Program-made: the position numbers and the translations under genes
In this document: piece by piece, positions 1 to 51,857 of the stretch
Layout: every line of letters starts with the position of its first letter
Position numbering within the stretch: the stretch's first letter is position 1
The notes under the pieces: model-generated
The model's database searches: none
Told to the model about the DNA's origin: nothing
The model's input: the letters and a program-made list of their open reading frames with translations, nothing else
IMG/VR virus record: IMGVR_UViG_3300042545_000475
Location: 1 to 51,857 of that record
Length of the DNA stretch: 51,857 nucleotides
Strand: one strand, 5' to 3'
DNA from: a virus

Positions 1-27
1 GTTTGGCTAAATTGCAGAAATTGAGTG

Positions 28-59
28 AAACTAGGTTTGAGGGGGATAACCCCTAGTTT
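28..59. other. Stem-loop in leader of first gene
   Basis: AAACTAGG at 28-35 is perfectly repeated inverted as CCTAGTTT at 52-59, with a GGGG/CCCC segment inside. It lies between the probable end of the gene that crosses the window edge and the first complete gene. No T tract follows, so it is not a classic terminator; it could be a leader structure. Confidence 0.45.
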
Positions 60-82
60 GGCACCAAACCGGAGATTCATCA

Positions 83-307
83 ATGGCTCGTAAAGCAAAG
101 AATGTACTTGAGAGACTTCGTGACCCGAAGGTTGACCGATACGGCAACCTGAAGCCCAAGAAGGGTGGCGCAAAGAAGAAAAATCCTGCCGCAGCACCCA
201 AGCGCAAAACCCCCAGCCCAAGCGCACGGTCGATGTACCAAGGTGACCGTACTGCCAATGAGACGGGTGGGTCTATGTATCAAACCGCTAAAAAGCGTGC
301 TGGTTAA
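83..307 (+). CDS. Small Lys/Arg-rich protein
   Basis: A 74-residue, strongly basic protein rich in Lys, Arg, Pro and Ala, with the motif SMYQ occurring twice in the second half (after PSPSAR and after ETGG). It has no recognisable domain; the composition suggests nucleic-acid binding or a disordered head-associated protein. The ATG at 83 is preceded by CGGAG at a normal distance. It lies just upstream of the PAPS-reductase-like gene, ten bases away, and is probably cotranscribed with the packaging genes. An ORF on the opposite strand over the same bases has no ribosome binding site or coding character and is treated as a shadow. Confidence 0.7.
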   Translation: MARKAKNVLERLRDPKVDRYGNLKPKKGGAKKKNPAAAPKRKTPSPSARSMYQGDRTANETGGSMYQTAKKRAG

Positions 308-317
308 TAGGTGACAC

Positions 318-1058
318 ATGGCCACTAGCGTCTTCGTCGGTACGGCTGACAAACTGCGTGAAGCGGCCAAGAGTCACCCCAGAGTCCTTGTCTCCTTTTC
401 TGGCGGCAAGGACTCGTCCGTTTGCTTAGACTTGGCGTTGCGGTCTGGGTTCACCGAGGTGGTCCCATTCTTCATGTACCTTGTGCCCGGCCTGTCATTC
501 ATCGACCAGAGGCTGGAAGAGGCAGAGCGCCGATTCGGCGTTAAAGTGATCCATGTGCCGCATTGGGCGAATTACGCCTACATAAAAGAGGAATTGTTTT
601 GCACCCGGCCACACCATCTGGATGACCTGCCGGAAGTGAAATTGCCTGAATTGTATTCCATGCTACACCTGCAAACCGGCATAAATCTAATCATCAATGG
701 TGGCAAGAAGTCCGATGGTCTGTGGCGCAAACGGTTCATCTGGAGTGTGCGGAACAAGGCAAATATAATGCACCCCATTGATGACTGGAACAAGTGGGAT
801 GTGTACGCCTACCTAAAGGCACGGAACATTCCGGTGCCGCAAGAAAGCATCGACATGGGGGCCAAGGGCGCTGGCGTGGACCTTCACCCTGATTCGTTGC
901 TTTGGATTTATGACAATCACCCGGATGACTTTAGAAAGATTGAGAGGGTTTATCCCTATGTCAGAGCAGCTGTATACCGGCGAGAGTGGTACGGAATTGG
1001 AAAAGATTACAGAAAAGGCAGAGCCACAAAAGGAAAAGAAGTCAGCAAAAAAGGCTGA
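318..1058 (+). CDS. PAPS reductase-like / adenine nucleotide alpha-hydrolase family protein
   Basis: A 246-residue protein with the PP-loop motif SGGKDS at residues 28-33, the hallmark of the phosphoadenosine phosphosulfate reductase and N-type ATP pyrophosphatase superfamily. A conserved-looking segment near residues 130-165 (GGKKSDG, WRKR, HPIDDWNKWDVYAYL) resembles phage PAPS-reductase-like proteins. These phage proteins usually lie beside ParB-like genes and the terminase, as here. Their substrate is not established; an adenylating or sulfur-handling role linked to DNA or nucleotide modification is possible but is inference. GGTG precedes the ATG. The last 101 bases overlap the next gene in another frame. 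Confidence 0.85.
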   Translation: MATSVFVGTADKLREAAKSHPRVLVSFSGGKDSSVCLDLALRSGFTEVVPFFMYLVPGLSFIDQRLEEAERRFGVKVIHVPHWANYAYIKEELFCTRPHHLDDLPEVKLPELYSMLHLQTGINLIINGGKKSDGLWRKRFIWSVRNKANIMHPIDDWNKWDVYAYLKARNIPVPQESIDMGAKGAGVDLHPDSLLWIYDNHPDDFRKIERVYPYVRAAVYRREWYGIGKDYRKGRATKGKEVSKKG

Positions 1059-1770
1059 CACTTCGGCTGCGGCGCTGTCCAAGTTTCAAAAGTTTTCAGT
1101 CACACAGGTTCATCGCAGTTCCATCCAAAACGCACCGTACAATCCACGCACCATCAGCGAGAAGGCCAAGAAGAAGCTTCGGGACAACCTGAAGCGTGTG
1201 GGCCTGATTGAGCCAATCATCTGGAACAAGACCACAGGCAATATCGTCGGCGGACACCAGCGTATCGCCAGTCTGGATGCCTTGGAACGGTCGGATGATT
1301 ACCTGCTGGATGTGGCGCAGGTGGAGATGGACGAGAAGACCGAGAAGGAACAAAATGTGTTCCTGAACAACGGCGAGGCGCAAGGTGACTGGGACCTTGA
1401 GCGGCTGGAAAGCCTGTACCGTAAGGATAAGATCGACTACGAAAATACTGGCTTTGATATGGGCCACATCTACCAGCTTTTCGGCTCCAACCCGTTGGAA
1501 GAGTCCAGTGTGGAAGAGCTTGAGAAGGCCGCAGAGAAGCTGCGGGAAGCGTACGACATGATGGAGAAGACCAGCCACAAGGCGGTTGGCAATGAAGAAG
1601 ATGATGTGGACTTCTTCTCCGTGATCATTTTCAAGAACTTTGAAGAACGAATCAAGTTCCATGCGGCACTAGACCTCACCGTGAGCAAGTACATCGATGG
1701 CAAGTTCCTGACAGCCATGTTGGGGCAGTCCGGCGAGGGTCCAGACATAGCCGAGGACCATCTGGAGTAA
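958..1770 (+). CDS. ParB-like nuclease-domain protein
   Basis: A 270-residue protein with a ParB/Srx-type N-terminal domain at about residues 45-135: the motif PYNPR, then LRDNLKRVGLIEPIIWN, then the GGHQR signature of ParB/sulfiredoxin folds. After it comes a charged helical segment and a C-terminal domain of unknown role. I start it at the ATG at 958 because GAGAGG lies seven to eight bases upstream; a longer frame from 910 is possible. Phage proteins of this type are normally not partition proteins but accompany PAPS-reductase-like and terminase genes. It overlaps the preceding gene by 101 bases, suggesting translational coupling. The exact activity (CTP-dependent switch or nuclease) is unknown. 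Confidence 0.85.
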   Translation: MSEQLYTGESGTELEKITEKAEPQKEKKSAKKADTSAAALSKFQKFSVTQVHRSSIQNAPYNPRTISEKAKKKLRDNLKRVGLIEPIIWNKTTGNIVGGHQRIASLDALERSDDYLLDVAQVEMDEKTEKEQNVFLNNGEAQGDWDLERLESLYRKDKIDYENTGFDMGHIYQLFGSNPLEESSVEELEKAAEKLREAYDMMEKTSHKAVGNEEDDVDFFSVIIFKNFEERIKFHAALDLTVSKYIDGKFLTAMLGQSGEGPDIAEDHLE

Positions 1771-1776
1771 CCATCC

Positions 1777-2223
1777 ATGGACGAACAAGAGCCCAAAAAA
1801 AAGGACCGGAAGCCGTATGTGAAGCCTACGGTCGAAGAATACGAACAGCGGGTTGCGTACGCCGAATTCCTTTTGTGTAGAAGGATTTACAAGTGTGACA
1901 TCAAGCGATTGATGAAGAAAAAGTTTAATGTCACGGCGAGGGCCGTCGAGGACTACCTCTCTCGTGCGAAGGCTAAATTGCGAGACAGGTCGGGAAAGAC
2001 CCGTGCGGAACACCAGATCGACAGCCTTCAGTTCTACGAATCTGTGCTGAATGGCCCTGATTCAACGCTTCGGGACCGCATGGACGCACAGTCCAGAATC
2101 GACAAGCTGATGGGCCTTGAGGATGGCAACACGCCCGGCGGCGGCGTGACCAGTCCGATCATCAATGTGGTCGAGCAGGTCGTGACCAGCCGGGAAGAGG
2201 CCAAGGGGAAGGCCAATGATTGA
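1777..2223 (+). CDS. terS: Terminase small subunit (putative)
   Basis: A 148-residue acidic/basic mixed protein directly upstream of and overlapping the large terminase gene by eight bases. Residues 25-70 (from RVAYAEFLL to EDYLSRAKAKLRD) look like a helix-turn-helix DNA-recognition domain, followed by a helical oligomerisation-like region and a flexible tail that would contact the large subunit. Small terminases bind the packaging site and stimulate the ATPase of the large subunit. Assignment rests on position, size and the N-terminal helix-turn-helix; the sequence family itself is divergent. Confidence 0.75.
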   Translation: MDEQEPKKKDRKPYVKPTVEEYEQRVAYAEFLLCRRIYKCDIKRLMKKKFNVTARAVEDYLSRAKAKLRDRSGKTRAEHQIDSLQFYESVLNGPDSTLRDRMDAQSRIDKLMGLEDGNTPGGGVTSPIINVVEQVVTSREEAKGKAND

Positions 2224-3415
2224 ACAAGCGCCCAAGGTGATCAGGTTCCATCCGGCGCAGATGGAGTTCCTCAAAAGCAATTCGCTCTTCCGTGGTTTCA
2301 CTGGAGGGCGTGGTGCTGGGAAGTCGTTTGTGGGTGCCTACGACATCCTGCGACGGGCACAGCCGGGCAGGCTGTACATGATCGTGGCGCCCACCTACCC
2401 CATGCTGAATGATTCAAGTCTGCGCTCATTTACGGCCCATGCTGAAACGCTTGGCCTGACCTATTCCATGAACCGCAGCCGTTTTGTCGCCACCCTGCCG
2501 AATAGGGCAGAAATCCTGTTCAGATCGGCAGACAACCCCAACAAACTGCGTGGACCGAACCTGTCGGGCGTGTGGATGGATGAGGCCTCGTACATCGAGA
2601 AAGAGGCTTACGAAATCGCCATCGCCTGTTTGCGGGAAGCTGGAGAACAAGGTTGGCTCACAGCCACATTCACGCCCAAGGGCAGACAGCATTGGACCTA
2701 TCAGGTTTTCGGCATGAAGGCCGACAACACGAGCCTGTTCAGGTCGGCCACCCGTGACAATGTGTTCTTGCCAGACACCTTTGAAAATGTCATCCGTGGC
2801 CAGTACACGACGATGATGGCGGCTCAGGAACTGGAAGGCGAATTCATTGAATTCAACGCAGGCGTGTTCGCAAGGCATTGGTTCGGCATCGTCGATGCAG
2901 CCCCAGCAAAGGCCCGTCGTGTCAGGTACTGGGACAAGGCAGGAACCGACAATGGTGGCGCTTACACCTGCGGGGTCCTGATGTCTAACACCGACGATGG
3001 CGAATACTTTGTCGAGCATGTGATCAGGGGCCAGCTTTCGGCCCACAAACGAAACAACCTGATTCTCCAGACCAGCATCGCAGACCGTGAGAAATACGGG
3101 GATGTGGAGATCGTGGTCGAGCAAGAACCCGGATCGGGTGGCAAAGAATCAGCTGAATTCACTATCAAGCAGCTGGCAGGATTCAAAATATTTGTGGACC
3201 GCCCATCAGGCGACAAGGTGACACGAGCGCAGCCCTATGCGGCGCAAGCCGAGGCTGGCAATGTCAAGCTCTTGCAATCTGCATGGAATGGCGATTATTT
3301 AGACGAACTTTCAGCATTTCCGGGCGGCGAGTATTTGGATCAGGTTGATGCGTCTTCTGGGGCATTTAATCGTCTTGCATTGATTCGCAAGCGAGTGTTC
3401 CAAGTCTGGACCTGA
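2216..3415 (+). CDS. terL: Terminase large subunit
   Basis: A 399-residue packaging motor. The ATPase half has the Walker A motif TGGRGAGKS at residues 29-37 and Walker B with catalytic acid in MDEA at 121-124. The C-terminal half has the RNase H-like nuclease features: RYWDKAGT with an acidic residue, then a VVEQEPGSGGK segment and a distal charged region. It cuts concatemeric DNA and drives it through the portal using ATP. Length is slightly short but normal for this type (about 400-450). The ATG overlaps the small-subunit stop. Confidence 0.95.
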   Translation: MIEQAPKVIRFHPAQMEFLKSNSLFRGFTGGRGAGKSFVGAYDILRRAQPGRLYMIVAPTYPMLNDSSLRSFTAHAETLGLTYSMNRSRFVATLPNRAEILFRSADNPNKLRGPNLSGVWMDEASYIEKEAYEIAIACLREAGEQGWLTATFTPKGRQHWTYQVFGMKADNTSLFRSATRDNVFLPDTFENVIRGQYTTMMAAQELEGEFIEFNAGVFARHWFGIVDAAPAKARRVRYWDKAGTDNGGAYTCGVLMSNTDDGEYFVEHVIRGQLSAHKRNNLILQTSIADREKYGDVEIVVEQEPGSGGKESAEFTIKQLAGFKIFVDRPSGDKVTRAQPYAAQAEAGNVKLLQSAWNGDYLDELSAFPGGEYLDQVDASSGAFNRLALIRKRVFQVWT

Positions 3416-3484
3416 TCCGTGCGGTTTTACCGCAGCCGTCCAGTCAAGTTAGGATGAATTCCATCGGAACACCGGAGCGCAGAC

Positions 3485-4978
3485 ATGCCGCAGCAGAAGT
3501 CTATTTGGGAAAAAGCCGTTCGATTCGTGAAGTCCGGCTTCCGATTCCGCATCCCCCAACAAGAAAGCGAGGGGTCCAAGAAGTTTGCCGAATTGCTTAT
3601 GGCAGGCGGATCGATGGGCTTTCCGGGGGCATGGACCGCAGACAGGCTTGAGCAGGTACGGCATTATCGGGGCTGGTCGTACATCGCCATCAAGGCTATC
3701 GCTGAGGAGGTCGCCTGCCACCCACCGAGGGTTGCGGCGATTCGTGGCCGTGAAGAGGCGATGTCCAAGGGCATGAAGGTGCTGAGTGGCCGTGAGCGGC
3801 GCAAGGCAATCGCCCACACGCAGGCGCACGAAGAATTGGAACCAGTCGATTCCCACCACCCATTGTGCGAATTGCTGCGAAACCCCAACGAGCCTGATGT
3901 GGCGTTCGACTTTTGGTTTGAGACTATGATGTTCCTTGAACTCACCGGCAACGCCTACTGGTGGGTGGTCAACAACAAGCTTGGAGTGCCTGCCGAATTG
4001 TGGGTGCTTCCAAGCCATTGGGTGTGGCCCATGTCGGGTAATGGCAAGCTGATTGAGTACTACCAAGTCAGGCCGTATGGGTCACCCGGCGCTGCACGCA
4101 TGATCAACTTCCCAGCCGATGAGATCATCAGCTTCAAGTACAAGAACCCTTTGTCAAAGATTGATGGCCATGCCCCTATGGCGGCAGCTGCCGAGTGGAT
4201 TGACGCAGCCGAGAGCATTGATGCCACACGCTGGTATTCGTTCAAAAACGGCATCTGGCCGGGCTTTGTCATGCAACTTGACAAGGACATGGAAGACCCA
4301 CCGCAGAGCTACATCGACAACCTGTACGCACGGCTGGACGCACGGGCACGAGGCGAGAACAAGTACGACAGGCCATTGGTGCTTCCACCGGGCGTTTCGG
4401 CCAACAATGTGACACGCAGCCCAAGAGAAATGGATTTCCAATCGTCTGGCGATCAGTTGAAAGACTGGGTCATGGCAGTGCATCGGGTGGGCAAGTCGAT
4501 TGCAGGCATCACCGAGGAGGTGAACTACGCCAGCATGGTTGCAGCCACAGCCAACTTCATCACCCGCACCATTCGGCCCAAACTGTCATTCATTGGCCAA
4601 GTGGCCACCGAGAAGCTTGCCAAACGATTTGACGACAGGCTGATTATTTATTGGGACGACATCACGCCAGATGATCCCGGCCAAAAGACCGCAGACATGC
4701 AGGCAGACTTTGCGGCAGGTGCAATCACGCCCAACGAAATCCGAGCCGAGCGTGGACGCAGCCCATACGACGACAAGGGCAACGACCCGATGGTCGGCGG
4801 ACAGCCCATGGAGGCCAAAGGCAACCAGTTCATGGACATGCTTTTTGGCAAGCAACCGCAACAAACGCAACCGGGCCAGCCGGGCCAAGAACAAGAGCAA
4901 GACCAAGGCGATGAGGAGCCAGCAAAGGCACCACCGCCTCCCGGCACCCAAAAGCGTAAGCCGAAGGGTGGTGGATGA
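3485..4978 (+). CDS. Portal protein
   Basis: A 497-residue protein with the features of HK97/SPP1-type portals: an N-terminal region around the conserved pattern 'YIAIKAIAEEVA', HPLCELLRNPN near residue 120, FLELTGNAYWWVV near 150, and a C-terminal MVAATANF crown-proximal helix near 360. The last 60 residues are a Gln/Pro/Glu-rich disordered tail (QPQQTQPGQPGQ) ending in a Lys-rich patch, which is unusual and may contact DNA or the scaffold. The portal forms the dodecameric vertex through which DNA is packaged. The start is preceded by CCGGAGCG. A 69-base gap separates it from the terminase gene. Confidence 0.92.
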   Translation: MPQQKSIWEKAVRFVKSGFRFRIPQQESEGSKKFAELLMAGGSMGFPGAWTADRLEQVRHYRGWSYIAIKAIAEEVACHPPRVAAIRGREEAMSKGMKVLSGRERRKAIAHTQAHEELEPVDSHHPLCELLRNPNEPDVAFDFWFETMMFLELTGNAYWWVVNNKLGVPAELWVLPSHWVWPMSGNGKLIEYYQVRPYGSPGAARMINFPADEIISFKYKNPLSKIDGHAPMAAAAEWIDAAESIDATRWYSFKNGIWPGFVMQLDKDMEDPPQSYIDNLYARLDARARGENKYDRPLVLPPGVSANNVTRSPREMDFQSSGDQLKDWVMAVHRVGKSIAGITEEVNYASMVAATANFITRTIRPKLSFIGQVATEKLAKRFDDRLIIYWDDITPDDPGQKTADMQADFAAGAITPNEIRAERGRSPYDDKGNDPMVGGQPMEAKGNQFMDMLFGKQPQQTQPGQPGQEQEQDQGDEEPAKAPPPPGTQKRKPKGGG

Positions 4979-5106
4979 TGGGTCAAGCATTTCAGGCAAT
5001 CGCCAACATGGTACTAATCGGCCTTGTTATGACTGGCCTGATGTGCCTGTACGATGTTTTCACCAAGTCAGACAACGAAGACGACAAAGACGGTGATAAA
5101 AGATGA
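4978..5106 (+). CDS. Small membrane protein between portal and MuF gene
   Basis: A 42-residue ORF. The ATG overlaps the portal stop (TGATG) and its stop overlaps the next ATG (ATGA), so it is tightly coupled on both sides. Residues 8-28 form one hydrophobic segment (from IANMVLIGLVM to CLYDVF) consistent with a transmembrane helix, followed by an Asp/Lys-rich tail (DNEDDKDGDKR). Function unknown; perfect gene-to-gene overlaps argue that it is real. Confidence 0.72.
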   Translation: MGQAFQAIANMVLIGLVMTGLMCLYDVFTKSDNEDDKDGDKR

Positions 5107-6101
5107 ATTATGTGCGTGATCGCGAGCATGGCCAGATTGTGCCAACCGGCAAGGATTTGGCCAATCGTCTTGCGAAAATCATGCTGAAGCAGTCCCGTGT
5201 CGCCCGTGTTGCGGTGATGCGTGGGCGGACCCCTGACCTGTCCAAGTTTCGTCCTGAACTGGAGAGCGTGTTCAACGACATGCTGGGCAGGTACGCCATG
5301 GACGGGGCCATGGCGATGATGAAACGCATCGCCGATCAGATGGAGGCCAAGGAACCAGAATTGGCCAAGGCCAAGTCAATCAGCCGTGAGCGTTACGAGT
5401 ATGTGATCAAGGCATCCGGCAGGCGTTCGTGGCGTGCTGTGCTGGGCATCGCATGGAATCTGCTCTCCAAGCGTGTCATGGACGCTGTCAGGAAGCTGTC
5501 ATTCAGGCTTGCGGCATCGACCATTGACGCATCAGTCGAGCGCTGTGATCAGCTGATTCAAGAGATCAGGCAGTCTGTCATTCGGCGGCGTGAAGCTATT
5601 CAGCGTGAGAACGAGGCGGCAGAGGCGGCAGGCAAGCCAGAGGCTGTAAAACCGCTACCAGTAGTGCCAAACCGCAGGCGGGCAGTGGTCGAGGTGGCAC
5701 GGAATGAAATTCAAGAAGCTATTCGTGAGGGTGAGGGAATCCCGCAGATGTCGAGCAGGCTGGCAGAGATTTTTGCGCCAGAGCGGGCGCTGATGATCGC
5801 ACAGACCGAGTCGAGCAGGGCCTATCATCAGGGCCAGATTGAGACAGCGATTGAATCTGATGTGGTCGGCGGCTTGCAGTGGCTGGCAAGTTCTGATGCG
5901 TGTCCTAAGTGCAAGGCTCTCCAGAGCAAGATCGTTCCACTCGGCCAACCGTTTGAGATTTTGAACGATGGACTTGGCCCGTATGACATCATCGACGCAC
6001 CTCCACGGCACCCAAACTGCATGTGTGCCGCCTTGGAAGTTTTCAAGGAAGATATGCCTGATCAGGACTCGGAAGGCGACGAGACAATCGAGGCAGAGTA
6101 G
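5103..6101 (+). CDS. Minor head protein, SPP1 gp7 / MuF family
   Basis: A 332-residue protein with the C-terminal domain of the phage Mu gpF/SPP1 gp7 head morphogenesis family: a helical IAQTESSRAYHQGQ block near residue 230, WLASSDACPKC near 255 and PRHPNCMCA near 300. The CPKC and CMC cysteines may bind a metal. Members sit inside the head near the portal and may be ejected with DNA. It follows the portal region, the standard position. The N-terminal half is helical and charged. The ATG overlaps the upstream stop. Confidence 0.88.
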   Translation: MNYVRDREHGQIVPTGKDLANRLAKIMLKQSRVARVAVMRGRTPDLSKFRPELESVFNDMLGRYAMDGAMAMMKRIADQMEAKEPELAKAKSISRERYEYVIKASGRRSWRAVLGIAWNLLSKRVMDAVRKLSFRLAASTIDASVERCDQLIQEIRQSVIRRREAIQRENEAAEAAGKPEAVKPLPVVPNRRRAVVEVARNEIQEAIREGEGIPQMSSRLAEIFAPERALMIAQTESSRAYHQGQIETAIESDVVGGLQWLASSDACPKCKALQSKIVPLGQPFEILNDGLGPYDIIDAPPRHPNCMCAALEVFKEDMPDQDSEGDETIEAE

Positions 6102-6158
6102 GCCAGCGTTTGCGGAACTGCCACCGGGTTGTTTGCAATGAATCAAAAGGAGAATACC

Positions 6159-9100
6159 GTGAACCTGTTTACCCGTTCTGTTGAAAAGCGTGCTGGCCGT
6201 GTGTACCGGGTGGATGGGCAGGACAGCCTGCTTGCGATTGACAGGGTGTCTGACAAGATCGTCACCGACGACAGGGTCATGGCGGCGACAGCCGTGATCT
6301 CCACCCCAATGATTGATCGTGATGGGGATGTGGTATTGCAGGAAGGGCTGGATTTCACGAACTATCGGCGCAATCCAGTCGTGTTCTTCAATCACCAAGC
6401 GTGGCCTGTGCCAATCGGCAAATCCGAGGACCAGCAGGGCAGGTCCACGATCATCGTGACCCCAGAGCAGACTACGGCTACCTGCTATTTCAGCAGCAAG
6501 TCGAAAGAGTCTGAGCAAATCTACCACCTTGTGGCTGACGGAACCCTGCGCTCTACCTCTATCGGGTTCCTCGTAAAACGGGCCACACCGCTCACATCCA
6601 GCCCAATGCTTGGCATGGGTCGTATGAGCCAGACTGGCAAACCGGGCGGCTATCGCATTGAGAATGCAGAAGTCACCGAGTGGTCGTGGGTTGGCATCGG
6701 GGCCAATCCTGAAGCTGTTTTGGTTCACTTGTCCAAGGGCATGATTGCAGGCAGTCAAATTGATGACAGGCTGCGTATGGCACTTCAACCCTATTCGGCG
6801 ATAAAAAAAGTCATGGTCGATTCTGGAATTGATGTGAAGTCTTTGTCTTTGGGTCAGGAGCGTGAAACTGTGGAAGCATTTGACTGGAATGCCCCCAAGG
6901 CCAAGATGCTGGAGCGTTTCGGCTCTGCCTTGAAATCGTTCATGCCCGAATACAGCGAGTATGTGGTCAAGGAATTCAGGGAAGACGACCATCCACGCAA
7001 TCCTGCGGGTGGAGAGCATGGTGGCCAGTTTACTGCAAAGCCTGAGTCAAAAAAACCTGAAATGACACCGGAAGAGGAAGAGGCACACTTCTCGCAGTTC
7101 TACAAGCCTGTTGGGAACGCAACGATGCGACAGGCTGTTGAAAAGCCATCTCAACGCCGATACCATCATGCCGGTCCAGAGGAGGCACATCAGCTTCATC
7201 CCAACTTGAACATGAGTGCCAAGCTTTCCGAAGCAGAGCTTGCTGAGGTTAATTCCAAGGGGCCTGCGGCGATCCTTGCTGAAACCAAGGACATGAATGC
7301 ACAAAGACAATTGGATGGGTTGGACAAAATTCGGGAGAAACATCCAGAGCCTTGGAAAGACATCGACTCTTGGAATGCTTTTCAGGCAGCGGCGTACAAA
7401 AACAAAACGGTGCCAATCCCACCGTTCAACTTCTTGAAAAAGCTTTCAGATGGCACGCTGGCAGACCGGCTTGTGAAGTTGGAACCGGGACAATTAAAAG
7501 ATGCTGATCACGGATTCAGAAACGCCAAAGAGTTTCGTGACTTGTACACATCCGGCGAAGTGGGCGTTACGACAACAGCCAAGCTGTTTTTGTGGTCGAT
7601 TCTTTCACGGGGTGTTAGCCCGTATGTTCAGGAATCGCTTTTTATCGACGCATACGCTGGTGCGGAAAAATGGATCAACAAGGCCGCAAACGGCGAACTG
7701 ACAGAAGACGACATATTTGGCCCTAAAATTCTTGACGAGAATGGCGAAGTTGTAATGGTGCCAAAAATGCACCAAGGCAAGATTATGAAGGATAAGAAAA
7801 CCGGCGAACCGATCATGGAGCCAAAGCGTGGCCCGTCCGCTTACGAAGAGTGGGTCAAAACCGTTGCTCCAGCGCAGCAGGGAATTCCGGGTGCTGGATC
7901 AACGCACAACCTTGGAGCATTTGGTCGCAACTTTTTATGGAAATTGTCGCAGAAAGACGAGAACGGCGTAAGCCATCTCCAAAAGCTTCACGACATGATG
8001 TGCGACCCCAATCAAACGGGGCGTGGCATCAGGCGTGAATTCTCCAAGTTTGGCGAAGGCTGCGGAATCGACAACAAAGTGGTGTCGTTCACCCTGCTTG
8101 TCGCAGGATTTGACGATGTCATGGTTCTCGACCGGGTCCAGATGAGAAACCTGTGGGACGATGGCCGATTTAAGGATTACAATCTGTATGACGGCCTAAG
8201 TGATGTCAAAAATTCGGCGCTTAACCGGCTTGGCGAAGGTGTCCGTGGCATCATGTATTACGAGGCGATTGAGGATGCGCTGAAGGAACGGCTTGCAGAG
8301 ATCAGCAAAAAGGTTGGCCGTGACATCAGCATTGGTAGGTATCATTGGGAAAGCTGGGTGTCAGCTTCGGAGCAGGAAGCGTCCCATGGAACGCTGGATG
8401 CTATCCTGAAAGATGCAAAAGGTCAGGACAATGTTTTGGCCGGTGTGCAGGCAAAACAGGGCGAATATGCTGCTTACCAGTACGGCGCACGATATGGTCG
8501 TGACGAAAAGGGTGAGCGTTACATAGAATGGACCTGCCCAGCAGGTGTCAAGGATTCGCCAAAAAGCATTAAATTTTCGATCCCTGAGTTCAAGATGTTT
8601 TCGGAATATCTTGGGGGAACCCGAAATAAAACCAGTGTGGTGCCAAAGGGATTTTCTGTCTCAAATCCACCACCGGAACACAAGGACCAGCCGTGGTATG
8701 AACGACCCCAAATCAACAAGCAGCGACTCATCGAAGAAGCCCAGCGATACGCCGCCGGAGAAGGAGGCAAAAAGAAGCAAGGGGGACGAACTTCTGATGA
8801 GAATTCTTCACGGAAGAAGGGGAGTTCCGATGGTAGTCGAGCCAACGAGGGATGGCCTTGGCTACGGGGAGGATTCACCGGAAGATTCAGAGTGATAAAG
8901 CGTTGTTGGGAAGGTTACGAACCCGTTCCCGGCAAAAAACCGTACAGCGAGGATAGCTGTAGGCCAAAAGACGCAGGAATGAACATCAACGACGAGATCG
9001 AAAAAGCGGGCCTGCAAGACTGCGTGTCTGCCAAAATACCCAAGCTGATCAAGGAAGGCTACGAGCCAGATCAGGCTGCGGCCATCGCCTACGACATGTG

Positions 9101-9701
9101 CAGGCGTGGAAAGGCAGAGCTTGACGAGTCCACAATAGAAGAAAAGGCAGTATCCATGGTATCGGCGGATGCGCTTGTGCCATTCCCAAGTCAAGACGAT
9201 GAGGAGACAAAGTCAATGAATACGATGGGCAACGCACAGGGTAACAAGCCAATGCCTCCCGGCATGGCATACGCACAAGCCGCCAAAGAGCTTATGGAAG
9301 CCGCCTACGAAATGCAGGAGAATCCTTCTGTAAAAGAATACATGATGCGCCAGTACGGCGACCTCAAGCGCATGTGTTCCAAGGCCTACCCTGAATGTGA
9401 TCTTGAGTGGAAGCTTGAGGTTCCAGAAGACGAAGGCAAGCCCATGGAGAGCGATGACTACGAGATGAAGGGCGAACACGGCGAACCTGACGGCGACGAA
9501 GGCACGAAGCCAATGAAGCCAATGAAGCCGAAAAAAGAAGACGACGAAGACGAGATGGACGACGAAGAGGACGGCGAGGAAGAAATGGACGAGGAAGAGG
9601 ACAAGGCCTACAAGTCTCTTCTAGAATCGCTAAATAAATTGGTGGTCAACTTCAGCGGTATGCAGAAGGAATTTGACCGCATGACTGGTAAGGTGAAATA
9701 A
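6159..9701 (+). CDS. Prohead protease-scaffold fusion with large internal domain
   Basis: A 1180-residue protein. The first about 210 residues match HK97-family prohead proteases: PVVFFNHQ with the catalytic-type His, STSIGF with the Ser, and EWSWVGIGANPEA. At about residue 278 is a HPRNPAGGEHGGQF linker of the kind that precedes cargo-like extensions in phage head proteins. Residues about 300-870 are an unexpected domain with FLWSILSRGVSPY near 477 and GIDNKVVSFTLLVAGF / LDRVQMRNLW near 636-660, vaguely like helix-hairpin-helix DNA glycosylases. The end has GYEPVPGKKPY (about 916), CVSAKIPKLIKEGYEPDQA (about 954) and an acidic scaffold-like tail. I choose the GTG at 6159 because AAAGGAG lies six bases upstream; an in-frame ATG at 6138 has no such site. 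Typical proteases are about 200-250 residues. Confidence 0.8.
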   Translation: MNLFTRSVEKRAGRVYRVDGQDSLLAIDRVSDKIVTDDRVMAATAVISTPMIDRDGDVVLQEGLDFTNYRRNPVVFFNHQAWPVPIGKSEDQQGRSTIIVTPEQTTATCYFSSKSKESEQIYHLVADGTLRSTSIGFLVKRATPLTSSPMLGMGRMSQTGKPGGYRIENAEVTEWSWVGIGANPEAVLVHLSKGMIAGSQIDDRLRMALQPYSAIKKVMVDSGIDVKSLSLGQERETVEAFDWNAPKAKMLERFGSALKSFMPEYSEYVVKEFREDDHPRNPAGGEHGGQFTAKPESKKPEMTPEEEEAHFSQFYKPVGNATMRQAVEKPSQRRYHHAGPEEAHQLHPNLNMSAKLSEAELAEVNSKGPAAILAETKDMNAQRQLDGLDKIREKHPEPWKDIDSWNAFQAAAYKNKTVPIPPFNFLKKLSDGTLADRLVKLEPGQLKDADHGFRNAKEFRDLYTSGEVGVTTTAKLFLWSILSRGVSPYVQESLFIDAYAGAEKWINKAANGELTEDDIFGPKILDENGEVVMVPKMHQGKIMKDKKTGEPIMEPKRGPSAYEEWVKTVAPAQQGIPGAGSTHNLGAFGRNFLWKLSQKDENGVSHLQKLHDMMCDPNQTGRGIRREFSKFGEGCGIDNKVVSFTLLVAGFDDVMVLDRVQMRNLWDDGRFKDYNLYDGLSDVKNSALNRLGEGVRGIMYYEAIEDALKERLAEISKKVGRDISIGRYHWESWVSASEQEASHGTLDAILKDAKGQDNVLAGVQAKQGEYAAYQYGARYGRDEKGERYIEWTCPAGVKDSPKSIKFSIPEFKMFSEYLGGTRNKTSVVPKGFSVSNPPPEHKDQPWYERPQINKQRLIEEAQRYAAGEGGKKKQGGRTSDENSSRKKGSSDGSRANEGWPWLRGGFTGRFRVIKRCWEGYEPVPGKKPYSEDSCRPKDAGMNINDEIEKAGLQDCVSAKIPKLIKEGYEPDQAAAIAYDMCRRGKAELDESTIEEKAVSMVSADALVPFPSQDDEETKSMNTMGNAQGNKPMPPGMAYAQAAKELMEAAYEMQENPSVKEYMMRQYGDLKRMCSKAYPECDLEWKLEVPEDEGKPMESDDYEMKGEHGEPDGDEGTKPMKPMKPKKEDDEDEMDDEEDGEEEMDEEEDKAYKSLLESLNKLVVNFSGMQKEFDRMTGKVK

Positions 9702-9702
9702 G

Positions 9703-9900
9703 GTGAGCCGAAGGGAATCGGATCACAATCGACGCTGCGAAGACAGCATCACGGAGTGCCTTCGGGCCATTCATGATGCCACTCTTCGCAGCGGTTTTTA
9801 TGGCAGGGTGGAGATCGTATGGCAGGTAAAAGACGGCAGCATCCAGCAGGACATGCAGGTGAGGTTGGAGGAGACACGCAGACTGAATTCGCAGGAGTAG
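9703..9900 (+). CDS. Small hypothetical protein
   Basis: A 65-residue protein starting at GTG one base after the protease-scaffold stop, with GGTGA-like sequence upstream. It is charged, with one predicted amphipathic segment (FYGRVEIVWQV). No family is recognised. It overlaps the next gene by 82 bases in a different frame. Possible head accessory; confidence is moderate because the overlap is long. Confidence 0.5.
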   Translation: MSRRESDHNRRCEDSITECLRAIHDATLRSGFYGRVEIVWQVKDGSIQQDMQVRLEETRRLNSQE

Positions 9901-10064
9901 ACCTGCCATGCTGCGGGAATTGCATTTACTGGTTTGATGGGATGTGCAAGAGGTTTCCACCATCGTTCACCGGCAAGGTAACTGAAAATGGCCCCATGGG
10001 TGTTTTCCCCCTGACTGTCAGGGCAGACATCTGTGGAGAGCATCCAAAATACCCCATCGGTTGA
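9819..10064 (+). CDS. Small Cys-rich (zinc-binding) protein
   Basis: An 81-residue protein whose second half has a C-x2-C, C and C pattern (CCGNCIYWFDGMCKRFPP, later DICGEH), typical of small phage zinc-knuckle proteins of unknown role found near capsid genes. GGTGGAG is seven bases upstream of the ATG. The first 30 residues overlap the preceding gene and may be dispensable; no better start is seen downstream. Confidence 0.65.
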   Translation: MAGKRRQHPAGHAGEVGGDTQTEFAGVDLPCCGNCIYWFDGMCKRFPPSFTGKVTENGPMGVFPLTVRADICGEHPKYPIG

Positions 10065-10223
10065 TGGAGTAGCGGCGTGTGCCGTAGTTTGTTGGTAGGG
10101 ATAGAGTTTGTTGTATTTGCAGGCAGCTAATGCCAGCCGTGCATGACAGCAGCGCCCGAAAGTCACTTGTTTTGTTTGTTTTGTGACAGATAGTTTTAAC
10201 CGGGCAAGGCCCAAGGTGATCAG
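10065..10223 (+). promoter_or_regulatory. Capsid gene leader with candidate promoter
   Basis: No ORF is supported in this 159-base gap. TTGTTT at 10167-10172 and GATAGT at 10189-10194, 16 bases apart, form a plausible sigma-70-type promoter upstream of the major capsid gene. GTCAC at 10162-10166 is inverted as GTGAC at 10183-10187 within it, a possible operator or stem. The region is T/G-rich (runs of TTGTTTT). A strong dedicated promoter before a capsid gene would be sensible, but this is inference. Confidence 0.45.
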
Positions 10224-11594
10224 ATGGCTAACAAGAACGACGATACCGTCAAGAGCTTGGCAGAATCCGTGAAGGCTCTTCAAGAGTCTGCCAAGGGTTT
10301 GACCGAGAAGATGGCTGACCTCAAGAAGCCTGAGTACACGGCTGAAAAGAATCCTCAGAACCTGTTCCACGCCACCACTGGCGAGGTCTGCAAGGATTCA
10401 CGGCCTTACTCTTTCTTGAACATCATCAAGGCCTGCAAAGAGAAAGACTGGAGCCATGCAAAACTGGAGCGCCAGATTCACCAAGACTTGGTGAAGGCTG
10501 GTTACCAGAATGATGGCGGCACCCTGATCCCCACCGACCCTGACTCCATCGAGCGGTTTAGCCCCTCGTTGAAGGGCATCAAGGCTCTGGTGAACTTGTC
10601 CGACAGTGCATCTCAGCCAGACGCTTACAATCAAGCTTACGGCCAAATGCGTGAGAAGAGCCTGTCGGCCTTCGGCTCCGATGTGCTTGGTGGTGCGTTG
10701 ATCAACCCCGTGTTGGCCAACAGCGTCATCGAACTTCTGCGTGCAAAGGTCGTGACCGTTGCGGCAGGTGCCACAGAAATCCAGTTGCCTCCCTCCGGGC
10801 AGTACAGCTGGGCACGCCAGACCCAAGACCCAACCTTCAACTGGATTGGGGAAAACAGCACCATCAGTGACACGGAACCAAACTTTGGCAACATCATCTT
10901 CACTGCGAAGAAAGCTGCCGCACTGGTTCTGATCAGCAACGATGCGCTGTTGTTCACCAACCCGGCTGTCGAAGTGGTCGTGCGTCAGGCTTTGGCCGAG
11001 CGTGGTGCCCGTTTCGAGGATCAGGCCTTCTTGGAAGGAACCGGCGGCTCTTACCAGCCTCTGGGTATCGTCAATCAGTCTGGCCTTACCAGCCACACAG
11101 CTGGAACGGTTGGGACCGATGGCAACACCATCACCCCCGAAGACATCGCCAACATGCTGGCGAAGGTCGAGGAGTCTAACGACCCCGAAGGCGCAACGGC
11201 TTGGATCATGCGTCCACTCATGTGGGCCGCAATCATGAACCGTCGCTCCGATTCGGTGACAGCTGGCGATGCCAAGGGTCCGTTCATGTTCTGGACGAGC
11301 CGTGGTGACGCAGCCGCAGGCCTGCCTCAGAGCTTGAACGGCGTGAAGGTTCTGACATCCACAACTGTCAGCAACACTCGCACCAAGGGTTCTGGAACTA
11401 ACCTGAGCTACATCCTGACCGGCAACTTCCGCAGGGCTGTCATCGCTCGTGCAGGAACCATGGAAATCTCTGCGCTGTCGAGCGGCGAGGAGTTCAAGAG
11501 GGATCAGACCGCAGTTCGTGCGATCATGCGTGCGGACTTCAATCTGACCCACACCAAGCCGTTCGTCCTGTGTGATCAACTGGTCGTCGGCTAA
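10224..11594 (+). CDS. Major capsid protein, HK97 fold
   Basis: A 456-residue protein. Residues 1-35 form a charged helical segment (scaffold/delta-domain remnant; cleavage by the upstream protease is likely). The main body has HK97-family landmarks: a WARQTQDPTFNWIGE-type E-loop region near 195-210, NDALLFTNPAVEVVVRQALA near 240 and FLEGTGGSYQPLGI near 270. The C-terminus DQTAVRAIMRADFNLTHTKPFVLC matches the typical end. It builds the icosahedral shell. Preceded by AAGGTGATC and its own candidate promoter. Confidence 0.95.
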   Translation: MANKNDDTVKSLAESVKALQESAKGLTEKMADLKKPEYTAEKNPQNLFHATTGEVCKDSRPYSFLNIIKACKEKDWSHAKLERQIHQDLVKAGYQNDGGTLIPTDPDSIERFSPSLKGIKALVNLSDSASQPDAYNQAYGQMREKSLSAFGSDVLGGALINPVLANSVIELLRAKVVTVAAGATEIQLPPSGQYSWARQTQDPTFNWIGENSTISDTEPNFGNIIFTAKKAAALVLISNDALLFTNPAVEVVVRQALAERGARFEDQAFLEGTGGSYQPLGIVNQSGLTSHTAGTVGTDGNTITPEDIANMLAKVEESNDPEGATAWIMRPLMWAAIMNRRSDSVTAGDAKGPFMFWTSRGDAAAGLPQSLNGVKVLTSTTVSNTRTKGSGTNLSYILTGNFRRAVIARAGTMEISALSSGEEFKRDQTAVRAIMRADFNLTHTKPFVLCDQLVVG

Positions 11595-11624
11595 TCTAAA
11601 CCCCAACAGCAAGGAGACAGAGTA

Positions 11625-12038
11625 ATGGCTAATTTTCTGACCGATCTTGTAAATGCCGTGACCGTGGCGCAATTGCTTACGCCAAGGGCTATCACCGGCT
11701 CCAGCGCAATCAATGGCACCGTCAGCGATTTTCTTGGAAGCGCAGTCCGCAGCCAAGAATTTGCAGTGGTTCAAGCCGGAACGCTGGTTGATGGGACCTA
11801 TGTCGTCAAGATTCAGGAAGGCCTGCTGGCTGATGGGTCCGACATGGGCGACATCTCCGGCGCTACCGTGAGCTTGGCCGCAACCGATGACAACACCAAC
11901 TCCATCATCCCTTTTTACCGCACCAAGCGGTATATCAGGGCTGTTGTGACACCAACCAGCGCAACCACTGGTGGACCAATCGCTGTTCTGGGTCTGGCCC
12001 AGAAGCACCGTCCGGGCGGCACCACTCTGGTCCCGTAG
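11625..12038 (+). CDS. Head-associated protein (possible decoration or connector)
   Basis: A 137-residue beta-rich protein immediately after the capsid gene with a strong AAGGAG ribosome site. It contains LVDGTYVVKIQEG and RYIRAVVTPTSATTGGPIAV, a pattern common in small phage head proteins of unknown or decoration function. It is followed by a strong terminator, so it ends the capsid transcription unit. Function is inferred from position only. Confidence 0.7.
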   Translation: MANFLTDLVNAVTVAQLLTPRAITGSSAINGTVSDFLGSAVRSQEFAVVQAGTLVDGTYVVKIQEGLLADGSDMGDISGATVSLAATDDNTNSIIPFYRTKRYIRAVVTPTSATTGGPIAVLGLAQKHRPGGTTLVP

Positions 12039-12061
12039 TCTGGATGAATGAATGACGGGAG

Positions 12062-12092
12062 GCCCTCCAGATCGCAACATCTGGAGGGCTTT
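12062..12092 (+). terminator. Rho-independent-like terminator after capsid unit
   Basis: GCCCTCCAGAT at 12062-12072 pairs perfectly with ATCTGGAGGGC at 12079-12089 (11 bp, loop CGCAAC), followed by only TTTCG. The stem is very strong; the T run is short. It lies 23 bases after the stop of the head-associated gene and would separate capsid from connector genes. Confidence 0.75.
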
Positions 12093-12104
12093 CGTCCTAG
12101 AAAT

Positions 12105-12195
12105 ATCGGGGCAGGGTGGGGATGTTTTCGCCATTTCCTGTCACACCTGATACCCCTGCCGAAGGCGAATGGCGACACGCAGGGGTTGCCCCGAT
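12105..12195 (+). other. Structured intergenic element, possible pseudoknot RNA
   Basis: Outer inverted repeat ATCGGGGCA (12105-12113) / TGCCCCGAT (12187-12195) encloses TCGCCATT (12128-12135) / AATGGCGA (12168-12175) and CCCCTGC (12153-12159) / GCAGGGG (12179-12185). The two inner pairs interlock, which in RNA is a pseudoknot. No ORF is visible. It sits between a terminator and the next ribosome site (GGAGG at 12209-12213) and could be a leader of the connector genes. Confidence 0.55.
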
Positions 12196-12218
12196 TCTGA
12201 TTCGCAGCGGAGGCTTAC

Positions 12219-12908
12219 ATGTCGCTTTGCACCGTGTCTGACATCCGAGCATTCCTCAACATTCAATCCGACGACGCAAACCCAGTCCTAGACATTTGCA
12301 GGGAATCGGCAGAGCGTTCGATCAAAGATTATCTTGATTCCAATCTGGAAAGCGCCACCTACACGCATTACTTCGACGGAACGGCCCTGCGTGACATCGT
12401 ATTGCGCCAAAGGCCTGTCACATCAATCGTGTCTGTGTACATCGACCAAACAGGCTACTACGGTCAATCATCAGACCCATTCCCTGCCACCACATTGCTT
12501 GAAGCTGGTCGTGATTACGCTTTGGTTCTCGACGATTCAGGGACTACCGCAAACATCAGCCGCTCTGGATTGCTTCGTCGTATCGGGCCGGGTGATGCGA
12601 ACTTCTACAGCCCATTTAATTCCAACACGCTGTCAGCCGGAACACGGGGTGCCACATGGATGAGGGGGCTGGGGAATGTCAAAGTGACCTATGTGGCAGG
12701 GTGGCCAACTGTTCCTGCTGCAATCAGGCAGGCCTGCATCAGCTTGGCATCGTTGACCTACAACAACAGGGCCAAAGCGGGCCTTCAAGTGAGCAGCGAG
12801 AGTCTGGGGTCGTACAGTTACAGCCTGCTGGCAGGTGGTGCTGGTGGATCACCGGAACTGATGACAGCAAGGCAGCTTCTGGCGGCGTATCGTGAGGTGA
12901 GAATATGA
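12219..12908 (+). CDS. Head-tail connector (gp6-like)
   Basis: A 229-residue protein with the N-terminal pattern of HK97 gp6/SPP1 gp15-like connectors (VSDIRAFLNIQSDDANPVLDICRESAERSIKDYL) and VRQRPVTSIVSVYID-like segment near residue 65; the C-terminus has IRQACISLASLTYNNRAKAGL. It forms the ring below the portal. CGGAGG lies six bases before the ATG, downstream of the structured element. Confidence 0.85.
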   Translation: MSLCTVSDIRAFLNIQSDDANPVLDICRESAERSIKDYLDSNLESATYTHYFDGTALRDIVLRQRPVTSIVSVYIDQTGYYGQSSDPFPATTLLEAGRDYALVLDDSGTTANISRSGLLRRIGPGDANFYSPFNSNTLSAGTRGATWMRGLGNVKVTYVAGWPTVPAAIRQACISLASLTYNNRAKAGLQVSSESLGSYSYSLLAGGAGGSPELMTARQLLAAYREVRI

Positions 12909-13354
12909 GCCTTGAAGGCCTGCTGGCTCAGGACACCATTACCGTCGAACGGCCAGTCATATCGTCTGATGAGGCTGGTGGCTTCAATCAAGAAGTGTGG
13001 TCGCCTGTTGCTGTTGGTGTTATGGCCCGTGTGGACATCGCCAGCGGCCAGCAAAAGTCGATGTTTGCCCAGTTACAGATTGAGGTGTCGCACACTGTGT
13101 TCACGCAGTATGGCGGCATTAAAAACGGTGACAGGATAACCAGCAGCGATGGTGAAATTTACAGGATTGTCGGCATTTCACGCCGCAAAGCGTTTGGTGG
13201 AATACCTGAGTACTACGAGCTTGCCACCGTTCAGATTTTAGACACAGGCCCTCCAGACATCCTGCCGTCCGTGAACTATGTGCAATACGGCTCAACTGCT
13301 GACACCTACCTGATGCATGGCGCTGGTGTCGATGACTTCCTTTTATGGGGGTGA
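12905..13354 (+). CDS. Head closure protein
   Basis: A 149-residue protein of the phage head-tail joining/closure type (SPP1 gp16-like): short beta-rich N-terminus with TITVERPVISSDEAGGF, VMARVDIASGQQK, a central VSHTVFTQYGGIKNGDRI and DGEIYRIVGISRR. The last about 35 residues (after QILDTG) are atypical. The ATG overlaps the connector stop (ATGA). Confidence 0.85.
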   Translation: MSLEGLLAQDTITVERPVISSDEAGGFNQEVWSPVAVGVMARVDIASGQQKSMFAQLQIEVSHTVFTQYGGIKNGDRITSSDGEIYRIVGISRRKAFGGIPEYYELATVQILDTGPPDILPSVNYVQYGSTADTYLMHGAGVDDFLLWG

Positions 13355-13357
13355 CGC

Positions 13358-13741
13358 ATGAGCATAGACAAAATTATCAAAGACATCGAATCGGCATTGA
13401 AGCGTGGCCTGACCAAGGGCTGCATTCACATGACCAATGAAACCAAGAAATTGATTAGCGTTCCTGCACCAAGGCGGCGTGCTGTCGCACGAGATGGGTC
13501 CATCTACTGGAGGGCTACCACACGGGCAACGCCCGGCGCTCCTCCACGAAAGTTGTCTGGCAACCTTCGCAGGTCTGTCACCTATGTGGTTGACGACAAG
13601 GAGTTTGTCGGAAGAATAGGCACAAATGTCAATTACGGGCGGTTTCTGGAATACAGGGACCACCCATGGCTCCGTGTGATATTGCAGCGTGAGTTGGCAC
13701 GAGCATCCCAGCTTGTCATCGAAGAATTGAGGAAAATCTGA
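13358..13741 (+). CDS. Tail completion protein, HK97 gp10 family
   Basis: A 127-residue protein with the HK97 gp10-like core: helical N-terminus, then APPRKLSGNLRRSV, VDDKEFVGRIGTNVNYGRFLEYRDHPWLR and a C-terminal helix. The G-T-N-V-x-Y-[AG]-x-[FY]-x-E pattern is diagnostic. It joins the tail end to the head. Three bases separate it from the preceding gene and its stop overlaps the following ATG. Confidence 0.85.
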   Translation: MSIDKIIKDIESALKRGLTKGCIHMTNETKKLISVPAPRRRAVARDGSIYWRATTRATPGAPPRKLSGNLRRSVTYVVDDKEFVGRIGTNVNYGRFLEYRDHPWLRVILQRELARASQLVIEELRKI

Positions 13742-14154
13742 TGGCTATAAGTCTGACAGGTGCCATCAAAAACGGCCTCACTGCAAGCGCAGGTTTGACC
13801 GCCCTTGTCGGCAATAACATCTGGCTAAGTCAGGCACCCGAAAATACCGGGCTACCTCTTGTCGCTATTTACAATGGCAAAAGCAATGTTGACTGGTGCT
13901 TTGGCGGCAAAACGATCATAAATTCGGAAATATTGATCGAGTGTTACGCAGTCACGGCGCAAGCATCAGAAGCAATTAAAGAAGAAGTAACCCACGCACT
14001 TGATCAGTACACCACAACATTCGATGTGACTAACACGATTTTATGTTGCCTGCGTGAGGCTGAAGACATCTCTATTGAACAAGACAGGTCGCCTGAAGGA
14101 AATCCGGTTTTCAAGTCAACTACCAGATACACAGTCAAGGTGGAGACGAACTGA
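13741..14154 (+). CDS. Tail terminator-like protein (gp11/DUF3168 type)
   Basis: A 137-residue protein starting at an ATG that overlaps the gp10-like stop. The pattern of an N-terminal helix (LTGAIKNGLTASAGLTALVGNNIW), PLVAIYNGKS and a late RYTVKVET strand matches the position and approximate shape of tail terminator proteins, which cap the tail tube. Assignment is by synteny and shape, not strong motif. Confidence 0.7.
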   Translation: MAISLTGAIKNGLTASAGLTALVGNNIWLSQAPENTGLPLVAIYNGKSNVDWCFGGKTIINSEILIECYAVTAQASEAIKEEVTHALDQYTTTFDVTNTILCCLREAEDISIEQDRSPEGNPVFKSTTRYTVKVETN

Positions 14155-14633
14155 TGGCATTGACAACATCACAGGCCACTGGGGCTATCCAGTGGATTTT
14201 TAGCAAGGCTAATACCGGGTTTGCGGCCACTAAGCAGGGCGCAGACCAGCTGATTGGCACAGTAACCTACGACTCGGCGACGATCAACAAAGGGTATGGG
14301 GTAACCCAGACCATTTCGGTGGGTTCCAGCCAGAACTTTGATCTTACCGCATTGACTGACTTTGTCGGCGACAGCGTGAACATGACGAAGGCTGTAGCCT
14401 TTATGATCACTGCCACTGGTGGAGCCTGCAAGGTTAAGGCTGGCGCTACTAACGGCCTTTCAAGCTGGTTTGTGCAAGATTCAGGCTCGTTGTACATACC
14501 TGCCGGAGGCTTCACCTTGATCGGCTGGCCAGCAGCAGTTGGCGCAACTGTGTCTGGATCTGCCAAGGTAATAAACATCGCCCAATCCGGCGCATCTGCC
14601 GTAACGGTTACCGTCATGTTTATCGGTGGGTAA
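14154..14633 (+). CDS. Tail-region structural protein of unknown type
   Basis: A 159-residue beta-rich protein, Ala/Gly/Ser/Thr-rich, starting at an ATG overlapping the previous stop. It has SQNFDLTALTDFVGDSVNMTKA and ends with VTVTVMFIGG. No family recognised; the composition suits a small beta-sandwich structural protein between tail terminator and tail tube genes. Confidence 0.65.
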   Translation: MALTTSQATGAIQWIFSKANTGFAATKQGADQLIGTVTYDSATINKGYGVTQTISVGSSQNFDLTALTDFVGDSVNMTKAVAFMITATGGACKVKAGATNGLSSWFVQDSGSLYIPAGGFTLIGWPAAVGATVSGSAKVINIAQSGASAVTVTVMFIGG

Positions 14634-14662
14634 TAATTAAACTATAGTCTGGAGGGCTTGAT

Positions 14663-15022
14663 ATGGCTTTTTACGCAGGCAAGGGTGGTGCGGTAACTGT
14701 CAACACAGTGGCTCAACCATTGACCGATTGGTCGATGGATGTGAAAACCGACAGTCTGGATGTGACCAATTTCACTTCCGGTGGCTGGCAAGAATTGTAC
14801 AGCGGTATTTTCAGTGCGGACATTTCATGCTCAGGTCCGTATGACGGGTCTTCTTCCGTTGTTCAAGGTGTCATTGCGACATTCATTCTTCAGGTAGCAA
14901 CGGGATTAACCGTTACGCTGACAGCCTTGGTTACCAGTGTGAAAGTTGATCAGAGTGTCAAAGATGTTGCCAAAGTAAGCTACACAGCAACGACCAGCGG
15001 CGTGCATACCATCACCGTTTGA
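14663..15022 (+). CDS. Tail tube-like protein, copy 1
   Basis: A 119-residue protein sharing a strong block with the next gene: DVKTDSLDVTNFTSGGWQE at about residues 26-45 and VTSVKVDQSVKDVAKVSYTAT near the end. The beta-rich shape with a terminal 'VxKVSYTA' strand resembles tail tube proteins. GGAGG is ten bases upstream of the ATG. It is shorter than copy 2 by three residues. Confidence 0.75.
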   Translation: MAFYAGKGGAVTVNTVAQPLTDWSMDVKTDSLDVTNFTSGGWQELYSGIFSADISCSGPYDGSSSVVQGVIATFILQVATGLTVTLTALVTSVKVDQSVKDVAKVSYTATTSGVHTITV

Positions 15023-15037
15023 TTAGGAGACTGAGAC

Positions 15038-15406
15038 ATGGCATTTTTCGCAGGAAAGTCTGGAACCATCACAATCGGCGGCACTGCAAGGCCTTTGACT
15101 GACTGGTCAATCGATGTCAAAACCGACAGCCTTGATGTGACCAACTTCACCTCTGGCGGCTGGCAAGAACTGCTGGGCGGCATTTACAGCATCGACATCA
15201 GCGCATCTGGGCCATATAACGGCACCTCTGGCGTGACGCAGGGGACCGCAGTGGCTCTGGTGCTTGATGTGGACGGTGCTGGTGCAGGGCCAAGCTTTAG
15301 CGGCAACGCTTTGGTTACCAGCGTTAAGATCGACCAAAGCGTGAAAGATGTGGCGAAAATAAGTTACAGCGCCTCATCTTCCGGCTCTTGGACAGCAACA
15401 CCCTGA
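15038..15406 (+). CDS. Tail tube-like protein, copy 2
   Basis: A 122-residue paralogue of the preceding gene, about two thirds identical by eye, sharing the conserved DVKTDSLDVTNFTSGGWQE block and VTSVKIDQSVKDVAKISYSA end. The middle parts (residues 45-90) diverge. Tandem copies imply a two-subunit tube or a major and minor tube protein. It starts 15 bases after copy 1 with a GGAGA ribosome site and precedes the chaperone gene, the usual place for the major tail tube protein. Confidence 0.78.
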   Translation: MAFFAGKSGTITIGGTARPLTDWSIDVKTDSLDVTNFTSGGWQELLGGIYSIDISASGPYNGTSGVTQGTAVALVLDVDGAGAGPSFSGNALVTSVKIDQSVKDVAKISYSASSSGSWTATP

Positions 15407-15424
15407 TGAAAGGACGATTGAATA

Positions 15425-15919
15425 ATGGCCAGCACATCCGAAGCACTTGGTGCCGTTGGAGCGCAGCATGAGATCACGATTGACGGCGAATTGATCAAGT
15501 TCAACCTGATCACGCAGCGTGTCAAATCTGAACTGGAACGCTGGATGTACCAGCGGGCAATGAAAGGCATCACCGATTCAAAGGCCCTGCTTGATCAGGC
15601 ACCCGGAGCATTCGGTGACGCACTGGCAGCTATCACCAATAGTCTAGCCGCAGGCAAGTACGCTTGGGGCGGGCCAATGATGGTGGAATCGCTTGGAACC
15701 ATTGCTGGCATCTGCAAGATAATGTCCCTGCTGTCGTTGAGCATGGACACCCACAAGCAGGTGCCTACGGACAAACTGGAAGGCTGGTTTCTTGGCGATC
15801 ATTCGGCTGAAATTAGCCACTTGTTCACAGTGATATTCAGCGAGTCGATGCCCAAAAAAAAAGTAGAGATTCAGGAGACATCGGAGGATCAGGAGAACAA
15901 GCCGAACAGCGGCCGCTAA
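15425..15919 (+). CDS. Tail assembly chaperone G
   Basis: A 164-residue helical protein between the tail tube and tape measure genes, the standard location for the lambda G-type chaperone that coats the tape measure during assembly. Near its end a CCC-A9 run (A tract at 15854-15862) is a classic slippery site. From this point the -1 frame is open through 15943 into the T region. This entry is the unshifted product ending at TAA 15919. Confidence 0.85.
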   Translation: MASTSEALGAVGAQHEITIDGELIKFNLITQRVKSELERWMYQRAMKGITDSKALLDQAPGAFGDALAAITNSLAAGKYAWGGPMMVESLGTIAGICKIMSLLSLSMDTHKQVPTDKLEGWFLGDHSAEISHLFTVIFSESMPKKKVEIQETSEDQENKPNSGR

Positions 15920-16233
15920 ACGCCTACACGCTGTACGCACCGTTGGTTGATAAGCCGTGGCTTCTTTCCATGGAAGACATAGCCAACCTGACTGACCGGC
16001 AAATAATTGACATCTATTACCGGGAACGAGACAAGGATGGCATTCCAAAGGATTATGAAGATACTTACGGCAAGCCAGCCAACGGCCTAGCGCAGGAAGA
16101 GGAAGAAGAGACAGTCAGGATCAAGTATTTTGCCATGGGTCACGGCTTGAGGATACCAGAGGAGAAAATAGAAGAGGGCTGGCAGCTGTATTTGGAAAAG
16201 AAACGCAAGCAGGAGAGTGCCAGTCATGGCTGA
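15425..16233 (+). CDS. Tail assembly chaperone G-T fusion by -1 frameshift
   Basis: A -1 slip on the A9 tract at 15854-15862 joins frame 2 to frame 1, which remains open from 15856 to the TGA at 16231-16233. The extension begins with a Gly/Ser/Glu-rich linker, then LNAYTLYAPLVDKPW at about 15920-15960 and MEDIANLTDRQIIDIYYRER, a helical T-domain that recruits tube subunits. The coding character upstream of the first internal ATG (15970) supports the fusion. About 270 residues in all. Coordinates are of the whole frameshifted ORF. Confidence 0.82.
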
Positions 16234-18583
16234 CAACAAGATCGACGAAGCATACATTGAGTTGCGTGTTGACGGCCTTGATGTTGTCAAGAACGCACTG
16301 GAGCAGGCAAGAATAGCATCTGAAAAGCTTAATTCTTCTTTTTCGGAAACTCAAGAAGTCATTGACGGCATGACTTCTAAAAATTTGAATTTCCCAAAAA
16401 CACCTCAAATTCCAGAACCAAAACCTTTACCACCAGTCCCACCAGTACCTCCAAATAATCCTCCAAACGAAGAGTCTCTGAGGAAGCTTGATCTTATAAA
16501 GCAAAAACTAAAAGAGATGCCCGTTTACGGGGAGCAGCTAGACTCAATAATTGATGGCACTGGAAGGCGTATTTCAGCGCTTGATTTGTCGAACATTGAT
16601 GCATTGCGGGAAGGTCTTATAAATGCTTCTTTAGGTGGGAAAGAGTTACTGAAGTCTTATAATTACGATGAGACAAACGACAACGCTTTACGATTCCTTG
16701 GAATACTCAGAAGAATTGACAGCCTAGCAAGGAATGCAGCTTCAAAGTCTAGTAAATCACAATTTGATCCATTCGAAGGTCAGCAAGAATTTGGTTTTCC
16801 ACGACCTCCGCAGCCTCCCGGCCCACCAAGCGCTGGTGATCGTGCTGCTGAATTTGTTGAGAATCTAAACAGGAGAAACGAAGAGCGGATCGAAATGATC
16901 CGTGAGCTTACAGCCTTATACGACGATATGGCGAGGAAAGAATCGGCTGTAGCGAATGCCACCAAGGACAGGATTGACGCTCTACAGCAAGAGCATCGGG
17001 CTTACAACGAGGGCAGGTACGGCGAATCTCAGCAGATGATTGCTGGTCTTATCGATGCAGAAAAGAAGCGCATCGAAAAGATCAGCGAATTGAAAATGCT
17101 ACAAGAAGGCCTTGTCGTCACAGACACAAGGGCCGCTGCGGCAGTCAAGAAAAAGATTGAGGCTCTTGAAAAAGAGCAGAAGGCCTACGAGTCTGGTGGC
17201 CGTGGGATGCTTGGCAACATCATGGCCAACATCCAAGACAAGACCGCCAACTTCCGTGAGAAGGTTGGAACACTGCGTGGTGCGGTTGCAGGGCCGACGG
17301 GCGAAGGTATTCGTGGCGCTATGGGTGGTGGCCTGTCTGGCATCACTCAGCTTCTTACACGCACCATGGGTCCTGCATTGGCCACTGCTAGTGCTGGTCT
17401 TGCGGCAGTTGCATCAGTAGTAGCGCCAGTGGCCGCAGGAATGGCTGCGCTAAAAGGCGTGTTGATAGCAGCACCGGCTGCGTTCGTCGGTGCTGCATAT
17501 GCCATCAGCAAGTTCACTGACTCAGTAAACCCCGGCCTGACGATACAACTCAACATGGTTATGCGTGACCTGACAGCAATCATTGGGACAGCATTAAACC
17601 CTGTGTTGCAGGCCATGGTTCCGGCCATTCGTGATTTTGCCAACAGGCTTTTGCCAGTCACCCGTGATATGGCACAGTACTTTAGCGGCCTGATGGGTTA
17701 CATGGGTCCAGTGATGACTGCCTTCAATTCGATGTATCAGCAGATTGTTGGCACATTGTCGCCAGTATTCAAGCTTCTTACCGACATTTTTGGTGTACTG
17801 GCACAAGTTGTTGGTGCGCTAATGGAAGTGATTGCGGGCATCCTTATCCCATTCAAAGTAGTATTTGAAGCAATTTACGAAGTCTTGCGGCCTTTGATTG
17901 AGGCTTTTCGTGTTATTGGCGATTTGCTTGTCAATGCTGGCAAAGGATTCCGCCTCATAATGGCAGGATTGGAAGGCTTTATTAAAGGTATTGCCAGCTT
18001 TCTTGGATTCGGTGACATAATTAACGCATCTGTGGATGGCTGGAAATCAATTGGTTCAGCCCTCAAATCATTCCAAAACTGGCTTATTCTCGCCGCAGCA
18101 TCTGTTGCTAAGTTTTTTGGTATGACATCATTTGTCACCGGCATGATCAATAGCTTGAAGCCGCCAGACTCTACCGGAATATCAGCTGCACAGAACCCAC
18201 AGTACCAGTCCATTGAAAGCCTTGGCAAAAACATGTCATTGCAAGCCGCAATCGCAACGGCTGGTGCTGGTGGAGAGTCAGAGCAGCAAAAGCAAGACAG
18301 GCAGATGCTGGAACAATTGGTGGCAATTCAAGCAAACGGTCCAACCCTTGTGGATGCAATCAACGGCTTGCCAACCAGAATTGCAGACGCAATTGCCAAT
18401 GGGGCAAAAAGGACGGCAGACGCTGCAAAAAGTGCTATTACGCAAGGTGTCGGTGATGCTACAGGTTTCAACCTTGGCTACGAAGGCGCACGCCTTGCAA
18501 GCGAATCGGCTCGTGGTAGTTTCTTGGATACCCAGCTTGCCGCAATGAACAAAAGAAATGCCGCACGGTTCGTGCAAGGATAA
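16226..18583 (+). CDS. Tape measure protein
   Basis: A 785-residue protein. It has an N-terminal coiled-coil segment, a Pro-rich stretch near residues 60-85 (PKPLPPVPPVPP), long charged helices to about 360, and then a large hydrophobic zone about 370-640 with transmembrane-like runs (AVASVVAPVAAGMAAL, VVGALMEVIAGIL). It measures tail length and may form the DNA channel in the membrane. At about 1.5 angstroms per residue it would give a tail near 115-120 nm, consistent with a siphovirus. I start it at the ATG at 16226 with AGGAGAG upstream; it overlaps the T frame by eight bases. Confidence 0.9.
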   Translation: MADNKIDEAYIELRVDGLDVVKNALEQARIASEKLNSSFSETQEVIDGMTSKNLNFPKTPQIPEPKPLPPVPPVPPNNPPNEESLRKLDLIKQKLKEMPVYGEQLDSIIDGTGRRISALDLSNIDALREGLINASLGGKELLKSYNYDETNDNALRFLGILRRIDSLARNAASKSSKSQFDPFEGQQEFGFPRPPQPPGPPSAGDRAAEFVENLNRRNEERIEMIRELTALYDDMARKESAVANATKDRIDALQQEHRAYNEGRYGESQQMIAGLIDAEKKRIEKISELKMLQEGLVVTDTRAAAAVKKKIEALEKEQKAYESGGRGMLGNIMANIQDKTANFREKVGTLRGAVAGPTGEGIRGAMGGGLSGITQLLTRTMGPALATASAGLAAVASVVAPVAAGMAALKGVLIAAPAAFVGAAYAISKFTDSVNPGLTIQLNMVMRDLTAIIGTALNPVLQAMVPAIRDFANRLLPVTRDMAQYFSGLMGYMGPVMTAFNSMYQQIVGTLSPVFKLLTDIFGVLAQVVGALMEVIAGILIPFKVVFEAIYEVLRPLIEAFRVIGDLLVNAGKGFRLIMAGLEGFIKGIASFLGFGDIINASVDGWKSIGSALKSFQNWLILAAASVAKFFGMTSFVTGMINSLKPPDSTGISAAQNPQYQSIESLGKNMSLQAAIATAGAGGESEQQKQDRQMLEQLVAIQANGPTLVDAINGLPTRIADAIANGAKRTADAAKSAITQGVGDATGFNLGYEGARLASESARGSFLDTQLAAMNKRNAARFVQG

Positions 18584-18593
18584 GGGGTGACGC

Positions 18594-19661
18594 ATGGGCT
18601 TGTTATTTGATCAAGCGTGGAAAGAGTCGATCAGGACGACGACTCAGGCTCAGTTTTCTATAGAGCAAAGCAAGGCTACCCTGTCCGGCTTTGTGGACCC
18701 AGCATACATCAACAACGAAGATGCGATGCGTGAGGTGATTGGTTCAGCAGAACGGGCCGGTGACGGGAAGATCAAGCGTGGATTGCCTCTGGCCCATCCA
18801 GAATACCCGTGGCTGTTTGCGTCCAGCGTGAGTCTGCAAGGTCTGTCATTTTACGACAAGCATCCAGCACCCACTAATTTTGAAGCGCCACCCATCAAGG
18901 AATACGCACGGTACAACTCGTACCAGTACACCATCGAATTCAACAGCAGGCCGTACTTGCTGTTCCAAGACAAGAACATCAACACTGGAACCATCACTTA
19001 CTACAAGCCTGATGGCACTGCGGTAAACAATAAGAAAATCGCCTACGAGTGGTGGAGATACACAGATTACGAAGAACTTCCAAGCGCCGAATATTTAACA
19101 GCACAGCAAGGACAATTTGTCTTCAATCGAAGTGATGCAGTTGCGCCGCCACACGACACAACAGTTCCCGGTCAAATTCGGCTATTACAGCAAAAAAGCA
19201 CCATAAAGTTTCGCTGGTATCAGGTTCCATATAGTTATATATCCAGCAGTTTGAGCTACATCAAAGCCGGTCAAGGAAGCATTAACCAGTTTGATTGGTA
19301 CGGGTGGCCGAAAGGCACACTGCTTTACAATTCATTCACTTACAAGCGATACACCCCGCCTAACCCGCAGCAATACGACTACAACTTTGGTGACTCGACC
19401 AAGAAAGTAATCGGCAATGAAAAGCTGGTAGACATTGAGTTTGTGTTCCTTTATTTCAACCCCGGAACACTGACAGGCGGCGAGGCTCCCACAGCGCCAA
19501 CGAATGCCAGCCATATCACCAATGGTCACAATTTGCTTCCTTGGCTTGCGGCTGGTGGTGGTAAGTATTTTTACGCCAAGAGTGTGGGCAGTGTGACACC
19601 CGGAATTCCGTTGTATCCGTCGTACCCATTTGAGTTGCTTTTTACAGACCCTGACATTTGA
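18594..19661 (+). CDS. Distal tail/baseplate protein, unrecognised family
   Basis: A 355-residue beta-rich protein just after the tape measure gene, where distal tail proteins usually lie. It is aromatic-rich, with SQxSxYDKHPAP-like segments, KRGLPLAHPEYPWLFAS near 60, and YNSYQYTIEFNSRPYLLFQD near 105. The family is not recognised by me. GGGGTGACGC precedes the ATG. A hub or adaptor function is inferred from position. Confidence 0.7.
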   Translation: MGLLFDQAWKESIRTTTQAQFSIEQSKATLSGFVDPAYINNEDAMREVIGSAERAGDGKIKRGLPLAHPEYPWLFASSVSLQGLSFYDKHPAPTNFEAPPIKEYARYNSYQYTIEFNSRPYLLFQDKNINTGTITYYKPDGTAVNNKKIAYEWWRYTDYEELPSAEYLTAQQGQFVFNRSDAVAPPHDTTVPGQIRLLQQKSTIKFRWYQVPYSYISSSLSYIKAGQGSINQFDWYGWPKGTLLYNSFTYKRYTPPNPQQYDYNFGDSTKKVIGNEKLVDIEFVFLYFNPGTLTGGEAPTAPTNASHITNGHNLLPWLAAGGGKYFYAKSVGSVTPGIPLYPSYPFELLFTDPDI

Positions 19662-19668
19662 GGTCGGC

Positions 19669-20163
19669 ATGACTGAAGGCGAAGAAGAAGTACCGCTAAT
19701 GCGTGGCGGGAATGGCGTGAAAATGGACTTCGATGGAAGGTCCATTAGTTTTTCGTCTGATGAGCCTAATTTTTTTGTCGCACGCATAACTGGCCGTGAT
19801 GGTTGTTCTGGAACGCCTGCGTACATATACGCATGGGAAGAAATGACTCCTGTAGGCAGCGGCATTACCTACCAAGTAAAGCCCAGTGGCCGTGTCGGCA
19901 CTCTGACAAAGTATGCTGCGTTTGAATTGAATAATGTGGCAGTAGACAACAACAAGCTGGTTTTCATGCGTGAACGCTGTTATGCAAGCGGCGCATTTAC
20001 ATGCCCGACATATACAGGCAGCGCAATAAACACTTTGGTTTATGATTTTAGCGCAGGTGGTGGTGGATCATCGCCATCAATGGACTGCCCGCATGTGTCA
20101 AGTGTGCAGTGTACCGGCGGGCTTTTAACAGTAACCTATGACACAACCTGTGTGGCACCATGA
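19669..20163 (+). CDS. Tail protein, Cys-containing
   Basis: A 164-residue protein with several Cys residues (RDGCSGTPAYIYAWEE, MRERCYASGAFTC, DCPHVSSVQC). I start it at the ATG at 19669, seven bases after the preceding stop with GAGG just upstream; a longer frame from 19630 overlaps the previous gene. The ATGA at its end starts the next gene. It resembles the N-terminal/baseplate adaptor proteins of freshwater phages, with no named family. Confidence 0.7.
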   Translation: MTEGEEEVPLMRGGNGVKMDFDGRSISFSSDEPNFFVARITGRDGCSGTPAYIYAWEEMTPVGSGITYQVKPSGRVGTLTKYAAFELNNVAVDNNKLVFMRERCYASGAFTCPTYTGSAINTLVYDFSAGGGGSSPSMDCPHVSSVQCTGGLLTVTYDTTCVAP

Positions 20164-20615
20164 CGACTAGCATTCTTGATTGCAAGACCTTAGCGCCTGC
20201 TCCGGCTGCAAGTCGAATTTACCATCCATGCTGGGGCAACAGACCGCTGCCATCAACATTGAATTTTAGCGCAGGTCCAAGCACCCTTATACCGCCAAAC
20301 ACTTCATGCAATGCAGGGTGGCCGTCATCGGTTATTACTGGAACATTGTCACGAACTGGTGCCTGCAATTTCGCATGGGGTTATTCCAGCGGATCGTTTG
20401 GGATACTGTTTGCGTGGACAGTTGGCGGACCCCCGTTAAGTTGTTCAATCAACCAGACTGAACTTTTCCCCAACTGGTCATTGAATAATGTCATCGGAAC
20501 TCCGACAGGCTCGTGCAGCCAAAACCCGACAACTGGTATAGTCACAATGACATTTACCGGGACAATTAGCGACGGGTTTTGCACATGTCCTGTAACAGTT
20601 TCGTTTAGCGGGTGA
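20160..20615 (+). CDS. Tail protein, Cys-rich, unrecognised
   Basis: A 151-residue beta-rich protein with seven or more Cys (SCNAGWP, GACNFAW, LSCSINQTE, GSCSQNPT, FCTCPVTVSF). The ATG overlaps the preceding stop. It ends in a CxCPVTVSFSG motif. Disulfide-stabilised extracellular tail protein is the likely nature; no family recognised. Confidence 0.7.
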   Translation: MTTSILDCKTLAPAPAASRIYHPCWGNRPLPSTLNFSAGPSTLIPPNTSCNAGWPSSVITGTLSRTGACNFAWGYSSGSFGILFAWTVGGPPLSCSINQTELFPNWSLNNVIGTPTGSCSQNPTTGIVTMTFTGTISDGFCTCPVTVSFSG

Positions 20616-20618
20616 TCC

Positions 20619-21686
20619 ATGGGTGCTGGTGCGTATGCCAATCTTCTTGCCGGTAACTGCGTGGCAGAGCCTGTAAGGTTCTGCGCCCCGTTCAAGGAGT
20701 TCTGCGTTCATACGCTTGGTGGCTCACCACCAATAGGCTCATACCCTGATTCGGGCCTGTTTGGTTGCAATGCATACACCACCAATGCTGGGACTCAATT
20801 TCTGGACAACCCCCGCATTCCAGACGCACTAACACGGCACAAACTGTACGGGCAAACCACATCAGCTGTAACATTGCCAACATACTTTCAGGCATCAGAC
20901 CTTGCCCCGTGGAGGTCACGCAGGGTCATCATGCCGACAGACCCATACAACATTCGTGCGTCCGGCCCTGCGGTAAAGCAGGCCCACATGTACACCATGC
21001 TTCGCAGAAGGCTAAAGGGTTCGTCGTCACCAAACAACAATGATTATGCAAATAGGTCCGGCTTTTATTTCACTGATTCAAGCGTGGCTTACAGCAACCA
21101 GCAGGACTGGATGGGATTTTTGCACCCAGCCATGTGCTTGTGGACGAACAAAGATGTGCCTGAGCCGCTCAATGCGGTTAATTATTACGAAGATTCTGGT
21201 GCCAACCCACCATATTCAGACACCTACAACAAGCAATTTATTCCCTTCTGCACTCCAGTGAACACATACAACTCCTCTGGAACACTTCTTGGCCAATACA
21301 TCGGCTACACGATGATGTTTTATTTTGGTATGGCGTTCCTGAAATATCCGATACCCGGATTTAAACCAGAGGATTATTACAGCACCAGCCCGACACCGCC
21401 AGAAGTCACGCCCACATATCAATTTTTTACGATTGACTGCCACCTATTCCTTGTGGGTTCACCGGCATCAGGCCAGACTCTCAAATCGCCAAAGATTGGA
21501 TCGGCACGGTACTGGACTTACAACAAAGATGGAACCACTTGGAACATTTGCGACCAGTATATGTACATGCTCAACGGGGCATATACAACTAACTGGAAGT
21601 TCAATGTTGCGTTCAATTATGTTGGAACCGGCAGTGAATCGATTCTATTTAACATGTCAAACCTGAATGCGTATGTGACCCCATGA
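20619..21686 (+). CDS. Tail/baseplate protein, unrecognised
   Basis: A 355-residue aromatic and Pro/Tyr-rich protein with the N-terminal NCVAEPVRFCAPFKEFC and a middle HPAMCLWTNKDVPEPL. It has no domain that I can name. It starts three bases after the previous stop and overlaps the next start (ATGA). Its size and position suit a baseplate or receptor-binding module. Confidence 0.72.
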   Translation: MGAGAYANLLAGNCVAEPVRFCAPFKEFCVHTLGGSPPIGSYPDSGLFGCNAYTTNAGTQFLDNPRIPDALTRHKLYGQTTSAVTLPTYFQASDLAPWRSRRVIMPTDPYNIRASGPAVKQAHMYTMLRRRLKGSSSPNNNDYANRSGFYFTDSSVAYSNQQDWMGFLHPAMCLWTNKDVPEPLNAVNYYEDSGANPPYSDTYNKQFIPFCTPVNTYNSSGTLLGQYIGYTMMFYFGMAFLKYPIPGFKPEDYYSTSPTPPEVTPTYQFFTIDCHLFLVGSPASGQTLKSPKIGSARYWTYNKDGTTWNICDQYMYMLNGAYTTNWKFNVAFNYVGTGSESILFNMSNLNAYVTP

Positions 21687-23740
21687 CAACTTATAACCAG
21701 AATGTCGCTCAAAATGTGTGCGGCGATTTGCCTGTAACCATACCCGTAAACATTGACTGCTCACTGTGCGCCATTGGATTCCCACAGGCTGGTGGCATGA
21801 TAGGCATCAGTTTCTACGGTCCACGATGCCTGCCAACATCAGACCCAAGTCCAAGTTACTGGCTTGGATTTGGAACAAAAATGGCTCAATTCAAATGCCC
21901 AAATCCGGGCCAAAATGCCGAGCCTAATCCTAATACTTGGGTGGCCACAGGATTTTTCGGTGGCGCATCGTCTGGTGGATGCTCTAATCAGTACAGGTTT
22001 GACGCAACCCTGACCGCATTGAGCCAGACGCAAATAAGCATCAGCATATTAGTAAAAGTGCTTGCGGCAACAACTGGTGGCTGGTCGTGGCAGAGTTATA
22101 TGTCATGGTCTGAAACTTTGACAGAGGTGGTAAACTCAGACCACACTAGATACCGTGGCAGGGCTTTTGCCAGCCCTGACTTCGTGTCAGTGTCGCCAGC
22201 ATCTGTCGGCGGCTCTGGCGACCCTGTCAGCTTTGTAAAAACAATCGTTGGCATGACATCCATGCGTGTTGGTTGTGGATCAACAGGCAATGCAGTTCCA
22301 GACATTTGCGGATTCTGGGACGGCACTCAATGGCTTACATGCCTGCGTGGTTTTGTCAGGTCAACATCGAATTACAACATCCGTGGATTTACCCAGTTTG
22401 GTTTTAATACTCCAACTTGCAATACACTAGACTCATGCGGTTGCGACACCATCAATCTGACATCTACCAGTCCGCCTGCTGGGACATGCACTTACAATTC
22501 CAATGCGTTTGCTGCCACATATGGCGTTCTTGGGCTTCCGGGCGGCGTTGAGGCCATTGGTGCCATCCAGCAGGTGCAACACGCACCAGCAGTGGCAGGA
22601 ATCGACATCGTCGTCAAGCAAGTTAATGGCGGCGCTATATACATTTGCACCAACGACAACGGTGCTGGGTGGGTAATCTCAGCCGCAACTGTCAGCCAAG
22701 CCAAGGGCCCAAGAATCTTAACGGCGACACGATCAGGATTTGAAGTCATACTGTACGCCCTGAACTTTCCCAACGACAATCTGCTGGCAGACGAGTGTTC
22801 CAGTGGTGGTGCTTATCCAGCCTCAAATCCGGCTACAGACCCGTACTGGTGTACATCAGCTGGGTGCGTACAATCTCCTCTTCAGCCAGCAGGCGCTTTT
22901 GGTGGCCCATATTCCAGCAGTTCGGCTTGCACAACAGCCTGTGCTGAACTCGTCCCGCCAAATCCACCGTACTGGTGCGTGGCAAGCGCCTGCGTCCAAT
23001 CGTCAACTCCTCCAGAAGGGTATACCGGAGGACCATACGCTTCGCTAGCCATATGCCAAGCTGCATCCTGCGAACCTGCGCCTCCATCAGGTGACTACTG
23101 GTGCTTGTATGGAAGCTGCGTCCAATCAGAAACGCAACCAGATGTCTCGGCTACTGGGCCGTATGCGTCAGCTGCGATTTGTGCAGAAAACTGCTCAGGC
23201 CCGCCCCAGATGGTCTGGTATTGCTCAGATTATGGTTGTTCAACAATAACAAGATCTAGTGCGATAATGAATGGTTACACTTACTATCTTACGGAAGCAG
23301 CTTGTAATCCTTCATGCCCAACGCAGTTCTGGTGTGTTGATTTTGGCTGTGTCGAGTACTGGACTGGTTATACGCCAACAAGCCCATCAGCTGGGCCTTT
23401 TGCAAACATAGAAGATTGTTACACGGAATGCAGCACAGGGGCTGGTTGGTACTGCCTTAGTGGAACATGCGGGTATTACACAGACAGGCCACCGGGGGCA
23501 ACAGGACCAAGGTCAAGTAGTTATTTAGAATGCCAACCAAATTGCTTTGTGTTGTTTGAAGGAACGCTTCCACCTTCGGCTCTGAAAGGCCCTCCAGAAG
23601 AGGCTTCAGGAATCACGCCGGAGCCTGTCAGGCAAATTGGGCAGTCAATGCCTGCCAGATTGTTTTCAGATGCTCAGATGGCCAAAATCAGGCTTTCATG
23701 CGTGTACCGTGGCGGAAGGATTGATAACGGTTTCACTTGA
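21683..23740 (+). CDS. Large Cys-repeat tail protein
   Basis: A 685-residue protein. Residues about 1-360 are beta-rich (GSxSCNQYRFDAT, IVGMTSMRVGCG). Residues about 390-625 hold six to seven repeats of 35-45 residues with the frame WC..xxC.....P..GP..S..xC...C (for example YWCVASACVQSS, YWCLYGSCVQSET, WYCSDYGC, FWCVDFGCVEYW, WYCLSGTCGYY), each with four Cys, probably forming disulfides. The frame ends at TGA 23738-23740, but in-frame sequence continues to TAG 23849 with a Cys-rich pattern; see the separate entry. Function unknown, presumably extracellular receptor contact. Confidence 0.8.
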   Translation: MTTYNQNVAQNVCGDLPVTIPVNIDCSLCAIGFPQAGGMIGISFYGPRCLPTSDPSPSYWLGFGTKMAQFKCPNPGQNAEPNPNTWVATGFFGGASSGGCSNQYRFDATLTALSQTQISISILVKVLAATTGGWSWQSYMSWSETLTEVVNSDHTRYRGRAFASPDFVSVSPASVGGSGDPVSFVKTIVGMTSMRVGCGSTGNAVPDICGFWDGTQWLTCLRGFVRSTSNYNIRGFTQFGFNTPTCNTLDSCGCDTINLTSTSPPAGTCTYNSNAFAATYGVLGLPGGVEAIGAIQQVQHAPAVAGIDIVVKQVNGGAIYICTNDNGAGWVISAATVSQAKGPRILTATRSGFEVILYALNFPNDNLLADECSSGGAYPASNPATDPYWCTSAGCVQSPLQPAGAFGGPYSSSSACTTACAELVPPNPPYWCVASACVQSSTPPEGYTGGPYASLAICQAASCEPAPPSGDYWCLYGSCVQSETQPDVSATGPYASAAICAENCSGPPQMVWYCSDYGCSTITRSSAIMNGYTYYLTEAACNPSCPTQFWCVDFGCVEYWTGYTPTSPSAGPFANIEDCYTECSTGAGWYCLSGTCGYYTDRPPGATGPRSSSYLECQPNCFVLFEGTLPPSALKGPPEEASGITPEPVRQIGQSMPARLFSDAQMAKIRLSCVYRGGRIDNGFT

Positions 23741-23851
23741 AGCCGTACCCAATACGCCTGCGGTCTGCATGGCACCTGCTCACTGATCGACAACACTACC
23801 GGCGTGAAAGCCTGCATCTCTTGTGATGATTACAGGCCAAATGATTCCTAG
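23741..23851 (+). other. In-frame Cys-rich extension after TGA
   Basis: The 36 sense codons after the TGA at 23738-23740 are in the same frame as the Cys-repeat gene and read as a protein-like segment, with YACGLHGTCSL and ACISCDDYRPND, then TAG at 23849-23851. A CxLHGxC / CxxC unit like this recurs at the ends of such phage proteins, to my knowledge. Either TGA is read through, or a CGA to TGA nonsense change truncated the gene, or the sequence is a remnant. Confidence 0.55.
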
Positions 23852-23967
23852 TACACTTGTACGCTTTATCAGGGGGTCTAACAGTCTGTTAAACCGTACA
23901 AGTGTACTTAGTACGGTTGTACGGTTTACGAACACTACCTACCCCCTACTAAACCGTACAACCGTAC
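23851..23967. promoter_or_regulatory. Array of four 18-bp sites upstream of fibre operon
   Basis: Sites: GTACACTTGTACGCTTTA (23851-23868), TAAACCGTACAAGTGTAC (23890-23907), GTACGGTTGTACGGTTTA (23911-23928), TAAACCGTACAACCGTAC (23950-23967). They form two face-to-face pairs with 21-base gaps; each site is two 8-mers GTACRSTT followed by TA. The same arrangement occurs at 45815-45964. It lies immediately after the extension stop and 84 bases before the gene at 24052. Protein-binding operator is most likely; it may overlap a weak promoter. Confidence 0.78.
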
Positions 23968-24051
23968 ATGCAAGGCATCGGTTGCTGGAACTCTTCTGGA
24001 AAGCTTATTTTGAATGCTGGGGCCGCAAATTAAGGCGAAAGGGGTATTTTC

Positions 24052-24477
24052 ATGCCAAGTCTCGTTTACAACTCGTTCATGCGAGACATAGCTACGGGTG
24101 CTGTGGACTGTGATACCGACACTTTCAAAATGCTGTTGGTTACAAGCACTTATACTGCTGCAAAATCTCACGCAAAGCGTAGCGATATTACGAATGAAGT
24201 AACTGGGGTTGGTTACACTACAGGCGGAAATGCTTGTGCCTTGACTGTTGCCGCTACGGATAATGTGAACAATGATGTTGAAATCTCGTTTTCTGTCACC
24301 TCTTGGACAAGTGCTACGATCACCGCAAGGGCTGGTGTGATTTATAAGTCAAGAGGCGGTCTTGCTACAGCTGACGAGCTTGTTGGCTATGTCGATTTCT
24401 TGTCAAACATCACATCGACCAACGGCACTTTTGCAGTAACCGTGTCCACTCCATTGAGTCTGACAAACCCAAGCTAA
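24052..24477 (+). CDS. Tail fibre-region protein
   Basis: A 141-residue protein that begins SLVYNSFMRDIATGAVDCDTDTFKMLLV, a pattern known from small phage tail proteins with a beta-sandwich fold that precede fibre genes. It has VGYVDFLSNITSTNGTFAVTV near the end. AGGGG precedes the ATG. It is the first gene after the 18-bp operator array and is likely cotranscribed with the giant fibre gene. Confidence 0.72.
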   Translation: MPSLVYNSFMRDIATGAVDCDTDTFKMLLVTSTYTAAKSHAKRSDITNEVTGVGYTTGGNACALTVAATDNVNNDVEISFSVTSWTSATITARAGVIYKSRGGLATADELVGYVDFLSNITSTNGTFAVTVSTPLSLTNPS

Positions 24478-24493
24478 TTTAGGGTGACCACCA

Positions 24494-27400
24494 ATGGCAC
24501 TGATTAAAGCAGACAGGGTTAAAGAATCATCGACAAGCACCGGGGCAAGCACTTTCGCATTAGCGGGTGCTTATACCGGGTTTCGATCATTTAGCTCTGT
24601 CTGCTCGGTTGGCGATACTTTTTACTATGTGATTGATTCTGACTTGGGCAGTGAATGGGAGACTGGATTAGGCACTTATTCGGCAGTCAATACGCTGACT
24701 CGCACAACAGTCCATTCATCGAGCAATTCTAATAATATCGTCACTTTCTCAGCCGGTACGAAAAATGTATACATTTCTCTTACCGGGAATCAGCTTGGAA
24801 CGCTCTCAACCTTAGCTGGCAGCGAAACGCTAACCAACAAAACCATCAACGCCAGTAATAACACCATCACCAATGTCTCACTCACCAGCGGAGTGACCGG
24901 CACTCTACCACTAGCAAACGGTGGCACAGGCACAACTACAGCACAGCTAGCAATTAACGCCCTAGCAGGTGCGGTTACCAGCGGCAGCTACTTGCGGGGC
25001 AACGGTACGAATGTTGTCATGGCAGCGATTCAGGCGGCTGATGTACCGACGCTGAATCAAAGCACGACCGGGACGGCATCAGGATCGGTAAGCGGGACGG
25101 CATCGTATCTGGCGAAGTTTACTGGTACTAATGTGGTTGGTAATTCGCAGATTGTTGACAATGCTACTGGTGTGGGTATCGGTGTAACTCCTAGCGTGGC
25201 GAAGTTTGAAGTATCTGCGGCAGAAAACGCCGATGCTTTTGCCTTGGCTCAATGGAAACTTTTGAAGTGGGATACAACCAGCCAGATAACTTTTGGAGGC
25301 TATGCAGCAGGTCAGTGGCAAGTACTTAAATTTTTTACAGCTGGTTCAGAAAGAGTCCGCATTGACGCATCTGGCAATGTAGGTATCGGCGCAGCTCCAG
25401 TTTCTGGATATACAGGGTATCGTCTACAAGTTGGCAATAGTGCTGATTCTCAAACACTTATCGCAATTGGCAACTCGACATCAGGTCTTGGCCCAACTAA
25501 TGGCCTGATCGTAGGCAATGACAGCGGCAACGCTTACCTGATGAACAGAGAGAATACTAGGCTTCGCATTGGCAATAATGGCAGCGATCACTTTGTAATT
25601 GATGCTACTGGCGTAGTAGGAGTTAACCAGTTTACGCCCGGCGCACAACTCCATGTCACCACCGCAGCAGCAACGACTAAGGGGCTGATAGTTCGTGGAG
25701 CATCAGCGCAGTCAGCGAATCTACAAGAGTGGCAGGACGATGCCGGAACCGTCTTGGCTACTGTCAACAGCGCAGGCGACTTTACAAATAGCAGCGGCTA
25801 CGGCTTATCAGAGAAATTTGGCTACTTAGCTACAGTTCTTGGTAATGCAGCGACAGCAATTGGCGGCGGAGCGTCGGCTAACTTTCGTTCAACTGCTGTT
25901 GGGACAAATGCTAATGCTTCTACTATCGACTTGGCAGTTGCCATTGGTTCAAATTCAAGTGTCACCGGCTCTGGCGCAGTCGCTATTGGCAGGGGGTCTA
26001 GTGCGAGTGGCCAGACTTCTATAGCGATTGGCATGTTCGCAACAGCAGCGACAGATCGCTCAATAGCGATCGGCTTTAGTGTTACAGCCAACGGCGGCAT
26101 ATCGATTGGCGGCGACGGCACTGGTCTGGGATATACAAGTTTTAATGCTTCAACCGACAACCTTGCGACAACAGGTGCAATAGATGTATATGCTGGTGAT
26201 GGTGTAAACAATGAAAATTTTAGCCGTCAGCACTCCATGCTCGGCACTTGGGCTACAGCGACATACGCTTCCAGAAAAGGGCGAGTACAGCTTCGTGTTA
26301 ATGATGCTAGTACGGATCGTGAAGCAATCCGATACGAGTCTGACGGTGCAAATGCACTGACTAGCATCGGTGGCAGTGCGATAATCGCCAACACTACGCT
26401 GGCAGTTCAGCCTGCTGTTTCTGGTAACAAGGGCATCGTCGTCAAGGGTGCTTCTGGGCAGTCTGCGAATCTGCTTGAGTTGCAGAATAGTGCCGGTACT
26501 GCGTTGGCTGTAGTTGGCGCATCTGGCAATGTAGGCATCGGCACGGCTTCGCCGGTTAGACTGTTGGATTTGTACAACGCAACGACCCCTGTCTTTGCGA
26601 TGCACAATTCAACCACCGGAACGGCAGACACAGACGGTTTCCTAATTTATCTTTCAGGCAGCAACTCTTTTATTCAAAACAAAGAATCTGCGGGGGTAAT
26701 GGGCTTCATTGTCGGCGGCGACACCGAAAGAATGCGTATTGACGCATCTGGCAATGTCGGCATTGGTACGACTTCGCCAAACTCCAAAGTTACCATCGGC
26801 GCAGATTTCGCATCCATAACAGGCATGACCATAGACACCGGAAACAGCACAGACTCCGGCTTGGTTATCAGAAAAGCCGCAAATAAACCAGCTTTTGGAG
26901 TTTTGGCTTGGGAAAGCGATGTTCTTTTAAGTGCTGGTATATATTATGACGGTGGAGCTTGGGTACATCATAATTCCACAGCCAACAATCAGTTATTTTC
27001 CCTTTCTCCGGGGACTGGCTCTACTTGGTACGCCAGCAATAACAGCACAGGCTCTTGGAATGTGGCCAACTCCATCACGCTGTGGAATGATGCTGGTACA
27101 TGGAGACAACCTGTTGATGCGGTCGGCACGGGTGGATCGACTGTCAATGCTTTGGGGACGGCACTGATACGCGTTTCGCCGTCGTCGCAAAACACCTTCG
27201 CCGCTCTTGAGCTTCGCACCCTCAACGCCGGGACCTACGGTGGCGCAGGATTGATGGCTGTCAACGACACCAACTACGACAGTAATCTTGTGTTCTACAC
27301 CAACCCCGCTAGCAGTACCACTCGCGCCGAGCGGATGCGAATCACCAAGAATGGTGATGTTGGGATCGGCACGACTTCTCCAAGCGACAAGCTCCATGTC

Positions 27401-29302
27401 ATCGGCAATGTCAGAGCGGGCAACTACACAGCGGGCGGTGGCACATACCTTGCTTTAACTGGAGACTTGCCGGGATACGCTAGCGGGACGTACCCAACGC
27501 TCAAGAGCGACGGCACTATTTACCTAAGCGCAAACGGAAAATATAGTGCTTATTTTGGCAGCGGTTCTAATACATTTGGCATCAATCGATTTTCAGATAA
27601 TTTATTGACCACCCTGCTGCATCCGGGAGGCACATCATACTTTACTGGTGGTAGCGTTGCGTTTGGAGCCACAACCGCACCTGCTGGTCAACTATATGTC
27701 GCACCTCAAGCCGCCGCAACAAAAGGTCTAGTAGTTCGTGGCGCATCGGCGCAGTCAGCGAATTTGCAAGAATGGCAGAGCAGTGCTGGGACTGTGCTTG
27801 CGTATGTCAATTCTGCTGGCGACATTGTAGGCGCAGGTATCTATGGCAGTTCTTTATATGCGCCAACCGCCTATACGGATTATTGGAGAGTAAGAAGCTT
27901 TTACCGTGCTGCTCCCACGACCGTTGGAAATTACATTGAAATTTGCAGCATCCAAGAAGGCGCCGGCATCTATGAAATTTATGCCACTTCGGAATACGGT
28001 GCTGGCATTGGCACTACTTCTAAGAAATATACTATTTCAACCACATTTGGTGCTTGGACTGGTCACACATTAACTCCAAGAGATATGATGCGGCAAAGTG
28101 GTTACACAACCAGTTTTGATTTTGAGTTAGAATTGCACAAAGTTGCGGCATATGATGTCAGACTGCGTCTGCGCAGGACAGCTGGAACTTCGGCTAGGTA
28201 TGTGACAATTACTGTTCAGCAGCAATTTTTAAATAACACTGATATTACTGCGTTGTCTGGGACCGGAACTTCTCCTTACGGCAGTCTTAGCCAAGGATTT
28301 CACATAGCACCATCAAACTACGCCTTGCCTGTTCCGGGCGGCTCTGGCGCTGGTAACGGCATAGCTTTTTACGCAGGGGCTGGAGAAACTGCTGGCGCAG
28401 GTGGCGGCATAACTCTGCAACCGGGTAATTCTGCTGGTGTAGCTGCCCCCGGTTTTATCAACCTTAACCTGCCTCAGCCAGCAGACGGTTCTCAGGCCAG
28501 TTGCGTTACTCTAGGCTTATACAAGACACATTACTTAACACGCACCGTGCCGATTACGGCTGGCGATTACGTTGAAATATGTGAAATACCTGATAACTGG
28601 GTTGGACGCATCAAGATCAGCATAATGACCTACCAGCACGCAGCTGAAGGCGGGTCATTCAAGTCTTATGATTTTTCCCCCACAGGACTGTATAATGCGT
28701 CCGGCATCATTCAGCCAATTGCACATAACGGTGCTAACGGCTGGGAACTAGAAAAGTATGTACCAAGCGTCACAATCGCCAGATTGCGAATTAGGCGTAC
28801 GGTAACAATTTCAGCGTCTCCAGCCTGCGATGCGTGGATTGTTATAGAGCGATTGGACTATAACAACTCATTATTGAAGTATTCAGGTACAGGCACATCT
28901 GCGGTAGCCAATACACTCCTAAGTAGCAGCCTAGTTGCTCAGACACTGATTCAACCCGGACCACCTGTGGCCAATAACGGCGCAGGTAAAGACATCACGG
29001 TTCGAGGCGGCAACGCAGCAGGCACAGGTGCTGGTGGCAGTATCCTGCTTCAGGCTGGAGCGTTTTCTACTAGCGGCAGCAATGGCAAAGTTATTGTGCG
29101 TGGACTGGCGAGTAATACTGCGAATCTGCAAGAGTGGCAGAACAATGCTGGTTCAGTTTTATCTGCTGTAAAATCAGACGGTTCAATTCAACCCGCAAGC
29201 ATGGCTGATTCAGCAGCTACGAATAACTCAATTTACTATTCAACTACAGCGTCAAAGTTGGTTTACAAGGATGCTGCTGGGACTGTTAATAACCTTTATT
29301 AA
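24494..29302 (+). CDS. Giant tail fibre with YadA-like head repeats
   Basis: A 1602-residue fibre. Residues 1-100 form an attachment domain (ALIKADRVKESS, VNTLTRTTVHSSS). Four copies of an ANLQEWQ/ANLLELQ strand-loop unit lie near residues 410, 655, 1090 and 1550, and several 'SGNVGIGTxSP' trimerising-type units occur at about 290, 680, 755 and 955. Residues about 450-545 are YadA/trimeric-autotransporter-like head repeats (AVAIGSNSSVTGSGA, VAIGRGSSASG, SIAIGFSVTANG). The C-terminus is a short SIYYSTTASKLVYKDAAG end with no obvious intramolecular chaperone. It probably trimerises and binds the host surface. The gene starts 16 bases after the previous stop. Confidence 0.85.
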   Translation: MALIKADRVKESSTSTGASTFALAGAYTGFRSFSSVCSVGDTFYYVIDSDLGSEWETGLGTYSAVNTLTRTTVHSSSNSNNIVTFSAGTKNVYISLTGNQLGTLSTLAGSETLTNKTINASNNTITNVSLTSGVTGTLPLANGGTGTTTAQLAINALAGAVTSGSYLRGNGTNVVMAAIQAADVPTLNQSTTGTASGSVSGTASYLAKFTGTNVVGNSQIVDNATGVGIGVTPSVAKFEVSAAENADAFALAQWKLLKWDTTSQITFGGYAAGQWQVLKFFTAGSERVRIDASGNVGIGAAPVSGYTGYRLQVGNSADSQTLIAIGNSTSGLGPTNGLIVGNDSGNAYLMNRENTRLRIGNNGSDHFVIDATGVVGVNQFTPGAQLHVTTAAATTKGLIVRGASAQSANLQEWQDDAGTVLATVNSAGDFTNSSGYGLSEKFGYLATVLGNAATAIGGGASANFRSTAVGTNANASTIDLAVAIGSNSSVTGSGAVAIGRGSSASGQTSIAIGMFATAATDRSIAIGFSVTANGGISIGGDGTGLGYTSFNASTDNLATTGAIDVYAGDGVNNENFSRQHSMLGTWATATYASRKGRVQLRVNDASTDREAIRYESDGANALTSIGGSAIIANTTLAVQPAVSGNKGIVVKGASGQSANLLELQNSAGTALAVVGASGNVGIGTASPVRLLDLYNATTPVFAMHNSTTGTADTDGFLIYLSGSNSFIQNKESAGVMGFIVGGDTERMRIDASGNVGIGTTSPNSKVTIGADFASITGMTIDTGNSTDSGLVIRKAANKPAFGVLAWESDVLLSAGIYYDGGAWVHHNSTANNQLFSLSPGTGSTWYASNNSTGSWNVANSITLWNDAGTWRQPVDAVGTGGSTVNALGTALIRVSPSSQNTFAALELRTLNAGTYGGAGLMAVNDTNYDSNLVFYTNPASSTTRAERMRITKNGDVGIGTTSPSDKLHVIGNVRAGNYTAGGGTYLALTGDLPGYASGTYPTLKSDGTIYLSANGKYSAYFGSGSNTFGINRFSDNLLTTLLHPGGTSYFTGGSVAFGATTAPAGQLYVAPQAAATKGLVVRGASAQSANLQEWQSSAGTVLAYVNSAGDIVGAGIYGSSLYAPTAYTDYWRVRSFYRAAPTTVGNYIEICSIQEGAGIYEIYATSEYGAGIGTTSKKYTISTTFGAWTGHTLTPRDMMRQSGYTTSFDFELELHKVAAYDVRLRLRRTAGTSARYVTITVQQQFLNNTDITALSGTGTSPYGSLSQGFHIAPSNYALPVPGGSGAGNGIAFYAGAGETAGAGGGITLQPGNSAGVAAPGFINLNLPQPADGSQASCVTLGLYKTHYLTRTVPITAGDYVEICEIPDNWVGRIKISIMTYQHAAEGGSFKSYDFSPTGLYNASGIIQPIAHNGANGWELEKYVPSVTIARLRIRRTVTISASPACDAWIVIERLDYNNSLLKYSGTGTSAVANTLLSSSLVAQTLIQPGPPVANNGAGKDITVRGGNAAGTGAGGSILLQAGAFSTSGSNGKVIVRGLASNTANLQEWQNNAGSVLSAVKSDGSIQPASMADSAATNNSIYYSTTASKLVYKDAAGTVNNLY

Positions 29303-29313
29303 GGAGTTTTCTA

Positions 29314-29673
29314 ATGCCTGATCCAGAAGTAAACGCTGTAATGCCTGACTTTCCTCCAGTTCCTGCTGCTGATCCAGTAGTCACTCCACCAGTACCGGAA
29401 GAGACTCAGGATGTATGGGGTCTAGATTACCAGCATATTCGCCGGTATGAAGTCGAGGGCGGATTCAAGTTTGAGCTATACACTATTTGGTCTTTGGGCC
29501 GAATGTCAGCTACCGGAGTTTGGACTCCAGCTAAGCCAGAAAACAAAAAGAATGTTGTTATAGCCGATATGCTGTCGCCAACTTCTCTAGACGAAAATCC
29601 TGAGATCGGTGCAATTGCAACGCCGTTTTTTACTAACCTTGCATCTCTATGTAAGCGAGTTGGCAACCTGTGA
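29314..29673 (+). CDS. Small fibre-associated protein
   Basis: A 119-residue protein with a Pro/Val-rich N-terminus (PDFPPVPAADPVVTPPVPE) and a C-terminal domain (DYQHIRRYEVEGGFKFELY). AAGGAG lies nine to ten bases before the ATG. No family recognised; a chaperone or adaptor for the fibre is possible by position. Confidence 0.65.
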   Translation: MPDPEVNAVMPDFPPVPAADPVVTPPVPEETQDVWGLDYQHIRRYEVEGGFKFELYTIWSLGRMSATGVWTPAKPENKKNVVIADMLSPTSLDENPEIGAIATPFFTNLASLCKRVGNL

Positions 29674-29681
29674 GGTAGTCA

Positions 29682-30863
29682 ATGCTTGGCGGTTATTCAC
29701 TAGCAAAAGCACCATTAGCAAGCCTCGGTTCAACCGGGGCTAATGCTATTGGTGCGTTTGTTTCGTTGGCTTTAACCGTCCAGTCTGGAGCGGCAACTGG
29801 TGCTGCTTTGGCTTCAGGCCTGTCGAATTCATTAGCAGCATCAAAACAACTTGGAACAGCAACTGGAACAGCAGCGGCTTCAGGCCAATCAAATAATCTT
29901 GCTGTATCTACTCAATCAGGCAGCGCATCTGGAGCGGCATCAGTTTCGGGACTATCCAACAGCCTAACAGTATCAAAACAACTTGGTTCTGCTACAGGAA
30001 CGGCATCAGCTAGTGGTCTATCTAATTCGTTGCCGTTATCGCCTCTGTCTGGATCATCAAGCGGTTCTTCGTCTGCATCTGGATTATCTAGCAGCCTGAC
30101 GATCTCAAAACAGCTGGGATCGGCGACAGGAGCAGCATTGGCATCTGGGCAGTCCAGTAACATAGTCATCGCCAAGCTTGATGGCTCATCGTCTGCGTCT
30201 GGTAACGCATCCGGCCAATCAAATAATCTTGCCATAGTTAAACTTGACGGCTCATCATCTGGGTCAGCTAATGCATCTGGAATAACCCAGAACATTACCT
30301 TGGTTAAGATGAATGGTTTTTCAACTGGAAGTGCGGTTACTTCCGGTTTAATAACCAGCATTGCATTGACTCGCCAGTTGGGATCAGGTTTTGGATCAGC
30401 GCAGGCATCAGGCCTGATGCAGTCAATTACAATATCGCCCGTACCATCAGGCTCTGCGATTGGTTCGGCGTCTGCCAGCGGCCTATCTAATGCCCTGATT
30501 TTGGCTCCTGTAGGCGGATTTGGGTCCGGGTCAGCCGTTACATCCGGCGAGATGAAATCGCTGGTCCTGTTGCCGTTTTTTGGCGCTGGTTCTGGAAGCG
30601 CAGTGGCCCTGTCAAATATGCTGCCACTTGTGCTGCAGCCGCTAGACGGTTCGGCAATTGGCACAATTATTTCGCTGCGTGCGTTCTCAGCATTATCAGA
30701 CTTCCTCACGCACTCTGTGTCAGTCACAGACTTTTTAATAAGCAGGTCAGACTTGGCAGACTCTACTACAGTCACACTGTCTACGGGCGATTCGCTTGTC
30801 ACATCAGTTGGCATGTCTGACGGCATTGTCAACACAATCGGTATTGCGGAGGGTGCTGAATAA
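29682..30863 (+). CDS. Repetitive Gly/Ser/Ala fibre protein
   Basis: A 393-residue protein. Residues about 25-320 consist of about 13 copies of a 22-residue unit with the pattern S-hydrophobic-x-Val-x-Lys/Pro-x-x-GSxxGxAxASGLSN (for example SLTVSKQLGSATGTASASG). The remaining 75 residues are a Ser/Thr/Asp-rich non-repeat tail. Regular 22-residue glycine-serine repeats suggest a solenoid, perhaps a fibre shaft. The base repeats are diverged enough to be coding, not simple satellite DNA. A TAATG overlap starts the next gene. Confidence 0.75.
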   Translation: MLGGYSLAKAPLASLGSTGANAIGAFVSLALTVQSGAATGAALASGLSNSLAASKQLGTATGTAAASGQSNNLAVSTQSGSASGAASVSGLSNSLTVSKQLGSATGTASASGLSNSLPLSPLSGSSSGSSSASGLSSSLTISKQLGSATGAALASGQSSNIVIAKLDGSSSASGNASGQSNNLAIVKLDGSSSGSANASGITQNITLVKMNGFSTGSAVTSGLITSIALTRQLGSGFGSAQASGLMQSITISPVPSGSAIGSASASGLSNALILAPVGGFGSGSAVTSGEMKSLVLLPFFGAGSGSAVALSNMLPLVLQPLDGSAIGTIISLRAFSALSDFLTHSVSVTDFLISRSDLADSTTVTLSTGDSLVTSVGMSDGIVNTIGIAEGAE

Positions 30864-31150
30864 TGCCATACGACATTGGCGATGCAATCAGGCTTCAGGC
30901 GACATTCAGAGACGCAAGTAACAACTTGGTCGATCCAACCACTGTGACGATTGGCTACAGGACACCAGCCGGTGTCTTGACCGAATACATATACGGTGTC
31001 AGCCCGCAAGTCGAACACCCAAGTGCTGGCGTGTATTTCGTTGTGCTGATACCTTCCATGGAAGGCCTGTATTGGTATAGGTACTCATCCACTGGAACAT
31101 ACGCATCGGCTGAAGAGCGTGCGTTTTATGTGAACCCAAAGAAAGCCTAG
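30863..31150 (+). CDS. Small beta-sandwich tail protein
   Basis: A 95-residue protein starting at an ATG overlapping the previous stop. The pattern GDAIRLQATFRDASNNLVDPTTV, YIYGVSPQVEHPSAGVYFVVL and a final strand YRYSSTGTYASAEERAFYV resembles an Ig-like or beta-sandwich domain used in fibres. Function unknown beyond that. Confidence 0.65.
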   Translation: MPYDIGDAIRLQATFRDASNNLVDPTTVTIGYRTPAGVLTEYIYGVSPQVEHPSAGVYFVVLIPSMEGLYWYRYSSTGTYASAEERAFYVNPKKA

Positions 31151-31159
31151 GAGAATGAC

Positions 31160-31675
31160 ATGGCAGGTAAAAAGATCAACCAGCTTGATGTTAAAGTACC
31201 AGTACCAACAGACCTTGTTGCTGTAGGGGATCAATTCACCGGGGTGGCCGGTAAATCCACTTGTAAGCAGGTCGTATTTGCAGGGATAAACCAGAATGCG
31301 ATGCTTATTACCAATTCATCATTTGCATACACAACCGGCTTTTTAAATCTAGTTAGCAATGCCAACAATTTGTCTCTTGGCAACGAAACAGTTCACAGGT
31401 GCTTTTCTTCTGGAAATTACGACATTACGGGAATTGCTCCACCTACAGTCGGTCCATTAGTTCCGGGTCCGGGCACCCATTTGGACGGGAGAATTATTTA
31501 TCTGATCAATACTGGAAACAGCAATATTTCACTGAAGAATCAAGACGCTTTAAGCACGGCAACCAATCGATTTATTACGCACAATGGTAATCATATCACA
31601 CTTGGTTCCGGCCATATAGTCATGGCCTTTTATGACATAGGCATTACTCGTTGGCGCATTTGGGATTTAACCTAA
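31160..31675 (+). CDS. Tail fibre tip-like protein
   Basis: A 171-residue protein with a beta-rich C-terminal half (DGRIIYLINTGNSNISL, HITLGSGHIVMAFYDIGITRWRIW) typical of receptor-binding tips that end in a trimeric 'TxRWxxW' fold. The N-terminal KKINQLDVKVPVPTDLVAVGD resembles an attachment segment. AGGAGA precedes the ATG. Its TAA overlaps the HNH gene start. Confidence 0.72.
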   Translation: MAGKKINQLDVKVPVPTDLVAVGDQFTGVAGKSTCKQVVFAGINQNAMLITNSSFAYTTGFLNLVSNANNLSLGNETVHRCFSSGNYDITGIAPPTVGPLVPGPGTHLDGRIIYLINTGNSNISLKNQDALSTATNRFITHNGNHITLGSGHIVMAFYDIGITRWRIWDLT

Positions 31676-32001
31676 TGGGCTGGATTGCAAATCTATTCGG
31701 TCAGAATCCAGTCTGGGAAGGCGCACCTCGCTCTCCCAAATGGGGTGCGCTGCGTAACAGGTTTGTCAAAGAAAACCCGTTCTGTGCTGGTTGCGGCGAC
31801 ATCAAGGACCTGACCGTACACCACATAATCCCGTTCCATGTCCGCAAGGACTTGGAACTAGACGAGTGCAATCTGGTAAGCGTGTGCAACGATTGCCACT
31901 GGAATATCTGCCACTTGCGGGATTGGCGCATGGTCAATTCGCACTGCCTTGATGACCTGCTGGCTTACAAGATTCGGTACTCTGAAGCGAGAGTCAAATA
32001 A
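31675..32001 (+). CDS. HNH endonuclease
   Basis: A 108-residue protein with an HNH fold: a zinc-type pair CAGCG at about residues 35-39, the HHIIP motif near 50-54, CNLVSVCNDCH near 70-80 ending in WN..H. HNH proteins near head/terminase genes often help cleave DNA at packaging; here it is at the end of the tail module instead, so a homing or free-standing role is also possible. Start chosen at the ATG overlapping the tip gene stop (TAATG). Confidence 0.88.
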   Translation: MGWIANLFGQNPVWEGAPRSPKWGALRNRFVKENPFCAGCGDIKDLTVHHIIPFHVRKDLELDECNLVSVCNDCHWNICHLRDWRMVNSHCLDDLLAYKIRYSEARVK

Positions 32002-32070
32002 GCTCTGACTTGAGAAGTGGGCCGGTTTCAATCAAAATGACATTAGGTGATCGTAAAACTGGAGCCGCCC

Positions 32071-32772
32071 ATGCTGAGTACATTTGCAGTAGCACTGCTG
32101 ACATTTGCCGAGATCAAGGCACCGGCTGAGGTCAAAACGCCGTGCAACCGACTGGCCAGAATTGAAGTCTCTTCAACCGGCAAGAACACCATTTTGATTC
32201 CGCCCCGTGGTGATTGTGACGCTTTCCAAGAGGTTGGCCCCTCTGGAAAGCTGTCATTCCGGGTAATTTGCTACAAGCCCGGCAAGTACTACCTGCACTT
32301 CGTGACTGTGGAGGGTGATGTGCCCGTGACCGCCACCACTGAGATCATAGCAGGCGATGGGAATACTCCAATTCCACCACCAGACCCCACACCCGGACCT
32401 GTCCCCACACCTCCGACACCAACACCAACACCGCCAGTGAGTGAGTGGGAGGCAACGCTCCGGGCCATCTACGGCGCTGATCAGAACGCCAACAAGTATA
32501 CCCACAGGGGATACCTTGCTGCGGCTCTGCGTCAGGCAGCAAAGCTTTGTAATGATCAGACCCTGAAGACTGCTGATCAGTTGTACACTGGTATCAAGTC
32601 GATTCAGACCGGCATCCCGACTGACAGTTTGCAGGCGCTCCGTGCGACCGTGTCCGACAAGCTTGCGGCAAGCCTTCCAGAGGAGCCTGATGCATTGCTG
32701 ACCCCAGCAGTCCGCAGCGCAACCGAAGACTTTCTGGCACGATCTGCGGCCATTTTGGAGGCAATCAAGTGA
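32071..32772 (+). CDS. Secreted Pro-rich linker protein
   Basis: A 233-residue protein with an N-terminal hydrophobic segment (LSTFAVALLTFA) like a signal peptide, then a domain with two Cys (TPCNRLARIEV, DCDAFQE, ICYKPGKYYLHF), a proline-rich linker of PTP/PPP repeats near residues 110-135, and a helical C-terminal part (WEATLRAIYGADQNANKYTHRG). Secreted or surface-anchored proteins of this architecture are common in planctomycetal genomes, which is one of the host hints. GGAG precedes the ATG at 32071. It overlaps the peptidase gene at the end. Confidence 0.65.
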   Translation: MLSTFAVALLTFAEIKAPAEVKTPCNRLARIEVSSTGKNTILIPPRGDCDAFQEVGPSGKLSFRVICYKPGKYYLHFVTVEGDVPVTATTEIIAGDGNTPIPPPDPTPGPVPTPPTPTPTPPVSEWEATLRAIYGADQNANKYTHRGYLAAALRQAAKLCNDQTLKTADQLYTGIKSIQTGIPTDSLQALRATVSDKLAASLPEEPDALLTPAVRSATEDFLARSAAILEAIK

Positions 32773-33680
32773 GCGACATGCTGCCATTTACGCAGGGCTG
32801 GGTTGAAGACGAGCGTGCGGTTGATGAATTCCTTGGTGAATTAGCCTTTCCTGTATTCGGCGACACGCCAGCAGGCCAAGACGCTGAGGCAATCCCTGAC
32901 AAGGTTTTCCTGTGGGATGCCTGCCGCAAGGTCACAGGCGACATACTACCGGCAAGGAACCAAGGGTCAGTGGGCAGTTGCGTGAGCTTCGGAACCGTGG
33001 CCGCAATTGAGCATGTGATGTGTGCCGAGATTGCTGCGGGTGAGCGTGAGACTTTCAAGCCGTTGGTTCAAGAGTACTGCTACGGTGGATCACGGGTTGA
33101 GATCGGCGGAAAAAGGCTGCGTGGCGATGGTTCGGTTGGTGCTTGGGCTGCGAAGTTCTGCACCCAGTACGGCATCCTTGCCCGTGGCATGTACTTCAAT
33201 GGCAAGTACGATTTGAACGCCTACAACGAGGCACGGTGTCGGCAATGGGGTTCCACTGGAGCGCCTGACGACCTTGAGCCGGTTTCCAAAATTAACACTA
33301 TCACTAACGCCACACTGGTTCAAAGCTTCGACGAGGCGTGCAAGGCACTTGCGTCCGGCTATGCGATTTCATTATGCAGCAACCGTGGGTTTGCCATGCG
33401 GCGTGATGAGCAGGGGTTCGCAGGCCCGTCCGGCGTGTGGAATCACTGCATGGCCTTGGTTGGCTACAAGAAGTCTAATCGTGCGGGCGGCTTTATCCTG
33501 AACAGTTGGGGCGCTTCGGCGCACACCGGGCCGATAGGCGAAGGCAACCCCAGCCCCGCAGGCTTCTGGGCCGATGCGGATGTGGTTGATAAAATGCTCA
33601 AGCAGAAGGACAGCTGGGCCTTCGCTGGCGTGAATGGTTTTACAACCCGGCGCATCAACTGGAGAGACTTGACATGGTGA
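32769..33680 (+). CDS. Papain-like C1 cysteine peptidase
   Basis: A 303-residue protein with the full papain-family catalytic set: Gln65 and Cys71 in RNQGSVGSCVSF, His226 in WNHCMALVGY, and Asn245 in LNSWG. The N-terminus lacks a clear signal peptide. It could be a lysis-associated peptidase that attacks host envelope or surface proteins, or a virion-associated enzyme. The start is GTG at 32769 with GGAGG eight bases upstream, overlapping the previous stop (GTGA). Its end overlaps the next gene by seven bases. Confidence 0.85.
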   Translation: MSDMLPFTQGWVEDERAVDEFLGELAFPVFGDTPAGQDAEAIPDKVFLWDACRKVTGDILPARNQGSVGSCVSFGTVAAIEHVMCAEIAAGERETFKPLVQEYCYGGSRVEIGGKRLRGDGSVGAWAAKFCTQYGILARGMYFNGKYDLNAYNEARCRQWGSTGAPDDLEPVSKINTITNATLVQSFDEACKALASGYAISLCSNRGFAMRRDEQGFAGPSGVWNHCMALVGYKKSNRAGGFILNSWGASAHTGPIGEGNPSPAGFWADADVVDKMLKQKDSWAFAGVNGFTTRRINWRDLTW

Positions 33681-33982
33681 CCACATACCCAACCGATCTT
33701 CCTCTGGAAAGCATCGGCCTGTTGAAAGACGCTCTTCTCAATCGTGGACCCGGCAGGAACGCCGTGATCCATGCTGCGTGGGAGGTTGCAGGCTACGGCC
33801 TTGGATACACCATGCCCGTCGAGGTGGTCATGGGCGCTGGCCAGATGGGCGATGTCGAGGCCCTTGATGCGGCGCTGAATGCGTCCGACGACCCGGAGGC
33901 GAAGGCCTTCCTGCCGCCAATCGTGATCACCACCCTGATTAGCCTGTCAATTCGGCTAATCAAAAAGTACTTGGAATCCTGA
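33674..33982 (+). CDS. Small membrane-associated protein in peptidase cluster
   Basis: A 102-residue protein overlapping the peptidase stop. An amphipathic/helical N-terminus is followed by VMGAGQMGDVEALDAALNASDD and a C-terminal hydrophobic stretch (LPPIVITTLISLSIRLIKKYL) like a membrane anchor. It may serve with the peptidase in lysis or immunity; no family recognised. Confidence 0.6.
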   Translation: MVTTYPTDLPLESIGLLKDALLNRGPGRNAVIHAAWEVAGYGLGYTMPVEVVMGAGQMGDVEALDAALNASDDPEAKAFLPPIVITTLISLSIRLIKKYLES

Positions 33983-34009
33983 CAGGCTCCCGCCCGTGGA
34001 GAGTGTTTC

Positions 34010-34276
34010 ATGGAAACTGGTGATTTCGGCAGCTTGGCTGAGAAAATCGGCGTGGCTGGTGCGGCAATCGCAGCCGTGGGCGGCGCTCTGTGGAAGTTCT
34101 TCTCGCTAATTGCGGGGAGGCACTTCAAGTTCCTCGACCGGCTTGAGGTGACGCTCGACAAAGTCGAGGTCAACCTTGACAAGATGACGCTCAACCAAGA
34201 GCGAATAGCAGAGCGACTTGGGAGGATTTCAAACCCCAAGACCAAGATGATAAAACCAGATCAGGCAAGTAGCTAA
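34010..34276 (+). CDS. Holin-like small membrane protein
   Basis: An 88-residue protein with a single glycine-alanine-rich hydrophobic segment at about residues 14-35 (GVAGAAIAAVGGALW, FFSLIAG) followed by a charged coiled-coil (LDRLEVTLDKVEVNLDKM). Holin-like size, but only one membrane span; it could equally be an inner spanin. GGAGAG precedes the ATG. Its stop overlaps the stop of the convergent lipoprotein gene. Confidence 0.6.
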   Translation: METGDFGSLAEKIGVAGAAIAAVGGALWKFFSLIAGRHFKFLDRLEVTLDKVEVNLDKMTLNQERIAERLGRISNPKTKMIKPDQASS

Positions 34277-34437
34277 TCAGCCTGCTCGACAATAACCACC
34301 CTGTTTGGTCTTGATTCAAGGCTGATCAGGGTGGCCTCTATTTTGGCATCTGGCGATATTTGATAGCTGGCAGATACTTGAACCTTGGCGTGAGCGCAAC
34401 CAGTCAAAAAAGTAGTGAACAGAAGAACAGTACGCAT
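34273..34437 (-). CDS. Small lipoprotein, possible outer spanin
   Basis: A 54-residue protein on the opposite strand with a hydrophobic N-terminus and lipobox LTGC at residues about 12-15, so a lipid-anchored outer-membrane protein. The remainder (SASYQISPDAKIEA) is short and polar. AGAGGTG lies four to six bases before the ATG. In lysis gene clusters, lipoproteins of this size can be outer spanins (Rz1-type), but the opposite strand and no Pro-rich part leave this uncertain. Confidence 0.6.
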   Translation of the reverse strand: MRTVLLFTTFLTGCAHAKVQVSASYQISPDAKIEATLISLESRPNRVVIVEQAD

Positions 34438-34700
34438 GGGGCACCTCTTATATGGTGGGGTGGGCACCCTTAACATCGACCAAAAAAAATAAAAACTTGC
34501 TTAAGATTCCTTAAGAAACTTGGTAGTCTGGGAAGACTTTAGCGACGATTTGGTAAGATGGGTAAACTTTTACAGCTGTTGGGAAAAATTATGGAAAAAA
34601 TTGGCAAAGACCACTTGCGCTGTGTGACCACACAGACGATACTGAGATTGTCAGGCCAAAACGACCTGACAACAAACAACCCCAAGATGGGAGCCTAACG
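34438..34700 (+). promoter_or_regulatory. AT-rich leader and promoter P1 with operator
   Basis: This gap holds no supported gene. It is A/T-rich up to 34600, with a direct repeat CTTAAG. At 34615-34620 TTGCGC, 17 bases, then GATACT at 34638-34643 form promoter P1. Its spacer starts with the inverted repeat TGTGTG-AC-CACACA at 34621-34634. A perfect 8-bp stem TTGTCAGG/CCTGACAA at 34648-34672 would lie at the 5' end of the transcript, followed by the RBS hairpin at 34681-34693. Confidence 0.72.
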
Positions 34701-35120
34701 ATGAACGCTGACCTGACCGACAGACTGACCAATGATGTGCAAAAAATTTCCGAGCTTCTTTGGTCCCTTGAAGGTGAAGACTACGAATACGACCTTGATG
34801 GGTTCAAGCGTGCGCTGGATGGTTGCGATAAGGTGTGGTTGATCCTCAACTACACCCGCAATGTTTGGCTGGTTGCAGACTACAGCTACAAAGGCAGGGA
34901 GATTTGCAGTTATGCTTGGAAGCTCTTGGACCGCTACCTGTCGAGGCTGTCAGGCAGGATCAATGGCCGCAGCCCCATCCTGAAGTTGCGTGGGGCCACA
35001 GGCGACCGATATCGCAACCTGCGTGAGTCTTTGAGGGTTCTGGAATTTCAGTTCCACCAAGACGAATGTGAGAGGCTGGGGAGCAAGGTTGACACCCTGT
35101 CAGGGCTGGGAACCCTGTAA
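34701..35120 (+). CDS. Early-type hypothetical protein
   Basis: A 139-residue acidic-helical protein with no recognised family (ELLWSLEGEDYEYDLDGFKRAL, WKLLDRYLSRLSGRI). First gene behind promoter P1. It is preceded by the CCCAAGATGGGAG hairpin, seven bases before the ATG. Position in a cluster of small regulated genes suggests host takeover or regulation, which is inference. Confidence 0.7.
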   Translation: MNADLTDRLTNDVQKISELLWSLEGEDYEYDLDGFKRALDGCDKVWLILNYTRNVWLVADYSYKGREICSYAWKLLDRYLSRLSGRINGRSPILKLRGATGDRYRNLRESLRVLEFQFHQDECERLGSKVDTLSGLGTL

Positions 35121-35132
35121 ACAGGCTGGGAA

Positions 35133-35156
35133 ACAGGCACTCGAAAGGGTGCCTGT
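35133..35156 (+). terminator. Terminator-like stem-loop
   Basis: ACAGGCAC / GTGCCTGT (8 bp) with loop TCGAAAGG, followed by C-rich then AAAAATAATTTTT sequence. It ends the first early unit before promoter P2. The tail is C-rich rather than T-rich, so termination efficiency is uncertain. Confidence 0.55.
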
Positions 35157-35188
35157 GCCCCCCCCAAAAATAATTTTTAAAAGACCCC

Positions 35189-35217
35189 TTGCGTTGTGTG
35201 ACCACACCTGTTCTAAT
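35189..35217 (+). promoter_or_regulatory. Promoter P2 with operator
   Basis: TTGCGT (35189-35194), 17 bases, TCTAAT (35212-35217). The spacer begins with TGTGTGACCACACC (35195-35208), differing from the P1 operator in the last base. A 5-bp palindrome GTTGA-T-TCAAC lies at 35230-35240 near the predicted transcript start. The RBS hairpin at 35246-35258 follows. Confidence 0.72.
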
Positions 35218-35264
35218 GAACCCTGCCAAGTTGATTCAACCGAAACCCAAGATGGGAGACGACG

Positions 35265-35468
35265 ATGAAAAGCAGCTACCTGTACCGTGACATTGCCGAC
35301 GATGCGACACGCACTTTCAATCTGGTCACGCATGTGCGCTATTTGATCCTCGACAACGAGGGGAAGCACTACACTGACCCTACCGTGGATGTGGCAGGTT
35401 ATTTGATCGACGCTGAGATCGACGACACCGAGGAAAACATCGCTCTGGTTCGCACCCTTGGCGACTGA
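35265..35468 (+). CDS. Early-type small protein
   Basis: A 67-residue acidic protein (DIADDATRTFNLVTHV, VAGYLIDAEIDDTEEN). No family recognised. It is preceded by the CCCAAGATGGGAG hairpin at 35246-35258, six bases before the ATG. Probably expressed from promoter P2. Confidence 0.68.
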   Translation: MKSSYLYRDIADDATRTFNLVTHVRYLILDNEGKHYTDPTVDVAGYLIDAEIDDTEENIALVRTLGD

Positions 35469-35494
35469 CACACTGATGAGCCTGTAAAGGCGAA

Positions 35495-35514
35495 ACCGCA
35501 CCATGTAGTGTGGT
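35495..35514 (+). other. Leader hairpin before gene at 35552
   Basis: ACCGCAC at 35495-35501 pairs with GTGTGGT at 35508-35514 (7 bp with one G-U) around loop CATGTA. It occupies the place where promoter P2-type operators occur upstream, but no clear -35/-10 pair is seen. Possible RNA leader stem. Confidence 0.4.
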
Positions 35515-35551
35515 CTGTGTCTCAAAAAACAACCCACGATGGGAGTCTCAA

Positions 35552-35833
35552 ATGTTCATTAGCACCAAGATTTCGAGCGTACAGTTGACCACGCCCCTGC
35601 ACAGGTCTTCAGGGTGGCTACCCGTTTTTGCAGTCAATGTGTCAAATTCAACGACCTACCATTACCCATGCCCTTGGAACAAATTTGATGCCCGCAGCTT
35701 GCTGCTTCGTGCGCTGTCAGACTACATAAAGAAGCACGAACTTTTTGAGGACTATACTGTCCGATCAAATGGCTGGAATAACAATGGTGACGCTATTGTG
35801 TGGGAAGTTGAAAATGCGCTTAAAGAGGTCTAA
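35552..35833 (+). CDS. Early-type hypothetical protein
   Basis: A 93-residue protein (FISTKISSVQLTTPL, FEDYTVRSNGWNNNGDAIVW). No family recognised. I start it at 35552, six bases after CCCACGATGGGAG (35533-35545), a one-base variant of the repeated hairpin; a longer frame from 35510 has no RBS. Confidence 0.65.
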   Translation: MFISTKISSVQLTTPLHRSSGWLPVFAVNVSNSTTYHYPCPWNKFDARSLLLRALSDYIKKHELFEDYTVRSNGWNNNGDAIVWEVENALKEV

Positions 35834-35847
35834 AATTGCTGAAGGTT

Positions 35848-35872
35848 AAGCCACCCCGCTGTGGGGTGGCTT
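35848..35872 (+). terminator. Strong stem-loop, terminator-like
   Basis: AAGCCACCCC / GGGGTGGCTT (10 bp) with loop GCTGT. It is followed by GTGGTT, lacking a long T run. It sits between the genes at 35552 and 35909. Confidence 0.55.
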
Positions 35873-35908
35873 GTGGTTGGAAGTATGCACCCAAGATGGG
35901 AGTTTATC

Positions 35909-36598
35909 ATGTCCGAAGTAAGCACCGTTCACCCGTTTGAAGTTGCAGGGCTTGGTCTTGCCCCTTTCCGTTGCACAGGGCACAGCTATGAAGTTGGACC
36001 CCGTAAGCTGGCCGATGGCACCGAGGTTGGCTCTGCTGGCCAGCCTATGGGCTGTTGTGACTACTGTGGCCAAGGCATTGCCAACATTTACCACATTAAG
36101 TCTGCCGATGGTAGAAGATTCGCCGTTGGCTGTGACTGCGTGCTGAAGCTTGGTCGTGCCGACAATGTGCTGACCACACAAGTCAAGCGCCTGAAGAATC
36201 AGTTGGCCGCTAAGGCCCGTGAGACCAAGCGACTTGCAAGGCGAGAACAGCGTGAGGCTGCGATTCAGGCAGACCTTCAAGCCCAGCGTTCCGCCAATGG
36301 TGGACTAACCAACTACGAATTGAAGCAGAAGCGTGAGGCCGAAGCTCAGGCTACAACCGCAGCCGCCGCAGCCACTGACAACCTGTGGATTCTTGAGCGC
36401 CTGCCCGTGACATCTGGCTCACCGTTCATTCAAGACATGATTGCCAGATTGAAGACCAATCCGCTCTCAAATTTCTCCGAAAGGCAGCTACAGGTTCTTG
36501 GCGAAGTGTGGGCAAAAACTTGGGGCAGGCAGGGCAGTCAGGCGTGCGAAGAGGCCGCATACGAATTTGAGGTCCGTGTGTGGCCTGAAAGAGCCTGA
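35909..36598 (+). CDS. Zinc-binding early protein
   Basis: A 229-residue protein with two Cys pairs in the first 90 residues (PMGCCDYCGQGIANIYHI and RRFAVGCDCVLKL), a likely zinc site, followed by a long charged helix (KRLKNQLAAKARETKRLARRE) and a C-terminal domain. Proteins of this type occur in phage early regions; the function is unknown to me. The ATG at 35909 is six bases after the CCCAAGATGGGAG hairpin. Confidence 0.7.
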   Translation: MSEVSTVHPFEVAGLGLAPFRCTGHSYEVGPRKLADGTEVGSAGQPMGCCDYCGQGIANIYHIKSADGRRFAVGCDCVLKLGRADNVLTTQVKRLKNQLAAKARETKRLARREQREAAIQADLQAQRSANGGLTNYELKQKREAEAQATTAAAAATDNLWILERLPVTSGSPFIQDMIARLKTNPLSNFSERQLQVLGEVWAKTWGRQGSQACEEAAYEFEVRVWPERA

Positions 36599-36620
36599 AA
36601 AAAATCTCAAAAAAGACCCC

Positions 36621-36649
36621 TTGTGCTGTGTGACCACACATGGTTCAAT
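36621..36649 (+). promoter_or_regulatory. Promoter P3 with operator
   Basis: TTGTGC (36621-36626), 17 bases, TTCAAT (36644-36649). The spacer begins with the perfect operator TGTGTG-AC-CACACA (36627-36640). The stem GGTGTCAG/CTGACACC (36653-36680) lies at the predicted 5' end. The RBS hairpin (36684-36696) follows. Confidence 0.72.
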
Positions 36650-36704
36650 GGGGGTGTCAGTTCAATTCTGACCTGACACCGAACCCAAGATGGGAGTCCT
36701 GACG

Positions 36705-36938
36705 ATGAGCCTTCAACTTGTTAATGGTGCCGAAGTTGTTGCCAGCATCTGCCTGCCAGCCGACACCACTGGGGTGCTTTGCCTCTACCGTGGTCAGTAT
36801 GTGGTCTGGGCTGCGTTTTTGCCGACAGATGGCCACACCGATGGCAAATGGTACTGCGTTGATGGTGTTTACTGCGACGACCTAGCGCAGGCCCGCAGGG
36901 TCTTCTGCAACCGCTTTTTGAATGGCTGGAATGCCTAA
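36705..36938 (+). CDS. Early-type small protein
   Basis: A 77-residue protein with several Cys/Trp (GVLCLYRGQYVVWAAF, GKWYCVDGVYCDDL). Start at the ATG at 36705, eight bases after the CCCAAGATGGGAG hairpin; an upstream in-frame ATG at 36690 lies inside the hairpin and is not used. No family recognised. Driven by P3. Confidence 0.68.
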   Translation: MSLQLVNGAEVVASICLPADTTGVLCLYRGQYVVWAAFLPTDGHTDGKWYCVDGVYCDDLAQARRVFCNRFLNGWNA

Positions 36939-36989
36939 CCAGCCCGCCCCCTAACCCCACCCGTGACAGGGGTGGGGCGTGGGGGCTGG
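36939..36989 (+). terminator. Large stem-loop at end of P3 unit
   Basis: Inner CCCCACCC / GGGTGGGG (36955-36962 / 36970-36977, 8 bp) enclosed by outer CCAGCC / GGCTGG (36939-36944 / 36984-36989). Very GC-rich; no T tract follows. It precedes the gene at 37031 and could be a terminator or a translational leader. Confidence 0.5.
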
Positions 36990-37030
36990 CTGGTGCCAGT
37001 CCGTGTTTCCAATGATTGGAGTTTACGACT

Positions 37031-37462
37031 ATGCATGTCTCAATTACGACAAAATACCTGAGTCCGACCGACAGCCGTGGCGCACGCATTAGCGTGAAAG
37101 TCCATGGGCAGACATGGGCCAACAGTGGGCCGTCGAGGCGCTGCGCCCAAATTATCCCCTACAGGCATGAACTGAGTGCTGACCAAAACCACCAAGCCGC
37201 AGCCTTGCGTGTTCTGGGGACCGTACTGGGGCACAGGCAGTTGCAGGTGGCAACTACTGAGGGCGACAGGCCAACCGAGCGCATCCACTCCTGCCTGACT
37301 GGCAAATTTACACCTCTGGATGTAGCAAAATACTCTGATTTCTGGAATGGCTACACCGACAACCTGAGTGCCGACCATCAGGTGTGCAGTCAGCGAAAAT
37401 GGCTGGAAAGCTTCAATGAAAGTCAAGCAGAGGTTGGCGCTAGGTTGCGCCCGCTCAGCTGA
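37031..37462 (+). CDS. Early-type hypothetical protein
   Basis: A 143-residue protein with an N-terminal TKYLSPTDSRGARI pattern that I have seen in phage proteins of unknown function, then a C-terminal half with charged helices. Start at the ATG nine bases after CCAATGATTGGAG (37009-37021), which is the CCAA/TTGG version of the repeated RBS hairpin. Confidence 0.65.
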   Translation: MHVSITTKYLSPTDSRGARISVKVHGQTWANSGPSRRCAQIIPYRHELSADQNHQAAALRVLGTVLGHRQLQVATTEGDRPTERIHSCLTGKFTPLDVAKYSDFWNGYTDNLSADHQVCSQRKWLESFNESQAEVGARLRPLS

Positions 37463-37486
37463 CACCAAGGATTGGAGGGTTTGAAG

Positions 37487-37813
37487 ATGAAAGTTGTAGA
37501 CTTTTTACAGGGCTACTGCTTGAGGGCTGACTGGGCAGAGCATGTGGCCCTGAGCCCAGAGTCAAGGACAAGGATTGTGGATTGGCATGGGTGCATGTTT
37601 GAGCGCACAGGCTCGACTGTCACCGTGTCAGGCTACCGAATCAATTTGACACTCAGTTTGTCCAAATTTGATTCTGAGTGGGTTATCCACGATGGTTGGA
37701 ATGACACCATCCCGCTGTCGCCGTCTGTCAGGGAGCAACACGCAAGGTGGATGGTGCTGAATGGAAGATTCAGCAAGGAGGATATTCTCAGGGACACAGG
37801 GATTCAAGTTTAA
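37487..37813 (+). CDS. Early-type hypothetical protein
   Basis: A 108-residue protein (VVDFLQGYCLRADWAEHVAL, RARWMVLNGRFSKED-like end). No family recognised. Preceded by CCAAGGATTGGAG (37465-37477), nine bases before the ATG. Confidence 0.65.
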   Translation: MKVVDFLQGYCLRADWAEHVALSPESRTRIVDWHGCMFERTGSTVTVSGYRINLTLSLSKFDSEWVIHDGWNDTIPLSPSVREQHARWMVLNGRFSKEDILRDTGIQV

Positions 37814-37842
37814 TTAACACCAACGATTGGAGGTTATTGGCT

Positions 37843-38055
37843 ATGAACGCAGAGTATGAAATTCAGATTGACCTTGGCCTGCGTGGGCAGTGCTATCAGC
37901 GATTCGAGACATTCGAGAGTGCAATTGCATACGCAAGGGAATGGGGCAGGTCGTTCAGGAACGCCGAGGGAGGCGTTGTGCGTGTGCAGGTGGGCCTTGC
38001 GTCATTCGATGGTTGGTCTTTTGATGACGATGTTACCGTGGAGGGCAACCCATGA
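37843..38055 (+). CDS. Early-type small protein
   Basis: A 70-residue protein (AEYEIQIDLGLRGQCYQRF, VVRVQVGLASFDGWSF). Preceded by CCAACGATTGGAG (37820-37832), ten bases before the ATG. No family recognised. The stop overlaps the next ATG (ATGA). Confidence 0.66.
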   Translation: MNAEYEIQIDLGLRGQCYQRFETFESAIAYAREWGRSFRNAEGGVVRVQVGLASFDGWSFDDDVTVEGNP

Positions 38056-38237
38056 AATACGCACAGGCTTACGCCGAGTTCAACGCCGCAAACCCACACG
38101 ACCTTGCGCCCAGCAAGTTCACAGCGTCCGATGGTAGCGTTTGGGGGCACCAGATGGTTTACGACGACGATGGTAACCTGATTGAAGAGTTTTGGATGGT
38201 TTCAAAGCCAAAGAGGAGTTCCGAAGGTGGAAAATAA
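38052..38237 (+). CDS. Small hypothetical protein
   Basis: A 61-residue protein overlapping the previous stop by ATGA coupling. It has a beta-hairpin-like middle (SVWGHQMVYDDDGNLIEEF). No family recognised. Confidence 0.6.
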   Translation: MKYAQAYAEFNAANPHDLAPSKFTASDGSVWGHQMVYDDDGNLIEEFWMVSKPKRSSEGGK

Positions 38238-38424
38238 CTACATTGTGTTTCGCAGGTCAGCGATTTGCTTTGCATCATTTGCAAGCGCAAACAAAAAGAT
38301 CGTCTGCAAGGGACTCACCCGTGAGGAGGCCCGCCGCATGTGTTCCGAGTTCAACGACCACCGCACCCCTGCACAGATTCGCAGGGGCACCAAATTGGAA
38401 TTCGCTGCAAGGGGGGATTTCTGA
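38227..38424 (+). CDS. Small basic protein
   Basis: A 65-residue protein starting at GTG with GAGGAG upstream, overlapping the previous gene by 11 bases. It has IVFRRSAICFASFASANKK and a basic end (TPAQIRRGTKLEF). No family recognised. Confidence 0.55.
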   Translation: MENNYIVFRRSAICFASFASANKKIVCKGLTREEARRMCSEFNDHRTPAQIRRGTKLEFAARGDF

Positions 38425-38741
38425 TGAAGCTTTCAAAGGCACAATTTAGACTGCTTAAGTACTTGAAGGATCACAACCACCCGCACAATGATCCAGCATA
38501 CTGGGGGGGCAGGCTGAAGGTTTACGACGATAGCCGCACTGGCTGGCCGCAATGCCGCAAGGTTGACGAGCGCACCGTGCTGCGCTTGTGGTCACTTGGT
38601 CTGGTAGAGTTTCCCAGCCATAGCTGGGAGGATTGCTTGGGTCGTACAGCGTTCCTGCGTGCAACCGTGCGCCTGACCCCCAAAGGTCTGGATGCATGGT
38701 TGGAAGGCTGCGAGGTGAAACCCGAATACCGCAGCCTGTAG
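38424..38741 (+). CDS. Winged-helix-like protein
   Basis: A 105-residue protein whose pattern (LSKAQFRLLKYLKDH, VDERTVLRLWSLGLVEF, VRLTPKGLDAWL) looks like a winged helix-turn-helix with a beta-wing (ATVRLTPKG). DNA-binding regulator is likely by shape. ATG overlaps the previous stop with GGGGGG in front. Confidence 0.65.
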   Translation: MKLSKAQFRLLKYLKDHNHPHNDPAYWGGRLKVYDDSRTGWPQCRKVDERTVLRLWSLGLVEFPSHSWEDCLGRTAFLRATVRLTPKGLDAWLEGCEVKPEYRSL

Positions 38742-38759
38742 CACAGGCATTCCCCTGAC

Positions 38760-38782
38760 CCCCTGTGGTGACAGCACAGGGG
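38760..38782 (+). terminator. Stem-loop after winged-helix gene
   Basis: CCCCTGTG / CACAGGGG, 8 bp with loop GTGACAG. It is followed by GA-rich sequence without a T run. Ends the small-gene unit before the DUF488 gene. Confidence 0.45.
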
Positions 38783-38896
38783 AGATGGGGCCTGCCTGCG
38801 TCAGGATGGGCCTGTGGGCCGTTTTGGCCGTCGTGGGTGGGGCTTTGGCCGCTTTTGGGGCCAGACCCCGCCATATCGCAAATTTAGGGGCATTCC

Positions 38897-39427
38897 ATGG
38901 ATGTGTCGAAGCTTAAGATTTATACAGGAAGGCTCAGGGATGTGAAAACATACCCGCCTGAAATTCAGGACAAGTGTGTCGCAATATGCAATTGGGCACC
39001 CCGTTGGAAGCGCCGTTGGGATCGCAGGTTGGCACCAAAAAAGTCGATGGGCGACCACTACGATTGGACCAGCTATGCCGAGGCTTTCCAGCGTGAGGTT
39101 CTAGCCAAACTAGACCCTAAGCAGCTGGCAAATGACCTTGGCGATGGCGCTGTGCTGATCTGCTACGAAGAAGCTGGTGCCGCCTGTCACCGCAGGCTTG
39201 TGGCCGAATGGCTAGAAAAGCACCTTGGAATTGAAGTTCCAGAGTATGGATACCCAAGAGAGTGCTTATTCCCGTTTGTGGAATCGCCTGATGACAGGTA
39301 CCCCTTGGAAAGCAGCCCGTGGGCTTGGCAGTGCTACCACTGCGACCATGAGGAAAACATCCGCCTCGACCAGAAGGTTGGCAAGTGTTCCAACTGTGGT
39401 GAATCCTTCAAAGTAGTTTGGGAGTAG
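38897..39427 (+). CDS. DUF488 family protein with zinc ribbon
   Basis: A 176-residue protein with the DUF488 signature ICYEEAGAACHRRLVAEWLE near residues 93-113, including the conserved Cys and His, and a C-terminal zinc-ribbon-like segment with two CxxC pairs (QCYHCDHEE, KCSNCGESF). DUF488 members are widespread, uncharacterised proteins. The leader gap 38742-38896 holds a stem-loop and no gene. Confidence 0.82.
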   Translation: MDVSKLKIYTGRLRDVKTYPPEIQDKCVAICNWAPRWKRRWDRRLAPKKSMGDHYDWTSYAEAFQREVLAKLDPKQLANDLGDGAVLICYEEAGAACHRRLVAEWLEKHLGIEVPEYGYPRECLFPFVESPDDRYPLESSPWAWQCYHCDHEENIRLDQKVGKCSNCGESFKVVWE

Positions 39428-39431
39428 TAAA

Positions 39432-39653
39432 ATGATTGAATCTAATGCGAAAAAGGGCTCTGGTTGGCTTGGCATGTCCCGTAAAACTGGCGACAGGGTC
39501 ACCCTGTCTTTTGAGCGTAATGGCGAATGGGTGGTCATCAAGGTTGACTTCAATTTCATCGACAGGAACGAAGTGCGTTTGGCAATCAACGCCCCCCGCA
39601 GTGTGCGTGTGGCAAGAGTAGACCGAAAGGATATTGACACCAATGGGATCTGA
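39432..39653 (+). CDS. csrA: CsrA-like RNA-binding regulator
   Basis: A 73-residue protein matching the CsrA/RsmA pattern: a first strand with LGMSRKTGDRVTL, then VKVDFNFIDRNEVRLAINAP, and SVRVARVDR where Arg62 aligns with the RNA-contacting Arg44 of CsrA. The segment NAPRSVRVAR corresponds to NAPKEVSVHR. CsrA binds GGA motifs, often in hairpins at ribosome binding sites, and represses or stabilises mRNAs. It sits among early genes, four bases after the DUF488 stop. A phage CsrA is rare but known in principle. Confidence 0.72.
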   Translation: MIESNAKKGSGWLGMSRKTGDRVTLSFERNGEWVVIKVDFNFIDRNEVRLAINAPRSVRVARVDRKDIDTNGI

Positions 39654-39888
39654 AATACTGTCATACAACGACCGAGCAGGCACAACGCATTACCTACCAC
39701 CAGAGGTGTGTTTTGCAGAGTGTCACGCCTGTGGCATTGCCTGTGCCACCAATGTGAAGGGCCTGCCCCGCATTGCATGGTCACTGGCTGAACTGGCAGG
39801 GTATGTGCCCTGTGACAGGGTGCAGGGCCACAGGCGCCCGATCTGCCGCAAGTGCAACCGCCAGAAGGCCAAGCAGAAGTTTAGGTAA
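39643..39888 (+). CDS. Zinc-finger-like small protein
   Basis: An 81-residue protein with CHACGIAC near residue 30 and PICRKCNRQK near the end, four Cys in two CxxC pairs. It begins at the ATG at 39643 after AAAGG; a TTG at 39634 in frame is possible. The basic end suggests nucleic acid binding. No family named. Confidence 0.65.
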   Translation: MGSEILSYNDRAGTTHYLPPEVCFAECHACGIACATNVKGLPRIAWSLAELAGYVPCDRVQGHRRPICRKCNRQKAKQKFR

Positions 39889-39901
39889 TAGGAGACATGC
39901 A

Positions 39902-40225
39902 ATGGGCGAAGTTATTGTTTCGATTAAGCCTCCGAAGTCAGGCCGTGGGTTCTGGTGGTCTGTGAAGTACCTTGGTCGTCACAGGCTGGGTCATGAGCAG
40001 ACGCTTGAAAAGGCACAGGCCAAGGCTGAATTCCACGCCTCACGCATCACAGACGATGGTGCCAGCGTGGACCCCTTGACCGTAGCCAATGCCATGGCGC
40101 CGCTACGCAAGGCCAGCAGGGGCCTGTTCGGTGAAGGGCTGTGTTCGACCTGCAAGGCGCTCCAGCCCGCAACCATTCATGGTGAATGCCTGACCTGTCA
40201 CCGTTTGTCGAACGAGGACAGGTAA
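39902..40225 (+). CDS. Small zinc-binding protein
   Basis: A 107-residue protein with a C-terminal CSTCKALQ...GECLTCHRL pair of CxxC motifs and a basic N-terminal half (SIKPPKSGRGFWWSVKY). GGAG lies seven bases before the ATG. The 3' end overlaps the convergent regulator gene. Confidence 0.62.
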   Translation: MGEVIVSIKPPKSGRGFWWSVKYLGRHRLGHEQTLEKAQAKAEFHASRITDDGASVDPLTVANAMAPLRKASRGLFGEGLCSTCKALQPATIHGECLTCHRLSNEDR

Positions 40226-40377
40226 GCCGTGAGGGATTCTTTCACCACCCATGTGATCGTCCGATCAGACAAGGCTGCGTGTTCCCGCAGCCGGTTGAAC
40301 AGGTCCGTCGGAAGGTGGGCGACGATCCGTGGGCTGGTGTGCCGGTCAATGTTTTTTGGCTTTGGCTTGGCTTTCAT
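40198..40377 (-). CDS. Ribbon-helix-helix regulator
   Basis: A 59-residue protein with the ribbon-helix-helix pattern: basic N-terminus (KAKPKPKNIDRHT), a beta strand IVAHLP, then TDLFNRLREHAALSDRT and a final helix TWVVKESLTAYL. Start chosen at the ATG at 40377 because AGGAG lies six to seven bases upstream on this strand. Its own promoter is visible (TTGATG at 40423-40418, 17 bases, TAGGAT at 40400-40395 on the - strand). It is divergent from the replication operon and flanks a TGTGT-N3-CACACA operator, so it is a strong candidate for the repressor of that operator family. Confidence 0.78.
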   Translation of the reverse strand: MKAKPKPKNIDRHTSPRIVAHLPTDLFNRLREHAALSDRTITWVVKESLTAYLSSFDKR

Positions 40378-40429
40378 ACTGTTCTCCTGCACCCATCCTA
40401 AACAGGGCCGGTGTGGACATCAATGGGTA

Positions 40430-40462
40430 TGTGTTGACACACAGGGGTTGGTGTCGTAGAAT
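40430..40462 (+). promoter_or_regulatory. Promoter P4 with operator, divergent region
   Basis: TTGACA at 40434-40439, 17 bases, TAGAAT at 40457-40462, almost consensus. The operator-like TGTGTTGACACACA at 40430-40443 overlaps the -35 and lies seven bases from the - strand -35 of the RHH gene. The stem GCCGG/CCGGC at 40470-40484 would lie at the 5' end of the transcript. Confidence 0.78.
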
Positions 40463-40521
40463 CAAAACAGCCGGGAGTTCCGGCGACAACTACGACGATT
40501 TATCACAAGGCGAACACTACG

Positions 40522-41451
40522 ATGTTGAATTTCAGAAAAGCTCAGAAGTCCCGTTCAAAGCTGCGTCTGGCCCTGATTGGCCCGTCCGGTTCTGGCAAGA
40601 CCTACACCGCACTGGCTGTGGCCTGCAATCTGGAGGGCCCTGTTGCGGTGATCGACACCGAGCATGGCAGCGCCAGCAAATACGCCGATCTGTTTGAGTT
40701 CGATGTGCTGGAACTCGACACCTTCAGCCCTGAAACCTATGTGAAAGCGATTCATGCCGCAGTTGCCGCCGGTTACAAAACCGTGGTGATCGACAGCCTG
40801 TCTCACGCATGGTCAGGCAAAGATGGTGCGCTGGAGCAGGTGGACAAAGCCGCAGCCGCAATGCGAACCGCCAACACCTTCGGTGCATGGCGCAATGTCA
40901 CCCCCCTGCACAACCAGCTGATTGATGCCATCGTGGGTGCCGGTTGCCATGTGATTGCCACCATGCGCTCGAAAACCGAGTATGTGCAAGAAAGGGACGA
41001 GCGCACAGGCAAGACCAGCATCAAAAAGGTTGGCCTTGCTGCGGTTCAGCGTGATGGCATGGAATACGAGTTTGATCTGGTGGGCGATGTGAACCTCGAC
41101 CATCAGGTGGTGTTTTCAAAAAGTCGGATTCCGAGCCTTGACGGTGCGGTGGTGACCAAGCCGGGTGCCGGTCTGGCCAAGCAACTGCTTGGATGGCTGG
41201 ACGGTGTTGTGCCGGAAGCAGCGGTGCCTGAGCCACAGGCAGAGGTGCCGGTTGCCGTTGACCCCATCACGCCTCAGCAAATCAAGCAGGTTCAAATTCT
41301 GCTCAAGGAGTTGGGGGGAATCACCGACGAATTGAAAGCGCACATCTACACCCAGTACGGTGTGCAATCGTCCAAGGAGCTTGACAAAAACAGCGGTAGC
41401 CTGCTGATTGAAGACCTTCGCCAGCGTGTAGCCCAAAAGTCACAGTCCTGA
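40522..41451 (+). CDS. Sak4-like RecA-fold ATPase
   Basis: A 309-residue ATPase with Walker A GPSGSGKTYTA near residue 19, VIDTEHGSASKY near 45, TVVIDSLSHAW near 90 as Walker B, and HVIATMRSKTEYV near 145; the last about 75 residues are a separate helical module (ITPQQIKQVQILLKELGG). This resembles Sak4/AAA_24 recombinases that pair single strands during phage recombination with SSB. The leader has AAGGCGA...ACTACG before the ATG, repeated before the ssDNA-binding protein gene. First gene of the P4 unit. Confidence 0.85.
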   Translation: MLNFRKAQKSRSKLRLALIGPSGSGKTYTALAVACNLEGPVAVIDTEHGSASKYADLFEFDVLELDTFSPETYVKAIHAAVAAGYKTVVIDSLSHAWSGKDGALEQVDKAAAAMRTANTFGAWRNVTPLHNQLIDAIVGAGCHVIATMRSKTEYVQERDERTGKTSIKKVGLAAVQRDGMEYEFDLVGDVNLDHQVVFSKSRIPSLDGAVVTKPGAGLAKQLLGWLDGVVPEAAVPEPQAEVPVAVDPITPQQIKQVQILLKELGGITDELKAHIYTQYGVQSSKELDKNSGSLLIEDLRQRVAQKSQS

Positions 41452-41456
41452 CCGTA

Positions 41457-41508
41457 GACGACTGCTGGCTGGTGCTAGCGTGCGAGGGTTCGATTCCCTC
41501 CGGTTGTC
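41457..41508 (+). ncRNA. Miniature tRNA-like element A
   Basis: Six bases after the ATPase stop. GACGACTG (41457-41464) pairs over 8 bp with CGGTTGTC (41501-41508, two G-U), like an acceptor stem. CTGG-CTGGTG-CTAG (41465-41478) can form a D-arm with GG in the loop. GAGGG-TTCGATT-CCCTC (41484-41500) is a perfect T-arm with a canonical T-loop. There is no anticodon arm; only CGTGC links D- and T-parts. A similar element is at 49008-49053. Confidence 0.6.
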
Positions 41509-41510
41509 AT

Positions 41511-41536
41511 GCCAGACCTCTACATCTGGCCTTTTT
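41511..41536 (+). terminator. Rho-independent terminator after ATPase/tRNA-like element
   Basis: GCCAGA at 41511-41516 pairs with TCTGGC at 41525-41530 (6 bp, loop CCTCTACA) and is followed by CTTTTTG and another T-rich run. It lies directly after the tRNA-like element, so the transcript would end with it. Confidence 0.75.
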
Positions 41537-41569
41537 GTGGTTTTTCAAAATCTGTTTTTGGAGCATCCT

Positions 41570-43099
41570 ATGTCTGATCGAACTTGGACGGTTGAACAAA
41601 GCGCCATTTTTAGCGCCATTGCCGACACGCAGGACAATCTGACCATCAATGCGGTGGCAGGCGCTGGCAAAACGACGACAGCCGTGGAAGGCGCACGCCT
41701 TGCAGGTGAGGATGTGGGCTTCGCAGCCTTCAACACCCACATCGTCGGTGAACTGAAAACTAAGCTGCCTGAGACAGCGACAGCCGCCACCATGCATTCG
41801 TATGGTCTACGCCTGCTTGGCAGTCGGTTTGGTTCCACGGTGCAGGAACACAAGGCCCGCAATGCTTTGATCCGGTTGCGCCCAAGCTGGCATTTTGCCA
41901 GCCGCAAGTCTGGAAGGCTCTGCCTTGAAGACAAATACAATTCGGTACTGGACATCGTCAGCATGATGAAACAGCAGGGTTTCAACGAGGAAACCACATC
42001 CGAAACTATTGATGCGGAGGCGCTCAGGCAGGGAATTGAATTGCCTGATGGCAAGATTGGCGAGTCGATCCGGTTGGCAGCGGTGGAGTTGTACACCGAC
42101 ACCATCAACGACACAGATGGGGTGGATTTCGATGACATGATCGCCATGCCGATCCGGCACGGTCTTTTGACCTTCCCGATCTACAAGACCATGATGATTG
42201 ACGAGGCGCAGGACCTCAACCCGGCGCAGCAACAACTTGCGCTTGCGCTGGCCGAGCGAAAGATTATTATCGGTGACCCAAGGCAAGCCATCATGGCCTT
42301 TGCCGGTGCTGATTCAAATTCTTTCCACAGGCTGCGTGATGGTCTTGGTGCCACAGAGTTCCCCCTGTCGGTGTGCTGGAGGTGCCCCGGTTCCCACCTT
42401 GCACTGGCTCAAAAACTGGTGCCCAAGATTATGCCGTCTGCGAGTGCCATCGACGGTGATGTTGGTGAGAAAACCCAATTGCAGCTAATCCATTACGCAA
42501 AGCCCGGTGATATGGTGATCTGCCGCAACAATGCACCATTGATCAGCCTTGCTTACAAGATGATTGCCGCAGGCAAACCAGCCTATGTGCGTGGCCGCAA
42601 GATTGGTGAGGGTATCCAGCTTTTGGTGCGAAAGCTGCGGCCCAAGACGCTGATGGACCTGTCGGCCAAGGTTGACCAGTGGAGAGCGCAGCAGGTTGAA
42701 ATCGCCAAGGAAAAGACCCCGCACGATTCCAATGCCGGTCAGCAGTTTGAAGACCGTGCGGACTGCGTCATGACTTTGATTCAGGTGAGCCGTGACCTTG
42801 AACATTTAAAAACACAGTGTGCCAGCCTGTTTGCCGACACGAATGGCGGTAGGATCACTCTGTCGTCAATCCATCGGTCTAAGGGCCTTGAGGCCGACAC
42901 CGTGTGGTTTTACGAGCCCGGCTTGTGCCCATCAAGCCCGGACTTCCAAGAATTGAACCTGCTTTATGTCGCACTAACCCGTGCGAAGAAAAGCCTCTGG
43001 TTCGTCGATCATTCCGTTCGCCGTCTTCACGGCTATTCGGAGTGGGTCAGCAAGGTTGCAGCCGGTCGTGGCCGCAAACAGTTGGCCAGTTTTGTTTGA
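41570..43099 (+). CDS. UvrD/Rep-like superfamily 1 helicase
   Basis: A 509-residue helicase with complete SF1 motifs: Walker A AVAGAGKTTT near residue 27, DEAQ box in MIDEAQDLNPAQQQLA near 210, motif III GDPRQAIMAFAGAD near 235, SSIHRSKGLEADTVWFY near 430, and VALTRAKKSLWF near 465. It unwinds DNA in replication or repair. The start is at 41570 with TTGGAG upstream; the longer GTG frame from 41480 runs through the T-rich tail and is rejected. Confidence 0.88.
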   Translation: MSDRTWTVEQSAIFSAIADTQDNLTINAVAGAGKTTTAVEGARLAGEDVGFAAFNTHIVGELKTKLPETATAATMHSYGLRLLGSRFGSTVQEHKARNALIRLRPSWHFASRKSGRLCLEDKYNSVLDIVSMMKQQGFNEETTSETIDAEALRQGIELPDGKIGESIRLAAVELYTDTINDTDGVDFDDMIAMPIRHGLLTFPIYKTMMIDEAQDLNPAQQQLALALAERKIIIGDPRQAIMAFAGADSNSFHRLRDGLGATEFPLSVCWRCPGSHLALAQKLVPKIMPSASAIDGDVGEKTQLQLIHYAKPGDMVICRNNAPLISLAYKMIAAGKPAYVRGRKIGEGIQLLVRKLRPKTLMDLSAKVDQWRAQQVEIAKEKTPHDSNAGQQFEDRADCVMTLIQVSRDLEHLKTQCASLFADTNGGRITLSSIHRSKGLEADTVWFYEPGLCPSSPDFQELNLLYVALTRAKKSLWFVDHSVRRLHGYSEWVSKVAAGRGRKQLASFV

Positions 43100-43131
43100 G
43101 TGTTTTTTTCATCACGAAAGGCGATACTACG

Positions 43132-43614
43132 ATGTCTAGTGAATTTTCAAACGATTTTTCCTCATTCGACAACACCTACAACCCGGAGTCCACCACCCGG
43201 TTTGTGAACCTCAACGACTTGCCGCAGGGCGAGTACGAGTTCCTGATTGAGGAGGCGAAGCTGGACCGGATTCCGTCTACCGGCGAGGCCATCGTGCGCT
43301 TTGGCCTGAAGATCACCAAGGGCCAGATGGTTGGTTCCAAGTTCGACCGAACTTATTTCTTCCGGTCAGAACAAAGTGCTAACTACTTCGGTTCCGATCT
43401 GGTACTGTTGGGCCTTCCAGCGCAGACATGGACCGCAGCCAATGGCAAGAAGTGGTCCGTGGAGATGCCCAAGGCGGTTCCAACCCTGAGTGGCAAGGCA
43501 TTTAAGGGGAACATCAAGGTGACCAACAAGGGATACCACAACCTGAACATTTCAGGTCTGATTTCGGAGGCCCCCAAGGTTTCCATGCCTGAATCGGATG
43601 GTATGCCGTTCTGA
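43132..43614 (+). CDS. Phage ssDNA-binding-like protein (DUF669-type)
   Basis: A 160-residue protein. The first third is acidic and Asn-rich, then a beta-rich core (QGEYEFLIEEAKLDRIP, VRFGLKITKGQMVGSKFDRTYFF) and a C-terminal acidic tip PESDGMPF like the end of SSB proteins that recruits partners. DUF669-type proteins lie beside helicase/Sak4 genes, as here, and likely coat single strands. The ATG at 43132 follows the AAGGCGA-ACTACG leader shared with the ATPase gene. Confidence 0.75.
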   Translation: MSSEFSNDFSSFDNTYNPESTTRFVNLNDLPQGEYEFLIEEAKLDRIPSTGEAIVRFGLKITKGQMVGSKFDRTYFFRSEQSANYFGSDLVLLGLPAQTWTAANGKKWSVEMPKAVPTLSGKAFKGNIKVTNKGYHNLNISGLISEAPKVSMPESDGMPF

Positions 43615-43643
43615 TTGATCGGAACGCACCAGTAATAATCTTA

Positions 43644-43696
43644 CCCGCAGACTTAGCGGCACCGGGGTGCAAGCCCCCGGCTGCGGGATGTTTTTT
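43644..43696 (+). terminator. Complex terminator before primase-helicase gene
   Basis: Outer stem CCCGCAG (43644-43650) / CTGCGGG (43681-43687) with inner stem CCGGGG/CCCCGG (43662-43667 / 43675-43680) and six T at 43691-43696. A strong rho-independent terminator that would split the replication operon. Confidence 0.75.
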
Positions 43697-43722
43697 GGGT
43701 TTGGTTTATGGGGAGTTGATGC

Positions 43723-45804
43723 ATGGAAGACGATGTGAAGCGGTGCTTGGCGTACCTCAAGCGTTTCATCGCAAAGGATCAGGTGACCGAACTTCGTGCC
43801 TTCGGTGACAAGATTTATCTGGGATTCTTTGATGGTGAGCATCTGGAAGAGATGGCCCGTTGTGCTGTTGATCTTCAAATGAATTGCAGGGGGGTGTATT
43901 TCATTCCCAACCCGATTAACCCGGAGCTTCTGGAGCGCAGCAAGAACAAGGTAACCATCGCCAAGTCAGGCATGGGCACCACTGATGCGGACATCCTGAA
44001 GCGTGAATGGCTTCTGGTGGATGTGGACCCGGTCAGGCCAGCAGACTCAAATGCCAGTGAAGACGAGCGCAATGCTGCGTGGAATGTGGCCCTGTCCGTG
44101 TATGGGTCGATGGATGATTCGGATGTGTGCGGCCCGATCATGGGCTTTTCAGGGAATGGCTGGCACCTGTGCTACCCCATCGACATGCCAAACGATGAGG
44201 GGTCACGAACCACATGCCAGTCAATCCTGTACGGTCTGAATCAGCGATACGGCAATGACAAGGCCAAAGTTGATGTCAAAACATTCAACGCCAGCAGAAT
44301 TTGGAAGCTTTATGGTACGGTTGCACGCAAAGGGGAATCGACAGACGAGCGCCCCCATCGGTCGTCATTCCTTGTGCCATACAGTGACAGTTTGTGTGTG
44401 CTGCGACCAGACGACGACATCAAGGCCCACCGGGACGAGAACACCAAGTCATGCGCTTCCCTGATCTCCCTCTGGAAGGCCCAAGACGAGGCCAGAGCCA
44501 AGGTGGAGCGTGACTACCAAGCGGTGGACAAGGTTCGCAGGGCAATCGCCTACCTCGACAAGATTCCACCGGCAATCAGTGGTCAGAATGGCCATAGTGC
44601 CACCTACCATGTGGCCTGCATTCTGATTGAGGGCTTTGACCTCACGCATGACGAGGCACTGGAGGCGATCAAGGTTTGGAACGGCAGGTGTGTTCCACCA
44701 TGGACCGAGAAGGAACTGGTTCACAAGTTCAAGGATGCCGCAAAAAATGCCACCAACCGTGGGCACCTACTGAACCAAAGTCAACCACAAAGTTCCGGTG
44801 TGCAACCGGAGCTTCCACCTGTTGCTGAAGCGCAGGACGACGACGAGCCTGATGCCACTGCGGCTGACATCAAAGCGTCTAATATGACCACACGATGGGC
44901 GTGGAAGGGCTGGATTCAGTTGGGTGCCACCACATGCCTTGCGGCAGAGCCGGGTGTGGGCAAGACCCGGTTTTCCATGGACCTTGCACGCCGCATCTAT
45001 CACGCCCTGCCATGGCCAGACGGTGAGCCTGCGACCTTTGAGCCGGGGACCAAGACCCTGTGGATTCCGGCAGACGGCCAGTACGCCGAAATGTCCGATG
45101 TTCCAGAGCAGATGGGAATCCCCTTGGAAGCGGTGGTGATGAATGCCCGGAAGTCCAACCCATTCACAGGCACCAACCTCGACAAGCCTGAGCAGTTGCG
45201 TGACCTTGAGCGCCGGATCATGCGGGTGAAGCCTGCGCTGGTGTTCATCGACACTGTAGGCATGGTGACCGACAAAGCCACCTACCGCCCGGAGGATGCC
45301 AAGCAGGTCTTCAAGCCGTTTGCCGAAATCGCCCAGCGTACCGGCGTGGGCATGGTTCTGGTCACCCACCTTTCCAAGGGTGGCGAGGCGCTTGGCAGGC
45401 GCATTGTGGGTGCAACCAGACAGGTGATAAAGTTATGTAAGCCTGAGACGGCAGAAGAGAGCAGAAGAAGGCTATGGGTTGATAAGACTAGCACTCTAAA
45501 GCCACCGGCCCTTGGCGTGACCATGAAAGAAGCTTGCAACGAGTACGACCAGAACCCGCCCGAATTGCTTGGGGATGGGTCTGCTGGCGGCAATAACGGC
45601 GCTACAGGCAACATGATGCCCAAAGCCACCTCGTGGCTCAAAGAGATGCTGGAAAGCGGCCCCAAGCCCATTTCTCAGCTTGTAAAGGATGCAGCAGCAA
45701 ACCACCGGCTACCGTCCAAGGTCTTGTTTGATGCCTTGGACAACATGGGAGCGGAGCGTTACACCGACGAAAACGACAAGCGGTGGGTTAGGCTGTCTGA
45801 GTAA
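43723..45804 (+). CDS. Primase-helicase (AEP primase plus AAA/RecA-like ATPase)
   Basis: A 693-residue fusion. The N-terminal part has archaeo-eukaryotic primase features: DVDP near residue 99 (catalytic acids), NGWHLCYP near 146, and VKTFNASRIWKLYGTVARKG near 185-203. A helical PriCT-like middle lies at about 266-346. The C-terminal ATPase has Walker A AAEPGVGKTRFS near 408 and Walker B PALVFIDTVGM near 506, RepA/AAA_25-like, then a short winged helix-like tail. It starts DNA synthesis and may unwind DNA. The frame is followed by the operator array. Confidence 0.85.
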   Translation: MEDDVKRCLAYLKRFIAKDQVTELRAFGDKIYLGFFDGEHLEEMARCAVDLQMNCRGVYFIPNPINPELLERSKNKVTIAKSGMGTTDADILKREWLLVDVDPVRPADSNASEDERNAAWNVALSVYGSMDDSDVCGPIMGFSGNGWHLCYPIDMPNDEGSRTTCQSILYGLNQRYGNDKAKVDVKTFNASRIWKLYGTVARKGESTDERPHRSSFLVPYSDSLCVLRPDDDIKAHRDENTKSCASLISLWKAQDEARAKVERDYQAVDKVRRAIAYLDKIPPAISGQNGHSATYHVACILIEGFDLTHDEALEAIKVWNGRCVPPWTEKELVHKFKDAAKNATNRGHLLNQSQPQSSGVQPELPPVAEAQDDDEPDATAADIKASNMTTRWAWKGWIQLGATTCLAAEPGVGKTRFSMDLARRIYHALPWPDGEPATFEPGTKTLWIPADGQYAEMSDVPEQMGIPLEAVVMNARKSNPFTGTNLDKPEQLRDLERRIMRVKPALVFIDTVGMVTDKATYRPEDAKQVFKPFAEIAQRTGVGMVLVTHLSKGGEALGRRIVGATRQVIKLCKPETAEESRRRLWVDKTSTLKPPALGVTMKEACNEYDQNPPELLGDGSAGGNNGATGNMMPKATSWLKEMLESGPKPISQLVKDAAANHRLPSKVLFDALDNMGAERYTDENDKRWVRLSE

Positions 45805-45814
45805 TTCGTGGGAT

Positions 45815-45964
45815 GTACACTTGTACGGTTTACGGTGCGTCCTAGTACGGTAGTTAAACCGTACAAGTGTACATCGCCCATCTTATCAATATGTTAAAAC
45901 ACACAATGTACACTTGTACGGTTTACAAATACTGTATACCCCCTGTTAAACCGTACAACCGTAC
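45815..45964. promoter_or_regulatory. Array of four 18-bp sites upstream of winged-helix gene
   Basis: GTACACTTGTACGGTTTA (45815-45832), TAAACCGTACAAGTGTAC (45855-45872), GTACACTTGTACGGTTTA (45908-45925), TAAACCGTACAACCGTAC (45947-45964). Same two face-to-face pairs as at 23851-23967, with gaps of 22 and 21 bases. The last site ends 16 bases before the ATG of the winged-helix gene. Operators or replication sites; a promoter such as TTTACA may lie within. Confidence 0.82.
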
Positions 45965-45980
45965 AACGACCGGAGCGCAT

Positions 45981-46235
45981 ATGAGAACACGGAGGCAAAC
46001 ATGGGAAGCGGAAGGGCTGTACGGAGACAGGCAGCGGCAGGCGAAGGAACTAATCATCGTGTACATACTCGACAACTCGACTTGTTTGATGAGCGGATTG
46101 AGAGCGCACCTGATCGGTCAGGGGTTCAGCGCACCATCGATCTACCGGGCAATACGCCATCTGGAGGAGACGAGAACAATAATTCGGAAAATCGACCCGA
46201 AGACCAAGAGGATCTTCGTGGAGAGCCTCCTTTGA
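45981..46235 (+). CDS. Winged-helix regulator candidate
   Basis: An 84-residue protein with a basic N-terminus (RTRRQTWEAEGLYGDRQRQAK) and a winged helix pattern: LRAHLIGQGFSAPSIYRAIRHLEETRTIIRK with a short IDPKTKRIF wing. It follows the operator array by 16 bases, so it may regulate itself and the fibre operon that carries a second array. CGGAG precedes the ATG. It overlaps the next gene (TTGA). Confidence 0.72.
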   Translation: MRTRRQTWEAEGLYGDRQRQAKELIIVYILDNSTCLMSGLRAHLIGQGFSAPSIYRAIRHLEETRTIIRKIDPKTKRIFVESLL

Positions 46236-46414
46236 TTCGGCACCCAGCCGAGGCGCAGTTGCATTTGCAGATCAAGGGCATTACATTCTCCCGCCAAGGG
46301 AGAGTGCTTGTCGCCTCTCCGGTCGAACTCATTGATGATTTCGACAAGGAACTGATCAGGTACTACAAGCCGGAGATACTGCTGACACTATGGTGCAACG
46401 AGGTGTTCTCCTGA
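46232..46414 (+). CDS. TubC-docking-like small protein
   Basis: A 60-residue protein starting at TTG in the overlap TTGA with the regulator stop; GGAGAG is eight to nine bases upstream. The sequence around IKGITFSRQGRVLVAS and DKELIRYYKPEILLTLW looks like the TubC N-terminal docking fold (helix-beta-hairpin-helix) used to join proteins. It was missed by size and start codon rules. Its stop overlaps the next ATG (TGATG). Confidence 0.55.
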   Translation: MIRHPAEAQLHLQIKGITFSRQGRVLVASPVELIDDFDKELIRYYKPEILLTLWCNEVFS

Positions 46415-46845
46415 TGACACAGGAAAAAAAGGTTACCTGTATTAGCTGCGGCAAATACAAGATTCATTTTGAGCGTGGTTGTTGTCAGGAGTGTTTTAGA
46501 CGCAGGGCGCAGGCCAAAGGGCCAAAGGGCGTACCAACCCCATGCGACCACTGCATTGTCGGCCAAGGGTGGACCAAGCGGCGCAGACTGTGCGACGATT
46601 GCTGGAAGGACGAAGCTGTGCGTGAATTTTACGGGGGTAAAGATGGGCTTGTTGAATCGGACAGGCTTAAAGAAGTTCCCCCACCAAAAATGCCTTGCAC
46701 GGCAGAACCCGGCTCAGACGAAAAAATCAAAGTCTTGTCCGAGCGTTACGCCAACGGCGAGTCCCTGCATCATCCCCAAGATAAGAAAGTCCCGTACTCC
46801 CCAGCCGGATTCGGGATGTTTATCGGAAAGGATCGGGTTATCTAG
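46414..46845 (+). CDS. Small zinc-finger protein
   Basis: A 143-residue protein with three Cys pairs: CISCGKYKIHF, GCCQECFRRR, PCDHC and LCDDCWKDE, a probable multi-zinc protein. The second half is polar with no recognised domain. The ATG overlaps the preceding stop. Confidence 0.65.
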   Translation: MTQEKKVTCISCGKYKIHFERGCCQECFRRRAQAKGPKGVPTPCDHCIVGQGWTKRRRLCDDCWKDEAVREFYGGKDGLVESDRLKEVPPPKMPCTAEPGSDEKIKVLSERYANGESLHHPQDKKVPYSPAGFGMFIGKDRVI

Positions 46846-46846
46846 C

Positions 46847-47233
46847 ATGACGGCGTGGACGGTGGACCTGATTGGTATGCCTCCATCGGTCAATCGAATC
46901 TGGAGGTACGCCAGATCAGGGCGTGCGTTCAAGACGGCCATCTACAATCGATGGCTCAAATTCAATACCGATCTACTCAAACTGACCTTCTCTGGAAAGC
47001 GGTTTCCGCACGACAGATGCGAGGTCATTATTGAGATTGTCGGTGGTAGCGGGTGGTCGATGTCCCGTGACATCGACAACTGCATCAAGGCTACGCTCGA
47101 CCTGTTTGTCACGGCAGGCACAATCACCGACGACAACTGCCGCATCGTCCGACGAATCGCCATCACCTACAGCGACCCGGTCAAGAAAAAAGATTCTGCA
47201 ATCTGCCGGGTAACCATCATTCCAGCTGCGTGA
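46847..47233 (+). CDS. rusA: RusA-like Holliday junction resolvase
   Basis: A 128-residue protein with the RusA pattern: GMPPSVNRIWRYARSG at the start, and the catalytic acids in SRDIDNCIKATLDLF and TDDNCRIVRRIAI. RusA cleaves Holliday junctions as a dimer, and would resolve replication/recombination intermediates before packaging. The ATG comes one base after the previous stop. Confidence 0.85.
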   Translation: MTAWTVDLIGMPPSVNRIWRYARSGRAFKTAIYNRWLKFNTDLLKLTFSGKRFPHDRCEVIIEIVGGSGWSMSRDIDNCIKATLDLFVTAGTITDDNCRIVRRIAITYSDPVKKKDSAICRVTIIPAA

Positions 47234-47243
47234 GGGCTTTGAT

Positions 47244-47741
47244 GTGGAAGAGTCAAGCTATTGGTACTCCAAGGCACGCAATTGCGTGATCAAGGCCTTT
47301 TCGGCATTCGCCCAAAGTCTTGCCACCAAGAAGCACACGGACGCTGTCAGGCGTGACCGTGAGTTTTCTGGGTTTGTTTACGCCCTTCGGCGTGAGTTGC
47401 TTGCATTTTCAAAGGGTATGGCAAACCACACTGAAGAGACTGAGTCGGTTCTTATCACTGTTGTTGAAAGTGTTCATTCGTTTCTAGAGGGCAAGTCATC
47501 GCAAAAAGAACTTGAGCAAATCCTGAAAACAGCAGACCTGTTTTTAGACTCCCCTGAATTCGACCATTTCACCACCGAGCCGGAGTGGCCAGAAGGGCCC
47601 GGCACCATGGAGGGTGTGTGTGGCATGTGCGGCGGGGAAAAGCCTGTCCGATGGCTTGTTGATCCAAGGCGAGACAAGTCAGAGGTCAGCGATCGTGACC
47701 CGTGGTGTATGCGGTGCTATTCCGAAAGGGGAGAACCATGA
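47244..47741 (+). CDS. Hypothetical protein with C-terminal zinc motif
   Basis: A 165-residue protein starting at GTG. The first 100 residues are helical and charged; the end has GMCGGEKPVRWLV and DPWCMRCYSERG, two CxxC pairs. No family recognised. The preceding GAGG is weak; the end overlaps the phosphoesterase gene by four bases. Confidence 0.62.
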   Translation: MEESSYWYSKARNCVIKAFSAFAQSLATKKHTDAVRRDREFSGFVYALRRELLAFSKGMANHTEETESVLITVVESVHSFLEGKSSQKELEQILKTADLFLDSPEFDHFTTEPEWPEGPGTMEGVCGMCGGEKPVRWLVDPRRDKSEVSDRDPWCMRCYSERGEP

Positions 47742-48601
47742 GGCGTGTTGAATGGTCTGTGTCCAAGACGGACGACAAGGTCTACAAGATCACTTTCAGC
47801 GTCAAGAGGATGTCGAAAGATGTTCCGGCGGTGTTGTGCCTGACAGACCTGCACTGGGATTCCGAGCAGTGTGACAGGGTGACCCTGAAGGCCCACCTAG
47901 ACATGGCACTTGCGGAGAATATCCCGGTGATCATCGGTGGCGACCTGTTTGATGTCATGCAAGGCAGATGGGACCCCAGAGCGTCACAGGAAAGCCTGCG
48001 GCCTGAACACCGTGGCGGCAGATATTTTGACAGTGTCATTTCAACAGCCGTTGAATGGTTCAAACCGTACAAGGACATCCTTGCGGTGGTTGCACCCGGC
48101 AATCACGAGACATCGGTGGCCAAGCGCCATGACACGAACCTGATCAGCCGTTTCTTGGAAGGCATCAAGGCATACGGCTCACCAGTCGAGGAAGGCGGCT
48201 ATTGGGGCTTTGTAAACCTGAAGTTTTACGACAGTCATAAACATTCAAAGACATTAACACTCCACTATCACCATGGATATGGAGGGGGTGGGGAGATAAC
48301 ACGGGGCCTAATAGATAATTCCAGAACTAGGTCTATGTATCAGGCAGATATATTTATTTCAGGCCATGTGCATCGGCGCAACGCAGACGAGAATGTGGTC
48401 TTGCATACGGACAGTTTTGGCAAGCTTCGCAAGCAGAACCAGTTGTTTTTGCGTTGTGGTGCCTACAAGGACGAGTTGGATGGCTGGCACGCAGAAAAGG
48501 GTCGTGCTGCTAGGCCTATCGGCGGTTGGTTGATCAATTTCAGGGTCTGGCGGAATGAGAGTTCGGTGATGGTTGTGTCACCGCAGGCGGTAACACCGTG
48601 A
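47738..48601 (+). CDS. Metallophosphoesterase (Mre11-like fold)
   Basis: A 287-residue protein with calcineurin-like phosphoesterase motifs: TDLHWD near residue 36 (metal binding), GGDLFD near 67, PGNHE near 120, HHGYGGGG near 178 and SGHVH near 208. Such enzymes act on DNA ends, nucleotides or other phosphates; with RusA and recombinase neighbours a nuclease function is plausible. The ATG is preceded by AAAGGGGAG. The stop overlaps the next ATG (TGATG). Confidence 0.85.
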   Translation: MRRVEWSVSKTDDKVYKITFSVKRMSKDVPAVLCLTDLHWDSEQCDRVTLKAHLDMALAENIPVIIGGDLFDVMQGRWDPRASQESLRPEHRGGRYFDSVISTAVEWFKPYKDILAVVAPGNHETSVAKRHDTNLISRFLEGIKAYGSPVEEGGYWGFVNLKFYDSHKHSKTLTLHYHHGYGGGGEITRGLIDNSRTRSMYQADIFISGHVHRRNADENVVLHTDSFGKLRKQNQLFLRCGAYKDELDGWHAEKGRAARPIGGWLINFRVWRNESSVMVVSPQAVTP

Positions 48602-48744
48602 TGGTGGTGTGTTACGACTGGTACACCGGGGAAGAAGTACCGGATGTTTTTTCTTACGATTTTGAATCACACATCCTTGGAAGGCTTGTGTCCGGCAAGG
48701 AGTTGTGGGAATATCGCAGGCTGCGTGGGTTCAGGATTTCCTGA
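48601..48744 (+). CDS. Small protein after phosphoesterase
   Basis: A 47-residue ORF with an ATG overlapping the phosphoesterase stop. Sequence VCYDWYTGEEVPDVFSYDFES, then ELWEYRRLRGF, with a basic end. Shorter than automated cutoffs, but the overlap and absence of other starts support translation. No family recognised. Confidence 0.6.
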   Translation: MVVCYDWYTGEEVPDVFSYDFESHILGRLVSGKELWEYRRLRGFRIS

Positions 48745-49007
48745 GTACCCACCACTGGCACCGGCAAGGCATACTTCGTAGTATTGTGGTTGCCTGCTAT
48801 GTCAGGTGTAGGCGTTGTGTCCGGGGGACTGGACTATGACGGCCTACGGTATTTTACGGGGCTAAGTTGCCCCGTAATCCTGATCGATCCCTCGTGCGAT
48901 TGGGAATGTGAAACCGGGGGGAATGTTAAGGACGGCAAACCTTATTGGGTCTAAACATTAAGGCCATTTAGAATATGGCCCCTTCACAAATCGGTGCTAC
49001 TTTCATG
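48745..49007 (+). ncRNA. Structured noncoding segment upstream of tRNA-like element B
   Basis: No gene is seen. Stems: GGCAA/TTGCC (48763-48767 / 48790-48794) around ATACT-TCGT-AGTAT (48771-48784); TTACGGGGC/GCCCCGTAA (48854-48862 / 48869-48877, 9 bp, loop TAAGTT); AATGTT with AAGG/CCTT inside and AACATT closing (48922-48959); GGCCAT/ATGGCC (48962-48980). The density of stems suggests a structured RNA ending in the element B. Confidence 0.5.
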
Positions 49008-49053
49008 TTCGTCGGCTGGTGTGTGCGTTGGGGTTCGATTCCCTGAAGGCGAA
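49008..49053 (+). ncRNA. Miniature tRNA-like element B
   Basis: TTCGTC (49008-49013) pairs with GGCGAA (49048-49053, one G-U), enclosing GGCTGGTG (49014-49021), then a T-arm TGGGG-TTCGATT-CCCTG (49029-49045). The shared GGCTGGTG plus T-arm matches element A at 41457-41508. It lies 32 bases before the sigma factor gene. Confidence 0.5.
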
Positions 49054-49085
49054 ATTGTTCAAGATGATGTGCGGAGACTTGCACG

Positions 49086-49628
49086 GTGAATCCTTTGAAT
49101 GAAGACCAGCAACGGTTGGTCGAAGACAACATAAAATTAGCTTTAAAGTTTTCTAGGCGTTTCCCGCCACCACACGGTTTGAATCACGATGAGTGGCAGG
49201 CCGAGTGTATGGTCTTTCTGGTTCATGCCGCACGGCGCTATGACCCAAGCAAGTCCAAGTTTTCAACCCATGCGTGGATTTCAATGCGTTACGGCATGTT
49301 TGATTATATAAGAGAAATACAGTCCGTAAAGAAGGATTACCGGCGAACGCAGCGAATCGGTGAGGACGAGGACCTTGGCGCTGAGGACCTTTCGACTGAA
49401 AGGAAGATCAGGCGTGATGAGTGTAGGGAGCAGTTGCTTGTGTTGATTCGGCGGTTACCAAAGCCGCTATGGCAAGAGGTGTGGTTGAAGCGGATGGAAG
49501 GTAAAGAGCTTGATGAGATTTGCAAAGAGGTGCAATTGTCGAGGGTGAAAATTAAAAATGTATACAAAGACGGCTTGAACTACCTTCAAACGCTTGCTGC
49601 CCGTAGTAATGCACAGCTGGCGGGTTAA
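49086..49628 (+). CDS. Phage RNA polymerase sigma factor
   Basis: A 180-residue sigma-70-type factor. Region 2 is at about residues 10-75 (EDNIKLALKFSRRF, LNHDEWQAECMVFLVHAARRYDPSKSKFSTHAW, RYGMFDYIRE), and region 4 is at about 125-172 (LPKPLWQEVWLKRMEGKELDEICKEVQLS with the recognition helix). It would redirect host RNA polymerase to phage promoters. The GTG start has GCGGAG ten bases upstream; the upstream noncoding RNA region may control it. No anti-sigma is obvious. Confidence 0.85.
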   Translation: MNPLNEDQQRLVEDNIKLALKFSRRFPPPHGLNHDEWQAECMVFLVHAARRYDPSKSKFSTHAWISMRYGMFDYIREIQSVKKDYRRTQRIGEDEDLGAEDLSTERKIRRDECREQLLVLIRRLPKPLWQEVWLKRMEGKELDEICKEVQLSRVKIKNVYKDGLNYLQTLAARSNAQLAG

Positions 49629-49683
49629 ATCGGGACCGTGTTGAATTCTGGCGACCAATCGGCACGCTGCCGGGAGGTGAGTG

Positions 49684-49851
49684 ATGAGTGACGACATGCG
49701 ACTACGGCACAAATACCACCAACTGGAGAGCGAATTCGACAGCTTTATGAAACTGGTGATTGAGAAAACGGCTGTTGAAGTGAAGGGTGAGTACCACTGG
49801 CCGGAATGGTTGGTCACCAAGCTTGATGAGATGGGCTTGTGGGTTCGTTGA
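49684..49851 (+). CDS. Small hypothetical protein
   Basis: A 55-residue ORF preceded by GGGAGGTG at an ideal distance. It is charged and helical (LRHKYHQLESEFDSFMKLVIEK) with a WPEWL motif near the end. It is too short for usual cutoffs but has an excellent ribosome site. Confidence 0.6.
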   Translation: MSDDMRLRHKYHQLESEFDSFMKLVIEKTAVEVKGEYHWPEWLVTKLDEMGLWVR

Positions 49852-49858
49852 ATTGGCC

Positions 49859-49888
49859 TTGTGCGGCCATGTGTCACAACACTATACT
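49859..49888 (+). promoter_or_regulatory. Candidate promoter P5 with operator-like site
   Basis: TTGTGC (49859-49864), 18 bases, TATACT (49883-49888). TGTGTCACAACACT at 49870-49883 matches the TGTGTGACCACACA operator in 11 of 14 positions and overlaps the -10, unlike P1-P3 where the operator touches the -35. A start site at 49895 would make the following peptide leaderless. Confidence 0.5.
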
Positions 49889-49894
49889 CTTGTG

Positions 49895-49969
49895 ATGAAT
49901 CGGTGCATGATGTTAGCCATCGTGTGGTGGTGGACTGGTGCTGTGGTCATTCGGTGGCGTGATGCCTGA
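49895..49969 (+). CDS. Possible 24-residue leaderless peptide
   Basis: ATG at 49895 lies exactly where transcription from P5 would start. The peptide (MLAIVWWWTGAVVIRW core) is hydrophobic and Trp-rich, one possible membrane span. It overlaps the next gene. It may be a leader peptide or a chance ORF. Confidence 0.3.
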   Translation: MNRCMMLAIVWWWTGAVVIRWRDA

Positions 49970-50156
49970 ACAATTTTATGCGTGGGTGTTGAATGCTGAC
50001 GGTGAGGCGTTCAAGACACGAAAATACAATACACATGAATCATTTGAGCGCATCGCTCAGGTCTATTTATCGGCACCCGATGTGGTGAAGCTTGATGTGT
50101 TCAGGCTGGATGTCACAGGCAAAACCAAGTTAGTCAACACGCTCAGGAAGAAGTGA
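49962..50156 (+). CDS. Small hypothetical protein
   Basis: A 64-residue protein (FYAWVLNADGEAFKTRKYN, LDVFRLDVTGKTKLVNTL) with two beta/alpha-like segments. The ATG is inside the end of the leader peptide ORF, and its stop overlaps the next ATG. No family recognised. Confidence 0.6.
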   Translation: MPEQFYAWVLNADGEAFKTRKYNTHESFERIAQVYLSAPDVVKLDVFRLDVTGKTKLVNTLRKK

Positions 50157-50416
50157 TGGGCACGGAAGCCGAGCCTTATTTTTCGGTTATTGAGAGCGAC
50201 AAGAATGGTCTTGTCTGGCTGGTCATGCACCGGACTGAGTTCACGGAATATCGTAGAACCGTGCTGTTTGAGATCATCCCGACGAGCCGATACACGGCGA
50301 CTGCTGATTATGTGCTTCGCAAGGTTCTTTATGCCTGTGGGAAGTGGGAGTTGCGGGACCCGTACATCATTCAGGAGATGCTATGGTGCGTGCTTTCGTA
50401 TCTGGAGGGCAAATGA
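50156..50416 (+). CDS. Hypothetical protein
   Basis: An 86-residue protein with a mixed alpha/beta pattern (YFSVIESDKNGLVWLVMHRTEF, YVLRKVLYACGKWELRDPYI). Start at the ATG overlapping the previous stop (TGATG) with GGAAG upstream. No family recognised. Confidence 0.6.
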   Translation: MGTEAEPYFSVIESDKNGLVWLVMHRTEFTEYRRTVLFEIIPTSRYTATADYVLRKVLYACGKWELRDPYIIQEMLWCVLSYLEGK

Positions 50417-50622
50417 TGGACAGCGGCGACACGATTGCTTGGGAATTGCACATCGATAAGCATGGCAGGGTGAAACGGTTAATTCATATGGGTGCGGAGG
50501 TGGTGGCCAGTGGAATCAGATTTAAATATGAACATGGCCACATGCCCATGCTCAAAATGTGGGTGCCAATCTCAAGATTTAACGGTGTCCGGTTTGTCGA
50601 GTCTGATCAGCAGGCTGAGTGA
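50413..50622 (+). CDS. Small hypothetical protein
   Basis: A 69-residue protein starting at an ATG overlapping the previous stop, with GGAGG upstream. Pattern TIAWELHIDKHGRVKRLIHMG then KMWVPISRFNGVRFVES is beta-rich. It overlaps the start of the helix-turn-helix gene. Confidence 0.58.
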   Translation: MMDSGDTIAWELHIDKHGRVKRLIHMGAEVVASGIRFKYEHGHMPMLKMWVPISRFNGVRFVESDQQAE

Positions 50623-51163
50623 CCGTCTGATAGTTATTGAATCGGCCCTGACACGAAAGTATTCACGCAGCGCATTGGGCAAACGAATCGGTGTCTCAGG
50701 CATAGCGGTGACCAAGCTTATCAGGGCTGGAGTGCTGAAGCCGCCGATTGGCAGGGAATACACAGAAATTGAATTCAACGATGCGTGTGATGCGTATGCG
50801 GTGTACAAGGCACTGAGGCAACAAAAGCGTGCGTACGAGTCTACGGTGCCTGTTAGTGAGGCCGAGATGATGGAGGCGAAGCGTCAGGCGTGTGCTGAGG
50901 CTGCACGACAGAGCGCAGGCTACAATGGGTCGATTCGGCGCAGGATGTATTCGTCGGTGAGGATGTCGATCCTGACTGAGATTGCCAAGTCTGGAGGGCC
51001 GTGCGTATGGATGTGCGGCAACCGTGCGTCGGCAAGCAAGGCACTGTGTTCTGATTGCAAGAAAAAAAAGACCGCCAACAGGCATCAGAAGGAGGCAGAC
51101 CGTGCAAGAGGACGAAGCGCAGCACCGGCCAAAGACCATGGAAGAATTAAAGGAAGAGGTTAG
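50528..51163 (+). CDS. Helix-turn-helix protein with Cys clusters
   Basis: A 211-residue protein with an N-terminal Cys cluster (CPCSKCGC), a helix-turn-helix-like region (SRSALGKRIGVSGIAVTKLIRAG then GREYTEIEFNDA), a long charged helix and a C-terminal CVWMC..CSDCKKKK pattern. DNA-binding regulator is likely; the HTH resembles MerR/excisionase types. The start is uncertain: ATG 50528 or GTG 50492. Confidence 0.65.
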   Translation: MNMATCPCSKCGCQSQDLTVSGLSSLISRLSDRLIVIESALTRKYSRSALGKRIGVSGIAVTKLIRAGVLKPPIGREYTEIEFNDACDAYAVYKALRQQKRAYESTVPVSEAEMMEAKRQACAEAARQSAGYNGSIRRRMYSSVRMSILTEIAKSGGPCVWMCGNRASASKALCSDCKKKKTANRHQKEADRARGRSAAPAKDHGRIKGRG

Positions 51164-51263
51164 GAAGCTTGAACTTACTTTAGTGGTCATGGTCAGCATA
51201 ATTTCATCGGTTATTGGCACAGTTGGCGTTCAGATTTTTTGGAAGTGGTGGACTAATGGATGA
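51102..51263 (+). CDS. Small membrane protein
   Basis: A 53-residue protein with a helical charged N-terminus (KTMEELKEEVRKLE) and one membrane span (LVVMVSIISSVIGTVGVQIFW). I start it at GTG 51102 because AAGGAGG lies six bases upstream; an internal ATG at 51138 is an alternative. It overlaps the previous gene and the next start. Confidence 0.62.
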   Translation: MQEDEAQHRPKTMEELKEEVRKLELTLVVMVSIISSVIGTVGVQIFWKWWTNG

Positions 51264-51450
51264 TCAAATTAAAATGATCAGGATACAACCAGACCCGCTT
51301 CTTTTGGCGGCTAGAATTGCGTTTTTAAGGGATGCCATTGTGGAACACCGCAAGGCGATGGCTGAATACCGGCCTGCCGTGTATGACAGCGTGCTTTGGA
51401 CCTCATTGGACCGTGACGACAAACTGGCCTACGAGGGCATGAAAAAGTGA
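51256..51450 (+). CDS. Small hypothetical protein
   Basis: A 64-residue protein with a helical middle (LLLAARIAFLRDAIVEHRKAMAEYR). It starts at an ATG overlapping the membrane protein stop and ends with GTGA overlap to the next gene. No family recognised. Confidence 0.6.
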   Translation: MDDQIKMIRIQPDPLLLAARIAFLRDAIVEHRKAMAEYRPAVYDSVLWTSLDRDDKLAYEGMKK

Positions 51451-51686
51451 GCGACGACAAGGCTGTCGATCCAGACCACTACATCGGCATCAATGGCCTG
51501 TGCTGCCATGAGGCCCAGCGTGCGATGATGACTGATCAGGAATTTGCAGGGTATTGGGTCGGCAATGCCGTGAAATACCTCTGGCGCTGGCGAAAGAAAA
51601 ATGGCATACAGGACCTGAAGAAGGCTGAACGGTGTCTGCGGTTCCTGATTGAAGAAATCGAAAAGGGGAGCCGAAATGATGACTGA
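51447..51686 (+). CDS. DUF3310-like protein
   Basis: A 79-residue protein with the DUF3310 pattern: an early DHY, GYWVGNAVKYLWRWRKKNGIQDLKKAERCLRFLIEE. DUF3310 proteins are small phage proteins of uncertain function, sometimes annotated as nucleotide kinase-like. GTG start overlaps the previous stop. Ends just after the start of the next gene. Confidence 0.8.
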   Translation: MSDDKAVDPDHYIGINGLCCHEAQRAMMTDQEFAGYWVGNAVKYLWRWRKKNGIQDLKKAERCLRFLIEEIEKGSRNDD

Positions 51687-51857
51687 TCAAGAGTTAAAAA
51701 TAATAGAGGCCTGCCATGCCGGGAATGTTCGGGCGCATTATCAAAGCTGTCACCTCGACCATCCAGAGTGTGCGATCTTCAAGCTTTCAGATGAGATTCG
51801 CAGATTGTGGCGATTCACCGGCGCTGTCGGACGATTGGCACCCGGATCATGGGAGGG
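51676..51857 (+). CDS. Partial gene at right edge
   Basis: An ORF with ATG at 51676 preceded by AAAGGGGAG, open for 60 codons to the end. Sequence MMTDQELKIIEACHAGN, then HYQSCHLDHPECAIF and LSDEIRRLWRF; His/Cys-containing, helical. If the genome is circular, its last two bases join base 1 and the frame ends with TAA at bases 8-10, giving 63 residues. Confidence 0.62.
   Translation, partial: MMTDQELKIIEACHAGNVRAHYQSCHLDHPECAIFKLSDEIRRLWRFTGAVGRLAPGSWE

What the first reader, a model, noticed from the sequence alone, without database searches (positions are those of the whole stretch)
41457..41508. Miniature tRNA-like element A without an anticodon arm, placed before a terminator
The 52-base element has an 8-bp acceptor-like helix, a GG-containing D-arm-like hairpin, a perfect 5-bp T-arm with TTCGATT loop, and no anticodon arm; only five bases join the D and T parts. 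It follows the Sak4-like ATPase stop by six bases and precedes a terminator, so it could be a 3'-end structure of that mRNA or a small RNA. It could mimic tRNA for RNase P, tRNA-modifying or tmRNA/EF-Tu machinery, or be a degraded tRNA or a phage attachment core.
Basis: partly seen in the sequence, partly recalled or inferred. Interest (0 to 1): 0.78.

Follow-up and report, generated by a model that had tools for sequence, protein, structure and literature searches.

The report
Anticodon-less tRNA mimics punctuating phage operons
The 52-base element is one member of a large, apparently undescribed family of mini-tRNA shapes that viruses of bacteria and archaea place right after a gene's stop codon, probably so that the cell's own tRNA-trimming enzymes cut the long viral message into separate ones.

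Summary
Element A (41457-41508) and a second copy B (49008-49053) fold as acceptor stem + D mini-hairpin (UGGU loop) + T-arm (UUCGAUU loop) without an anticodon arm. A covariance model built only from other viruses finds both (30.7 and 43.9 bits; next 13.5). Across 63 distinct sequences, 13 of 15 pairs show compensatory change (298 cells against 96 in shuffles). The acceptor helix, which was not part of the search pattern, forms in 60% of anchors against 12% with partners swapped, and it usually ends 12-13 nt from the T-loop. That is the tRNA length that RNase P and RNase Z measure. An A and a U usually follow; no CCA is encoded.

Copies lie in the sense strand, just after or on the upstream stop codon and about 20-60 nt before the next start. 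Some phages carry 6-11 copies. Named isolates include marine T7-like cyanophages (before the major capsid gene) and haloarchaeal virus HRTV-27. Some Bacteroidota have one in the 16S-23S spacer.

Best explanation: intercistronic RNase P/RNase Z processing signals, working like mitochondrial tRNA punctuation or mascRNA. Cleavage is inferred, not shown. Attachment-site and degraded-tRNA readings are disfavoured. No Rfam family matches above threshold.

The parts
41457..41508 (+). Element A: anticodon-less tRNA-like RNA (acceptor 41457-41464 with 41501-41508; D mini-hairpin about 41464-41479; T-arm 41484-41500)
41509..41510 (+). A (position of discriminator N73) and U74; no CCA follows
   Evidence: sequence; family pattern
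41511..41537 (+). Hairpin 41511-41530 plus T-rich tail: intrinsic-terminator-like, at the place of the leader hairpin of relatives
40522..41451 (+). Upstream gene, Sak4-like ssDNA-annealing protein family (phrog_124; best match phrog_1366 of unknown function)
40434..40462 (+). Sigma-70-type promoter-like site (TTGACA-17-TAGAAT) before the Sak4-like gene
   Evidence: consensus match only
41570..43099 (+). Downstream gene, DNA helicase (phrog_1967), ATG 61 nt after element A
49008..49053 (+). Element B: second copy (acceptor TTCGTC/GGCGAA, T-arm TTGGGG-TTCGATT-CCCTGA), followed by A-T-T
   Evidence: compensated homologue in L159
49086..49628 (+). Gene after element B, RNA polymerase sigma-factor-like (phrog_351)

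Best explanation
Elements A and B are intercistronic tRNA-like processing signals in a phage transcript. SHOWN: each copy keeps what tRNA 5'- and 3'-maturation enzymes read (elbow: GG of the D-loop plus UUCGAUU T-loop; a continuous acceptor/T stack of about 12 bp; usually A73 then U; no encoded CCA) and drops the anticodon arm. The stems vary by compensatory change. Copies lie in the sense strand at gene junctions, with the upstream stop at or beside the 5' end and a leader hairpin and start codon downstream. INFERRED: host RNase P cuts at the 5' end and RNase Z cuts after N73. This frees a mini-tRNA of about 45 nt and gives the downstream gene its own mRNA with a 5'-terminal hairpin, and the upstream mRNA an end at its stop codon.
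For: Model R1, built without the window, finds A and B. Covariation. Acceptor helix not searched for, yet 60% vs 12% with partners swapped; end at 12/13 nt from the T-loop in 54 of 72; then A 29/54 and U 36/54. Junction position: stop nearby 64% vs 24% control, SD+start 46% vs 16%, both 39% vs 4%; antisense 1%; inside long ORFs 6% vs 47%. Leader hairpin 0-6 nt after N73 in 59% vs 32% in shuffles. Many copies per virus: 11 in G001, 6 in G010, 9 in L167, 6 in L258. Same junction with compensated stems before the capsid gene of cyanophages. Annotated gaps of HRTV-27 begin exactly with the element. Bacteroidota 16S-tRNAIle-tRNAAla-element-23S spacers. Literature: RNase P measures a fixed distance from the elbow; RNase Z clamps the elbow of CCA-less precursors and CCA is an antideterminant (PMC4919913); acceptor/T-stem/T-loop models are cleaved at the canonical site (PMC11143913).
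Against: No cleavage data. In a substantial minority of copies the stop codon lies inside the acceptor 5' strand, so an RNase P cut would leave the upstream mRNA without a stop. Position 1 is often not G. Some copies have no obvious start codon downstream. The element is not kept after the Sak4 gene in its relatives, and cyanophages S-RIP2, S-CBP1 and P-SSP10 have another hairpin at the same junction. Element A is followed by a terminator-like hairpin, so here a 3'-end function is also possible.
Confidence: 0.62

Rival explanations
1. The released mini-tRNA itself is the product: a decoy that binds tRNA enzymes (RNase P/Z, TruB/TrmA, CCA-adding enzyme) or tRNA-cutting defence nucleases; its place between genes is only a convenient way to express it.
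For: Elbow and 12-bp stack are kept precisely; up to 11 copies per phage would give a dose; element A is followed by a terminator, as a small-RNA gene would be.
Against: Does not explain why copies sit at successive gene junctions with stop, leader hairpin and SD at fixed spacing, nor the copies in rRNA spacers. No anticodon, so no decoy for anticodon nucleases.
Confidence: 0.17
2. The element works uncut: a stable 3'/5' roadblock or translation insulator at the stop codon that protects the upstream mRNA end or controls re-initiation on the next gene.
For: Tight link to stop codons, including stops inside the acceptor strand; stable fold; terminator after A.
Against: A plain hairpin would do; nothing in this role needs the tRNA elbow, the 12-13 nt geometry or A73-U74.
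Confidence: 0.13
3. Phage attachment core or degraded tRNA captured from a host tRNA gene.
For: T-arm sequence GAGGGTTCGATTCCCTCCGG also occurs in many genuine tRNAs.
Against: No integrase or resolvase family match in the window. Attachment cores carry one tRNA end, not both acceptor strands. Two copies here and up to 11 elsewhere have different, compensated stems. The anticodon arm is absent in all.
Confidence: 0.03

Closest known systems
Mitochondrial tRNA punctuation and plant-mitochondrial t-elements
   Same: tRNA or tRNA-like structures between genes of a polycistronic transcript, cut out by RNase P and RNase Z (PMC4919922)
   Different: Here in DNA viruses of bacteria and archaea; the element lacks the anticodon arm and carries a UGGU mini-hairpin; cleavage not yet shown
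mascRNA / menRNA (Rfam RF01684)
   Same: Small tRNA-like RNA with T-arm and reduced middle, released by RNase P and RNase Z; element A aligns weakly to this model (21.4 bits)
   Different: Below the gathering score of 42.5; mammalian lncRNA 3' ends, one copy, keeps a third stem
RNase P substrates of phages: phi80 M3 RNA and P1/P7 C4 antisense RNA
   Same: Phage RNAs other than tRNA cut by RNase P (PMC11143913)
   Different: M3 is annotated as a lambda oop homologue without a T-arm, and phi80 gives no element by descriptor or model; single regulatory RNAs, not junction signals
RNase III sites between T7 genes (own knowledge)
   Same: Intercistronic RNA structures that a host RNase cuts to give separate phage mRNAs with hairpin ends
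   Different: Different enzyme and structure; in T7-like cyanophages the tRNA-like element stands before the capsid gene
YrlA bacterial Y RNA (RF02553)
   Same: Bacterial/phage RNA with tRNA-like elbow (own knowledge)
   Different: No YrlA match and no Ro60/TROVE protein in the window; YrlA is not an intercistronic element

Membership tests
tRNA (RF00005) | Cloverleaf with anticodon arm; found by ARAGORN/Rfam | tested here: not met
   no tRNA; 4-5 nt replace the anticodon arm
tRNA (RF00005) | T-arm with TTCRANN loop, GG in D-loop, acceptor+T stack of 12 bp | tested here: met
   (12-13 nt)
mascRNA-menRNA (RF01684) | Score above Rfam gathering threshold | tested here: not met
   21.4 vs 42.5 bits
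mascRNA / t-element / tRNA punctuation (mechanism) | Cleavage by RNase P at position 1 and RNase Z after N73 | not testable with these tools
   geometry, A73-U74 and lack of CCA fit
mascRNA / t-element / tRNA punctuation (mechanism) | Located between genes in the transcript sense | tested here: met
tmRNA (RF00023) | Split tRNA-like domain with tag reading frame | tested here: not met
   only the 18-nt T-arm matches, 16.4 vs 47 bits; both acceptor strands are local
YrlA (RF02553) / Ro60 | Rfam match; TROVE protein nearby | tested here: not met
attP core in a tRNA gene | Integrase in the same genome | tested here: not met
   the record may be incomplete
attP core in a tRNA gene | Identity to a host tRNA 3' end | not testable with these tools
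   host unknown

The most novel reading that the evidence does not exclude
A widespread tRNA-punctuation system in DNA viruses of both bacteria and archaea, in which the stop codon is often built into the acceptor stem. Translation of the upstream gene and cutting by RNase P then exclude each other, and cutting retires the upstream message (leaving it without a stop) while it stabilises the downstream one.
Probability: 0.22. Interest if true: 0.95.

Novelty: new variant of a known kind. Interest (0 to 1): 0.86.

Why it matters
If right, many phages, including abundant marine cyanophages, use the host's essential tRNA-maturation enzymes to cut and shape their mRNAs, much as mitochondria do. It would give a natural minimal RNase P/RNase Z substrate, explain a class of unannotated phage intergenic gaps, and supply a covariance model that can annotate them. 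It would also raise a testable question: what happens when the stop codon is inside the substrate? The cellular cousins in rRNA spacers suggest a route from spacer tRNA to processing signal.

Tried and rejected
attP core (no integrase or resolvase; several copies with different stems). YrlA/Ro60. tmRNA (one pattern hit, L084, is a genuine tmRNA and was dropped). Genuine tRNAs matched by the looser pattern were recognised and left out. phi80 M3 RNA as a member (no). Position after Sak4 conserved in Sak4 relatives (no; one unrelated element in L094). Nucleotide searches for named relatives of G001, G008, L177, L199, L167 and L258 found nothing. Literature searches for phage tRNA punctuation or anticodon-less tRNA-like elements found no report of this family; the library is open-access only.

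Full report
OBSERVATION. The window is a 51,857-base virus record. A fixed descriptor was used: TTCRANN loop, perfect T and acceptor stems, GG in the D region, 3' strand of 11-13 nt. It finds two places in the window, A and B (49008-49053), against 0.2 per shuffle in ten shuffles. In 200 further shuffles none equalled A, and one hit with a TTCGATT loop reached B's score. Neither ARAGORN nor Rfam names them; the nearest Rfam model is mascRNA-menRNA, below threshold.

IT IS A FAMILY. A pattern that leaves no room for an anticodon arm (GGCTGGTGN{6,14}GGGTTCGATTCCC) hits 22 viral stretches but only 5 in the bacterial/archaeal genome collection. The stems around it differ from virus to virus but pair. 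A covariance model from 18 of them, without the window's copies, scores B 43.9 and A 30.7 bits; the next match scores 13.5. Looser patterns gave 143 matches, 88 of which pass the descriptor; many of the listed failures are genuine tRNAs. On 63 distinct aligned members 90% of cells pair (shuffled 59%), 13 of 15 pairs have compensatory changes, and 298 cells change on both sides (shuffled 96; slid structures 48-89). That alignment was fitted to the structure. The first one was made by plain MAFFT and shows the same, including the acceptor helix, whose letters were not searched for. The D mini-hairpin also covaries (UC-UGGU-GA, AC-UGGU-GU, GC-UGGU-GC, CC-UGGU-GG).

GEOMETRY. From 121 anchors chosen without regard to the acceptor, the true flanks form a strong helix in 60%, against 12% when partners are swapped. 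Its outer end lies 12 or 13 nt from the T-loop in 54 of 72, against a broad distribution in the swaps. In these the next base is A in 29 of 54 and the one after is U in 36 of 54; CCA is not encoded. RNase P measures a fixed distance from the elbow, and RNase Z clamps the elbow of CCA-less precursors with CCA as an antideterminant (PMC4919913). Model substrates of acceptor stem, T-stem and T-loop are cut by RNase P at the canonical site (PMC11143913).

PLACE. Among 105 elements the upstream stop lies within -60 to +20 of the 5' end in 64% (random places 24%), an SD plus start follows within 80 nt in 46% (16%), and both hold in 39% (4%). On the opposite strand both hold in 1%. Only 6% lie inside long ORFs (47% at random). 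Several viruses carry series: 11 in G001, all on the coding strand and nearly all followed by TTCC-type hairpins; 6 in G010; 9 in the first 10 kb of L167 and 6 in L258. A hairpin starts within 0-6 nt after N73 in 59% against 32% in shuffles. The window's element A fits: stop ending five bases before it, A-U after it, hairpin 41511-41530, helicase start 61 nt downstream. Element B stands before a sigma-factor-like gene and has a compensated homologue in L159.

NAMED VIRUSES. In marine T7-like cyanophages S-TIP37 and S-RIP1 the element lies between psbA/small ORF and the major capsid gene, unannotated. S-SBP1, P-SSP2 and P-SSP3 have an element of the same build with T-loops TGCAATG or TGCGAGT (read by eye). 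S-RIP2, S-CBP1 and P-SSP10 have a different hairpin at that spot. C. difficile phage phiC2 has one at 53680-53724. Haloarchaeal virus HRTV-27, fetched for another reason, has a looser form that begins at the first base after the annotated stops of gp104, gp102 and gp089, with the next gene 31-36 nt after it; 0 such hits in 100 shuffles. One further HRTV-27 hit (54692-54730) lies inside an annotated gene. In that virus the covariance model R2 sees only one copy, and weakly.

CELLULAR COUSINS. Six genomes of Bacteroidota (Mariniphaga, Maribellus and four relatives found by family search; one of the four, L312, was not confirmed by the descriptor) carry a model match; in those confirmed the element lies after tRNA-Ile and tRNA-Ala in the 16S-23S spacer, a place where RNA processing is the known business.

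MECHANISM. What is kept is what RNase P and RNase Z read. What is dropped is what the ribosome and synthetases read. The place is where a cut would make separate mRNAs, and the leader hairpin would then stand at the new 5' end, a position known to stabilise bacterial mRNAs (own knowledge). I therefore infer intercistronic cleavage. The step not explained is that in many copies the stop codon lies inside the acceptor strand. Either translation and cleavage alternate, or the upstream message is meant to be lost, or the element acts uncut.

LIMITS. No expression or cleavage data were available. The host of the window is unknown. Counts are of sequences, not independent events, and related phages are included. 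The literature library holds open-access papers only, so 'undescribed' means not found there nor in Rfam 15.

Noticed in passing
window 48880-48959: Candidate structured RNA just upstream of element B, conserved in L159 with compensating changes: hairpin CTGATCG..CGATTGG whose loop (TCCC) can pair with a downstream GGGG (pseudoknot; TCTCCA/TGGAGG in L159), then stem AATGTT..AACATT; no Rfam match.
   Followed up: partly
L302-L309, L202, L225 (marine T7-like cyanophages): Glutamine-II riboswitch (RF01704) in nearly all these loci stands before the small ORF whose stop carries the tRNA-like element, followed by a conserved structured leader (..GCCGTCTAGACGGTGGGATAGACCACA) of the major capsid gene.
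   Followed up: partly
L306, L307, L305 near 1500-1560: S-RIP2, S-CBP1 and P-SSP10 replace the tRNA-like element by a different conserved hairpin (GGAGTC..GGCACCTCAGAGTCGGACC..GGCTCC) at the same junction.
   Followed up: no
L154 (Candidatus Jorgensenbacteria MAG), 1864-1907, minus strand: A tRNA-Pro is followed by a mini tRNA-like element and then a terminator-like hairpin.
   Followed up: no
L245 7753-7796 and 9015-9058; L164 2585-2628: Phage loci with similar mini elements (GCTTC..GAAGC), the loci also carrying genuine tRNA genes.
   Followed up: no
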